From: Blastocatellia bacterium
Lineage (GTDB): Bacteria; Acidobacteriota; Blastocatellia; HR10
Length of the DNA stretch: 45,100 bases
Assembly (NCBI GenBank): GCA_035573895.1
Contig: DATLZR010000149.1
Location: 1-45,100 of the forward strand
Reading direction: 5' to 3'
Shown here: in pieces, positions 1 through 45,100 of the stretch
Layout: every line of letters begins with the position of its first letter
Numbering within the stretch: position 1 is the stretch's first letter
Position numbers and translations under genes: made by a program
The notes under the pieces: model-generated
What the model saw: only the letters and a program-made list of their open reading frames with translations
Databases searched by the model: none
What the model was told of the DNA's origin: nothing

Positions 1-82
1 GTCTCCGAGAACCTGAGAGAAAGGCGTTCCCGCTGCGGGTGTTTCGTGGGTTTAAGGATCGCTCTTTTGCTGTTCCCTGCGG

Positions 83-88
83 TATAAT
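83..88 (+). promoter_or_regulatory. candidate -10 box (TATAAT)
   Basis: A perfect TATAAT lies 35 bases upstream of the first gene's ATG. No convincing -35 hexamer is found 16-18 bases further upstream, so only the -10 is supported. Confidence 0.4.
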
Positions 89-123
89 GACCATGAAAAT
101 GCCGCGAGCCAGGAGGGAGAAGA

Positions 124-780
124 ATGAGGACGGTTGTCAGCGTGCTTCTCGGTCTCGCCTTTATGACCGGCCCGATCTCTGTGACGGGGGCGCAGTCGCC
201 ACAAAATGTCGTCGTGCCCGCGGGCACCGTCCTGCGCCTGTCGTTGCAAACGCCGGTCAGCACCAAGATCAGCGAAGTGGGCGATCCCATTCGCGCGACG
301 CTTTACGATGATCTGATCATTGACGGTCAGCTCGTGCTCCGGGAGGGAACGCTCTTTCTCGGACGGGTGACGCATGTGAAACCCGCCCGGCGCGGTCAGC
401 GTCAATCGGAACTCTCGCTTGTTTTTGATCGCGTGCGCTTGAGTTATGGCGAAGAGCCAGCAACGTTGACTCTCGCCGCCATTGACGATTGGCGCAACGA
501 CAAGAAGATCAAAAGCGACGACGAAGGCATCGCCCGAGGCGGTCGCAGCGGCGCTCAGACGGTGGAGAACGTCTATCGGGGAGCCCATATTGGACTGGCT
601 GCGGGCACCGCCGTGGGATTGATCACCCGCAGCGGTCGGGCCGCCGGGATCGTGATCGCCAGCACCCTGGGCGGGAGCGTTCTCCTGACCACAGGCAACG
701 ACATCCGGCTCAATCCGGGAACCATCCTGCGGATGAAACTAGAACAGCCGCTTCAGCTCCCGTCGCTCACCTCACGATGA
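124..780 (+). CDS. secreted glycine-zipper protein of unknown function
   Basis: A 218-residue protein that I do not recognise by name. It opens with a typical signal peptide: basic start MRTVV, hydrophobic core, and a likely cut after about residue 23 (TGAQ). The mature part has a short pattern that recurs at both ends, GTVLRLSLQTPV near residue 35 and GTILRMKLEQPLQLP near the C-terminus. Between them is a small-residue segment rich in G and A (about residues 150-190) that resembles a glycine zipper and may insert into or coat a membrane. The ATG follows an AGGAGGG-like ribosome site. It probably acts in the periplasm or outer membrane; that location is inferred from the signal peptide alone. 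Confidence 0.75.
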   Translation: MRTVVSVLLGLAFMTGPISVTGAQSPQNVVVPAGTVLRLSLQTPVSTKISEVGDPIRATLYDDLIIDGQLVLREGTLFLGRVTHVKPARRGQRQSELSLVFDRVRLSYGEEPATLTLAAIDDWRNDKKIKSDDEGIARGGRSGAQTVENVYRGAHIGLAAGTAVGLITRSGRAAGIVIASTLGGSVLLTTGNDIRLNPGTILRMKLEQPLQLPSLTSR

Positions 781-920
781 GCCGTCGGGCTCATGGTTCT
801 CATCCGGTGCCCGGGCGCAAAGGCGCTGCGACCCTTGTGAAATTCAAGGGGCGCGAGTCGCCCGTTTGGCAACCTCGCGGAAGAACCTCCGGCTTATGAT
901 CAACGCCTGCTCATGCGGCG

Positions 921-3626
921 ATGAATCGGATCTCCGGTGAGAGCAGACGATGTACCGGGACCTTTTCCCTCCTGATCGGTGGGAGTCATGACGGTGCTCC
1001 GGGCTGGCTTGTCGCGCCTGTGCTACGGGCAGGGGTGATCCTGATCCTCCTTCTTCTTCCGGCCGGGCCTATTCCCTCGACGCAGATTCTGGCGCATTGG
1101 CGAGGGGCGCCGCCGTCCCTGCGATCGGGGTCTGGCGAAACTTGCTTCGGTGAAGACCGAGGAATTCCCCGGCGGAAGAATCCCGGACGTGAGCCTCCGG
1201 CATCGCACTCCCTCTTGGGCGAGGAAGATCCGGTGGATGCGAACTCGGTGCGGGTGCAAGGGGAGACGCTCACGCGGTTGCGCGTGACAGTCACCGACGA
1301 AAACGGCGTCGCGGTGACGTCGGCACGCATCATCCTCACGCACACGGCCTCTGGCGCGGTCTTCCGGGGCGAGAGTGATTACTCCGGGAGGCGCGAGTTC
1401 ACCGACTTGCCGCCCGGCGTCTATCAGTTGAGGGTGGAGAAGGAGGGCTTTTACGTCGTCACGCTCGATGACGTTCGCCCCGATCAAACCTCCCAGATGG
1501 AGATCGTGCTCACCCACATTCAAGAGTTCGTCGAAGAGATGGATGTCGTTTATTCGCCTCCGGCGATTGATCCGACGAAAACGAGCGCCGGTCGGACGCT
1601 TGATTCCCGCGAGATTCTCACCGTTCCCTATCCGGTCACGCGCGACATTCGCTACGCGCTCCCGCTCATGCCCGGCATCGTCCGGGATGAAACCGGTCAG
1701 ATCCACCTGAGCGGTTCGGCCAGTTCTCAAACGCTCTATCAGCTCGACGGATTCCGTGTGGCGGATCCGGCGACCGGTCAGCTCGATCTGCGCGTGAGCG
1801 TGGATGCGGTGCGCTCGGTTGACGTTCAGAGCGCCCGGTATGCGGCCGAATACGGTCGAGCGAGCGGCGGTGTGGTGGCTCTCCTGACCGGGATGGGGGA
1901 TGATCGCTATCGGTTCTCGGCCACCGATTTCATCCCTTCGTTTCAAAACCGCAAGGGATTTCACATCAATAACTGGACGCCCCGGGCGACAGTATCCGGC
2001 CCTCTGCGGAAGAAGCAGGCGTGGTTCTACGAGGCGCTGGATGGCGAGTATGATCTGGCGATTGTGAGAGAATTGCCGCCGGGAGCCGATCGGAACTCTC
2101 GCTGGCGCGTGAGCAATCTCATCAAAGGTCAGGTCAATATCGGTTCCGGCCACATTCTCGCGGCCTCCGTGCTCGTGAATCGGTCGCGCTCGCCCCGCGC
2201 CGGTCTCTCGCCGTTTGTCCCGCCGGAGGCGACGGTCCGCCAGCAACAGACGGTCTCCTTCCTCGCGTTCAAGGATCAGGTCTCCACACAGTCGGGGTGG
2301 CTGCTCGATGTGGGATTTGCCGCCGGTTGGTTTCATAGGGCCGATATTCCGCACGGGTCTCAACACTACGTCATCCGTCCCGATGGGGTGAGTGGCAACT
2401 TCTTCAAGCGGAGTGATGATCGAGCGCGGCGATTCCAGGGACTCGCCCACCTCTTCCTCCCGCCGCGCCTCTGGTATGGCCGTCATGAGCTGAAGATGGG
2501 CGTTGATATCGAGGCTCTCCGGTTCGCGCAGGCCATCCAACGCCATCCGATAATGATTTTCCGCCAGGACGGCACGCTCGCCCGCCAGGTGACATTTGAG
2601 AACCGTCCGCCTTTCGCCCGCAATAATGTTTTGGTCAGCGCCTACGTTCAGGACAGATGGCTGGTTCAGGATCGTTGGGTCATCGAGATGGGCGGACGGT
2701 TTGATTGGGATCAGATTCTCCAGCAGGTCATGGTCTCTCCCCGATTGGCGACGAGCTATCTCGTTCGGCATGAGACGAAGATCACCGCCGGGGTCGGGCT
2801 TTTTTCCGATGCCCCGCTTCTCGTCCTGCTCGCGCGCCCGCACGAGGGTACTCGTCGTGATCTTTTTTACGCTGAGGATGGGCGCACGCTTCGCCTCCCC
2901 CCGGTGGAGACGGCCTTTGCTGCTACGGAACGGGAGCTGAAAGTCCCGCGCACCTGGCAGTGGAGCGTTGGATTGGAACAAAAGCTTCCGGCCTCGATCT
3001 ACCTTCAGCTCGAGGTCTTGCGCAAACGGGGAGCGAAGGATTGGGCCTTTGTGGGTCAAACCGACGGGGTCTCTCGTCTGTTCGTTCTGCGTCCGATGCG
3101 GCACGATCGCTACGGTGCCGTGCAGGTGAGCCTTCGACGAACATTCGCCCGGGGATCCACGATCTTTGTCGCCTATACGCGGTCATCGGCGCGATCCGAT
3201 GCGGTGCTCGACTACAGCCTCGATACCTTCACCTTCAGCCCACAAGCGGGTGGACCTCTGCCCTGGGATACGCCCAATCGCCTGGTCTGCTGGGGCTGGA
3301 TGCCCGTGGGGAAGGGATTCGATCTCGCCTATTCGCTTGAGTGGCGCGATGGATTTCCCTTCAGCGTCGTCAATGGGGATCAGCAACTCGTCGGTGCTCC
3401 TCACGGACAGCGCTTCCCCGCCTATTTTTCTCTCAATCTTCATGTCGAGCGGCGGTTTCACCTCTTCGGGTTTCAATGGGCGCTGCGGGCCGGGTTCAAT
3501 AACCTCACCGGTCGAGACAATCCCACCGTCGTCAACAACAATCGAGATGCGCCGGGGTTTTTGACCTTCAGCGGACGTCAGGGGCGAACCTTCACCGGGC
3601 GCATTCGCTTCCTCGGCCGGAAGTGA
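921..3626 (+). CDS. Oar-like TonB-dependent outer-membrane receptor
   Basis: About 900 residues. After a non-conserved N-terminal stretch that includes a hydrophobic export-type segment (residues ~38-50), there is a carboxypeptidase-regulatory (Ig-like) domain at about 110-195, containing DLPPGVYQLRVEKEGF. A TonB plug domain follows at about 215-330 (GIVRDETGQIHLSG, YQLDGFRV, YAAEYGRASGG). The rest is a beta-barrel rich in alternating aromatic strands, ending with an aromatic/basic strand (RIRFLGRK). Proteins of this build are abundant in Acidobacteria and import large substrates across the outer membrane using TonB energy, or act in adhesion; the substrate cannot be read. The start is uncertain: the ATG at 921 has no good ribosome site, and GTG codons at 1020 or 1035 would place the hydrophobic segment right at the N-terminus. 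Confidence 0.85.
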   Translation: MNRISGESRRCTGTFSLLIGGSHDGAPGWLVAPVLRAGVILILLLLPAGPIPSTQILAHWRGAPPSLRSGSGETCFGEDRGIPRRKNPGREPPASHSLLGEEDPVDANSVRVQGETLTRLRVTVTDENGVAVTSARIILTHTASGAVFRGESDYSGRREFTDLPPGVYQLRVEKEGFYVVTLDDVRPDQTSQMEIVLTHIQEFVEEMDVVYSPPAIDPTKTSAGRTLDSREILTVPYPVTRDIRYALPLMPGIVRDETGQIHLSGSASSQTLYQLDGFRVADPATGQLDLRVSVDAVRSVDVQSARYAAEYGRASGGVVALLTGMGDDRYRFSATDFIPSFQNRKGFHINNWTPRATVSGPLRKKQAWFYEALDGEYDLAIVRELPPGADRNSRWRVSNLIKGQVNIGSGHILAASVLVNRSRSPRAGLSPFVPPEATVRQQQTVSFLAFKDQVSTQSGWLLDVGFAAGWFHRADIPHGSQHYVIRPDGVSGNFFKRSDDRARRFQGLAHLFLPPRLWYGRHELKMGVDIEALRFAQAIQRHPIMIFRQDGTLARQVTFENRPPFARNNVLVSAYVQDRWLVQDRWVIEMGGRFDWDQILQQVMVSPRLATSYLVRHETKITAGVGLFSDAPLLVLLARPHEGTRRDLFYAEDGRTLRLPPVETAFAATERELKVPRTWQWSVGLEQKLPASIYLQLEVLRKRGAKDWAFVGQTDGVSRLFVLRPMRHDRYGAVQVSLRRTFARGSTIFVAYTRSSARSDAVLDYSLDTFTFSPQAGGPLPWDTPNRLVCWGWMPVGKGFDLAYSLEWRDGFPFSVVNGDQQLVGAPHGQRFPAYFSLNLHVERRFHLFGFQWALRAGFNNLTGRDNPTVVNNNRDAPGFLTFSGRQGRTFTGRIRFLGRK

Positions 3627-3837
3627 TGTCGGTCTCCTGTCCCTCCGCGAAACAGGATCTCCCGTCGAATCACTCCGATCTGAACACGCACTCCATTCGC
3701 ATCCACGTGCTCACCGTTCGCGTGCAGGCGCACGAATGGGAAGACGTATCCGGTTCATCTCCGGCGAGAATTTCAGGACCTCGCAGCGGCCCCCTCTGTC
3801 CCTGAGAGATTCCTCGACTGCGATTCGGAGCGCGTGC

Positions 3838-3867
3838 TTGACAAAGCCTCTCGGCGTGGGCTAGAAA
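3838..3867 (+). promoter_or_regulatory. sigma70-type promoter for def-fmt
   Basis: TTGACA at 3838-3843 and TAGAAA at 3862-3867, separated by 18 bases. The predicted transcript starts near 3874, ahead of the def ribosome site. This argues against a start as early as the GTG at 3879. Confidence 0.6.
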
Positions 3868-3908
3868 GGGGCTCGTGAGTGAAATCACACAGAGGAGAGA
3901 AGTCAATC

Positions 3909-4418
3909 GTGGTGCGAACGATCATCAAATACGGCGATCCGAGGCTCGAACGTCCGTCGGACCCGGTCACGGAGTTCAACGGTGAGCTGGTGACGCTCGT
4001 CCAGGATATGTTTGAGACAATGTACGCGGCGCGGGGCGTGGGATTGGCGGCTCCGCAAATCGGCATTAATAAACGAATTTTCGTCATGGACTGCGCCGGA
4101 GGCAAAGACCCGGCGCAAAAATACGTCATGATCAATCCGGAGATCCTCGTCGCTGAGGGCGAGGACATCGCCGAAGAAGGGTGCCTGAGCCTTCCCGGCT
4201 TCTATGCCAAGGTCGCGCGTCCGGTGCGCGTGGTCGCTCGCGGCCTCAACCTCGATGGGAAGGAGTACACCCTGGACGTGCGCGATCTGGCGGCGCGCTG
4301 CGTCGCGCACGAAGTGGATCACCTCGACGGCAAACTCTACCTCGTTCATCTCAGCCCGATCAAACGCGATCTTCTTGAGCGGAAGATCAAAAAACTGATC
4401 AAGGCCGGAGAGTGGTAA
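3909..4418 (+). CDS. def: peptide deformylase
   Basis: Removes the formyl group from the N-terminal methionine of new proteins. The 169-residue length fits the family. All three metal-site motifs are present: GVGLAAPQIG (residues 43-52), EGCLS (90-94, metal-binding Cys) and HEVDH (134-138, two metal His and the catalytic Glu). I chose the GTG at 3909 because AGGAG at 3893-3897 is correctly spaced before it and the conserved region starts at once (VRTIIKYGDPRL). An in-frame GTG at 3879 sits almost on the predicted transcript start. The partner gene fmt follows, as is common, with 142 bases between. Confidence 0.95.
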   Translation: MVRTIIKYGDPRLERPSDPVTEFNGELVTLVQDMFETMYAARGVGLAAPQIGINKRIFVMDCAGGKDPAQKYVMINPEILVAEGEDIAEEGCLSLPGFYAKVARPVRVVARGLNLDGKEYTLDVRDLAARCVAHEVDHLDGKLYLVHLSPIKRDLLERKIKKLIKAGEW

Positions 4419-4560
4419 CAGCCGGCGTCGCGCGGATTTTGGAGTCTGCAAGCCGGTACGGGCCGGAAAGCGTGTACCACAACGAGGCGACTTGTCGGCC
4501 TGCGACATCTGCTTGAGCCACAGGTCGCGGGCTCATACCGAGAGAAAAGGTCGCGATATT

Positions 4561-5508
4561 ATGCGCCTCATTTTCATGGGAACACCCGAAGCCGCTGTCC
4601 CGACGCTGGAGAAGCTCCTCGATCACGGTCACCAGGTCCTGGCCGTCTTCACGCAGCCGGATAAGCCGGTGGGGCGTCACCAAAAGCTCACTCCATCGCC
4701 GGTGAAGGTTCGGGCCGAGCAAAGAGGCCTGCCGGTCTATCAGCCGGAGAAGATCAAGACTAACGAGCAAGTGCGGGAGATTTTTCACGCGCTCGCACCC
4801 GAAGCCGTCGTCGTCGTCGCCTACGGGAAAATTCTTCCACCCTGGATGCTGGCCATCCCTCCGCGGGGATGCATTAACGTTCATTTCTCCCTCTTGCCGA
4901 AATATCGGGGAGCGGCTCCCGTCAACTGGGCCATTGTTCGGGGCGAGACCGAAACGGGCGTGACGACGATGCTCATGGACGAGGGGATGGATACCGGCCC
5001 GATCTTGCTTCAACGGTCGTGTCCCATTGGGGCCGATGAAACGGCTGCGGAGCTGACCGAGCGACTGGCCCGGATGGGAGCCGATCTGCTCATCGAGACG
5101 CTGGAAGGACTCCGGCAAGGACGCCTGACGCCGATTCCTCAGGATGATTCTCAAGCGACCTATGCCCCTCTGCTCAAGCGGGAGGATGGTCGTATCGTCT
5201 GGACGCTCACGGCGGAAGAGATTCGCAACCGTGTGCGGGGGTTTCAACCCTGGCCAGGGGCCTGGACGACATTGCGGGGCGCGCGGGTTATTCTCTGGCG
5301 CGCAGAGGCGGAAACCCCCATCCCGCCGGAGCAGCGCGCGCTTGCGCCGGGAACAATCAGTGAGATCCGAAAGGATGCGTTTGCCGTCATCTGCGGCGGG
5401 GACTCGCGGCTCATTATCACGGAACTTCAGCTTGAAGGGCGCAAGCGCCTGCCCGCCCGCGAATTCCTCAAAGGAGCCCGCCTGGAAGTCGGTATCCGTC
5501 TGGAGTAG
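4561..5508 (+). CDS. fmt: methionyl-tRNA formyltransferase
   Basis: Adds a formyl group from 10-formyl-tetrahydrofolate to initiator Met-tRNA, the step that peptide deformylase later reverses. The 315-residue product has the N-terminal formyltransferase domain (MRLIFMGTPE, residues 1-10). Catalytic residues are N106, H108 (in NVHFSLLPKYRG) and D144 (MDEGMDTGPIL), the same numbers as in the E. coli enzyme. The C-terminal OB-fold tRNA-binding domain covers about 205-315. The ATG at 4561 is preceded by an AGAGAAAAGG stretch; an upstream in-frame extension to 4492 is not conserved-looking. It lies in the same direction as def and is probably co-transcribed with it. Confidence 0.95.
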   Translation: MRLIFMGTPEAAVPTLEKLLDHGHQVLAVFTQPDKPVGRHQKLTPSPVKVRAEQRGLPVYQPEKIKTNEQVREIFHALAPEAVVVVAYGKILPPWMLAIPPRGCINVHFSLLPKYRGAAPVNWAIVRGETETGVTTMLMDEGMDTGPILLQRSCPIGADETAAELTERLARMGADLLIETLEGLRQGRLTPIPQDDSQATYAPLLKREDGRIVWTLTAEEIRNRVRGFQPWPGAWTTLRGARVILWRAEAETPIPPEQRALAPGTISEIRKDAFAVICGGDSRLIITELQLEGRKRLPAREFLKGARLEVGIRLE

Positions 5509-5647
5509 CCGCCGTCGCGCCGACCGTCGCTGGGGAAACGACAGGCGGGCGAGCACGCACCTGCTCATCTTTTCCCTCTCGCTCAGTTAGTACGGCGTCG
5601 TGCCCCCTCGTCCAGGCCCCCTCACCTTTTACCTCGTCACCTGGTGG

Positions 5648-5676
5648 TTGACAGGCACCGGCGGAGCTTCTAAGCT
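5648..5676 (+). promoter_or_regulatory. candidate sigma70 promoter for the methyltransferase
   Basis: TTGACA at 5648-5653, a 17-base spacer, then TAAGCT at 5671-5676 (the key T, A and final T match). The expected start of transcription is about 17 bases before the GTG at 5700. Confidence 0.45.
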
Positions 5677-5699
5677 GACTCTGCTCTTCGTGGTGGAAC

Positions 5700-6269
5700 G
5701 TGGATCGGCAGGGGGCCAATACCCGGCGTCTTCTGGATGTGGGGTGTGGGCGCAACAAGGTCGCTCGCGCCATCGGGTTGGACCGCATTCCGGTCGAGGG
5801 AGTGGACGTTGTTTATGATCTGGAGATGTTCCCCTATCCCTTTGTGACCGATGCTTTCGACGAGATTCACGCCCGCCATATCATCGAACACGTCGCATCG
5901 GTCGTTCACTTTCTCGATGAGCTTCATCGCATTGCCCGGCCGGGTGCCCGGCTCTACATCACGACGCCGCACTATTCCTATGCCCACTCCTGGCGCGATC
6001 CCACGCATCGCTGGCACTTCAGTTCCTACACGTTCGACTACTTCGATGCCGACCATCCGGCCCGTTACTATCTGGGGCGAGGCCGGTTTCATGTCATCAC
6101 CGTTCAGGTGAAAATGCTTCGGCTGTGGCGATGGATGGGGGTGGAGTGGCTCATCAATGCGGTGATGCACCACCGCCGCTGGCGCTTCTTTCGTCGGATC
6201 TGGGAGGAGTATCTGGCCTTTGTTGTTCGCGCGCGGGAGATTCACGCCGTCCTGGAGGTCATCAAATAA
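5700..6269 (+). CDS. class I SAM-dependent methyltransferase (methyltransf_11 type)
   Basis: A 189-residue soluble protein. The SAM-binding glycine loop is at the N-terminus (LLDVGCGRNKVARAIGLD, residues ~11-28). The acidic strand end (GVDVVYDLE) and the post-I region follow, then a motif typical of type 11 enzymes (FDEIHARHIIEHV) and RIARPGARLYITTP. A Tyr/His/Trp-rich stretch (HYSYAHSWRDPTHRWHFSSY) probably forms the acceptor site. The start is a GTG; no ATG precedes the SAM loop. The substrate is unknown, and the neighbours (fmt upstream, hpt downstream) do not indicate one. It is short for this class, but the core fold appears complete. Confidence 0.8.
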   Translation: MDRQGANTRRLLDVGCGRNKVARAIGLDRIPVEGVDVVYDLEMFPYPFVTDAFDEIHARHIIEHVASVVHFLDELHRIARPGARLYITTPHYSYAHSWRDPTHRWHFSSYTFDYFDADHPARYYLGRGRFHVITVQVKMLRLWRWMGVEWLINAVMHHRRWRFFRRIWEEYLAFVVRAREIHAVLEVIK

Positions 6270-6270
6270 T

Positions 6271-6300
6271 TTGACTCGCTGCCGAGCTGACCGATATATT
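6271..6300 (+). promoter_or_regulatory. sigma70-type promoter for hpt
   Basis: TTGACT at 6271-6276 and TATATT at 6295-6300 with an 18-base spacer, each one mismatch from consensus. It lies directly after the methyltransferase stop and 34 bases before the hpt ATG. Confidence 0.65.
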
Positions 6301-6333
6301 TGCCGGTGATGTGTTGCCGGAGGAACGATCACC

Positions 6334-6903
6334 ATGCCACAAGAGGGTGCTTGTATCTCGGAGTTTCAGAATCCGGAACTCGAAGTCCTCATTGACGAGG
6401 CGACGCTCAAAAAGCGCATCGCTGAGCTGGGGGCTGAGATCACCCGGGACTATGCCGGGCGCACGCCCCATCTCGTGGGTGTGCTCAAGGGGGCGGTGGT
6501 GTTTCTGGCCGAACTGATGCGACACATTGATCTGCCGGTCACGCTCGATTTCATCGCTGTCTCCAGCTATGGCCGCTCCACCCGCACCACCGGTGAAGTG
6601 CGCATCATTAAGGACCTTGACGAAAGCCTGGCGGATCGAGACGTCCTGGTGGTGGAGGATATTCTCGATACGGGCTTGACGCTCAACTACCTGCTCACCA
6701 ACTTTCGCTCGCGGGAGGTTCGCTCGATCGGCATCGTGACCTTGCTCAACAAGCCGTCGCGGCGACGGGTTGAGGTCGAAGTCGCCTATAAGGGGTTTGA
6801 CATCCCCGATGCCTTCGTCGTCGGATTCGGTCTCGACTATGCCGAAAGATACCGCAATCTCCCCTTCGTGGCGATCCTGAAAAATGCCCCGACGCTTCCC
6901 TAG
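6334..6903 (+). CDS. hpt: hypoxanthine phosphoribosyltransferase
   Basis: Purine salvage enzyme that joins hypoxanthine (and usually guanine) to PRPP to make the nucleotide. The 189-residue length is normal. The PRPP-binding motif VVEDILDTG is at residues 106-114. The flexible-loop region SSYGRSTRTTGEV (77-89) and the purine-contact region near the C-terminus (PDAFVVGFGLDYAERYRNLP) are both clear. The ATG follows a GGAGGA ribosome site at a good distance and has its own promoter. A purine-type NCS2 permease lies far away at 43.6 kb, so no operon link is visible. Confidence 0.93.
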   Translation: MPQEGACISEFQNPELEVLIDEATLKKRIAELGAEITRDYAGRTPHLVGVLKGAVVFLAELMRHIDLPVTLDFIAVSSYGRSTRTTGEVRIIKDLDESLADRDVLVVEDILDTGLTLNYLLTNFRSREVRSIGIVTLLNKPSRRRVEVEVAYKGFDIPDAFVVGFGLDYAERYRNLPFVAILKNAPTLP

Positions 6904-6947
6904 ACCATCATGATGATTCTCCTCACCGATCCTCTTTCCCGGGCACA

Positions 6948-8468
6948 GTGAAGGGAGAGGTGGTCCTGGATGGGTTCGCTATGAACGAAAACGCACCGAC
7001 GTCGGAGAGAAAAATCGAAAGCGAAGCGACGACGGACTGGCTGGATCGTGCATTGAGCTTCCTCAGCTCCGTTCCGTTTGGCATCGCGCTCATGATCCTG
7101 CTGGTCATTTCCTCGTTGCTCGGCACGGTGATTCCCCAGGTCACGCTGGAGAACTTCGACGAGTTTTATCGGCGCTTGACGCCGGCCGAGCGGGCGCTCT
7201 ATGGCAGCCTCGGGCTGTTTGATCTCTATCATGCCTGGTGGTTCAGCGGGTTGATGGTTTTATTCGCGCTGAACCTCACGCTGGCCTCGATTGACATCGG
7301 AGCCAAGGCGCTGCGGTTTTATCGCCGACCGGCTCTCGCTCCTCCGGTGGCCTTTCTCTCAACACTGGCCTTCTCGCGCACGGGGGAGACCGGTTTTTCC
7401 GCCGATGTGGTGGATCGCTGCGCGGCGGTGTGTCGGGCTCTCCGGTTTCGCGTGACGGTGACATCCGAGGGCGAGCGCACGACGGTGTTCGCCGAACGGG
7501 GCCGATGGGTGCGGTGGGGAGGATTGGTGGTTCATCTCTCGCTCGTCGTCATCCTGGCGGGAGCCTTCGTGGGCTCGCGGTGGGGATATGAGGGGATCAT
7601 CACCGTTGCTCCGGGGACGACGGTCACCGATCTGTTCATTCCCGGTGTGCCGGCGCTGAACCGGCCAGACGAGCGACGGCCGCTTCCGTTCACGGTGGTG
7701 TGTCGTCGCATCTGGGTCGAACTGAAAAACCCTCAGGGTCCCATGACTCCGGCCAATATCATCAACTGGTATACCGAGGTGACGATCCGGGACCGGGACC
7801 GGGAACATCAGGGCGTCATCAAGGTGAATGGGCCGCTCGATTATCGAGGCCATCGCTTCTTTCAATCGGCAACCGGCGGCGGCGCCGATGCGAGTCGCAT
7901 CGTCGTGAGTTTCCGCCGGGACAATGGTGAGCCTCAGGTGATCACGCTCGACAAACTTCAGGCGGCCTCGGTGGAGGGAGTGGGAACGGTTCGATTCGTT
8001 CGATTTTTCCCCGATCTGCAACTTGTGGGAGGCGAACCCCGATCGGCATCAGACGACTATACGAACCCCGCCGCTGAGCTGGAAATCACGTCGTCCGACG
8101 GGGAGAGGAAAACGGTATGGGCGCTCAGCGAAGAGGCGGCCGATCTGTTTTCCGCCGATTCCAATGATTCCCTCGCGCCGTTCCGTCTGGCCGGCTGGCG
8201 CGTCGTTCTGCAGTCGTTCGACCGGGTGAGTCAGCACCACATTCTCCGCGTTCAATATGATCCCGGAGTCGGCGCCGTCTACGGAGGATCGGCGGTGCTG
8301 ATTCTGGCCCTGATGCTCGTGTTTGCCTTTGCTCATGAGCGCCTGTGGGTGGTTGTTCAAAGAGAGGGCGACCGTGCGCGATTCGTCCTGGGGGGTGAAA
8401 CCAATCGCCATCACCTGGGGTTTGAAAAGAAGTTTGAGGCAGTGGTGAAGGCATGCTTGACAGGCTGA
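6948..8468 (+). CDS. resB: ResB-family cytochrome c biogenesis protein
   Basis: ResB/CcsB works with CcsA/ResC in system II to move heme across the membrane and attach it to apocytochrome c. The protein is about 500 residues. The first membrane segment has the family signature VPFGIALMILLVISSLLGTV, the second follows FDLYHAWWFSG, and a third lies at WGGLVVHLSLVVILAGAFVG. A large periplasmic domain comes next, then a final membrane helix near the C-terminus (VYGGSAVLILALMLVFAFAH). The start is uncertain: GTG at 6948 gives a longer form, while ATG at 6981 (MNENAPTSERK) looks more natural, and neither has an ideal ribosome site. No ccsA gene is nearby in the window. Confidence 0.85.
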   Translation: MKGEVVLDGFAMNENAPTSERKIESEATTDWLDRALSFLSSVPFGIALMILLVISSLLGTVIPQVTLENFDEFYRRLTPAERALYGSLGLFDLYHAWWFSGLMVLFALNLTLASIDIGAKALRFYRRPALAPPVAFLSTLAFSRTGETGFSADVVDRCAAVCRALRFRVTVTSEGERTTVFAERGRWVRWGGLVVHLSLVVILAGAFVGSRWGYEGIITVAPGTTVTDLFIPGVPALNRPDERRPLPFTVVCRRIWVELKNPQGPMTPANIINWYTEVTIRDRDREHQGVIKVNGPLDYRGHRFFQSATGGGADASRIVVSFRRDNGEPQVITLDKLQAASVEGVGTVRFVRFFPDLQLVGGEPRSASDDYTNPAAELEITSSDGERKTVWALSEEAADLFSADSNDSLAPFRLAGWRVVLQSFDRVSQHHILRVQYDPGVGAVYGGSAVLILALMLVFAFAHERLWVVVQREGDRARFVLGGETNRHHLGFEKKFEAVVKACLTG

Positions 8469-8486
8469 CTTTCTCTTTGCTAGATT
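8457..8486 (+). promoter_or_regulatory. sigma70-type promoter for tRNA-Val
   Basis: TTGACA at 8457-8462 (overlapping the resB stop) and TAGATT at 8481-8486, spacer 18. The mature tRNA begins 24 bases after the -10. Confidence 0.65.
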
Positions 8487-8509
8487 GTCTCGCGCTGACA
8501 CAATGGAAT

Positions 8510-8584
8510 AGGCGCGTAGCTCAGGGGGAGAGCACTACCTTGACGCGGTAGGGGTCAGCGGTTCAAATCCGCTCGCGCCTACCA
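8510..8584 (+). tRNA. tRNA-Val (anticodon GAC)
   Basis: A complete cloverleaf of 75 bases with encoded CCA. The acceptor stem AGGCGCG pairs fully with CGCGCCT. The D-arm is GCTC/GAGC with a short 7-base loop. The anticodon stem CTACC/GGTAG carries the loop TTGACGC, with GAC at 8542-8544. The T-arm is AGCGG/CCGCT with loop TTCAAAT. It reads valine codon GTC. It sits alone between resB and thrS with its own promoter. Confidence 0.97.
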
Positions 8585-8592
8585 TTTTTATT

Positions 8593-8601
8593 TGGTATGA
8601 T
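8593..8601 (+). promoter_or_regulatory. candidate extended -10 promoter for the thrS operon
   Basis: TGG followed by TATGAT (8596-8601) forms an extended -10 (TGnTATnAT type) just after the tRNA. There is no clear -35. It would give a leader of about 130 bases before thrS. Confidence 0.4.
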
Positions 8602-8736
8602 GGGCGCCTTTGAAGCGGGTGATGATTGGACCGATGAAGGCAGTCTGCACGATGACGCGAGCGATGCAATCCTCACCCGTGCGCGTGAGGTGCCATCGTC
8701 AATCCATGCGGGAGGGAGTGTAACGTCGGAACGACA

Positions 8737-10689
8737 ATGGGAGTGTGGGTTCGTCTTCCTGACAGGGAACCGATCGAAGTTCCTTCTGGACTAACAGCCG
8801 CCGAAGCGATTGCCCGAGCCGATAGCCAGATCGCCGCACAGGCATTGGTAGCTCGGGTGGATGGTCAGCTCGTTGACCTGACGTACCGACCGCCCGATGG
8901 CAGCACGGTGGAGCCGATTCTCCCGGGAATGCCTGAAGCCCTCGAGGTCTATCGCCACTCGTCGGCCCACCTGCTGGCGGCCGCGGTCCTGGAGCTGTAT
9001 CCCGAGACGTTGCTCGGAATCGGGCCGCCGACCGACGACGGGTTCTTCTACGATTTCCTCCGGTCGGAACGGTTCACCCCGGAGGACCTCCAGCGCATCG
9101 AGGAGAAGATGCGGGAGTTGATCGAGAAGGATATTCCATTCGAGCGGATCGAGATTCCCCGTGACGAGGCGCTGCGGCATTTTGCCGCCGTGGGCGATCA
9201 TCTGAAATGCGAGTTGATCACGGATAAAGGCGGGCCGGTGGTCAGTTGTTACAAGCTCGGCGATCACATGATTGACTTCTGCCTCGGCCCTCACATTCCC
9301 TCGACCGGTCGCATCAAGGCGATCAAGTTGCTCAGCGTGGCGGGTGCCTACTGGCGCGGGGACGAGCGCAGCCACCAGATGCAACGCATCTACGGCACGT
9401 CATTTTTCAGCGAGGAGGAACTGGCGGCCTTCCTCCGCCAGCGCGAGGAGGCCGAGCGACGCGACCATCGCAAGCTCGGTCGGGAACTGGATCTGTTCAG
9501 CATCCAGGAAGAGTATGGACCGGGACTCATCTTCTGGCATCCCAAGGGCGGGATCATCCGCAAGGAGATCGAAGATTTCCTCCGGGCGGAACTGATCGAG
9601 CGCGGCTACGGACTCGTCTATACGCCGCATATTGCGCAGTTCGGTCTCTGGCAGCGGTCGGGCCATGCCGAGTTCTACCGCGACTCCATGTACGCCACCA
9701 TGGCGGTGGATGACGTCCAGTATCAGATCAAGCCGATGAATTGTCCCTTCCACATCGGCATTTATGCCAGTCGGCACCGGAGCTATCGCGAACTGCCGCT
9801 GCGGCTGGCGGAGTTCGGCACCGTCTATCGCTATGAGCGAAGCGGTGTCTTGCATGGCTTGCTGCGGGTGCGCGGGTTCACTCAGGACGACGCTCACATC
9901 TTCTGCACGCCGGAGACGCTCAAGCAGGAAATCATCGGCTGCCTCGATCTGGCGCGTCATGTCTATCGCACGTTCGGCTTCGATTATACCGTCGAACTGT
10001 CGGTCCACGACCCCAAAGATCGCTCCAAATACATGGGCGGTGAAGCCATGTGGGACTGGGCCGAGAAGACGTTGGCCGAGGCGCTCCGTCAGTTGGATCT
10101 CGACTTCCGCACAATCGAAGGCGAGGCGGCCTTTTACGGACCCAAAATTGACGTGAAAGTCGTGGACGCCATCGGCCGCTCCTGGCAGCTCGGTACCATT
10201 CAGCTCGATTTCAATCTGCCCGAGCGATTCGAGCTGGAATATATTGGGGAGGACAATCGGCCTCACCGACCGCTGATGATTCATCGCGCGATTCTGGGTT
10301 CGCTGGAGCGGTTCTTCGGTATCCTCATCGAGCACTACGCGGGAGCCTTCCCGTTGTGGCTGGCTCCGATTCAGGCCATCGTCCTGCCGATCACCGATAA
10401 GCAACAGGACTACGCCGTCGCCGTTCAAAAGCGTCTGCAAAAAGCCGGACTGCGGGTGGAGCTTGACGCGAGAAACGAAAAGATCGGCGCCAAGATCCGT
10501 CAGGCGCAGTTGCAGAAGATCCCCTTCATGCTGGTGGTCGGGCAGCGGGAAGCAGAGGCAGGAACGGTCTCCGTCCGCGAGCGCAGCCGGGGCGACCTGG
10601 GCGCTCTTCCGGTGGACGTTTTTTGTGATCGTGCCTGTCATCTGGTGCGGCAACGGAGCATCAGCCTGGAGTGGGAGGCTGTTTCGTGA
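8737..10689 (+). CDS. thrS: threonyl-tRNA synthetase
   Basis: Charges tRNA-Thr with threonine. The 650-residue class II enzyme has an N-terminal TGS domain (about 1-62). An editing domain follows, with HSSAH (H74 and H78) and the later Cys/His pair. The catalytic core contains the zinc ligands in [23 protein letters not shown] and [14 protein letters not shown], and a C-terminal anticodon-binding domain completes it. The start may be ATG 8737 or the GTG two codons later; the purine-rich GGGAGGG lies somewhat too far upstream for either. It heads the conserved translation block with infC, rpmI, rplT, pheS and pheT. No T-box or threonine attenuator was seen in the leader. Confidence 0.96.
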
Positions 10690-10742
10690 GGACGGTGGAG
10701 ATTGGCGCGTCCCGTTGCCGAAGGACACGCGATGCGAGAACG

Positions 10743-10758
10743 AAAGGAGGACGCTATC
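10743..10758 (+). promoter_or_regulatory. strong ribosome site before an ATC start codon of infC
   Basis: AAAGGAGG at 10743-10750, five bases, then an in-frame ATC at 10756. No ATG, GTG or TTG in this frame is as well placed. infC is known to use rare AUU/AUC/AUA starts so that IF3 can repress its own translation. Confidence 0.6.
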
Positions 10759-11352
10759 AGCCGACCATCTTACCGACGATCTGACTTCCGGCGCGATCAC
10801 CGCTCGCCGTACCGCGTCAACGAGCGGATTCGGGCCGAGCAGGTGCGCGTCATTGATGAAAACGGCCAGCAGATCGGCATTCTGCCGCTGCGCGAGGCGC
10901 TGGCTCTGGCCCGCCAGCGCGACCTGGACCTGGTCGAGGTCGCGCCCCAGGCCGATCCGCCGGTGTGCCGGATCACCGATTATGGGAAATACCTCTACGA
11001 GCAAAAGAAAAAGGCTCAGGAGGCGAAGAAAAAGCAGACGGTCATCACCGTCAAAGAGATCAAGTTCCGTCCGGCCACCGATCATCATGACTACGAGTTC
11101 AAGATGAAAAACGCGCAGCGAATCCTCAGCGAAGGAGATAAGGTGAAGGCGACGGTTCACTTTCGCGGGCGCGAGGTCGTTCACAAGGAACTGGGCGAGA
11201 ACCTGCTCCGGCGATTGATGGCCGATCTGGCTGAGGTCGCCGTGGTCGAATCGGCCCTGCGCATGGAAGGACCGAATATGAGCGTCGTCTTTGCGCCCAA
11301 GAAAAGGGAGGTCGCTCGTCAGGGAGCACCCTCCGAACGTCCGAACCCTTGA
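10756..11352 (+). CDS. infC: translation initiation factor IF-3
   Basis: Binds the 30S subunit, keeps it apart from 50S and checks the start codon. From the proposed ATC start the protein is 198 residues. After a short basic N-terminal extension comes the N-domain ([20 protein letters not shown], then [10 protein letters not shown] and [20 protein letters not shown]). A Lys-rich linker follows, then the C-domain ([25 protein letters not shown]). In-frame upstream starts at 10702 (GTG-type) and 10732 (ATG) exist, but the consensus ribosome site lies between them and the ATC. It is followed 9 bases later by rpmI. Confidence 0.95.
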
Positions 11353-11361
11353 GGAGGAACC

Positions 11362-11565
11362 ATGCCCAAGCTCAAAACACATCGAGGGGCGTACAAACGA
11401 TTTCGGCTGACCGCCTCGGGTAAGATCAAACGCGGTCACTCACACGCCCGGCACATTCTCACCAAGAAATCGTCGAAACGAAAGCGGCTTCTCGATCGGG
11501 ATGTCTATGTGGATTCCACCGATGCCGCCCGGATCAAGAGAATGCTCCCCTACGGGAGAGAGTAG
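11362..11565 (+). CDS. rpmI: 50S ribosomal protein L35
   Basis: A 67-residue, very basic protein with the family pattern [20 protein letters not shown] and the conserved [12 protein letters not shown] stretch. The ATG is 9 bases after the infC stop and has GAGGAGGAA just before it. L35 is part of the large ribosomal subunit. Its position between infC and rplT is the usual one across bacteria. Confidence 0.97.
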
Positions 11566-11575
11566 GATGAGACGC

Positions 11576-11613
11576 GGGGTCGCGCCGGGAGGACTCGGCG
11601 CCTCAGTGAGGCC
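11576..11613 (+). promoter_or_regulatory. possible structured leader between rpmI and rplT
   Basis: Two adjacent hairpins can form: GCGCCG/CGGCGC (11582-11587 with 11596-11601) and CCTC/GAGG (about 11601-11604 with 11608-11611). They could be closed by GGGG (11576-11579) with CCCC (about 11612-11615). L20 represses its own operon through leader RNA in several bacteria, so this is a candidate target. It is a hand fold only. Confidence 0.3.
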
Positions 11614-11686
11614 CCGTGGAGGTATCGCCGGATCGGCGCCCGGGATGCACCGAGCGCAGCCGGTTCGAGAAGGAGAGAGATGACCT

Positions 11687-12049
11687 ATGCCACGAGTCAA
11701 GCGAGGACATAAACGCGTCGAACGCCGGAAGAAATACCTGCGCCTGGCCAAGGGATACTGGGGAGCCAAGAGCCGACTTCACCGCTACGCCAAAGAAGCG
11801 GTCGAGCGCGCACTGAAATTCGCCTACATCGGGCGTCGGCTCAAGAAGCGTGATTTTCGCAGTCTTTGGATCATTCGTATCAATGCTGCCGCGCGACAGC
11901 AGGGGTTGAGCTACAGCCAGCTCATGCACGGTCTGAAGCTCGCCGGCGTCGCGCTGGATCGCAAAGTGCTGGCTGATCTGGCGGTCCACGATGCGGCAGC
12001 GTTCACGGAACTGGTGAGCCTGGCCAAGAAAGCGCTCCCCTCGGCGTGA
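11687..12049 (+). CDS. rplT: 50S ribosomal protein L20
   Basis: A 120-residue basic protein needed for early assembly of the large subunit. It has the conserved start [16 protein letters not shown], the [20 protein letters not shown] region and the typical [20 protein letters not shown] core. Its ATG is preceded by AAGGAGAGAG. The 121-base gap from rpmI is larger than the other gaps in this block and may hold a control element. Confidence 0.97.
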
Positions 12050-12123
12050 GCGGATGCCCGTCATCGTCTGTTGCGCCGGGTTCGTCGAACGGGTGTCCGC
12101 AGGCGGTCTCTCATACCGGTCCC

Positions 12124-13197
12124 ATGCACGAGCGACTCGACGAGATTCGTCGTCAATTCGATGCCGAGCTGGCCGTCGCCGGTGATCTCGCGTCGCTTGC
12201 GGCGCTGCACGATAAGTATCTGGGGCGACGGAGCGGACTCGTCACCGCCGCCATCCGGGAACTGGGAAAGCTTCCTCCTGAAGAGCGCCGCACCGTCGGA
12301 CGAGCGGTCAACGAGCTGAAGGATGCGATTGAAGCGGCTCTTCTGGCGCGACGGCAGCAGCTCGAGGCTCGAGCCGAAGAAGAAAAATTCGAGCGCGAGC
12401 GACTGGACATCACGCTGCCGGGACTCAAGCCACTTCTCGGGCACCTGCATCCCATCACCCTGATCCGCGAGCGCATCGAGGACATCTTCGTGGCGATGGG
12501 TTACGCCATTGAGGATGGACCGGAGGTGGAGACGAGCTACTACAACTTCGATGCGCTCAATATTCCTCCCGGCCATCCGGCCCGAGAGTCTCAGGACACG
12601 TTCTACCTGAGCAACGGCCCTCGGTCGGATGAGCCGCGCCGGGACCCGGCGCGTTCCGAGCAAGCCCTGGCCCTGCGGACGCAAACCTCCACCGTACAAA
12701 TTCGCGCGCTCGAACGACGGCGGCCTCCGTTGCGCATCATCGCGCCGGGGAAAGTCTTTCGCCGGGATACGCCCGATCCCACGCACAATCCGATGTTCTT
12801 CCAGGTCGAGGGACTCACGATTGATCGTCATATCTCGCTGGGCGATCTGAAAGGTACGCTCGACGAGTTCGTCAAGCGCATGTTCGGGCCGCAGACGCGC
12901 ACGCGCTTTCGTCCGAGTTACTTCCCCTTCACCGAGCCGAGCGCCGAAGTGGACTTCAGTTGCTTCGTGTGCGGAGGCCGGGGCTGCCGCATCTGTAAGG
13001 GATCGGGATGGATCGAACTCGGCGGCTCCGGCATGGTTCATCCCCGCGTGCTGCGAGGCGTCGGCATTGATACCGAGGAGTTCACCGGCTTCGCCTTCGG
13101 TCTCGGCCTGGATCGCATGGTGGGACTCATGTACGGGCTCGATGACATTCGGTTGCTCTACGAGAACGATCTGCGGTTTCTCCAGCAGTTCGGATGA
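12124..13197 (+). CDS. pheS: phenylalanyl-tRNA synthetase alpha subunit
   Basis: Catalytic subunit of the alpha2beta2 PheRS. The 357-residue product has an N-terminal coiled coil (about 1-85) and the class II motifs: motif 1 region [19 protein letters not shown], motif 2 [14 protein letters not shown] with FFQVEGL, and motif 3 [18 protein letters not shown] four-Cys patch, [14 protein letters not shown], sits before motif 3, as in many bacterial PheS proteins. I start at ATG 12124 ([12 protein letters not shown]), where conserved sequence begins. A GTG at 12046 overlapping the rplT stop would add 26 residues of low-complexity sequence. pheT follows after 84 bases. Confidence 0.95.
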
Positions 13198-13281
13198 CAT
13201 CTCGTCTGCCGTTGGGGGGAATATTGATGCTCGGCGCGCTCCCGGTATCGCTCGGCTGGTGGCGGGTGCTCGGGTGAGGCT

Positions 13282-15327
<2,046 letters not shown>

Positions 15328-15333
15328 AAGGTG

Positions 15334-15362
15334 TTGCCAGAGACGATCGTTCGGAGTAAAAT
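15334..15362 (+). promoter_or_regulatory. sigma70-type promoter for the coiled-coil gene and zapA
   Basis: TTGCCA at 15334-15339, 17-base spacer, TAAAAT at 15357-15362. Transcription would begin about 25 bases before the GTG at 15394, which separates this pair from the pheT operon. Confidence 0.6.
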
Positions 15363-15393
15363 ACCGGCACTTGTAAAACGCGGAGGAAGGAGC

Positions 15394-15675
15394 GTGGTCG
15401 GATTGAGCGGCTTAGAAAAATTCGCACATCTCGAAGACAAGATCTATCGCGCCATCGAGCAGTTCAAGGCCCTGCGGCAAGAGAAAGAAGCCCTGGAGAA
15501 AGAAGTCGTCGGGCTCCGTCGGGAAATCAGCACCCTGCTGGCGGAGAAAGATCGTCTGGAAGTTCAAGTCGAACGCCTGCTGACTGAACGCGACACTATC
15601 AAGCTCAAGATCGAAGCGATGCTCGAAGCCCTTGCCATTCTCGAACAAGAGATGGCTGACTCCGTGAGGAGGTAA
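15394..15675 (+). CDS. small coiled-coil protein, ZapB-like
   Basis: A 93-residue protein that is nearly all heptad-repeat coiled coil (IEQFKALRQEKEALEKEV through EALAILEQEM). The GTG at 15394 has an excellent ribosome site, GGAGGAAGGAG, and lies after the promoter; the longer in-frame reading from 15331 would begin inside the promoter. A short coiled-coil gene directly before zapA is common, and such proteins are often called ZapB-like division factors that help Z-ring assembly. The function here rests on position and coiled-coil character, not on a specific motif. Confidence 0.8.
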   Translation: MVGLSGLEKFAHLEDKIYRAIEQFKALRQEKEALEKEVVGLRREISTLLAEKDRLEVQVERLLTERDTIKLKIEAMLEALAILEQEMADSVRR

Positions 15676-15693
15676 AGACAAAGCAGGGAGCCT

Positions 15694-16047
15694 ATGGATC
15701 AAGCACAGACTCAAAGCGTCAAAGTCGAAATCTACAATCAAACCTACAATATTCGCGGCAACGGCGATAGCGAGTACATCGTTCAACTCGCCGAGTACGT
15801 GGATCGGCGGATGCGGGAGATCGCCTCGGCCACGATGACGGTAGATTCGCTGAAGGTGGCCATTCTGGCGGCGCTGCATATTGCCGATGAGCTGCATCAG
15901 ATGAAACAACGCTATGAGCAGCTCGATGCGCAACTGGCTCAGCGCAGCGCCGAGGCCGGCGAATTGCTCGACCAGGTGCTCAAGAGCTACCGGCTGGACG
16001 TGCCGAAAACCGATTCATCGCCCGACGCCGGTCGCCTCTATCGCTAG
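15694..16047 (+). CDS. zapA: cell division protein ZapA
   Basis: Bundles FtsZ filaments at the division site. The 117-residue protein has the family's N-terminal globular domain (VKVEIYNQTYNIRGNGDSEYI, then YVDRRMREIA) followed by a long helix (VAILAALHIADELHQMKQRY) that forms the dimer coiled coil. It starts 18 bases after the coiled-coil gene with AGGGAG upstream, so the two are translated from one message. Its place after pheT is typical of this genomic block. No 6S RNA was recognised downstream. Confidence 0.92.
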   Translation: MDQAQTQSVKVEIYNQTYNIRGNGDSEYIVQLAEYVDRRMREIASATMTVDSLKVAILAALHIADELHQMKQRYEQLDAQLAQRSAEAGELLDQVLKSYRLDVPKTDSSPDAGRLYR

Positions 16048-16109
16048 CGCTCACTTCCCGGATCACCGCAACGGTCGGGTTCGCTCCTTCGGGAGGCCCA
16101 CTCCACCGG

Positions 16110-16944
16110 CCCTCCTTTGACAGAGTTATCGCCCGCTGATCGGTCAGAAGACCATCGGTTGCCGTGACGGTCAACTGAATTTTTCCGGGAGATGCGATCC
16201 CATCCATGTGGATCAACAGCACGCCGCGAGCCGGATTCCCCGCCTGAGCGATGAGCGCACCTGCTTTCAACCCGTCGGAGCCGAGCGTCTTCGCTTTTGA
16301 TTTCCGTGCAGCCCGGAGCCCAGGCAGCAATCCCTGAACGGGCGACACCCACAATTTTGCTTCACCCGTTGTCAGCGTCACAGTGTGTGGCGCTGGGATG
16401 TTAAATCATGCTCGGCCTTTAGTCCGGCCGTACAGGTCGCAGCGACCCTGTAAGCTGGAATCACGTTCGCTAAGGCATCCGTATGGAGAAGCAGTACTCC
16501 ACGGCCGGATTTCCCGGTCTTGAGAGGAACACGCCCTATCTGAGCTGCTTGTAGCCGAATCGAAACAGAAGCCTGTTCATCGGAGCATCGAGTCAGGGCA
16601 CCTAATTCACTATTTGCTCCCCGCGCGCCCAGTGTCACCAGGTGTTCGCCGATCATATCTCTCGCCTCTATCTCCCATCACTGCGGACGTTGACTGTGCT
16701 CTCGTTCAACCCCTGATGCAAAAAGCGCCATTTTGATCACGTTCCACCATCCCCTTATCTTTGGCTTTCCACAGTTCGGACTCAATAATGATGACGATCG
16801 AAAGCGTCGCTCCTCGATTGCCGCTGTTGGGCATTATTGTGGCTGACAGGAGGTCGGCCCATGTTGAGGTCGAGGCAGGACGGGCCTTACGCTGAACACC
16901 ATTAGCACGCCGAGCACCAGGCGCACAACCGCGCTGGCTCTCAT
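16110..16944 (-). pseudogene. decayed secreted protein gene with two diverged Ig-like repeats
   Basis: On the minus strand, a 36-residue piece starting at 16944 (MRASAVVRLVLGVLMVFSV...) looks like a signal peptide and then stops. Further on, two overlapping open frames (16378-16656 and 15980-16381) carry related segments: RGVLLLHTDALAN...RVAATCTAGL and RGVLLIHMDGIAS...LTVTATDGL. The frames overlap by four bases (GTGA), with one shifted against the other. DNA of the two copies is also similar (GCATCC...CCGGATTCCCC against CCGGATTTCCC). The second copy resembles bacterial Ig/cadherin-like folds. I read this as one secreted repeat protein broken by stops and shifts. The lower fragment's open frame overlaps the end of zapA, so its true end is unclear. 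Confidence 0.45.
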
Positions 16945-17283
16945 CTTTCTCAGCGAGTTCGCCCCTCGGGCGACGGCTCTCGGGGTAGGAAGGATGTCAC
17001 CGTGTGCCTTGATCATACTTCTTGAAGTTGTGTCGGATACACGGAGGACAAAACAACTGCTCTGCCACACGGCCAGGGGGATCGAAGCGATGCTACATGA
17101 GCCGGGGAATCTCAGCCGGTCCGATGTGCTGGGAGAGAAGTCAAGAGCATTGAAAGCATACCAGGGAGTAATCGGAATCCCGTCTGCGCTATTGGCACAC
17201 GATCGTTGCCTGAAAAGTCACACTCCTTGGTTGGGGGCGACGTACCGGTAAGAGTCAACGGCGGAAGCGTATTGTCAACGATG

Positions 17284-17312
17284 TTGACGCTCGGGGACCA
17301 CGCTGATAGAAT
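17284..17312 (+). promoter_or_regulatory. strong sigma70-type promoter for the GAF/AAA+ regulator
   Basis: TTGACG at 17284-17289, exactly 17 bases, TAGAAT at 17307-17312, each one mismatch from consensus. It lies inside any reading that starts at 17206, which fixes the gene start downstream at 17374. No -24/-12 sigma54 promoter was seen. Confidence 0.7.
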
Positions 17313-17373
17313 GGCGGCTACACGCGGACAGTGTGCCACTTATGCCGTCGGGTCGCAGGTAAGGGGGAAAGCA

Positions 17374-18909
17374 ATGACTTCTGGTGGAAGGCCAGCTCAG
17401 TCGCATTTACAGCATGGCTCCCTCGGGGAAAAGCTCTCGGCAGTCTTGAGAATCTGCCAGAAGCTGAGCGCCGAGCACGACCTGGACGCGTTGTTAGACC
17501 TGATCGCCCGCGAAGCGACGCGACTCATAGAAGCGGATCGGGCGAGCATTTTTCTCCTGGACGAAGAGAAGCGCGTGCTCTGGTCGCAAGTGGCGCTGGC
17601 GAGCGAACCGATTCGATTCGATGCCCGCCTGGGAATTGCCGGGGCCGTGGCCCTCACGGGAGAGACCATCAGAGTAGATGATGTCCGCCAGGACCCTCGC
17701 TTTTATCCCGGAATTGACGCCCGAACGGGCTATCGCACCCGCAACATCCTGGCCGTACCGCTGCGTACCACCGAGGGAGAGATCATCGGCACGTTCGAGG
17801 TATTGAACAAGAAGGGAGGATCTTTCACCCCGGAGGACGAGGAGCTATTGAAAGCGTTAGCTGCTCATGCGGCCATTTCCATCGAGACGGCCCGGCTGGT
17901 GAGCCAGTTGAGGGAGCATCGGGATCGTCTTCTGGAGGAGAATACGCGGTTATGGAAAGAGGTGGAGGGGAAATTCGCCACTCAGAATATCCTCGGCACG
18001 GACGAAAAGATTCAGCGCGTGGTGCGGCTCATCGAGCAAATCAGCGACACTACCCTCACCGTTTTGATTACGGGCGAAAGCGGAACAGGCAAAGAGCTGG
18101 TCGCCCGGGCGATTCACTACAGCAGCCCGCGCGCCCGTGGCCCCTTTGTGGCGTTGAACTGCGCGGCCTTGCCGGAAGGATTGGTGGAGACTGAACTCTT
18201 CGGCATCGAGAAGGGCGTGGCCACGGGTGTCGAACGACGCGCGGGAAAATTCGAGGAGGCTCATGGGGGAACACTCTTTCTCGACGAAATCGGCGACCTG
18301 AGCCTCCCGGCTCAGGCGAAGATCCTTCGCGCTCTGCAAGAGCGCGTCATCGAGCGCGTCGGAGGGCGACGCCCCATCCCCGTTGACGTGCGCATCGTGG
18401 CGGCAACGAACAAGGACCTTGCGAAGGAGATCACGAAGGGAACGTTTCGTGAGGATTTATACTATCGCTTGAAAGTGATCCATATCGAGATGCCTCCCCT
18501 GAGAGAGATCCGGCAGGACATTCCTCTCCTGGCCACCCATTTCCTCACCACCGCTTGTCGGGAGATGGGGAGGGAACCCAAAAAACTGTCGCCTGGAGCC
18601 ATTGCCTGCTTGATGAGTTACTCCTGGCCGGGGAATGTCCGGGAGTTGGAGAACGAGATGAAACGACTGGCGGCCATGACCTGGCGAAGGACGATTACCG
18701 AGGATGATCTCTCGGAGAACATCCGGCGGGGAGGAAAAGTCCCGTCTCCATCCGTCAGCTCGCTGAAAGAAGCCGTTGCCGAGATCGAGAAGCGGATGAT
18801 CCTGGAGGCTCTCCAGGCCTGTCGGCACAATCAACAGCGGGCGGCGCGGATGCTCGGCGTGAGTCGCCAGGGGTTGATCAAGAAGATGAAACGGTACGGC
18901 ATCAGGTAG
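17374..18909 (+). CDS. GAF-AAA+-Fis transcription regulator with altered GAFTGA loop
   Basis: A 511-residue regulator of the NtrC type. A GAF sensor domain (about 25-175) is followed by a short coiled linker, then an AAA+ domain with Walker A GESGTGKE (234-241) and Walker B LFLDEIG (301-307). The C-terminus is a Fis-type helix-turn-helix (NQQRAARMLGVSRQGLIKK). The sigma54-contacting loop, normally GAFTGA, reads GVATGV (281-286) in the context ELFGIEKGVATGVERR. Loss of the Phe and Thr pattern usually abolishes sigma54 activation, so it may regulate differently. There is no receiver domain, so the signal is probably a small molecule bound by GAF. The ATG has AAGGGGGAAA upstream. It appears monocistronic. 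Confidence 0.88.
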   Translation: MTSGGRPAQSHLQHGSLGEKLSAVLRICQKLSAEHDLDALLDLIAREATRLIEADRASIFLLDEEKRVLWSQVALASEPIRFDARLGIAGAVALTGETIRVDDVRQDPRFYPGIDARTGYRTRNILAVPLRTTEGEIIGTFEVLNKKGGSFTPEDEELLKALAAHAAISIETARLVSQLREHRDRLLEENTRLWKEVEGKFATQNILGTDEKIQRVVRLIEQISDTTLTVLITGESGTGKELVARAIHYSSPRARGPFVALNCAALPEGLVETELFGIEKGVATGVERRAGKFEEAHGGTLFLDEIGDLSLPAQAKILRALQERVIERVGGRRPIPVDVRIVAATNKDLAKEITKGTFREDLYYRLKVIHIEMPPLREIRQDIPLLATHFLTTACREMGREPKKLSPGAIACLMSYSWPGNVRELENEMKRLAAMTWRRTITEDDLSENIRRGGKVPSPSVSSLKEAVAEIEKRMILEALQACRHNQQRAARMLGVSRQGLIKKMKRYGIR

Positions 18910-19578
18910 AGCGTGTCGAGAAAGAAGCCCTGTCGCTCCGAGTGAAGACCCTCGGCATCCCCTCTCATCCCGCTGTTCAGTTCCAGGGGGGTGAAATGAC
19001 CGTCGCCGGACCAGTGCCGCCTTCAATTCTCCACATACCCTATTTCGCTCGGGTGGGGCTCTGATCTGATACCAATTGCCTTTTGAAAAACCCTCTTGCC
19101 CATGACTGGTTATGGGATGGGGACCTGTAGATCCGAAACCCACCCCTCCGCAATCCGTAATTCCCCTCGCGTTGCCGGAGCGTTGCCCTGGGCTATTGTA
19201 TTTCGCTCCAGTCGGAAACTGAGGATTTAATCGTCCGGACTTGTGGAGGGATCAATGGTGAAGGCGGAAGATACGGAGAAGTTTCCTCGTCCGTCGGTAA
19301 TCCATGTGCCTCCACGGTGGTTTTTCCGGGGAATCGCTCATGGACAATGAGCCCACCACGAACGATCAAACATGGGAGCGCACTGGGCGAGCGTGCTTCT
19401 TTTCAACGGCAAGACCGGCAAACAAGATGCTGGCGCTCCCGGGGTTATTTTCGGGGGAGACGGGGCACCGACAATTCCGATTGCGACAGCAGCGCCTTGA
19501 CAGTCGGCGATAATCATCGTACACCCCTTGTCGTCGGACGATGGGGTGACATCGTTGCCGGGGGAGGGAGAAGAAGAG
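18910..19578 (+). other. 669-base gap without a recognised gene
   Basis: Short open frames here have no ribosome sites or recognisable sequence. The one clear signal is a possible promoter near its end (19497-19525). No hairpin with a T-run was found. Confidence 0.5.
19497..19525 (+). promoter_or_regulatory. candidate promoter for the LolA-like secreted protein
   Basis: TTGACA at 19497-19502, 17-base spacer, TACACC at 19520-19525 (a weak -10). It is correctly placed ahead of the ATG at 19579. Confidence 0.35.
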
Positions 19579-20334
19579 ATGAATCGAAAGTTTTATGCGA
19601 GAGGGTTTCTCGTGAGTCTCGCTGTGGCTGTCGGTGTGGGAGCGCAGCAACCGGCCAGGGGTAGAGCCCCGATGGATGCTCCAAAGCTGACGGCGGAAGA
19701 GATCCTGGAGAAAGGGATTGCTGCAACCGGCGGGCGAGAAGCTCGCCAGCGCATCACCAGTATCATGAGCAAAGGAACGCTGGAGATTGTCCCCCAGGGA
19801 CTTCAGGGAACGATTGAAATCTACGCCAAAGCGCCGAACAAGTTGCTGATTATCCAGACCATCCCCGGTCTGGAGATCAAGCAGGGATTCGATGGAGAGG
19901 TGGGGTGGGTCTACAACTCCCTCCAGGGTTTTCGTCGGCTCGAAGCAGAGGAACTCGAAACGTTCAAGCGCAGGGCGACCCTTCATTCGGAGATTCACTG
20001 GCGACGGTTGTACGAGAAGGTCGAACTGATTGGCCAGGAGAAAGTGGGAGATCGCACAGCCTATGTCATTCGCCTGACGCCCGGCGTGGGGAATCCGGTG
20101 ACCCAGTACTATGACAGTGAGACCTTTCTCCTGCTGCGCACCGACACCACGCAAGATGGTCCGTTGGGCCCCATCACTCAGGAGGCCTATCCCTCGGATT
20201 ATCGTGAGATGGATGGCGTCCTGGTTCCCTTCACCCTGACGACGAAGGCGCCGACGGCTGTCGTCGTCGTCCGCATCACCGAGCGAAAGACAAACGTCGA
20301 GATTGACGATTCGCGGTTCGCTCCACCGAAATAG
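19579..20334 (+). CDS. secreted LolA-like / outer-membrane lipoprotein-sorting-like protein
   Basis: 251 residues with a signal peptide (MNRKFYARGFLVSLAVAVGVGAQQ). The mature part begins with an EEILEKGIAATGGREA helix, followed by beta strands typical of the LolA-like fold (SKGTLEIVPQGLQGTIEIY, KAPNKLLIIQTIPGLEI, GWVYNSLQGFRRL, YYDSETFLLLRTD, PFTLTTKAP). Such proteins are common in Acidobacteria and are thought to carry hydrophobic molecules or lipoproteins across the periplasm; direct proof is scarce. I chose ATG 19579 because GGGAGGGAGAAGAAGAG precedes it and the signal peptide then begins at residue 1. It stands alone; pgsA faces it from the other strand. Confidence 0.8.
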   Translation: MNRKFYARGFLVSLAVAVGVGAQQPARGRAPMDAPKLTAEEILEKGIAATGGREARQRITSIMSKGTLEIVPQGLQGTIEIYAKAPNKLLIIQTIPGLEIKQGFDGEVGWVYNSLQGFRRLEAEELETFKRRATLHSEIHWRRLYEKVELIGQEKVGDRTAYVIRLTPGVGNPVTQYYDSETFLLLRTDTTQDGPLGPITQEAYPSDYREMDGVLVPFTLTTKAPTAVVVVRITERKTNVEIDDSRFAPPK

Positions 20335-20356
20335 CGCCGTGACGCAGACGAATGGA

Positions 20357-20408
20357 GCGCAGACTTTCCACTCCTGCGAATGTGGTGCAATCTTTCGCGT
20401 CAGCGAGT
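20357..20408. repeat. degenerate copy of the intergenic palindromic element
   Basis: GCGCAGACTTTCCACTCCTGCGAATGTGGTGC resembles the copy at 33.86 kb, but its stem is shortened to CGCAG/CTGCG. A second weaker stem follows. It lies between the converging LolA-like gene and pgsA. Confidence 0.45.
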
Positions 20409-21146
20409 CTTGCGCAGGTGGAGTGACTGAGGCTGTGACGATCCGGCCTCGGCAACCAGAGTATCGGGCGACTCATCCGCGCTCACACGGGCGCGGCGGT
20501 AGAAGGCGCGGAAGTATCCATACATAGAACTCATCGAGAAGATGACGGCCAGCCACAGGAACCCACGTCCGGCGCTGTAGATGAGAATGCGAAGGTCATG
20601 GGCGGTGAGGGAGCCGGTCGTGAACACCCGGGCGAATGCTCCCACAAAGGCGGGAGCTTCCCAGAAAACGGGGACGGCGTACGGAGTCACCGGCGGGCCT
20701 CCCTCGTCTGTCATGCTGAGGATGAGCAGGGCGACGGCAATAACCTGCGTGAGCATCTTGAACTTCCCCAGCCGGGAGGCGGCAATCAGGTATCCCTCAC
20801 GCGCCGCCAGGCTCCGCAATCCCGTGACGGCGAACTCCCGGCCGATGATGACGACGACGGCCCAGGCGGGGGCGAGCCGATTGTCCACCAGCGCGATCAG
20901 AGCCGCCGAGATGAGCAGTTTATCGGCGATGGGATCGAGCATCACGCCGAGAGTCGAGACCTGTTTCCATCGCCGCGCCAAATAGCCGTCGAGCCAATCG
21001 GTCAACGCCGCTATGAGGAAGATCGTCACCCCCAGAAGCCGCTGGGAGACGCCAAACCAGGCTTCCGATACCCGCGTCAGCAGCACCACCACCAGCAGTG
21101 GGACGATGAAGATGCGCAGCAGCGTTATGGCGTTTGGCACATTCAA
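20400..21146 (-). CDS. pgsA: CDP-diacylglycerol-glycerol-3-phosphate 3-phosphatidyltransferase
   Basis: Makes phosphatidylglycerol phosphate, the committed step to acidic phospholipids, in the inner membrane. The 248-residue protein starts MNVPNAITLLRI, typical of PgsA. It carries the full CDP-alcohol phosphotransferase signature: D50, D53-G54, A57-R58, G67, D71 and D75 (in DWLDGYLARRW and MLDPIADK). Several membrane helices follow. It has an unusually long hydrophilic C-terminal tail (about 25 residues) and an insertion near 150-180 compared with the ~185-residue E. coli enzyme. It is last in a minus-strand run after the symporter group, 153 bases away, so it may have its own promoter. Confidence 0.92.
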   Translation of the reverse strand: MNVPNAITLLRIFIVPLLVVVLLTRVSEAWFGVSQRLLGVTIFLIAALTDWLDGYLARRWKQVSTLGVMLDPIADKLLISAALIALVDNRLAPAWAVVVIIGREFAVTGLRSLAAREGYLIAASRLGKFKMLTQVIAVALLILSMTDEGGPPVTPYAVPVFWEAPAFVGAFARVFTTGSLTAHDLRILIYSAGRGFLWLAVIFSMSSMYGYFRAFYRRARVSADESPDTLVAEAGSSQPQSLHLRKTR

Positions 21147-21299
21147 GGCTCGTCTTCCTCAAAAACGGTGCGAGGTTAAGATACAAGAGTTCGAATGCCC
21201 CAGGCAAGATGCGCGGGAAGGACCTCGTCGGGCCGCCAGCCTGATGGTTGATTGCCTCGGCTCATTCCAACCGCTATTGCCGGCGTGCCGAATCACGGC

Positions 21300-21470
21300 T
21301 CATTCGTTCTTCTGCGAGTCGGGGGCAGGAGGTGGCTGGCTCTTTCCCTTTAACTGGTCGCGGTAGCGTGTTTCTTCTCGATTATTCTGCCAGCGCGCCC
21401 ACACATAATATGCCAGCACCCAAACGGCCGCGACGAGAAAGAATCCGTAAAAATTCCCGCCGAATCCCAT
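21300..21470 (-). CDS. 56-residue single-pass membrane protein
   Basis: A small protein with one membrane helix (MGFGGNFYGFFLVAAVWVLAYYVW, residues ~1-24), then a charged and Pro-rich tail (ARWQNNREETRYRDQ...). The ATG at 21470 has GAGGAAAA correctly placed; an in-frame extension upstream would overlap the preceding gene. It begins 17 bases after the 253-residue membrane protein and is probably translated from the symporter message. I do not recognise a named family. Its size and position suggest an accessory subunit of the symporter, which is inference. Confidence 0.65.
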   Translation of the reverse strand: MGFGGNFYGFFLVAAVWVLAYYVWARWQNNREETRYRDQLKGKSQPPPAPDSQKNE

Positions 21471-21487
21471 GATTTTTCCTCGCCCGG

Positions 21488-22249
21488 TTATTCCCGTCGC
21501 CATGACGAGCGCAGTTTCCAGAATCCGGTTCCCAGACCGAAGAGTGCCAGGATGAGGCCGTCATTGAGGGTCGTCGCCGTCAGAATGTGATCGCTCCAGG
21601 ACACGGCCTCAGCGGGTTTATGGGTGATCCGGATAAACGACGGCACGCTCGTCAGCCGCAGTGAGCCGTGACGCGCATCCGACCACAGGAACGGAGGAAA
21701 CGAATTCCCCACGTGAACGTCTCCCTCCGGCAGAATGACCGAGAGATGGACCGACCGCTCGCCCGGGCGTGTCGGCAGCGCCGGGACGGGCAGCGGGATC
21801 CGCGCGGATTCATCCGACGTCGCCTCGACGCGATAGCGAATGACATACCGGAGAGAAGTCTTCCCCGGCTCTCTGACTGCGGCGGCGAAGGCGATATGAT
21901 GGGTTCGCCCCGTGGTCCGATATTCGTACTCGATCGGTTGTCCCGCCGTCGTGAGCACCTCAAGATCGCCGATATGCTGGTGGTCGAAACGGATGAGCGT
22001 ATGCGTGAGCTTTTCACCGGAAGGGGGCGGCGCGGTGGTCACCGTGATCGTGGCGGTGATCTGCCGACGATCAACGAAGGCGAGGCGAGCCTCATACGCC
22101 GTGAGGGCGGGCATACCGTCGGCCGCCCGGACAAAAGACGCGCTCACCAGCACAAGAACAATGCCGAGCACTCCCGCTCGAGCAGTAGAGGCGGAAGGGA
22201 TCCCGCACCGGGCATCATCCCGAACGAGGGTGAATGGACCTGACATCAT
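21488..22249 (-). CDS. membrane-anchored periplasmic protein coupled to the symporter gene
   Basis: 253 residues, not recognised. It has an N-terminal hydrophobic export segment (GVLGIVLVLVSASFVRAAD, ~26-44), then about 175 residues of probable beta-rich periplasmic domain (ITATITVTTAPPPSGEKLTHT, TSLRYVIRYRVEATSDES). A C-terminal hydrophobic segment follows (DGLILALFGLGTGFW), ending in basic residues. Its start overlaps the symporter stop by four bases (ATGA), so translation is coupled. This points to a function with the transporter, such as a substrate-presenting or assembly partner. Confidence 0.7.
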   Translation of the reverse strand: MMSGPFTLVRDDARCGIPSASTARAGVLGIVLVLVSASFVRAADGMPALTAYEARLAFVDRRQITATITVTTAPPPSGEKLTHTLIRFDHQHIGDLEVLTTAGQPIEYEYRTTGRTHHIAFAAAVREPGKTSLRYVIRYRVEATSDESARIPLPVPALPTRPGERSVHLSVILPEGDVHVGNSFPPFLWSDARHGSLRLTSVPSFIRITHKPAEAVSWSDHILTATTLNDGLILALFGLGTGFWKLRSSWRRE

Positions 22250-23682
22250 TTTTGTTCCTCAACTTTTCTGCCGTTCTCCGCGCCTGCTCTATGGCCCGTC
22301 TTCGTGCGGCTCATGGCGACATAGAGAAGGGCGCTCGCGGCGATGCCGATTTCGACGGCGTCAATATCGGGGAAGCGATCCTGGCCCCAGAGGCTCCAGA
22401 GCAAGCACCCCAGGAAGCCCCCAATCATCGAACCGAGGGCGCTGGCGGACGTTCCCCGTCGCCAGTTCAAGCCCATTACAATGGGGACGAAGAAGAAGCT
22501 GGCGATGAAGCGAGTTTGCACCACGACGAGCGATTGCACATCGGTATACCGCTCAAGCGCAAATCCAATGGGCAACGCGCCGAGCAGCAGAATGCTCAGC
22601 CGATTGAGCAGGAGTTTGCGCCGCTCCGACGCGTGGGGATTGATGAGTGAGACATAGAGATCATGGGACACTCCGGCTGCCGTGACGATGAGGATCGAGT
22701 TGACCGTTGACATGATGGCGGAGATCATCGCCACGAGAAAGAGCGAGCCCGCCAGCGGCGACAACAGATGAAGTGCCATGAGAGAACTCGCCTGATCGGG
22801 GGAAGAGAGATGGGGAAAGAGCATGCGCATGATGAGACCGATGAGCATCACCGCTGCTCCGATGAGCGCCTGAAAGAGGATGCACACGCCGATGGCATAC
22901 CGCACCGTCGCTTTATCCCGCATCGAGTAGAAGCGCACCATTTCGTAAGGAGCCGCCGCCATCGTCAATCCGAAGGCCAGCGAGAAGCCGAGAATTTGAC
23001 GGCCGCTGTACCACCAGCCGGTCAATCGGTGATCGAGTGCGGTCAGATACTCCCCGACGATCTGGAGACCTCCGGCCTGGTAGAGAAGAAGAGGAATCGC
23101 CACCATCACTCCGGCTACCATGATGAGCGTTTGCAGGAAATCAATGTAGGAGCTTGACCGCACACCGCCCAGCATCGTGTAGAGGAGCGTGCTCACCATC
23201 AGGATCAGCATGGAGACGCGAGGATCGAGGCCGAAGAGGGCCTGGAAGATCTCGCCGCAGGCTTGATACTGAGCGGTGAGCAGGATCGTGTAGCTGAAGA
23301 TGATCAAAAGCGCCGATACGACGCGCACCGCCTGACTCTCGAATCGCGCCGCCAGAAAATCGGGGATCGTCACCGCGCCCCACTCGCGCAGCTTCGGGGC
23401 TACCAGCAGGGCTGACAGAAGCCAGCCGAACCAAACTCCGGGCCAGACCCAGACCCAACTGACGCCGGTGGCATAATGGCGGCCGACGGTTCCCACAAAC
23501 GTTCCGGCACTAATTTGCGTGGCTGCCAGGACGGCTCCACCCACCCAGGGACCAATCGTGCGGCTGGCAGTGAGGAAATCGTCCTCGGTGCGCGTGCGCC
23601 GTAGTCCCCACACCCCGATGGCCAGAATGACGAAGAAATAGACGACCAGAACGATGAGAAACGTCAAAGAGGGACCGGTCAT
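22246..23682 (-). CDS. sodium:solute symporter (SSS family)
   Basis: 478 residues with about 13 predicted membrane helices. The N-terminus fits the family (FLIVLVVYFFVILAIGVWG), followed by EDDFLTASRTIGPWVGGAVLAATQISAGTF-type sequence, the conserved region of the first LeuT-fold repeat. The later AAPYEMVRFYSMRD and AMISAIMSTVNSILIVTAAG segments are typical of the proline/pantothenate-like branch; the serine/threonine-rich SAIMSTVNS region is part of the sodium site. The substrate is unknown. It lies 105 bases downstream of an M19 dipeptidase gene on the same strand, which suggests uptake of an amino acid or peptide product. Confidence 0.88.
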   Translation of the reverse strand: MTGPSLTFLIVLVVYFFVILAIGVWGLRRTRTEDDFLTASRTIGPWVGGAVLAATQISAGTFVGTVGRHYATGVSWVWVWPGVWFGWLLSALLVAPKLREWGAVTIPDFLAARFESQAVRVVSALLIIFSYTILLTAQYQACGEIFQALFGLDPRVSMLILMVSTLLYTMLGGVRSSSYIDFLQTLIMVAGVMVAIPLLLYQAGGLQIVGEYLTALDHRLTGWWYSGRQILGFSLAFGLTMAAAPYEMVRFYSMRDKATVRYAIGVCILFQALIGAAVMLIGLIMRMLFPHLSSPDQASSLMALHLLSPLAGSLFLVAMISAIMSTVNSILIVTAAGVSHDLYVSLINPHASERRKLLLNRLSILLLGALPIGFALERYTDVQSLVVVQTRFIASFFFVPIVMGLNWRRGTSASALGSMIGGFLGCLLWSLWGQDRFPDIDAVEIGIAASALLYVAMSRTKTGHRAGAENGRKVEEQK

Positions 23683-23787
23683 GGCGATGACGTCAGAAAC
23701 TCACGGCGTCGCTCCTCCGGCCACTCAGGGGGCGAGCGACGCCCCGGATGATTCGCTTCTCTTTATGGGGTATGCCCCCGCTCGCTC

Positions 23788-24990
23788 TCACGACCACCAG
23801 ACCTCCCGCAGGACGCGAATGACATTCCCCCCCAGAACCTTGGTGATCTCATCATCGGAGTACCCGTGACGCACGAGCCAGCGAACGATATTGGGGAACG
23901 TCTCGGACGGATTCTCCAGGCCGGCAACGTAAGGGACTTCGGGGAAGGGGACGCTCCCATGAACCGTTCGAATCGAGAGATGCTCAGCGAAGACGCGATG
24001 TAAGGCGACGTGATCGCCAAACAGGGTGTCCGGGCCGAAGGCGACGTGATCAATGCCGACGAGATTCACGATATACTCGAAGTGTTCCATCACCGACTCG
24101 ATGGAGTGGCGAGGGTGATTCCGGGTCAATGTCGTATGAGGAGCGGCCTCGATCCCGATGATTCCTCCTTTGGCGGCGCAGGCGCGGAGAACCTCATCGG
24201 GTTTCATGCGGGCCGTCGGCCACAAGGCCCGTGCTCCCGCGTGGGAGATGAACACCGGCTTCTGGCTTTCGGCAATGGTATCGAGCGAGGTCTGATCGCC
24301 GCAGTGAGCAATATCAATGGCCATGCCCAGTTTGTTCATGCGACGCACGACGCGGCGCCCGAATTCCGTCAGGCCGGCATCGGTGCGCTCTCTGAGGCCC
24401 GAGCCGAGCGCGTTCGCCTCACTATAAGTAATGCCCATCATGCGCACACCGAGGCCATAGAGGACGTCCACCCGATCAATCTCGTTCTCAATCGGCGTCG
24501 CCGCTTCGAGCGCCGGCACCAGAGCAATGCGCCCCGTTTCTTTGGCGGCCAGCAGATCCGCCACCGTTTCGGCGCGATAGACCATCTTCTGGTGAGCCAG
24601 ATCGCTCAACCGCATTCCCAGATCGTGAATGATGTCGGTCCATTTCCACCCGGCATTACTGGTGATGAGCGCCGTCCCGTCCATGAAGTTGTCGAAGATG
24701 ACATCAATGTGGGAGACGGCGAGTCCCTGGTAGCCGGTCCAATCGCGTCCCTGACGGCGATAGTCGAAGATCTCGGTCACGTCCTCCGGAGTGACGAACG
24801 GATGGTCATGCAGCGAGACGATTAGAGCCGTATCCAGCAGTCGCTGGACGCGCTCCTCTTCCGCCGGACTCACCTCGACGGTCAACGACTCGACGCGCCC
24901 GATCTCACGGGCCAGGCGAAAGGGCTTGTAATCCACACCCGGTTCGAGATACTGGTAGGATCTGTAGCCGTTGTAGTTCTTCTGGCTCAT
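23788..24990 (-). CDS. membrane dipeptidase-like protein (peptidase M19)
   Basis: 400 residues, member of the renal dipeptidase/M19 metal-hydrolase family. Candidate metal and active-site residues are H61-D62-H63 (VSLHDHPF), Glu in LVPALEAATP, His in IDIAHCGDQTS, His in VFISHAGARALWPT, and Asp in HVAFGPDTLFGDH. Most M19 enzymes have H-x-D at the first site; here the same place reads H-D-H. No signal peptide is visible, so it is probably cytoplasmic. I start at ATG 24990 (MSQKNYNGYRS), which has GGGGAGGA eight bases before it, rather than 42 bases upstream. Likely substrates are dipeptides or D-amino-acid amides. Confidence 0.85.
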   Translation of the reverse strand: MSQKNYNGYRSYQYLEPGVDYKPFRLAREIGRVESLTVEVSPAEEERVQRLLDTALIVSLHDHPFVTPEDVTEIFDYRRQGRDWTGYQGLAVSHIDVIFDNFMDGTALITSNAGWKWTDIIHDLGMRLSDLAHQKMVYRAETVADLLAAKETGRIALVPALEAATPIENEIDRVDVLYGLGVRMMGITYSEANALGSGLRERTDAGLTEFGRRVVRRMNKLGMAIDIAHCGDQTSLDTIAESQKPVFISHAGARALWPTARMKPDEVLRACAAKGGIIGIEAAPHTTLTRNHPRHSIESVMEHFEYIVNLVGIDHVAFGPDTLFGDHVALHRVFAEHLSIRTVHGSVPFPEVPYVAGLENPSETFPNIVRWLVRHGYSDDEITKVLGGNVIRVLREVWWS

Positions 24991-25270
24991 AGCCGATGTC
25001 CTCCCCGAAACGTGTTTTTCCGGTACTGGCATGTGATATGCTTGCGATAAACATACGCCTCTGCTGAGGACGGTGGATCGTTACTCGGACCCCGTGCGCG
25101 CGGCTCCGCGACGAGTACCACGGCGAGAGCCAGGCGGTGGGAACGGAGCCGACAGCTCCCGAAGGTGCGGCCTGCTGAGACTCGCGAGCGATTTCTTCAT
25201 CTCTCCGCTTCATCAGGCCGCCCGCGGCGAGAACGATCAAGTTTCGCCGGCGGGAATGCTTGCTTCCTCC

Positions 25271-26611
25271 TCACCGCGTGGCGCTGCGTTGGAGCGCCGT
25301 TTTGACGAAGCCGAGAAGCTCTTCGATGGTGCAGGGCTTCGTCAGATAGAGGCTTTGCGTGTCGCGCAAGAAGGTGAGCGTGTGGGGGCTGATGACATCC
25401 CCGCTCAGAAAAACGATTCGTCGGGCTATCTCCGGATCCACCCGACTGAAGTGTTGAAAGAGTTCCATGCCGCCCACGCCCGGCATCTTCAAATCCGCCA
25501 CGATGAGATCATAGCGATTGGCTTCGATCAAGCCGATGGCGGCTTCCCCGTCGAGCGTCGTATCCACGATGTAGTTGTGCGACTGGAGAATACGCCGGAT
25601 GAGTTCGGCAACGGCTTTTTCATCGTCCACCACGAGGATGCGTTTCCGTTCCATCTCCTCCACTGTCGGTTCCGTGACGGGAGCCGTCGGTGACGATGAA
25701 GCGGCGACCGTATCAACGAGAGTTCGGGCCGATTGGGCCAGCTCGCGAACCGTCTCGATGGCCTGTCGCGCTTCGGTTCGGATGAGTCCCAGATTCTCCG
25801 CCACCTCCTCGTTTTCGCTCAGAGAGTGGTTCAGGATCTGGGCATAGAGATTGATGCTCGTCAGCCGATTATTGATGTCGTGCGCGATCTGGGAGATCGT
25901 TTCCACAAGATGACGCAGATCGGGACGCGGCTCGGACGTGACCGATGCGGCGCCGCCGGCGAGGACGTACCGATGCGCGTACTCGTAGCGGGCGGTGATT
26001 TCTTCGGAGAAGGACTCGGCCAGAATCTGAACGAGGTCGCGCACGCCCTGAAGTTTCTCGCCGTCCAGAGCGAGATCGAATGCCTGCTGGTAGCGTGTCC
26101 CCAGCGCGGGATTTCCTTCGGGAAAGAGTCTTTCCAGTTCGGCGCAGCCATAGAAGTTGAGGATGGGATACGCGGCGACGGTCAAGCTCGCTTTGGGATA
26201 GCGGCGGCCCTCGAAAGTGAGGATGATCGGGCAGCTCCAGAGCGTCTTGCGCCCGCCGACGCAATCGGCGCTCACCGGGCGCAGCTCTTTCATCGCCTTG
26301 AGCGATGCCTGCCAGGTATCAATGACGCAGCGGGGCAGGCCGGTCGCTCTATCCTCCAGCTTGTTGAGTTCGCGGCAGAGCGGCGATTGCACCAGCAACG
26401 GCAGCGCATCGTGAACCAGCGGCAGGGGGAAATCCTCATCGTAGAGATAAACCGACGCCTCCATGTGGGTGATGATGCTCAATTGAATTTGCAGGCGGAG
26501 GATCTTCGTCGTATCTATGAGCAGTCCCAGTTCGATCCGGTCCGGCGGCAGGAGCCGACCGGAGGCATCGAGACAGCGCGACACATCGAATGTCCAGGAT
26601 CGCTGGCGCAT
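25271..26611 (-). CDS. PocR-like sensor / HisKA / receiver protein lacking a kinase ATPase domain
   Basis: 446 residues. The N-terminal ~185 residues contain a Cys pattern (C79, C95, C117, C127) resembling the PocR ligand-binding domain (CRELNKLEDRATGLPRC, DCVGG, SCPI). A dimerisation/H-box helix follows with QIAHDINNRLTSI, H244 being the phospho-acceptor candidate. There is then no HATPase_c domain: after LAQSARTLVDT and a Ser/Pro linker the chain goes directly to a complete receiver domain (LVVDDE at 327-331, D373 in VADLKMP, K425 in LTKPC). It may act as a phosphorelay or dimer scaffold served by another kinase. It starts 9 bases after the FHA gene stop and ends the wall-control operon. 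Confidence 0.82.
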   Translation of the reverse strand: MRQRSWTFDVSRCLDASGRLLPPDRIELGLLIDTTKILRLQIQLSIITHMEASVYLYDEDFPLPLVHDALPLLVQSPLCRELNKLEDRATGLPRCVIDTWQASLKAMKELRPVSADCVGGRKTLWSCPIILTFEGRRYPKASLTVAAYPILNFYGCAELERLFPEGNPALGTRYQQAFDLALDGEKLQGVRDLVQILAESFSEEITARYEYAHRYVLAGGAASVTSEPRPDLRHLVETISQIAHDINNRLTSINLYAQILNHSLSENEEVAENLGLIRTEARQAIETVRELAQSARTLVDTVAASSSPTAPVTEPTVEEMERKRILVVDDEKAVAELIRRILQSHNYIVDTTLDGEAAIGLIEANRYDLIVADLKMPGVGGMELFQHFSRVDPEIARRIVFLSGDVISPHTLTFLRDTQSLYLTKPCTIEELLGFVKTALQRSATR

Positions 26612-26620
26612 AGTTACCGG

Positions 26621-27436
26621 TCAGGTCAACTCGATAACACGGACACAGTAGCGGCCAATACCGATCTCATCTCCGGGGGCGATGGCCGCTTCTTCTCCGG
26701 CCTCCATCTCCCGGCCGTTGAGCGTCAGGGGATTCCGGCCCTCGACGACCAACATCCACCGGTTTGCCGCCTGACGCTGGAGCCGGGCGTGACGACGGCT
26801 GATCTCCAGATCGCCGGGAAGCTCCAGGTCCACGGCCACCGTGGTTCCCCCACGCCCGATGGTCACGACGGGAAGCGAGAACGCGCGCACCGTTTTCTCG
26901 CCTCCCTCTCGCGTGCTGACTTCGACCACCAGGCGATAAGGCGCGATCACGCGCGTCTCTTCATCCTGAGGTTTCATCTCCAGCGGCGTCGTCTGGCCGC
27001 CGGGTGGGGCCGGTCCGAGAAGAGTCGTCTTCTGTTCGTCGCGGTGCCAGATCGGGGTGACCGAAAACTGTCCCGGCGGGAGCGATCCGTCCACCCGGAT
27101 CTGGATGGCGAACGATTCGGTATGGTGACGGCCGCGGGTGATCTCGCGCGCGCGCATCGCCGTCAGATTCTGCAATCCGCGCACGAAACCGATCCGCTTC
27201 TCACCGCGCAGCGCCGCATCATCCTCTCGGCTGAGGAAGACGACATATCCCGGAGGAACGTACACCGGCTCGTTGGGAGGCGAGAGCATCTCCTCCCGCA
27301 TCACCCGTTCGATCTCGGCGGCGATTTGGTGAAGAAATTCATCCCAGCGCGACGGCGATTCGTCGGCCGTCCCGACATATTCCCTGTCCAGATCGGCGAG
27401 AAATCCCTTCAGTTTTTTCAACCACCCTCGACTCAT
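26621..27436 (-). CDS. FHA-domain protein with FhaA-type N-terminal domain
   Basis: 271 residues from the ATG at 27436 (MSRGWLKKLKGFLADL). The N-terminal half resembles the DUF3662/FhaA N-domain (PVYVPPGYVVFLSREDDAALRGEKR). The C-terminal ~90 residues form an FHA phosphothreonine-binding domain with VVTIGRGGTTVAVDLEL, ISRRHARL and LNGREMEAGEEAAI. FHA domains dock on proteins phosphorylated by Ser/Thr kinases. It lies between the PP2C phosphatase and the HisKA/receiver gene on the same strand. Readings extending to 27568 add unconserved sequence. A TATACT at 27609-27614 (minus strand) could be a -10 in the 223-base gap before it. Confidence 0.78.
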   Translation of the reverse strand: MSRGWLKKLKGFLADLDREYVGTADESPSRWDEFLHQIAAEIERVMREEMLSPPNEPVYVPPGYVVFLSREDDAALRGEKRIGFVRGLQNLTAMRAREITRGRHHTESFAIQIRVDGSLPPGQFSVTPIWHRDEQKTTLLGPAPPGGQTTPLEMKPQDEETRVIAPYRLVVEVSTREGGEKTVRAFSLPVVTIGRGGTTVAVDLELPGDLEISRRHARLQRQAANRWMLVVEGRNPLTLNGREMEAGEEAAIAPGDEIGIGRYCVRVIELT

Positions 27437-27659
27437 CCAGTCATCGCACGGCCAATGAGGAGCGTCGGCTCTCCCCTCTGCCCGACGTTTCCCACCGGCG
27501 ACCGGGTCGCACGGACCATTCGGCCAGCACCCCTGAGCAAACGAGAAAACCCATGCTCCTTGTCGCACGAGCTTTCGCGCCTGCGATTCCTCACTTGACG
27601 GCTGCTAGTATACTCAGTCAGCCACCGCCAATCCACTGCCTTTCGTTCGAATTATCCCT

Positions 27660-29108
27660 TCAGCGACGTGACGACGCCTTCTGCCGGCCGAGGTAGGTTT
27701 GCAGCAGGCGATCCGCTTCGGCTGACTCCCCGCACGCCTCCAGCGCGGCTGCCGCAAAGAGGAGATTCTCGTCGCTGCCCCGGAGTTCCACAGCCGTGAG
27801 AAAGCTCTCGGCGGCTTCCCGCCACTTGCCGGCAGCCAGACGGACGCGCCCCAGCCAGTGATAATAGACGCTATTGTTCTGGTCGAGATCAACGGCGCGA
27901 TGAAAATCCCGTTCGGCCTGTTCGTAGAGTCCCTGGTTGAAATGACGGATGCCTTGATCGAACGTGGCATGAGCTTCCGCTTCCGCAGGAGAGGGCGCGA
28001 TCGTCGGTGTCACCGTCCTCGATCCATTCGTGCTCCAGGAACGGCCGAGGAGCAAACCGGTGACAAAGATGAGAAGCGCACTGATGACGGTAGCGGCAAT
28101 GCTCGGCCCACCGATCTTCCACCAGGGCGGCTGACGGCTGCTTCTCCCTGTGGGCTCCGCTGCCGCCGGATGAGATCCCGCCTCCGATTCCACCCCCTCT
28201 CGCGGGGAGAGATCGTCGCTCACGGTCCGATCGGTCAGAGGATGTTTGGGCAAAGCCCAGGCGGGCTGATCCCGGTGAGCGACCGACGGACGCGCGGGCC
28301 CGCCCGTTTCGCCGTCGCTTTCGTCGGTCGCCCGCGTCAAGCGGTGAGGCACAACGTCTACATTCACGATGAGCGCGGTCAAATTGTCTCGCGCTCCCCG
28401 CTCGTAGCAGAGGTCTTTCAGACGATCACAGGCCGTTTGCGGATCCGGCTCCTCGGTCAGGATGTCCTGCAGTTCCTCGTCGCTGATGTGATGCGTGATC
28501 CCATCGGTGCAAAGGAGAAATCGCGTCCCGGGCTCCAGCGCGATCTTCTTGATGTCGGGTTTGGCCACCTCCTCGATGCCGAGAGCGCGGGTGAGGATAT
28601 GGCGCTTGGTATACTCCAGGATGGAGAGTCCGCCGCCGTGCTCATATTCCACCAGGACATGATCGTGCGTTTCCCGGGACAGCACTCCGTCGGTCAGACG
28701 ATAGACGCGACTGTCTCCGATGTGACAGATGAGGGCATGGCGCGACTCAATCAAGACCAGCGCCAGCGTCGTGGCCATCCCGGTGAGCGATTCTTCCTCC
28801 ACCGCCAGCTCGTAGAGATAGCTGTTGGTATAGCCGATGATCTGCTCCAGGTATCGAATCCTGTCACTGCGGACCTTGCGGCTGAAATGGTGGCGGAGGA
28901 TTTCCACGGCCACCTGACTGGCGACTTCGCCGGCATTTTGTCCGCCGACGCCATCGGCGACGGCAAAGACACAGGCGTCTTCCAGCGCCAGGAAGAAATC
29001 TTCGTTCACCGGTCGTCTCGGATTCAGTCCCCGGTCGCAAACGACGCCATAGATGCCGCGTTTGAACGGGCGGGAGGACTCCAGCCGGATGTGATTGCGC
29101 TCCCCCAT
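27660..29108 (-). CDS. PP2C-type Ser/Thr protein phosphatase with membrane anchor and TPRs
   Basis: 482 residues. The catalytic domain (about 15-252) has all core motifs: RRPVNEDFF (31-39), FAVADGVGG (D52), GDSRVYR (131-137), CTDGITHHISDEEL (D202) and RGARDNLTALIV (D241). An acidic/Pro linker leads to one membrane helix (about 334-356, ATVISALLIFVTGLLLG). A periplasmic tail with two to three TPR units then follows (QGLYEQAERDFHRAV, KWREAAESFLTAVEL). This matches PstP/PrpC-like phosphatases that reverse Ser/Thr phosphorylation. Periplasmic TPRs are an unusual addition and may contact wall enzymes. The gene abuts the FtsW/RodA gene with no gap. Confidence 0.9.
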   Translation of the reverse strand: MGERNHIRLESSRPFKRGIYGVVCDRGLNPRRPVNEDFFLALEDACVFAVADGVGGQNAGEVASQVAVEILRHHFSRKVRSDRIRYLEQIIGYTNSYLYELAVEEESLTGMATTLALVLIESRHALICHIGDSRVYRLTDGVLSRETHDHVLVEYEHGGGLSILEYTKRHILTRALGIEEVAKPDIKKIALEPGTRFLLCTDGITHHISDEELQDILTEEPDPQTACDRLKDLCYERGARDNLTALIVNVDVVPHRLTRATDESDGETGGPARPSVAHRDQPAWALPKHPLTDRTVSDDLSPREGVESEAGSHPAAAEPTGRSSRQPPWWKIGGPSIAATVISALLIFVTGLLLGRSWSTNGSRTVTPTIAPSPAEAEAHATFDQGIRHFNQGLYEQAERDFHRAVDLDQNNSVYYHWLGRVRLAAGKWREAAESFLTAVELRGSDENLLFAAAALEACGESAEADRLLQTYLGRQKASSRR

Positions 29109-30656
29109 TCAGGCCCTCTGACGCGCTCTCTGCGAGAGCGCCATCAACACGCCGATGAGGGCGAAGGAGGTCACCAGCGACCAGCCTCCATGACTGACAA
29201 AGGGCAACGTGATGCCCGTCATCGGCAGAAGCTTGATGACCCCGCCGATGTTCACCAGCGCCTGAAAAACGAGAAAACAGGTCGCGCCGGCGGCGATCAA
29301 GCGGGTGAACATGTCGGTGACCGAGAGCGTTATTGTAATGCCCGCCAGCCCGAGGAGCAACAAGGCGCCGACCACGAGGACTCCTCCGATCCATCCCATC
29401 TCTTCGGCGATGGCGGCATAGATGAAATCCGATTCGGAGACGGGAACAGTCTCCGGCATTCCCAGACCGAGTCCCGTCCCGATCAGCCCGCCTTCGGTCA
29501 GGCCAAAGAGCCCCTGCATGAGCTGCAACGCTTGGTCGCGCCAGAGTTCATCGTTGCTGATTTTCCCCGGACCCGACGGACCGAAACGTTGAGCCAGGAC
29601 CCGCTGCCACCATTCGGTCTGAGGATCGGGCGCCTGCCAGGTGCTGTGCCACAGATGCCACCGCACGAACACTCGAGGGGGAATCTTCCCCACCGCGTAC
29701 GCCAGTAACCCAATCGCCAGAGCCAGAATCACTCCGTGCACAATCTGCGCCCGACGGCCGACGGCGATCAGATAGAGGGTGAAGTAAACGGTGAGAAAGA
29801 CCATCAACTGTCCGAAATCGCTCAGCACGAAGAAGGGCAAAATGGCGAAAGCCGTCACGACCACCAGCGGCAGCACCGATCGTGCCGGGGGAAGATTCCA
29901 CTGGGTGACCCGGATGACGCTGTAGGTGTCCACCAGAATCCCGGCCAGGCTGATGAGGAAGATGATCTTGCCGACTTCCCAGGGCGTCGTCTCCTCCAGA
30001 AGTTTTCCGCTCCGAGCCAGTCCGGCCACGATCAGCAGGGGAATGAACGCCGCGACGGCGAGCGTGACACTGTGTCGCTGCAGCCAGGAAAGGACGGACT
30101 CGCGGCGAAGGGCAAGGAAGCTCACGACCAGAGCCAGGACGGCCAGTGGCGGGGCATAGGTGGACGCCGAGGAGAAAAATTCCTGCGCCGTCACCGTCGT
30201 GCGCATGAGAGGGGGTGCCGAGACATCCGAGCCGATGCCGGGACTGCTCCCCGTCAGAATATCGCGCTTGGCCTCATCGTAAGCGGCTTCGATGGCCAGT
30301 GCCCGCCAGGCGCGAATCTTCGCCTTCCGGTGCGCCGTGACCAGGTCCTGCCTGCCCGCCAGCCGGGCGACATATTCGGGATCGCTGAAGAGCCGATATT
30401 GAGCGACCGATCCCACCGCGAAGAGGAGAAATGCGGCTGTGAAGATGGTCAAATTTCCCCGGTAGCGCGCCCCCCTGATGAGAACCACGAAGACGACGGA
30501 CAGACCCATCAGCACCACGAGATTGCGTGCTACCGGCCAGAGACTCGGAGCATAGCCCCGCGAGAGACTGCTCAGATAGATCGCCCCATAGCCGCAGATC
30601 GAAGCGGCAATCACCAGCAGATGGATCAGAAGATGAGCTGACGGCTTATTCATCAC
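29109..30656 (-). CDS. FtsW/RodA/SpoVE-family glycan polymerase
   Basis: 515 residues with about 10 membrane helices. Family signatures include EGGLIGTGLGLGMPETVPVS, SESDFIYAAIAEEMGWIGG (the ESDFIFA-type motif) and the final NIGGVIKLLPMTGITLPFVS followed by HGG. These proteins polymerise lipid II into glycan strands together with a class B penicillin-binding protein. A soluble insertion sits at about 90-155 between early helices, larger than in E. coli RodA. The partner transpeptidase gene lies just upstream, separated by 87 bases that hold a palindromic element. FtsW and RodA roles cannot be told apart from sequence; the cluster order resembles actinobacterial rodA-pbpA. Confidence 0.92.
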   Translation of the reverse strand: MMNKPSAHLLIHLLVIAASICGYGAIYLSSLSRGYAPSLWPVARNLVVLMGLSVVFVVLIRGARYRGNLTIFTAAFLLFAVGSVAQYRLFSDPEYVARLAGRQDLVTAHRKAKIRAWRALAIEAAYDEAKRDILTGSSPGIGSDVSAPPLMRTTVTAQEFFSSASTYAPPLAVLALVVSFLALRRESVLSWLQRHSVTLAVAAFIPLLIVAGLARSGKLLEETTPWEVGKIIFLISLAGILVDTYSVIRVTQWNLPPARSVLPLVVVTAFAILPFFVLSDFGQLMVFLTVYFTLYLIAVGRRAQIVHGVILALAIGLLAYAVGKIPPRVFVRWHLWHSTWQAPDPQTEWWQRVLAQRFGPSGPGKISNDELWRDQALQLMQGLFGLTEGGLIGTGLGLGMPETVPVSESDFIYAAIAEEMGWIGGVLVVGALLLLGLAGITITLSVTDMFTRLIAAGATCFLVFQALVNIGGVIKLLPMTGITLPFVSHGGWSLVTSFALIGVLMALSQRARQRA

Positions 30657-30668
30657 TTCCGCTTTCTC

Positions 30669-30743
30669 GCAGACTGGAAAAGTCCGCGCGAGCTGTGACG
30701 CAGGCTTTCGGCCTGCACATTTTCGCAGACTGGAAAGTCTGCG
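30669..30743. repeat. palindromic intergenic element, three hairpins
   Basis: Three inverted repeats in a row: CGCAGACTGGAAAAGTCCGCG (30669-30689, imperfect), GCAGGC/GCCTGC (30700-30716) and CGCAGACT/AGTCTGCG with a GGAA loop (30724-30743, perfect). The array fills the gap between the transpeptidase gene, whose stop codon begins at the next base, and the FtsW/RodA gene. Related arrays occur at 42.82 kb and, as single units, at 33.86, 36.34 and 20.36 kb. Confidence 0.8.
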
Positions 30744-32594
30744 CTACCTGTGTGGCTCCCTCATCCGGCGGATGCGAGCGAGGGAAGAATTTGACCCGGA
30801 CCGGCGCGATGGACGGGCCAGAGCCTTCACCGGAGTCCCCGTCACGCGAACGATTCCTGCGGCGAGGGCTTCTTTGACGATCTCTGCAGCCATCGGTGCC
30901 GCTACCGCTCCGCCGTAGCCTCCGCCCTCAACAACGATGGCGTAGGCGATCTGCGGACGCTCGCTCGGTGCGAACCCGATGAACCAGGAATCCACCCGAC
31001 GCCCGCCGGGAGTTTCGATTTGAGCTGTTCCCGTCTTGCCACCGGTGAGAATCCCCTGACGACGCAGTGAAGCGAATGCCGAAGCCGCCGTGCCCCCCGG
31101 CTGAGTCGTCACCGCCGTGAGCAAGGCTCGCATTCGCGCCGCCGTGGCGGCTGACAGCGGTCGCGCCAGAACGCGCGGCGGCTGAAGAAAATCCAGCCGG
31201 GGAGCCATCATCTCTCCTCTCGGATGGGCCACCGCTTGAGCCAGGAGCGCCATCTGCAGGGGCGTCACCTGCACAAAGCCTTGCCCATAGGACTCCAGCG
31301 CCACATCATAGGTCCCCATCGTTGAGGAAAGGACCAGCCGACTCACATTCGGGCTGAAGATGCGCTCAAATGAACGATCCCGATTGGTCCAGAGATCGTC
31401 GGCGAATTTCGGATCGCGGGCGCTCTCCGGCGCGGGATCAATATGGAAGCCGAAGCGTCGCGCCGTTTCCGCCAGCCGATCGGCTCCCAGCATCACGCCG
31501 AGTTGGGCGAAGTACTGATTGCATGAGACGCGCAATGCATCGGCCAGACCGATGCGTCCATGAACTTCACCGGGACCCCCGTCATCGTAGATGGGACGAG
31601 AAGATCCGCCCGGACGATAGCCCTCCCGCGAGCAGGTGAAGGTGAGATCTTTCCAGCCATTCTCCAGAGCGGCGACGGCGACCAGCGTCTTGAATGTCGA
31701 GCCCGGCAAGTAGTACTGTCGCACGGCGCGATTGATCAGTCGTTGAGCCGGATCGGAGACGAGCTGCTCCCACGCGGTATCATCCTCGACGGCGCGGGGA
31801 TCGAACGTGGGCATGCTCGCCATGGCCAGGACATCCCCGTCCTCCACCGAGAGGACGACGACGGCTCCCGGTCTGCCCGTCCGCCGAAGCGCCTGTGCTG
31901 CCGCCCGTTGAAGTCGGGCATCGAGCGTCAGGATCACATCCTCGCCGACGAGGCGCGTCTTCCAGAGATCGGCCAGACGCCCGCGCCGAGGACGCAGAAG
32001 ACTGTTGTAGGCCAGTTCCGCTCCTGAACTCCCCCGAACGAGCGTGTGATAGCCGATGATCGAAGCCGCATCCGGCCCCAGCGGATAATAGCGAGCGAGA
32101 GAGTCGCCCTCCAATCGGTAGCCCGCCAGCAGGCTCTCCTCTTCGATCCGCATCCGTTCGGCGGCCGACCTCTGCCTTTGCCGTGAGGAGGACTCGCCCA
32201 GCTCCTTCTTCCTTCGATCAAAAATCCAGCCGCGCAAGCCGATCTCCTCCAGCCGCCGATTGCGCTGATCATACAGGCGCTTGGATCGCGTGTAGCTTTC
32301 GTTCTCACCGAGCGGTCCGCTCACGAAGAAAGCCCAGTATCCGTGAGCGATCAGAACCACGATGCCGCTCACAATGAACACCGCGCGCAATCCGTTGAGC
32401 CAGCGCGTCACGGAGGCGGACAGAGGCGAAAGCGTCGTTTTTCCGGGAGCGGTGGGGGAGGTCCCCGTTCCCGGCTGAGGGGGGGGCCTCTCGGTGCGTC
32501 GCCGCTCCGCCCAGCACAGAAGTGCCGCCCGCCACACCGCCAGCACCAGAAGGACGAGAAAAACCAGACTCAGATACCGGGCGAGCACTATCAT
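30744..32594 (-). CDS. class B penicillin-binding protein (transpeptidase)
   Basis: Cross-links peptidoglycan in the periplasm. 616 residues from the ATG at 32594 (MIVLARYLSLVF), preceded by GAGGATCAGCC. Two N-terminal membrane helices (about 5-28 and 70-92) are unusual; most class B enzymes have one. The transpeptidase domain has S299-TFK302, S357-CN and K520-TG, the three required motifs. The region around 120-215 looks like a short dimerisation/pedestal domain (RGWIFDRRKKELGESS, YPLGPDAASIIGYHT), much like the PbpA/PBP2 family. It pairs with the FtsW/RodA gene downstream and an FHA gene 10 bases upstream. Confidence 0.92.
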   Translation of the reverse strand: MIVLARYLSLVFLVLLVLAVWRAALLCWAERRRTERPPPQPGTGTSPTAPGKTTLSPLSASVTRWLNGLRAVFIVSGIVVLIAHGYWAFFVSGPLGENESYTRSKRLYDQRNRRLEEIGLRGWIFDRRKKELGESSSRQRQRSAAERMRIEEESLLAGYRLEGDSLARYYPLGPDAASIIGYHTLVRGSSGAELAYNSLLRPRRGRLADLWKTRLVGEDVILTLDARLQRAAAQALRRTGRPGAVVVLSVEDGDVLAMASMPTFDPRAVEDDTAWEQLVSDPAQRLINRAVRQYYLPGSTFKTLVAVAALENGWKDLTFTCSREGYRPGGSSRPIYDDGGPGEVHGRIGLADALRVSCNQYFAQLGVMLGADRLAETARRFGFHIDPAPESARDPKFADDLWTNRDRSFERIFSPNVSRLVLSSTMGTYDVALESYGQGFVQVTPLQMALLAQAVAHPRGEMMAPRLDFLQPPRVLARPLSAATAARMRALLTAVTTQPGGTAASAFASLRRQGILTGGKTGTAQIETPGGRRVDSWFIGFAPSERPQIAYAIVVEGGGYGGAVAAPMAAEIVKEALAAGIVRVTGTPVKALARPSRRSGSNSSLARIRRMREPHR

Positions 32595-32604
32595 TGGCTG
32601 ATCC

Positions 32605-33312
32605 TCAATCCGACGACGATGAGGAAAGGTCCTCGACGACAAGACGCACGGCGCCGAGCCGCACCTCATCCCCGGGCTGGATCCGACAGTGCGTCGTCAC
32701 CCGTCGCTCGTTGACGAACGTCCCGTTGGCGCTGCCGCAATCGGCAATGATCGGCAACCCATCCGCACCGAGCGACAGGGTGGCATGGAAGCGCGAGAGG
32801 CTCTCATGGGCAATCACAATATCGTTGTCGGGGCTCCGACCAACGGTGAACCGCCCTTGAGGATCGAGCGTCTCCAGAGCGACTACAACGGTCTCATCCT
32901 CCAGCCGTCGCAAGCGCCATCGCGGCCAGTGACGCGCCTCCTCCTGATGATCTGCCTCGACAACGAACGACGAGGCGAGCTGGACATCAGCCAGAAGACT
33001 GACACCGAGCGCCCCCGTGACGGTGTAGCGGTGATCGGCGATGTACTGTTGGGCGATCTCTCGAACGACCGTCTCCAGATTTGCCCGACCGGCCTCATCG
33101 AGTCGGGTGTAGAGATCCACCGGGAGCCGAAGGGTGATCCGATTGGGCGCGATCCGACGAATTCCTTGCCGATCTGCTGCCAGCCGATGTTCAATCGCCT
33201 TCTGAACGGCGGGGATGAGGGCGGGCAGAGTCACTCCTTCGCTCTCGCGGCCGAGAGCACGATCCAGATACTCTCCCAGCCGATCCAGCCATTTTCGCAC
33301 CGCTTCTTCCAC
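32605..33312 (-). CDS. FhaA-like protein (DUF3662 plus FHA domain)
   Basis: 235 residues from a GTG at 33312 that has GGGAGAGG just upstream. Longer readings to 33567 are Arg-rich and unlike protein. The N-terminal domain (about 1-120) matches the FhaA-type DUF3662 pattern: WLDRLGEYLDRALG, then the conserved APNRITLRLPVDLY core. The C-terminal FHA domain has GRFTVGRSPDNDIVI, SLSRFHATL and DCGSANGTFVNERRV, with the phosphothreonine-binding Arg, Ser and Asn residues in place. In mycobacteria FhaA links kinase PknB to wall enzymes, and the adjacent PBP and FtsW/RodA genes here suggest a similar job. Confidence 0.82.
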   Translation of the reverse strand: MEEAVRKWLDRLGEYLDRALGRESEGVTLPALIPAVQKAIEHRLAADRQGIRRIAPNRITLRLPVDLYTRLDEAGRANLETVVREIAQQYIADHRYTVTGALGVSLLADVQLASSFVVEADHQEEARHWPRWRLRRLEDETVVVALETLDPQGRFTVGRSPDNDIVIAHESLSRFHATLSLGADGLPIIADCGSANGTFVNERRVTTHCRIQPGDEVRLGAVRLVVEDLSSSSSD

Positions 33313-33428
33313 TGCGCCTCTCCCGCCGCACCCGCTCGACCCATGCGACCGCCTCCGGTCGAGCGCATGGCAGGTCCCATCACGGATTCCCCTGCGGGCT
33401 GTGACGGAGACGGATCCCCCTGCTGCGT

Positions 33429-33842
33429 TTATTCCCCCATGACCTTGATGACGACGCGCTTCCGACGGCGACCGTCGAACTCCGCATAGAAGATCCGCTG
33501 CCAGGGACCGAGATCGAGCTTGCCTCCGGTGACGGGAATGATCACCTGATGGTGAATGAGCAAGCACTTCAGATGGGCGTCACCGTTATCCTCTCCCGTC
33601 TCGTGATGGCGATAGTCGCGCCCGTAGGGAGCGATCGTCTCCAACATGGCATCGAGGTCCTGGAGAAGGCCGTCCTCGTCGTCGTTGACATACACGCCAG
33701 CCGTCGTGTGCATGGCCGAGACGAGGACCATCCCTTCGGTGATGCCGCTGGCACGAACGGCTCGTTCGACATCCGCTGTGATGTTGATGTATTCGCGTCG
33801 CTTCCTGGTGTTGAAGACGAGATAGTCTGTATGTGTTTTCAT
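33429..33842 (-). CDS. YjbQ/UPF0047 family protein
   Basis: 137 residues from the ATG at 33842 ([12 protein letters not shown]). The family signature is complete: [20 protein letters not shown] and [20 protein letters not shown], plus [20 protein letters not shown]. YjbQ proteins are small metal-binding trimers; a weak thiamine phosphate synthase activity is described, but the true role is unsettled. No ribosome site precedes the ATG, and a TATATT lies so close that the message may be leaderless. The FhaA-like gene follows on the same strand after 116 bases, so a functional link to wall control is possible but unproven. Confidence 0.88.
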
Positions 33843-33849
33843 GTCACTC

Positions 33850-33878
33850 AATATAGCGCAGACTTTCCCGTCTGCGAA
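33850..33878 (-). promoter_or_regulatory. possible promoter overlapping a palindromic element, upstream of yjbQ
   Basis: On the minus strand TTCGCA (33878-33873), 17 bases, TATATT (33855-33850). The predicted start is within one or two bases of the yjbQ ATG at 33842. The -35 and spacer are the palindromic element itself. Confidence 0.35.
33857..33876. repeat. palindromic intergenic element, single hairpin
   Basis: CGCAGAC (33857-33863), loop TTTCCC, GTCTGCG (33870-33876). It lies in the 47 bases between yjbQ and glgB. No T-run follows on either strand, so it is not a typical terminator. Confidence 0.7.
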
Positions 33879-33889
33879 AATGCGCCGCC

Positions 33890-36163
33890 TTAGGACACAC
33901 TCGGCGATTCCTCGTTGCTACGGAGGGCAATCTGCGGCCTCTCCGGTTTGAGGATGAGAACGGCCAGAGGCGGCAGCGTGAGCGCGAGCGAATAGGGTCG
34001 GCCAAAAGCGGGAATCGGATCGGCCGTGACACCACCCGCGTTGCCGAGATTGCTCCCTCCGTAAAAATCGGAATCGCTGTTGAGGAGTTCTCGATAGAAT
34101 CCCGCCTCGGGAACCCCCACGCGATAGTTCTCGCGGGGAACGGGGGTGAAATTGACGGCGATGACGAGAAAATCCGCCGGATCCTTCGCCCGGCGAAGGA
34201 ATGTCAGGACGCTCGCCTCCCAATCGTGACAATCAATCCACTCGAACCCCTCGGGCTGAAAATCTCGCTCATAGAGGGCCGGTTGCGACCGGTAGAGGCG
34301 ATTGAGGTCTCGAACATAGACCTGCAGTTTCCGGTGGAGGTCTTCCTCAAGAAGATGCCACTCCAGGCTCGACTGATGATCCCACTCCCGCCACTGGCCG
34401 AACTCTCCACCCATGAAGAGGAGTTTCTTCCCCGGATGCGTGTACATGTAGCCGTAGAGCGCTCGAAGATTGGCGAATTTCTGCCACCGGTCACCCGGCA
34501 TCTTGTCCAGCAGCGAGCGCTTCCCGTGAACGACTTCGTCGTGTGACAGCGGCAGAACGAAGTTCTCCGAGAACGCATACATGAGCGAGAAGGTGAGATC
34601 GTTGTGATGATACTTCCGGTAGATGGGATCCCGCGACATGTAGGCAAGGATATCGTTCATCCACCCCATATTCCATTTCAAGCTGAAGCCGAGCCCGCCC
34701 GCGTAGGTGGGCCGCGAGACCATCGGCCAGGCCGTTGATTCCTCGGCAATCGTCACCACTCCGGGGTGCCGCTCGTGCACGACTTCGTTGAACTGGCGGA
34801 GGAAAGCGATGGCCTCGAGATTTTCCCGGCCGCCGTAGATGTTAGGTATCCATTGACCCGGAGGACGAGAATAATCCAGATAGAGCATCGAGGCCACGGC
34901 ATCAACCCGAAGCCCATCGGCATGATACTTCTCCAACCAGAACAGCGCGCTCCCCAGGAGGAAGTTCCTCACCTCATGCCGCCCGTAGTTGAAGATGAGT
35001 GTGCCCCAATCCCGGTGCTCCCCTTGCCGGGGATCGGCATGATTATAAAGATGCGTTCCGTCAAAGAAGCTCAACCCATGATCGTCCCGGGGGAAGTGAG
35101 CGGGCACCCAATCGAGAATCACGCCGAGCCCGTGCTCGTGGAGCACGTTCACCAGATAGGCGAAATCGTCAGGGGTTCCCCAACGGCTCGTGGGCGCATA
35201 GTACCCGGTGACCTGATAGCCCCAGGACCCCTCGAACGGATGCTCCATCACCGGCAGCAGTTCGACGTGCGTGTAGCCCATCTCCGTCACATACGTGGCG
35301 AGCAGGGGGGCGAGTTCACGATAGCTGAGCGCACGGTTTCCCTCTCCCCGTCGCCACGATCCAAGATGAACCTCGTAAATGGCCATCGGAGCATCGAGGG
35401 CGTTTCTCTTCGATCGCTCGCTCATCCACTGTTCATCGGTCCAGACATGCCGGCCCGGACGAAAAACAATCGAAGCTGTACCCGGCGGACGCTCGTGAAA
35501 GAACCCGTAGGGATCCGCTTTCACAAACGGAGTGGGCGACAGATGCGAGCGAATCTCGAACTTGTAGAGTTCTCCTTCTCCAAGCTGGGGAAGGAAAAGT
35601 TCCCACACCCCGGACGATCCGCGAATCCGCATGGGATGACGGCGGCCATCCCAGCGATTGAAATCGCCGACGACGCTCACGCGCCGGGCATTGGGAGCCC
35701 ACACGGCAAAATGGACGCCTTCGACCCCGTTGACCTGGCACAGATGAGCCCCAAGCTTCTCGTAGATCTGATAATGCTTCCCTTCTCCAAACAGGTGGAG
35801 ATCGAACTCGCTGAGCAGCGGAGGAAAGCTGTAGGGATCATAAATCTCCCAGCTCCGCCCGCTCTCATCCGTCAGCCGGAGCCTGTAAGGGAAGGGGTCC
35901 TTGACCGGTATCACGGCTTCAAAGAATCCCTCTGGGTGAAGTCGCACCATCGGCCAGACGGCACCTGATGCGAGATCAATCACGCTGATGTCCGCTGCCT
36001 CCGGAGCAAAGGCGCGCACGGCTACAACCGGTTGCCCGTCGTATTCCACCCGATGCATTCCCAGAAGGTGGAACGGATCGGAATGCTCGGCGCGAAGAAT
36101 CAGCTCAATCTCGATCGGCGGCGCCGTCAGGGTCTTCCCTCTTGTTTCAGCAACGTCTTCCAC
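33890..36163 (-). CDS. glgB: 1,4-alpha-glucan branching enzyme
   Basis: Introduces alpha-1,6 branches in glycogen. 757 residues from a GTG at 36163 that has GGGGAGG seven bases ahead; an ATG eight codons earlier would place that site inside the gene. It has an N-terminal extra beta domain (about 20-115), CBM48 (about 135-225), then the GH13 catalytic barrel with [13 protein letters not shown], nucleophile D421 in [15 protein letters not shown], acid E474 in TIAEES, and [10 protein letters not shown]. The C-terminal beta domain ends the chain. Length and domains match bacterial group 1 GlgB. No other glycogen genes are in the window. Confidence 0.95.
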
Positions 36164-36534
36164 CCGGCAACCTCCCCTGGCATGCATCCGAAAGCTTTTC
36201 GCTGATCAAGGCCGTCAACGCGCCTGATTATAACCCACTGCCGCGATGCAACTGAAATCAGCCAAGTTGTTCCCAGCGCTCAGCCGATGCCCGGAAATGA
36301 CGAAACATTCCCCGATAAACGTTTCGGAGGATGTAGTGCCGACTTTCGCGTCGGCGACTCCTGCGCCAGCCGCAGAGCATGCGCCCCACTGATCCGGGAG
36401 AATCGGCGACATCTCAACTCCTGTGGCTTCTTTCGGTGAACGAGAGTGGCGAGCGATTCGCGCGTGTTGTCGTTCCGGGAACGACCACAGGGGGCCTGCC
36501 GTTTGCTCTCCCTTCGGATCGCTGCCCGATCAGA
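36164..36534. other. 371-base gap between glgB and the GDT1 gene
   Basis: No gene recognised. It contains one palindromic element (36338-36355). Short open frames on both strands lack ribosome sites. Confidence 0.5.
36338..36355. repeat. palindromic intergenic element, variant stem
   Basis: GCCGAC (36338-36343), loop TTTCGC, GTCGGC (36350-36355). Compared with the copy at 33,857 the stem has paired changes (CAGAC/GTCTG to CCGAC/GTCGG), while the flanks TAG...GC and TGCGCC are kept. Confidence 0.65.
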
Positions 36535-36807
36535 TCAGAGCTTCCCGGCCAGCATGAGGACGCCGATGAGGATGAAGGCGGTGGCGGCAATCTTCCGGAG
36601 ATATTCCTCCGGGACGAACCGCACGAGGAGTTCTCCCCCGAGGACACCAAGGAGCGTTACCAGCACCATCGCCAGCGAGGCTCCGAGGAAGACGGCCAGG
36701 GGCGATTGCGTTCGGGAGACCATCGTAATGGCCGCCAGTTGTGTTTTGTCTCCCATTTCGGCCAGAAAGATGAGGGCGAAGGTCGAAAGCAGGGCGTTCC
36801 AGTTCAT
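36535..36807 (-). CDS. half-size GDT1/UPF0016 family cation exporter
   Basis: 90 residues, three hydrophobic segments, with the family motif E17-M-G-D-K-T22 (FLAEMGDKTQLAAITM). GDT1/TMEM165 proteins export manganese or calcium. Full-size members have two such repeats, while bacterial half-size forms work as homo- or hetero-oligomers. Only one copy is present here; a partner gene is often adjacent in other genomes. The ATG follows a TGAGGAACTG stretch. It lies 119 bases after tyrS on the same strand. I looked for a yybP-ykoY manganese riboswitch in that gap and did not find its conserved core. Confidence 0.85.
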   Translation of the reverse strand: MNWNALLSTFALIFLAEMGDKTQLAAITMVSRTQSPLAVFLGASLAMVLVTLLGVLGGELLVRFVPEEYLRKIAATAFILIGVLMLAGKL

Positions 36808-36926
36808 CGCGTCAGTTCCTCATACAAGAGTGATTCGGTGGACGCGCTGCGGACAACGGCCGGCGAGTGCGTCCCCACGATCGGTCGGCATTCTGTCCTC
36901 CGTTATCGTCCTGCACGCGGCCGGCC

Positions 36927-38180
36927 TCAGCCGCCTTGCCTTCCCGTATCGGCCACAATGACGCGGAGAAAACGACGTTTGCCAACCTGGAGGAGCCGTT
37001 CGCGGCGGTCTTCAAAGGAGACGACGGCGCGGGGATCGGAGCATCGCACGGTGTCCAGAGAGACGCCCCCCTGCTGGATCAGCCGTCGGGCTTCGCGGAT
37101 CGAGGGGGCCAATCCGGTCGTCACCAGCAGCCGGGCCAGCTCGATGGTCGGTGTCGCCAGGGTGATCTCCACGACGGGAATGGTGCTCGGCAACTGGCGC
37201 TCGCGGAAGATCCGGTTGAATTCCTCCTCGGCGCGGGCCGCAGCTTCTGCCGAGTGGAATTCGGTCACCAGACGGCGGGCCAGTTGCGCTTTCAGATCGC
37301 GGGGATTGATGCGGCCTTCGTCGGCGTCGCGCCGCCATCGAGCCAGTTCCGCCAGGGGAACATCGGTCAGCAGTTCGTAGTAGTGCCACATCAGCTCGTC
37401 GGAGATGGCCATCGTTTTGCCGTAAATTTGATCGGGCGACTCGGTGATGCCGATGTAGTTGCCATAGGATTTCGACATCTTCTGCACGCCATCGGTGCCG
37501 ATCAGAAGCGGGACGGTCATGACCACCTGCGGCGGTTGGCCGAATTCCCGCTGAAGATCCCGGCCCACGAGCAGATTGAACTTTTGATCCGTTCCTCCCA
37601 TTTCCACATCGGCGCGCAGGACGACCGAATCGTAAGCCTGGGCGACCGGATAGAGCAGTTCGTGGAGGCTGATGGGACTGCCCTGATGGAGCCGCTTTTG
37701 AAAATCGTCCCGTTCGAGAATCTGCGCCAGAGTCACCCTGGCCGCCAGTCGGATCCAATCCTCGCTGCGGAGGGCTCCGAGCCATCGCGAGTTAAACTCG
37801 ATGACCGTGCGGTCGGGATCGAGGATTTTGAAGACCTGGCGCTTGTAGGTCTCGGCATTGGCGGCGATCTCCTCCGCCGATAGTGGTGGTCGCGTCACCG
37901 ACCGACCCGTGGGATCGCCGATCATCCCGGTGAAATCGCCGATGAGAAAGATGACCGTGTGGCCGAGGTCCTGAAACTGGCGCAGCTTGCGCAACACGAC
38001 CGTATGACCGAGATGGAGATCGGGAGCCGTGGGATCGGCCCCCAGTTTGACGCGCAAGGGCTGACCGCTGCGGTTGGAGTGCTCGAGCTTGGCCTTCAGC
38101 TCGTCCTCCCGGATGAGATCAACCACACCGCGTTTGAGAAGCTCCAGTTGTTGTTCTATCTCCATCATCCCTGAGTCCAT
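36927..38180 (-). CDS. tyrS: tyrosyl-tRNA synthetase
   Basis: Class I synthetase for tyrosine. 417 residues from the ATG at 38180. The HIGH motif reads HLGH (56-59) in KLGADPTAPDLHLGHTVVLR and the KMSKS motif is at 234-238. Tyrosine-site residues are in QAYDSVVLRADVEMGGTDQKF-type sequence. The C-terminal S4 RNA-binding domain is present (LARLLVTTGLAPSIREARRL). The HLGH form marks the TyrZ-like branch. Start choice is between ATG 38180 (GTGAGGAC upstream) and ATG codons four or five residues later. It follows the LolA-like gene by 83 bases on the same strand. Confidence 0.95.
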   Translation of the reverse strand: MDSGMMEIEQQLELLKRGVVDLIREDELKAKLEHSNRSGQPLRVKLGADPTAPDLHLGHTVVLRKLRQFQDLGHTVIFLIGDFTGMIGDPTGRSVTRPPLSAEEIAANAETYKRQVFKILDPDRTVIEFNSRWLGALRSEDWIRLAARVTLAQILERDDFQKRLHQGSPISLHELLYPVAQAYDSVVLRADVEMGGTDQKFNLLVGRDLQREFGQPPQVVMTVPLLIGTDGVQKMSKSYGNYIGITESPDQIYGKTMAISDELMWHYYELLTDVPLAELARWRRDADEGRINPRDLKAQLARRLVTEFHSAEAAARAEEEFNRIFRERQLPSTIPVVEITLATPTIELARLLVTTGLAPSIREARRLIQQGGVSLDTVRCSDPRAVVSFEDRRERLLQVGKRRFLRVIVADTGRQGG

Positions 38181-38263
38181 TGTCCTCACCGAGGGCCTTC
38201 TTCCTCCCCATGCACGCTGGCGTCTGCGTGAGCGGGCGCACACGACCGACGTCTCATTCGTCC

Positions 38264-39112
38264 TCAACGGATCACTGCCGGTTGCCCTCTCAGGATTTCC
38301 TGCGCAGCCCGCGTGACGACTTCGATCAGATGCGCCTCAGTGAAAAGCGCCTCGGGAAGTTCCTCGTAGGTCACCTCGAGGGTTTCCAGAGTGAAATGCC
38401 GACCATCGGGGACGCTTTCGACCTCGACACGTCGGATCGTCGGCTGACCCTCAACGGTGGTGATTTCGGTGAAGCGAGCGATGCGTTCTCGTTCCCCTCG
38501 GACGTTATAGAGTTCCACCATCATGGGCAGGAAAGTATCCTGCCGATAGAAGCCGACCATTCGCGGATAGTCTGATTCCCGATCGGCTTTCAAATGACTC
38601 TCCACCACATAGGTGGGCACGCCGTCAATGACCTGCACCCCGGTGAGGGTGTGGTCATAGTTGTAGAGTTCTCCCCCGATCAATTCCTGAACCGAGACGC
38701 TCACCCCTTTGTAGCTCAGTCGCCGTCCCGTCGAGAGTCTGACGATCCGTCTCAATCCGGGGAGGTAGGAAATCACGTCGGTCTTCTGCCCCGGGCGCTC
38801 GATGACGAGCACGGCCTGCTTGCTTTCGCTCACAGGCGAGACGATTTGCATGAAGGTGCGCGTTTCGTCCGCCGACGGTCGGTGCAGGACGCGAACGAGA
38901 ATTTCTTCCGGCGCTGCTTCATCGCCGGGGAAGGAAATCTTGATTCGGGCGGAGAAAGGACGGCGGGAGAATTGCTGCCGGAATCGCTGGATGACGTCCT
39001 CACCGCTGATGGCCGGCAGAGGAGATTCCTCGTGCGCGGCTCGTCGCTGACACTGCGAAGCCAGAAGCGCCACGAGCACCGCTCCGACCACCATGACAAC
39101 CCGCTGTTTCAC
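38264..39112 (-). CDS. LolA-like outer-membrane lipoprotein-sorting protein
   Basis: 282 residues, start GTG at 39112 right after a TTGGGGGC site. A signal peptide (MKQRVVMVVGAVLVALLASQC) leads to a Cys at 21; the preceding Q is unusual for a lipobox, so lipid attachment is doubtful. The mature chain shows the family pattern: FSARIKISFPGDEAAPEEILV, FMQIVSPVSESKQAVLVIE, ISYLPGLRRIVRLSTGRRL, YVVESHLKADRESDYPRMV. Such proteins are repeatedly encoded next to RND/MMPL exporters, as here (16 bases downstream of one). The pair probably moves lipids or lipoproteins to the outer membrane. Confidence 0.85.
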   Translation of the reverse strand: MKQRVVMVVGAVLVALLASQCQRRAAHEESPLPAISGEDVIQRFRQQFSRRPFSARIKISFPGDEAAPEEILVRVLHRPSADETRTFMQIVSPVSESKQAVLVIERPGQKTDVISYLPGLRRIVRLSTGRRLSYKGVSVSVQELIGGELYNYDHTLTGVQVIDGVPTYVVESHLKADRESDYPRMVGFYRQDTFLPMMVELYNVRGERERIARFTEITTVEGQPTIRRVEVESVPDGRHFTLETLEVTYEELPEALFTEAHLIEVVTRAAQEILRGQPAVIR

Positions 39113-39128
39113 GCCCCCAAGTGTAACA

Positions 39129-41600
39129 TCAGCGTCGGAAGAGGTTCAAACCAACGAGCGGATGAGCGACGAGAGCCGGAAGCACAAACAGATTCGAGAG
39201 CAGTGACACGAAGACGGTCATCGCGGCCAGCAAGCCTTCGATCCGAATGGGGGGGAATGTCGAGAGCCCGAAGATGACAAACGCGGCGATCAGCGTGAGG
39301 TTGGCGACGAGAATAGGCGGACCGGCGTGAAGCAGCGCCCGATGCAGCGCGATGTCCGGTTCGATTCCCCGCCGCCGCTCATCCCGATACCGCCACAGAA
39401 GATGAACGGCGTTATCCACAGCCAGCCCGAGGACGACGCTCGCCACCAGGCTCGTGTTGATGTCCAGAGAAATTCCCGTCCATCCGAGAACCCCGAAAAA
39501 GAGGAGGATCGAGAGGGCGTTGGGAATGAGCGCCACCATCGCCGCATTCGACGAGCGAAAGAGAGCGACCATCATGAACCAGACGAGCGTCAGCGCCACC
39601 GTCAAACTGCGCGATTGCTGACGCGCCACATCATCGGCCGTTCGATTGAGTAGCACAAACAAGCCCGTGGGATGAACGGTCATCTCGGCGAGATTGGCCC
39701 GCGCCCATCGCTCAATGCGAGCAAGCACCCGGCTCATTTCTCTCGAACCGAAGAGATGGGACCTCACGAGAATCACGGCCTGCGATCGCTCCCGGTTCAT
39801 CAGGTGACGCGCCATGTCATCTTGCGAGAGTAGATCGGCGAAGATATTTTGCACGCGCTCGCGATTGTCGGGAATGATCGCTTGCGCGGGATCGCCCGAC
39901 GCGAGAGCCTGATTGACCTCGATGACCAGATCGGCGATGGAAAACGTCGTGTCAATCCCCGGCTGGGCTTCGATCTGGCGCTGAAGCTCGACGATTCGCG
40001 CGAGGATCTCCGGCCGTTCGAGGGCTCCGCGTCTTCCGGCGTCAACCAGAAGATGAAACGAGGCTACGCCAGCCAGCTTCTCGTGAAGGAAGCGAGCGGC
40101 CGCGTGCAGCTCCGACCGAGAGGGATGAAAGCGCAGGTAATCGGTATTGATCTCAATACGCGTGAGGCCGATCACGCTCACCAGCGTCACAAGCACGGTG
40201 ACCCTATAAATGGCCCGCCGTCGGCGCATGACGAAGTGGGCGATCCTCTGCGACAGATGCGCTAGCCTCTCCGCCGTTGAGGTGACCGCCCGCAGGTGAA
40301 GGGGCGCAAGCACCAGAACAGCGGGAACGAACGCGAGAGCCAGGAACAGCGCGATTCCCACGCCACAGGCGGCAAACACGCCCAGGTCCCGCGACGTGGG
40401 AATCCCTGTGAAAATTAGCGACGTGAATCCCGCCATCGTCGTCGTGGCCGACACAATGACCGGCCACTGAATGAAGGCCAGCGCCTGACGCAAACGGTCG
40501 CGCCAGAGCCCGAGCGGTGCCTCCGGCCCGGAGAATGTCAGCGAATCGGTTTCCTCGGACGACGTCGCCTCACTCGGTCTGTTATCCCGAACGAGAGAGC
40601 CCTGTCCGATCTCCCGAATGAATGGAGGCTCGCCGGGAAAATCTCCCGTCTGCCAGCAACGATGGAGCACATGAATGACATAGGAACCGGCAATTGCCAT
40701 CAGGATCACCGGCAACGTCAGGGTGCTGACGGTGATGGGCCGTCGCACAAGACTCATGACGGCCAGCGTCAGGAGGACGGACAGAGCCACCGTCCCCAAC
40801 GGCAAGAGAACCCCTCTCAACCGGCCAAAGGTGAGGGCGAAAGCGATCACCACCAGACCCAGCGACACCGGCAGCAATCTAAGTAAATCCCGCATCATGC
40901 TCCGCGAGCCGCGATACTCCATGATGGGTTCCCCGGCGATGTAGACGTCGTCAGGGCCGGCCACGCTGCGGGCCACGCGATACATTTCTTCGGTGATGGC
41001 GATGTCGGCCGTTGGCGAAAGAAAGATCGTGATCGCCGTCGCCCGACCATCGTCAGAAAGGAGATTGCGTCGCAGCAACCGATGGCCGAGCGCCCGCCGG
41101 CGGATGGTGCGAAGTTCGGCGGGGGAGGGATTCGGCGGGAGCAGAGTTTTCACCTCAAGGGCGCCGCCGACGCTCTCAATGGTGGGGATGTTGGTGAGGC
41201 TGATGACGCGCTCGACCCCGTTGAACTGTTCGAGCCTCCGGGTCAGCTCCCGCAGCCGCATCAAAAAATCGGGAGAGAACACGTCGCGGGTGTGAAGACC
41301 AATGACCAGCAGCCGATCGCTGCCGAAAATTCGCTGCGCCTGAGCATAGAGACGACGGGCCTCGTGACTTTCGGCAATGAGCGTATCGGGCGAGCTGTCA
41401 AACTGCATGCCCTGGCGAGCGAGTTGAACGAGTGAAAGAAGGGCCAGGCCCAGCACCAGAGCGATCACCGCCCGGGGTCGAGCGAGGGTTCTCGCAAGAA
41501 GAGGGCTCACGACCTCATCCTTACCGTTTGGCGGGACCGTCCCGTCAGGGGGCGTGGCCGAGCGAATGAACGGCCACGGCCTCGACGGTTGGTGCTCCAC
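39129..41600 (-). CDS. RND-superfamily exporter (MMPL/HpnN-like)
   Basis: About 823 residues with the 1+5+1+5 membrane layout of RND proteins. Helix 1 is near residue 45 (AVIALVLGLALLSLVQLA) followed by a first periplasmic domain. The SSD-like helix bundle includes LPVILMAIAGSYVIHVLHRC. A second periplasmic domain (about 490-640) precedes the last bundle (SLDINTSLVASVVLGLAVDN). No outer-membrane or membrane-fusion partners are adjacent; instead a LolA-like protein follows, as with lipid exporters. A cytoplasmic insertion at about 335-365 is charged. The start may be ATG 41600 or GTG 41510 (AAGGATGAGG upstream), the latter giving a more usual short N-terminus. Confidence 0.88.
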   Translation of the reverse strand: MEHQPSRPWPFIRSATPPDGTVPPNGKDEVVSPLLARTLARPRAVIALVLGLALLSLVQLARQGMQFDSSPDTLIAESHEARRLYAQAQRIFGSDRLLVIGLHTRDVFSPDFLMRLRELTRRLEQFNGVERVISLTNIPTIESVGGALEVKTLLPPNPSPAELRTIRRRALGHRLLRRNLLSDDGRATAITIFLSPTADIAITEEMYRVARSVAGPDDVYIAGEPIMEYRGSRSMMRDLLRLLPVSLGLVVIAFALTFGRLRGVLLPLGTVALSVLLTLAVMSLVRRPITVSTLTLPVILMAIAGSYVIHVLHRCWQTGDFPGEPPFIREIGQGSLVRDNRPSEATSSEETDSLTFSGPEAPLGLWRDRLRQALAFIQWPVIVSATTTMAGFTSLIFTGIPTSRDLGVFAACGVGIALFLALAFVPAVLVLAPLHLRAVTSTAERLAHLSQRIAHFVMRRRRAIYRVTVLVTLVSVIGLTRIEINTDYLRFHPSRSELHAAARFLHEKLAGVASFHLLVDAGRRGALERPEILARIVELQRQIEAQPGIDTTFSIADLVIEVNQALASGDPAQAIIPDNRERVQNIFADLLSQDDMARHLMNRERSQAVILVRSHLFGSREMSRVLARIERWARANLAEMTVHPTGLFVLLNRTADDVARQQSRSLTVALTLVWFMMVALFRSSNAAMVALIPNALSILLFFGVLGWTGISLDINTSLVASVVLGLAVDNAVHLLWRYRDERRRGIEPDIALHRALLHAGPPILVANLTLIAAFVIFGLSTFPPIRIEGLLAAMTVFVSLLSNLFVLPALVAHPLVGLNLFRR

Positions 41601-41633
41601 GCCGTGATGAATGTTGGACCGACCGCGTCACCC

Positions 41634-42791
41634 TCACGTATTGGCCGGTTTTTCCGTGAGCGTGAGCGTCAGTGTGAGTCGCTGGCGCCCACGGTAGATC
41701 ACGGCCGGGATAGTGTCGCCGGGACGATGGCGATTCATCACCCGGTTAATATCGTCCAGAGTCGTGATCCTCACGCCATCAAGCTCGTAGATGATGTCGC
41801 CGCCAAGGTAATAGATGCCGCGTCCAATGCGCACCGGCTGGCGTCCGCCACGAATGCCGGCTCGATCGGCCGCCTCTCCGGAGATGACCTCTGACACCAT
41901 GACGCCGGATCGAACCGGCAGGTCCAGTTCCTCGGCCAGACGCGACACCGGATAGGGCAGGGCAATGATTCCCAGCCAGGGGCGAGTCGCTCGACCCCGG
42001 GCAATCAAATCGGGCACAATGCGCTTGGCCAGATTGACCGGGATGGCAAAGCCAATCCCCACGCTGCCCTCCGAGGGCGTGAGGATTTGACTGTTGACGC
42101 CGATCATTTCACCCTGGGAGTTGAGTAACGGGCCGCCGGAATTACCGGGGTTGATCGAGGCGTCGGTTTGAATGGCTCCCTCGATGAGTCGGCCATTGCG
42201 GGCGCGAATGGGGCGTCCGAGGGCACTGATGATGCCGCGTGTGAGCGTCTGACCGATGCCGAAGGGATTACCGATGGCCAGAACCTTCTGCCCCACCATC
42301 AACCGATCGGAATCACCCATCTTCACGACGGTGAGTTTCTCTCGCGGCGCGTCAATCTTAATGACCGCCAGGTCGGTATCCGGATCGGTCCCCACCACGC
42401 GAGCGCGATATTCGCTGCCGTCGGCCAGCGTGACAAACAACCGCTCGGCCCGCTCGACAACGTGATAGTTGGTCAGAATGTGACCCTGCGTGTCAATGAT
42501 CGAGCCCGACCCGCCACCTTCTTCGGGATAGACGGCGAAGAAGTCCTGAACCATCGTGATCGTGCGGATGTTAACCACTCCCGGCGAGGCACGGCGATAG
42601 ACCTCGATATTGTTCCGCTCATCCTCGATCAGCGCTGCTGCTGAAGAACTCGCCGGTTGCTCCCGCTCCGGCGATTCAAAGGTGATGGCGGGCTTATCCA
42701 GCCAGCGGTAGTAGCCGATGACCAACCCCGCCGCCAGAAATGCCGAGAGAAAGCTGATGAGCACCAGATGTTTGAACGAAAGACGATACAT
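41634..42791 (-). CDS. HtrA/DegP-type serine protease with one PDZ domain
   Basis: Periplasmic quality-control protease. 385 residues with an N-terminal membrane anchor (about 8-26, HLVLISFLSAFLAAGLVIGYY) and a trypsin-like domain. The triad is H110 (HILTNYHVVERAE), D140 (DPDTDLAVIKID) and S218 (SINPGNSGGPLL). One C-terminal PDZ domain follows (about 275-375, GVMVSEVISGEAADRAGI, GGDIIYELDGVRI). This is the single-PDZ, membrane-tethered DegS-like layout. The ATG has GGTGGAGG four bases before it. It is first of a likely operon with the RND exporter and the LolA-like protein, fitting an envelope role. Confidence 0.94.
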   Translation of the reverse strand: MYRLSFKHLVLISFLSAFLAAGLVIGYYRWLDKPAITFESPEREQPASSSAAALIEDERNNIEVYRRASPGVVNIRTITMVQDFFAVYPEEGGGSGSIIDTQGHILTNYHVVERAERLFVTLADGSEYRARVVGTDPDTDLAVIKIDAPREKLTVVKMGDSDRLMVGQKVLAIGNPFGIGQTLTRGIISALGRPIRARNGRLIEGAIQTDASINPGNSGGPLLNSQGEMIGVNSQILTPSEGSVGIGFAIPVNLAKRIVPDLIARGRATRPWLGIIALPYPVSRLAEELDLPVRSGVMVSEVISGEAADRAGIRGGRQPVRIGRGIYYLGGDIIYELDGVRITTLDDINRVMNRHRPGDTIPAVIYRGRQRLTLTLTLTEKPANT

Positions 42792-42823
42792 AAATCCTCC
42801 ACCGCCTGTGATGTGCGAGTGTG

Positions 42824-42899
42824 GCGCAGGCCTTCAAGCCTGCGCTCTCCCGCAGACTGGAAAGTCCGCGCCACTTGTGGCGCGGGCTTTCGAGCCTGC
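42824..42899. repeat. palindromic intergenic element, three hairpins
   Basis: GCGCAGGC/GCCTGCGC (42824-42845, perfect 8 bp), CGCAGACTGGAAAGTCCGCG (42851-42870, near-perfect) and GCGGGCTTTCGAGCCTGC (42882-42899). The second and third units appear in the same order as at 30.67 kb. It lies upstream of the HtrA gene and next to the end of the hydantoinase relic. Confidence 0.75.
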
Positions 42900-42907
42900 C
42901 GTTTTCA

Positions 42908-43385
42908 TCAGATTTTTCCCAGCTCATTATACGTCTCCGGTCGGCGGTCGCCAAAGAACTTCCAGACGTGACGCACTTCACGGGTCATGTCAAGGTCAAG
43001 TTCCGCCATCGGCGGTTCATCTTTATCACGGCTGGTTTCGGCAGCAGTAGTCATCGCTTTGAAGATCGTGCCATCATCCACCAGGAACACGCCGGGATAG
43101 GCCCGGAAGAGTTTGAAACTCGTCACGCCTTCCTGATGAATGAGCCGTTTGAGTTCCGGCAGCCGCTCAGCGGGCAGATCGGTGACGATGAGGTGGAAAC
43201 TGTAATCAATGGCCGGCTTGCCGTTGGCCTTCTGGTGCCAGTTATCGAGCGCTTGCGTGAGCGACTGGCCTTTATACCGGACGGCGAAATCAATGATCGG
43301 CGTCCCCCCATGAGCGGCTGCGATGCTTGCCGTGCGAAAAATCATCCGAGGACATGGTCCCGCCTGAGGGAAGTTCCATCTCGCA
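42908..43385 (-). pseudogene. chimeric relic: hydantoinase fragment fused to nitrilase-family C-terminus
   Basis: In the minus strand, MELPSGGTMSSDDF (from 43379) and, after a one-base shift near 43,340, SIAAAHGGTPIIDFAVRYKG followed by IDYSFHLIVTDLPAERL and GVTSFKLFRAYPGVFLVDDG match the middle of D-hydantoinase/dihydropyrimidinase. Directly after TIFKAM the frame switches to AETSRDKDEPPMAELDLDMT and REVRHVWKFFGDRRPETYNE. That resembles the C-terminus of beta-ureidopropionase-type nitrilase proteins. Neither enzyme is complete: metal-site and C-terminal parts of the hydantoinase are gone. The fusion looks like a deletion through an old reductive pyrimidine degradation operon. The upstream open-frame extension is not related to either protein. 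Confidence 0.7.
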
Positions 43386-43578
43386 CCTTCTCGCTCCGGG
43401 GTCAGACACGGTAGGGGGCTTAGCCTACCACTCTCATGCGGGTTGCCATTCTCCCTTCTTCGCATCGGCGATTGCTCTCGGAGCAGGCGAAGGGATATAC
43501 TTCGCCCGCCTTGCGTCATGAGGCGTTCCACTTCGCCTGGTTGAGGGAGTCACGTTTGTGATACGACGGAGGAGGACG

Positions 43579-44943
43579 ATGCCGGCACGGGAAATGGCAG
43601 CCGCGACGAAAGCTCTGAGTCTCGGAGAGCGTTGGTTTCACTTGAGCGAATATGGAACGACGATCAAGCGCGAAATCCTCGCGGGCGTGACGACGTTTCT
43701 CACCATGGCCTACATCATCTTCGTCCAACCCGCCGTGCTGAGCGCGGCCGGGATGGATTTCGGCGCCGTGTTGATCGCTACATGCGTGTCGAGTGCGGCG
43801 GCCACGCTCCTCATGGCCTTTTTAGCCAACTACCCCATCGCCGTAGCTCCGGCGATGGGCCACAACTTTTTCTTCGCCTACACGGTTGTGTTGACCATGA
43901 AGGTGCCCTGGGAGGTCGCCCTCGGCGGTGTGGCGATCGCGGGAATCGTCTTCATCCTCACGGCCGGATTTGGCCTTCGGGAGCGGGTGATCACGGCCAT
44001 CCCGGAATCGCTCAAACACGCCATCGCGGTGGGGATCGGCTTGCTCATCGCTCTGATCGGCCTGGAGTGGGCGGGTGTGATCGTGGCGTCTCCAGGAACA
44101 CTGGTGAAGCTCGGCAGGTTGACGGACCCTCCGACAATGCTCTCGCTGTTCGGGTTGACGGTGATGGCGATGTTGTTTGCCCGTCAGGTTCGGGGAGCGG
44201 CTTTGTGGGGCATTCTCGCCACGACGGCCGTCGGGCTGGCACTGGGACTCGTTCGCTATCAGGGACTGGTTGGTCGGCCTCCTTCGCTCGCGCCCACCTT
44301 TCTCAAGCTCGATATCGCGGGGGCCTTTCGTCCCGATATGATCGAGGTGATTTTCGTCTTTTTCTTTCTCGCTCTCTTCGATTCCGTTGGCACGCTCGTC
44401 GGCGTCGCCCAGCAAGCGGGACTGATGCAGAACGGCGTCCTGCCGCGAGCGCGTCAGGCGCTGCTGGCCGATGCCATCGGAACGGTTGCGGGAGCGATGC
44501 TGGGAACCTCGACGGTGACGGCCTATATCGAGAGTGCCACCGGAGTCTCGGCCGGTGGACGGACGGGATTGGCTAACGTCACGACGGCCGCGTTGTTTCT
44601 TCTCTCGCTTTTCTTTTATCCGCTCGTCAAAATGATCGGCGGGGGCTATCCGGCCGATGGCGGAATGACGCTCTATCCGGTCATTGCTCCTGCGCTCGTG
44701 CTCGTCGGCACGATGATGATGAAGGGCGTCAAGCTCATTCCCTGGGATGATATGACCGAGGCCATCCCGGCATTTCTCACCATCATCCTCATGCCGCTGG
44801 CCGTCAGCATCACAGATGGTATCGCCTTCGGATTCATCGCCTATGCCGTGCTCAAGCCCGTGGCGGGTCGCGGGCGCGAGGTTCACTGGTTCATTTACCT
44901 CTTTGCCGTCCTGTTCCTCGTTCGCTATATCGCATTGACGTGA
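43579..44943 (+). CDS. NCS2-family nucleobase permease (AzgA/PbuG-like)
   Basis: Imports purines, usually guanine/hypoxanthine/adenine, with protons. 454 residues and about 12-14 membrane segments. Signatures of the AzgA branch are EILAGVTTFLTMAYIIFVQP at the N-terminus, APAMGHNFFFAYTVV (motif with the substrate-site region), FVFFFLALFDSVGTLVGVA and GTSTVTAYIESATGVSAGGR. The ATG at 43579 is preceded by ACGGAGGAGGACG; an earlier GTG at 43558 is less likely. It points away from the pyrimidine-catabolism relic and may be the surviving transporter of that cluster or serve purine salvage with hpt. Confidence 0.92.
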   Translation: MPAREMAAATKALSLGERWFHLSEYGTTIKREILAGVTTFLTMAYIIFVQPAVLSAAGMDFGAVLIATCVSSAAATLLMAFLANYPIAVAPAMGHNFFFAYTVVLTMKVPWEVALGGVAIAGIVFILTAGFGLRERVITAIPESLKHAIAVGIGLLIALIGLEWAGVIVASPGTLVKLGRLTDPPTMLSLFGLTVMAMLFARQVRGAALWGILATTAVGLALGLVRYQGLVGRPPSLAPTFLKLDIAGAFRPDMIEVIFVFFFLALFDSVGTLVGVAQQAGLMQNGVLPRARQALLADAIGTVAGAMLGTSTVTAYIESATGVSAGGRTGLANVTTAALFLLSLFFYPLVKMIGGGYPADGGMTLYPVIAPALVLVGTMMMKGVKLIPWDDMTEAIPAFLTIILMPLAVSITDGIAFGFIAYAVLKPVAGRGREVHWFIYLFAVLFLVRYIALT

Positions 44944-44999
44944 ATCGCCCCGCTTCGCAGCAGACGAGCGATCGGGAGGACGACCAAGCGCATTTTTGC

Positions 45000-45011
45000 G
45001 ACACCGGTGTC
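45000..45011. other. 12-base perfect palindrome GACACCGGTGTC
   Basis: A symmetric site in the last intergenic stretch, 57 bases after the permease stop, with no gene visible to the window end. It could be a repressor operator for the next gene; nothing else supports this. Confidence 0.25.
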
Positions 45012-45100
45012 AGGGCAAAGGCTCCTCCCCTGCTGGTCCCCTTTCCTGGTGCGGGGCGGTATGCTCTGAGCCGTTACGAAGGGAAGGGAATCGGCCTTTA

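Follow-up and report, generated by a model that had tools for sequence, protein, structure and literature searches.

We present here a bacterial protein that joins an N-terminal sensor, a histidine-bearing DHp-like hairpin, and a complete receiver in one chain, with no HATPase domain between the last two. Its gene lies in the window, the whole stretch of DNA analyzed, which comprises 45,100 nucleotides of a Blastocatellia bacterium (GenBank assembly GCA_035573895.1, contig DATLZR010000149.1). Five other genomes repeat the same layout, which confirms that this intact sensor/H-box/receiver protein is real and not a product of chance. The layout, its conservation, the selection acting on each domain, and the neighboring genes were established from the sequences. 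We propose that a two-component module has been split here, that this protein would be its receiver half and take its phosphoryl group in trans, and that its DHp hairpin would act as a phosphatase, relay, or dimerizer, somewhat as in RetS; we give this proposal about an even chance of being right.

The minus-strand open reading frame is uninterrupted and encodes 446 amino acids (Table 1). Pfam matched Response_reg at residues 325 to 434 (E = 6.8e-21) and HisKA at residues 237 to 295 (E = 2.5e-5), the latter scoring 24.7 bits, just short of the 26.9-bit cut-off. No HATPase family matched the protein at E ≤ 1, and a simple pattern scan found no motifs resembling a G box or N box; the remnant of such boxes for which the original prediction had proposed a search is therefore absent from the linker by either method. 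The hairpin and receiver are separated by about 25 residues, compared with about 215 residues, including the HATPase domain, in a hybrid kinase encoded on contig C158 of the same genome. The original prediction of a sensor, an H-box, and a receiver without an HATPase domain thus holds, and H244, D373, and K425 lie where it had placed them. The receiver has the makings of a phosphorylatable one, namely the Response_reg match and three invariant residues (Table 1). The window protein, five of five orthologs from its family, and three of three orthologs from a second family all lack an HATPase_c domain between HisKA and receiver, which sets them apart from hybrid histidine kinases. The conserved histidine-bearing helix pair, with receiver and sensor in one chain, instead agrees with the class of "HisKA, no HATPase" response regulators, an assignment drawn from HisKA matches in six of six proteins of the window's family, each under the Pfam cut-off. 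The maximum 19-residue mean hydropathy is 1.1, which makes a membrane segment unlikely. A full-length structure model had a mean pLDDT of 62.8, with only the receiver part reliable, and the best 50 Foldseek matches listed for it were receivers. The best NCBIfam similarity, over residues 305 to 441, was to EspC, at 95.1 bits and far under the family cut-off of 1200 bits.

Table 1. Features of the receiver gene, its protein, and its surroundings in the window
Feature	Position	Strand	Basis or remark
Gene for the sensor/DHp hairpin/receiver protein, 446 aa, without HATPase	25271..26611	-	ORF, Pfam, five full-length orthologs
N-terminal sensor, residues 1-214	25970..26611	-	Five cysteines invariant in 6/6; GAF-like in a low-confidence model; marginally PocR-like
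DHp-like hairpin, residues 230-297	25721..25924	-	H244 and N248 invariant in 6/6; acid at H+1 in 5/6
Fast-evolving linker, residues 298-322	25646..25720	-	Place of the HATPase domain in a hybrid kinase
Receiver, residues 323-446	25274..25645	-	D330, D373, and K425 invariant in 9/9
FHA protein with FhaA_N domain	26621..27568	-	9 bases upstream of the receiver gene
PP2C phosphatase with C-terminal TPR	27660..29108	-	Same-strand upstream neighbor in 9/9 loci
RodA/FtsW-family protein, wall cluster	29109..30656	-	Pfam; RodA class search
Penicillin-binding protein (transpeptidase), wall cluster	30744..32669	-	Pfam
Upstream FHA protein, wall cluster	32605..33567	-	Pfam

Six genomes of the window's family (f1) were examined, the five others all belonging to genus g2. 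Each of these five encodes one full-length ortholog, 51 to 55% identical to the window protein, and all five keep its order of sensor, hairpin, short linker, and receiver. In the window's own genome, a search with the protein returned an additional weak match in C158. A separate scan of genome contigs gave two loci, both matching in the receiver only. In full-length Pfam scans, every g2 ortholog matched HisKA (E = 1.1e-5 to 4.5e-3), though with a score short of the cut-off, and none matched HATPase (at E ≤ 0.1 for the G004 protein and E ≤ 1 for the other four). H244, N247, N248, D373, and K425 are invariant in all six f1 proteins, while the acid at H+1 is D or E in five and replaced by G in one; across the hairpin, 26 of 68 positions are invariant. 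Ratios of dN/dS were 0.09 to 0.19 for the hairpin and 0.17 to 0.29 for the sensor (six pairs each), 0.09 to 0.18 for the receiver (five pairs; one further pair was saturated), and 0.38 to 0.82 for the linker (six pairs). Values for the 17-codon H-box alone were scattered, from 0.06 to 0.82, with one pair undefined. By these estimates, the hairpin is under purifying selection and the linker much less so. Because the linker ratio is high relative to the flanking domains, the place of the missing ATPase is a loose spacer between constrained domains, and because close relatives share the layout, the protein looks like a working design and not a broken gene.

A hybrid kinase with an HATPase domain, that of C158, is indeed related to the receiver and, less strongly, to the hairpin, as might be expected if the window gene were a recent deletion mutant or a sequencing error of such a kinase. 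This explanation is highly improbable and already refuted: the frames are uninterrupted and the layout is the same in five of five other f1 genomes at 51 to 55% identity, dN/dS is low in every domain, and shorter orthologs without HATPase exist in a second family. The original prediction had taken the intact frame as a sign of something other than simple decay, which the five repeats of the layout bear out. It had also allowed that homologs might carry an HATPase domain at this point, making the present copy the exception; none of the five f1 orthologs and none of the three from the second family does.

That second family, f2, belongs to the same order and was found by searching the 162 genomes of the class for the receiver at E ≤ 1e-20, which matched nine genomes, the six of f1 and three of f2 (G020, G021, and G022). 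The closest f2 matches share 50 to 55% identity, measure about 211 to 224 amino acids with start codons chosen by hand, and consist of a helical stretch and a complete receiver without the sensor. Neither HisKA nor HATPase was matched by Pfam in any of the three. The residues aligned to H244 are Q, E, and Q, at a place where the alignment is uncertain, and an hhalign comparison of the f2 helical stretch with the f1 DHp hairpin gave a P value of 0.0084 over 21 columns with a probability of only 4.7%. Histidines are present in G020 one and four residues beyond this place, but not in its close relative G021.

These syntenic orthologs, a helical stretch and receiver without that histidine, fit a ligand-gated dimeric receiver, in which the hairpin would merely dimerize, H244 would be a relic, and the sensor and receiver would bind PP2C or other partners. 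Such a design also agrees with the HisKA scores, which stay under the Pfam cut-off in the window protein and in every ortholog that matched. It is nevertheless improbable in our estimate, since H244 is kept in six f1 proteins although the hairpin around it has diverged and since dN/dS is low across the hairpin.

Two further types of protein carry related receivers. The C158 type comprises GAF-PAS-HisKA-HATPase-receiver hybrid kinases (Pfam, own and G022 copies), whose receivers are more distant paralogs. The copy in the window's genome (G000:C158, 18597-20771) ranks first there as a match to the receiver and to the hairpin alike, and cross-talk between it and the window protein might occur. 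The other type is represented by an 823-amino-acid protein on contig C103 of G021 (L170, 992-3460) with the architecture GAF-GAF-PAS-HisKA-receiver. Pfam matched HisKA at residues 620 to 670 (40.4 bits, above the cut-off) and the receiver at 702 to 812 in this protein, and no HATPase; G020 carries a piece of a protein of this type, cut by a contig end. One continuous alignment, running from the H-box to the receiver, relates the C103 protein to the window protein (34% over 200 columns). When its HisKA-receiver part was searched against the class, all six f1 proteins aligned across both domains, and the C158-type and short f2 proteins aligned at the receiver end only. Outside the orthologs, the receiver of the C103 protein is one of the nearest. 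The f1 profile for the hairpin by itself did not match the C103 protein, which speaks against close kinship. By these domain assignments, the order contains the HATPase-less HisKA-receiver layout in combination with two dissimilar sets of sensors.

The receiver profile scored 108 to 117 bits against the C158 and C103 types, and none of the remaining receivers tested scored above 61. A receiver tree covering 23 of the 27 distinct places (nine of 36 rows were duplicates, and four weaker or partial sequences were omitted) joined the f1, f2, C158, and C103 types with support of 94/97, their order not being settled. A DHp tree of all 19 distinct sequences among 23 rows had long branches and grouped the f1 hairpin neither with the neighboring kinases described below nor with the C158 type. 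The f1 layout may go back to an old loss of the HATPase domain from a hybrid kinase in a common ancestor, or it may have lacked that domain from the start.

A receiver-less HisKA-HATPase kinase is encoded beside the gene and convergent with it in six of six loci that are long enough (four g2, two f2); the G001 contig ends inside a TPR gene and the G020 contig at the receiver gene. Downstream and convergent in g2 are the TPR gene and then an 800-amino-acid GAF-GAF-PAS-HisKA-HATPase kinase, in four of four such loci, with domains taken from Pfam on the G004 copy, to which the other copies are 68 to 88% identical. The intervening TPR gene lies at 12047-13153 in L048, with equivalents in L047, L049, L050, and L051; the window's genome matches its product weakly (best 29% identity, E = 6.6e-16). 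In f2, kinase and receiver gene stand tail to tail in two of two loci: in G021 (L116), the kinase at 6858-8627 (+) and the receiver gene at 8629-9276 (-) have one base between the ORFs, and in G022 (L115), they occupy 8753-10189 (-) and 7711-8604 (+), respectively. The f2 and g2 kinases share 43 to 46% identity C-terminally and differ in their N termini, and are treated here as having similar C-terminal parts and not as established orthologs. The g2 kinase has an ortholog in the window's genome (GAF-GAF-PAS-HisKA-HATPase, 44% identical over 773 columns), which is carried on contig C122, of 4,597 bases, and is not adjacent to the receiver gene.

On its other side, the receiver gene begins 9 bases past the stop codon of an FHA gene, a spacing so short as to suggest that the two share one transcript; promoter and terminator scans gave nothing above their shuffles. 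Upstream on the same strand, a PP2C gene is present in nine of nine loci (window, five g2, three f2). The receiver gene comes directly after PP2C in the five g2 genomes, after PP2C in G020 and G021, after PP2C, a Ser/Thr kinase, and FHA in G022, and after PP2C and then FHA in the window. A cluster of the order FHA-PBP-RodA-PP2C-Ser/Thr kinase-FHA is found in G022 (f2), G023 (family f3), and G125 (family f6), with the kinases identified by Pfam, and because of this spread the wall cluster is older than f1. The window RodA was matched in 133 of 162 class genomes at E ≤ 1e-40, with no match at that threshold in the five g2 genomes, G020, or G021, and the stretches read from these same seven genomes (that of G020 being short) contained no cluster PBP or FHA. 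Wall genes are thus not beside the receiver gene in seven of the nine genomes. The suggestion of a ligand-gated receiver tied to the wall cluster stands insofar as the gene follows the cluster's FHA gene in the window and G022; it does not extend to the five g2 genomes, where the RodA, PBP, and FHA genes are absent from this place and PP2C stays adjacent. The durable association is with PP2C, together with the neighboring histidine kinase in relatives.

The Ser/Thr kinase found between PP2C and FHA in G022, G023, G125, and G148 is missing from the window at 27568-27660, where 91 bases separate the two genes; PP2C and both FHA genes remain. Other f1 kinases match the cluster's Ser/Thr kinase at 29 to 39%, over the N-terminal part only. 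Elsewhere in the window, positions 17206-18909 (+) encode a regulator with GAF, sigma-54 activator, and Fis-type helix-turn-helix parts and no receiver.

A DHp hairpin without a CA domain cannot autophosphorylate. We propose that the ATP-using step would be supplied in trans, mainly because a receiver-less kinase adjoins the gene in relatives. A separate GAF/PAS histidine kinase of this kind, the relatives' neighbor or its ortholog on C122, would autophosphorylate and, as the putative donor, phosphorylate D373 in trans. The hairpin, lacking a kinase part, would dimerize the protein, and under the control of the sensor and its presumed ligand, it would either remove the phosphoryl group as a phosphatase or transfer it further. 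Whether the receiver is phosphorylated would then be sensed by direct contact with another protein, probably the PP2C encoded upstream as the presumptive target; gene order alone makes PP2C the best candidate for the output. Against the proposal stand the distance of the C122 kinase from the receiver gene in the window's genome, the N-terminal differences between the f2 and g2 kinases, the DHp tree, and the scattered dN/dS values of the H-box alone.

The residues around the histidine bear on what the hairpin may do. In CrdS, the equivalent of N248 (H+4) is described as needed for phosphatase activity only and the acid at H+1 for kinase activity only (PMC3510030). Because N248 is invariant in six of six f1 proteins and the H+1 acid is not, the pattern favors a putative phosphatase or relay function. 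The same account gives NtrB and EnvZ as examples of DHp-only phosphatase activity, which the CA domain greatly increases (PMC3510030). Three positions before K425, at the beta5 switch, the window protein has Y, the five g2 orthologs H or R, and the three f2 orthologs F. The H or R in five of six f1 receivers argues against classical allosteric output and for phosphotransfer. Variability at this position is reported for CckA receivers in a study of intermediary receivers (PMC9981736), and by analogy it would favor a relay in f1.

Taken further, the protein could be a single-chain phosphorelay intermediate, with transfer from D373 to H244, or back, and then to another response regulator, as though Spo0F and Spo0B were combined in one chain. 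The loss of the aromatic switch residue in five of six f1 receivers would suit intermediary receivers as that study describes them (PMC9981736), and the invariance of H244 and N247/N248 in six of six f1 proteins and the second HATPase-less HisKA-receiver protein in G021, with its histidine, point the same way; the one ortholog with G at H+1 should still be able to accept phosphate on its histidine. We regard this relay as possible but on balance unlikely, for three of three syntenic f2 orthologs lack the histidine there yet keep the receiver and neighborhood, and the genes identified in the loci read include no conserved downstream response regulator beside the gene. With the histidine invariant in f1 and replaced in f2, phosphotransfer through the DHp histidine, as in proteins of the Spo0B/ChpT type, and the phosphotransfer hub of the original prediction are no more than possible.

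Within the preferred reading of a receiver phosphorylated in trans, one may also suppose that the wall cluster's Ser/Thr kinase beside PP2C was lost in this lineage and that a His-Asp module, made up of the trans kinase and the sensor-gated, kinase-less DHp-receiver protein, took over the regulation of PP2C, a scenario that we consider rather doubtful. If true, two-component phosphorylation would steer Ser/Thr dephosphorylation of envelope proteins.

Several described systems resemble the protein in part. A 2018 archaeal census lists "HisKA, no HATPase" proteins, including receiver-bearing ones, and presents them as not studied experimentally and of unknown partners (PMC5847659); P2CS flags HisKA proteins without HATPase as probable incomplete kinases (PMC2716373). 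The AF_1472-type archaeal proteins of that census similarly combine a sensor and/or receiver with a HisKA that has a conserved histidine and no HATPase, whereas the window protein is bacterial, sits in a PP2C neighborhood, has a candidate kinase beside it in relatives, and carries a sensor not identified as PAS, with a GAF fold only suggested (PMC5847659). RetS of Pseudomonas aeruginosa is described as kinase-dead, with HisKA and receiver, acting on another kinase's phosphoryl groups, and as phosphorylated in trans by GacS; it keeps a degenerate HATPase and more than one receiver, while the window protein has one receiver and no HATPase at all by Pfam (PMC5992135). In CheA3/CheA4 of Rhodobacter sphaeroides, ATP binding and phosphotransfer/phosphatase functions are likewise placed on two proteins, but the two halves make one kinase, whereas the candidate partner here has its own HisKA and HATPase (PMC3591291). 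EspA of Myxococcus xanthus phosphorylates in trans the receiver of EspC, the best NCBIfam similarity here; EspA and EspC are hybrid kinases, however, and the EspC match covers only the receiver end of the window protein (PMC4320627). Our literature search for ATPase-less DHp proteins and for the acidobacterial wall cluster returned nothing direct.

The window protein is a bacterial variant of the HATPase-less HisKA proteins, one with candidate partners: in relatives, its neighbors include a possible kinase and, with PP2C, a possible output. Because these candidates and natural f2 orthologs without that histidine exist, the role of the orphan histidine could be addressed with few purified proteins.

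In the sensor, C13, C79, C95, C117, and C127 are invariant in six of six f1 proteins, and a profile of residues 1 to 214 matched 3 of 396 phylum genomes, all of them f1. A class search with sensor plus hairpin matched 65 of 162 genomes, over the whole length in the six f1 genomes and at the hairpin or slightly before it in the others. The PocR label of the original prediction found little support: PF10114 left the window protein unmatched at E ≤ 10 and matched two of six f1 proteins (best E = 0.0021; 18 bits for the G003 protein against a curated cut-off of 23.9), and a profile-profile comparison of the sensor with 12 PocR domains of the class gave a probability of 0.4%. With Pfam, the class-wide PF10114 search, the profile comparison, and a PDB sequence search all short of firm support, the label is weak. 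The sensor model was of low confidence (pLDDT 55.7) and matched no structure at E ≤ 0.001. Its best VIA rows were mostly GAF domains, with Z up to 7.6 and an rmsd of 3.9 over 127 residues, a level that may mean only a common arrangement. The sensor may thus be called GAF/PocR-like, with a GAF fold suggested by the model.

Elsewhere in the class, the PocR matches of other families were considered as orthologs and rejected; by eye they resemble PocR-GAF-GGDEF proteins, a reading made on 29 of 30 loci, without a profile and with some cut by the locus end. In f6, a PocR gene of this appearance shares a contig with the wall-cluster RodA in 20 genomes, judging from the contig numbers of the two sets of matches, and a link there between c-di-GMP and the wall cluster is possible. 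The gene lies about 5.6 to 18.5 kb from RodA, for example, at 13738-15444 in L157, 3697-5316 in L158, and 3261-5363 in L159.
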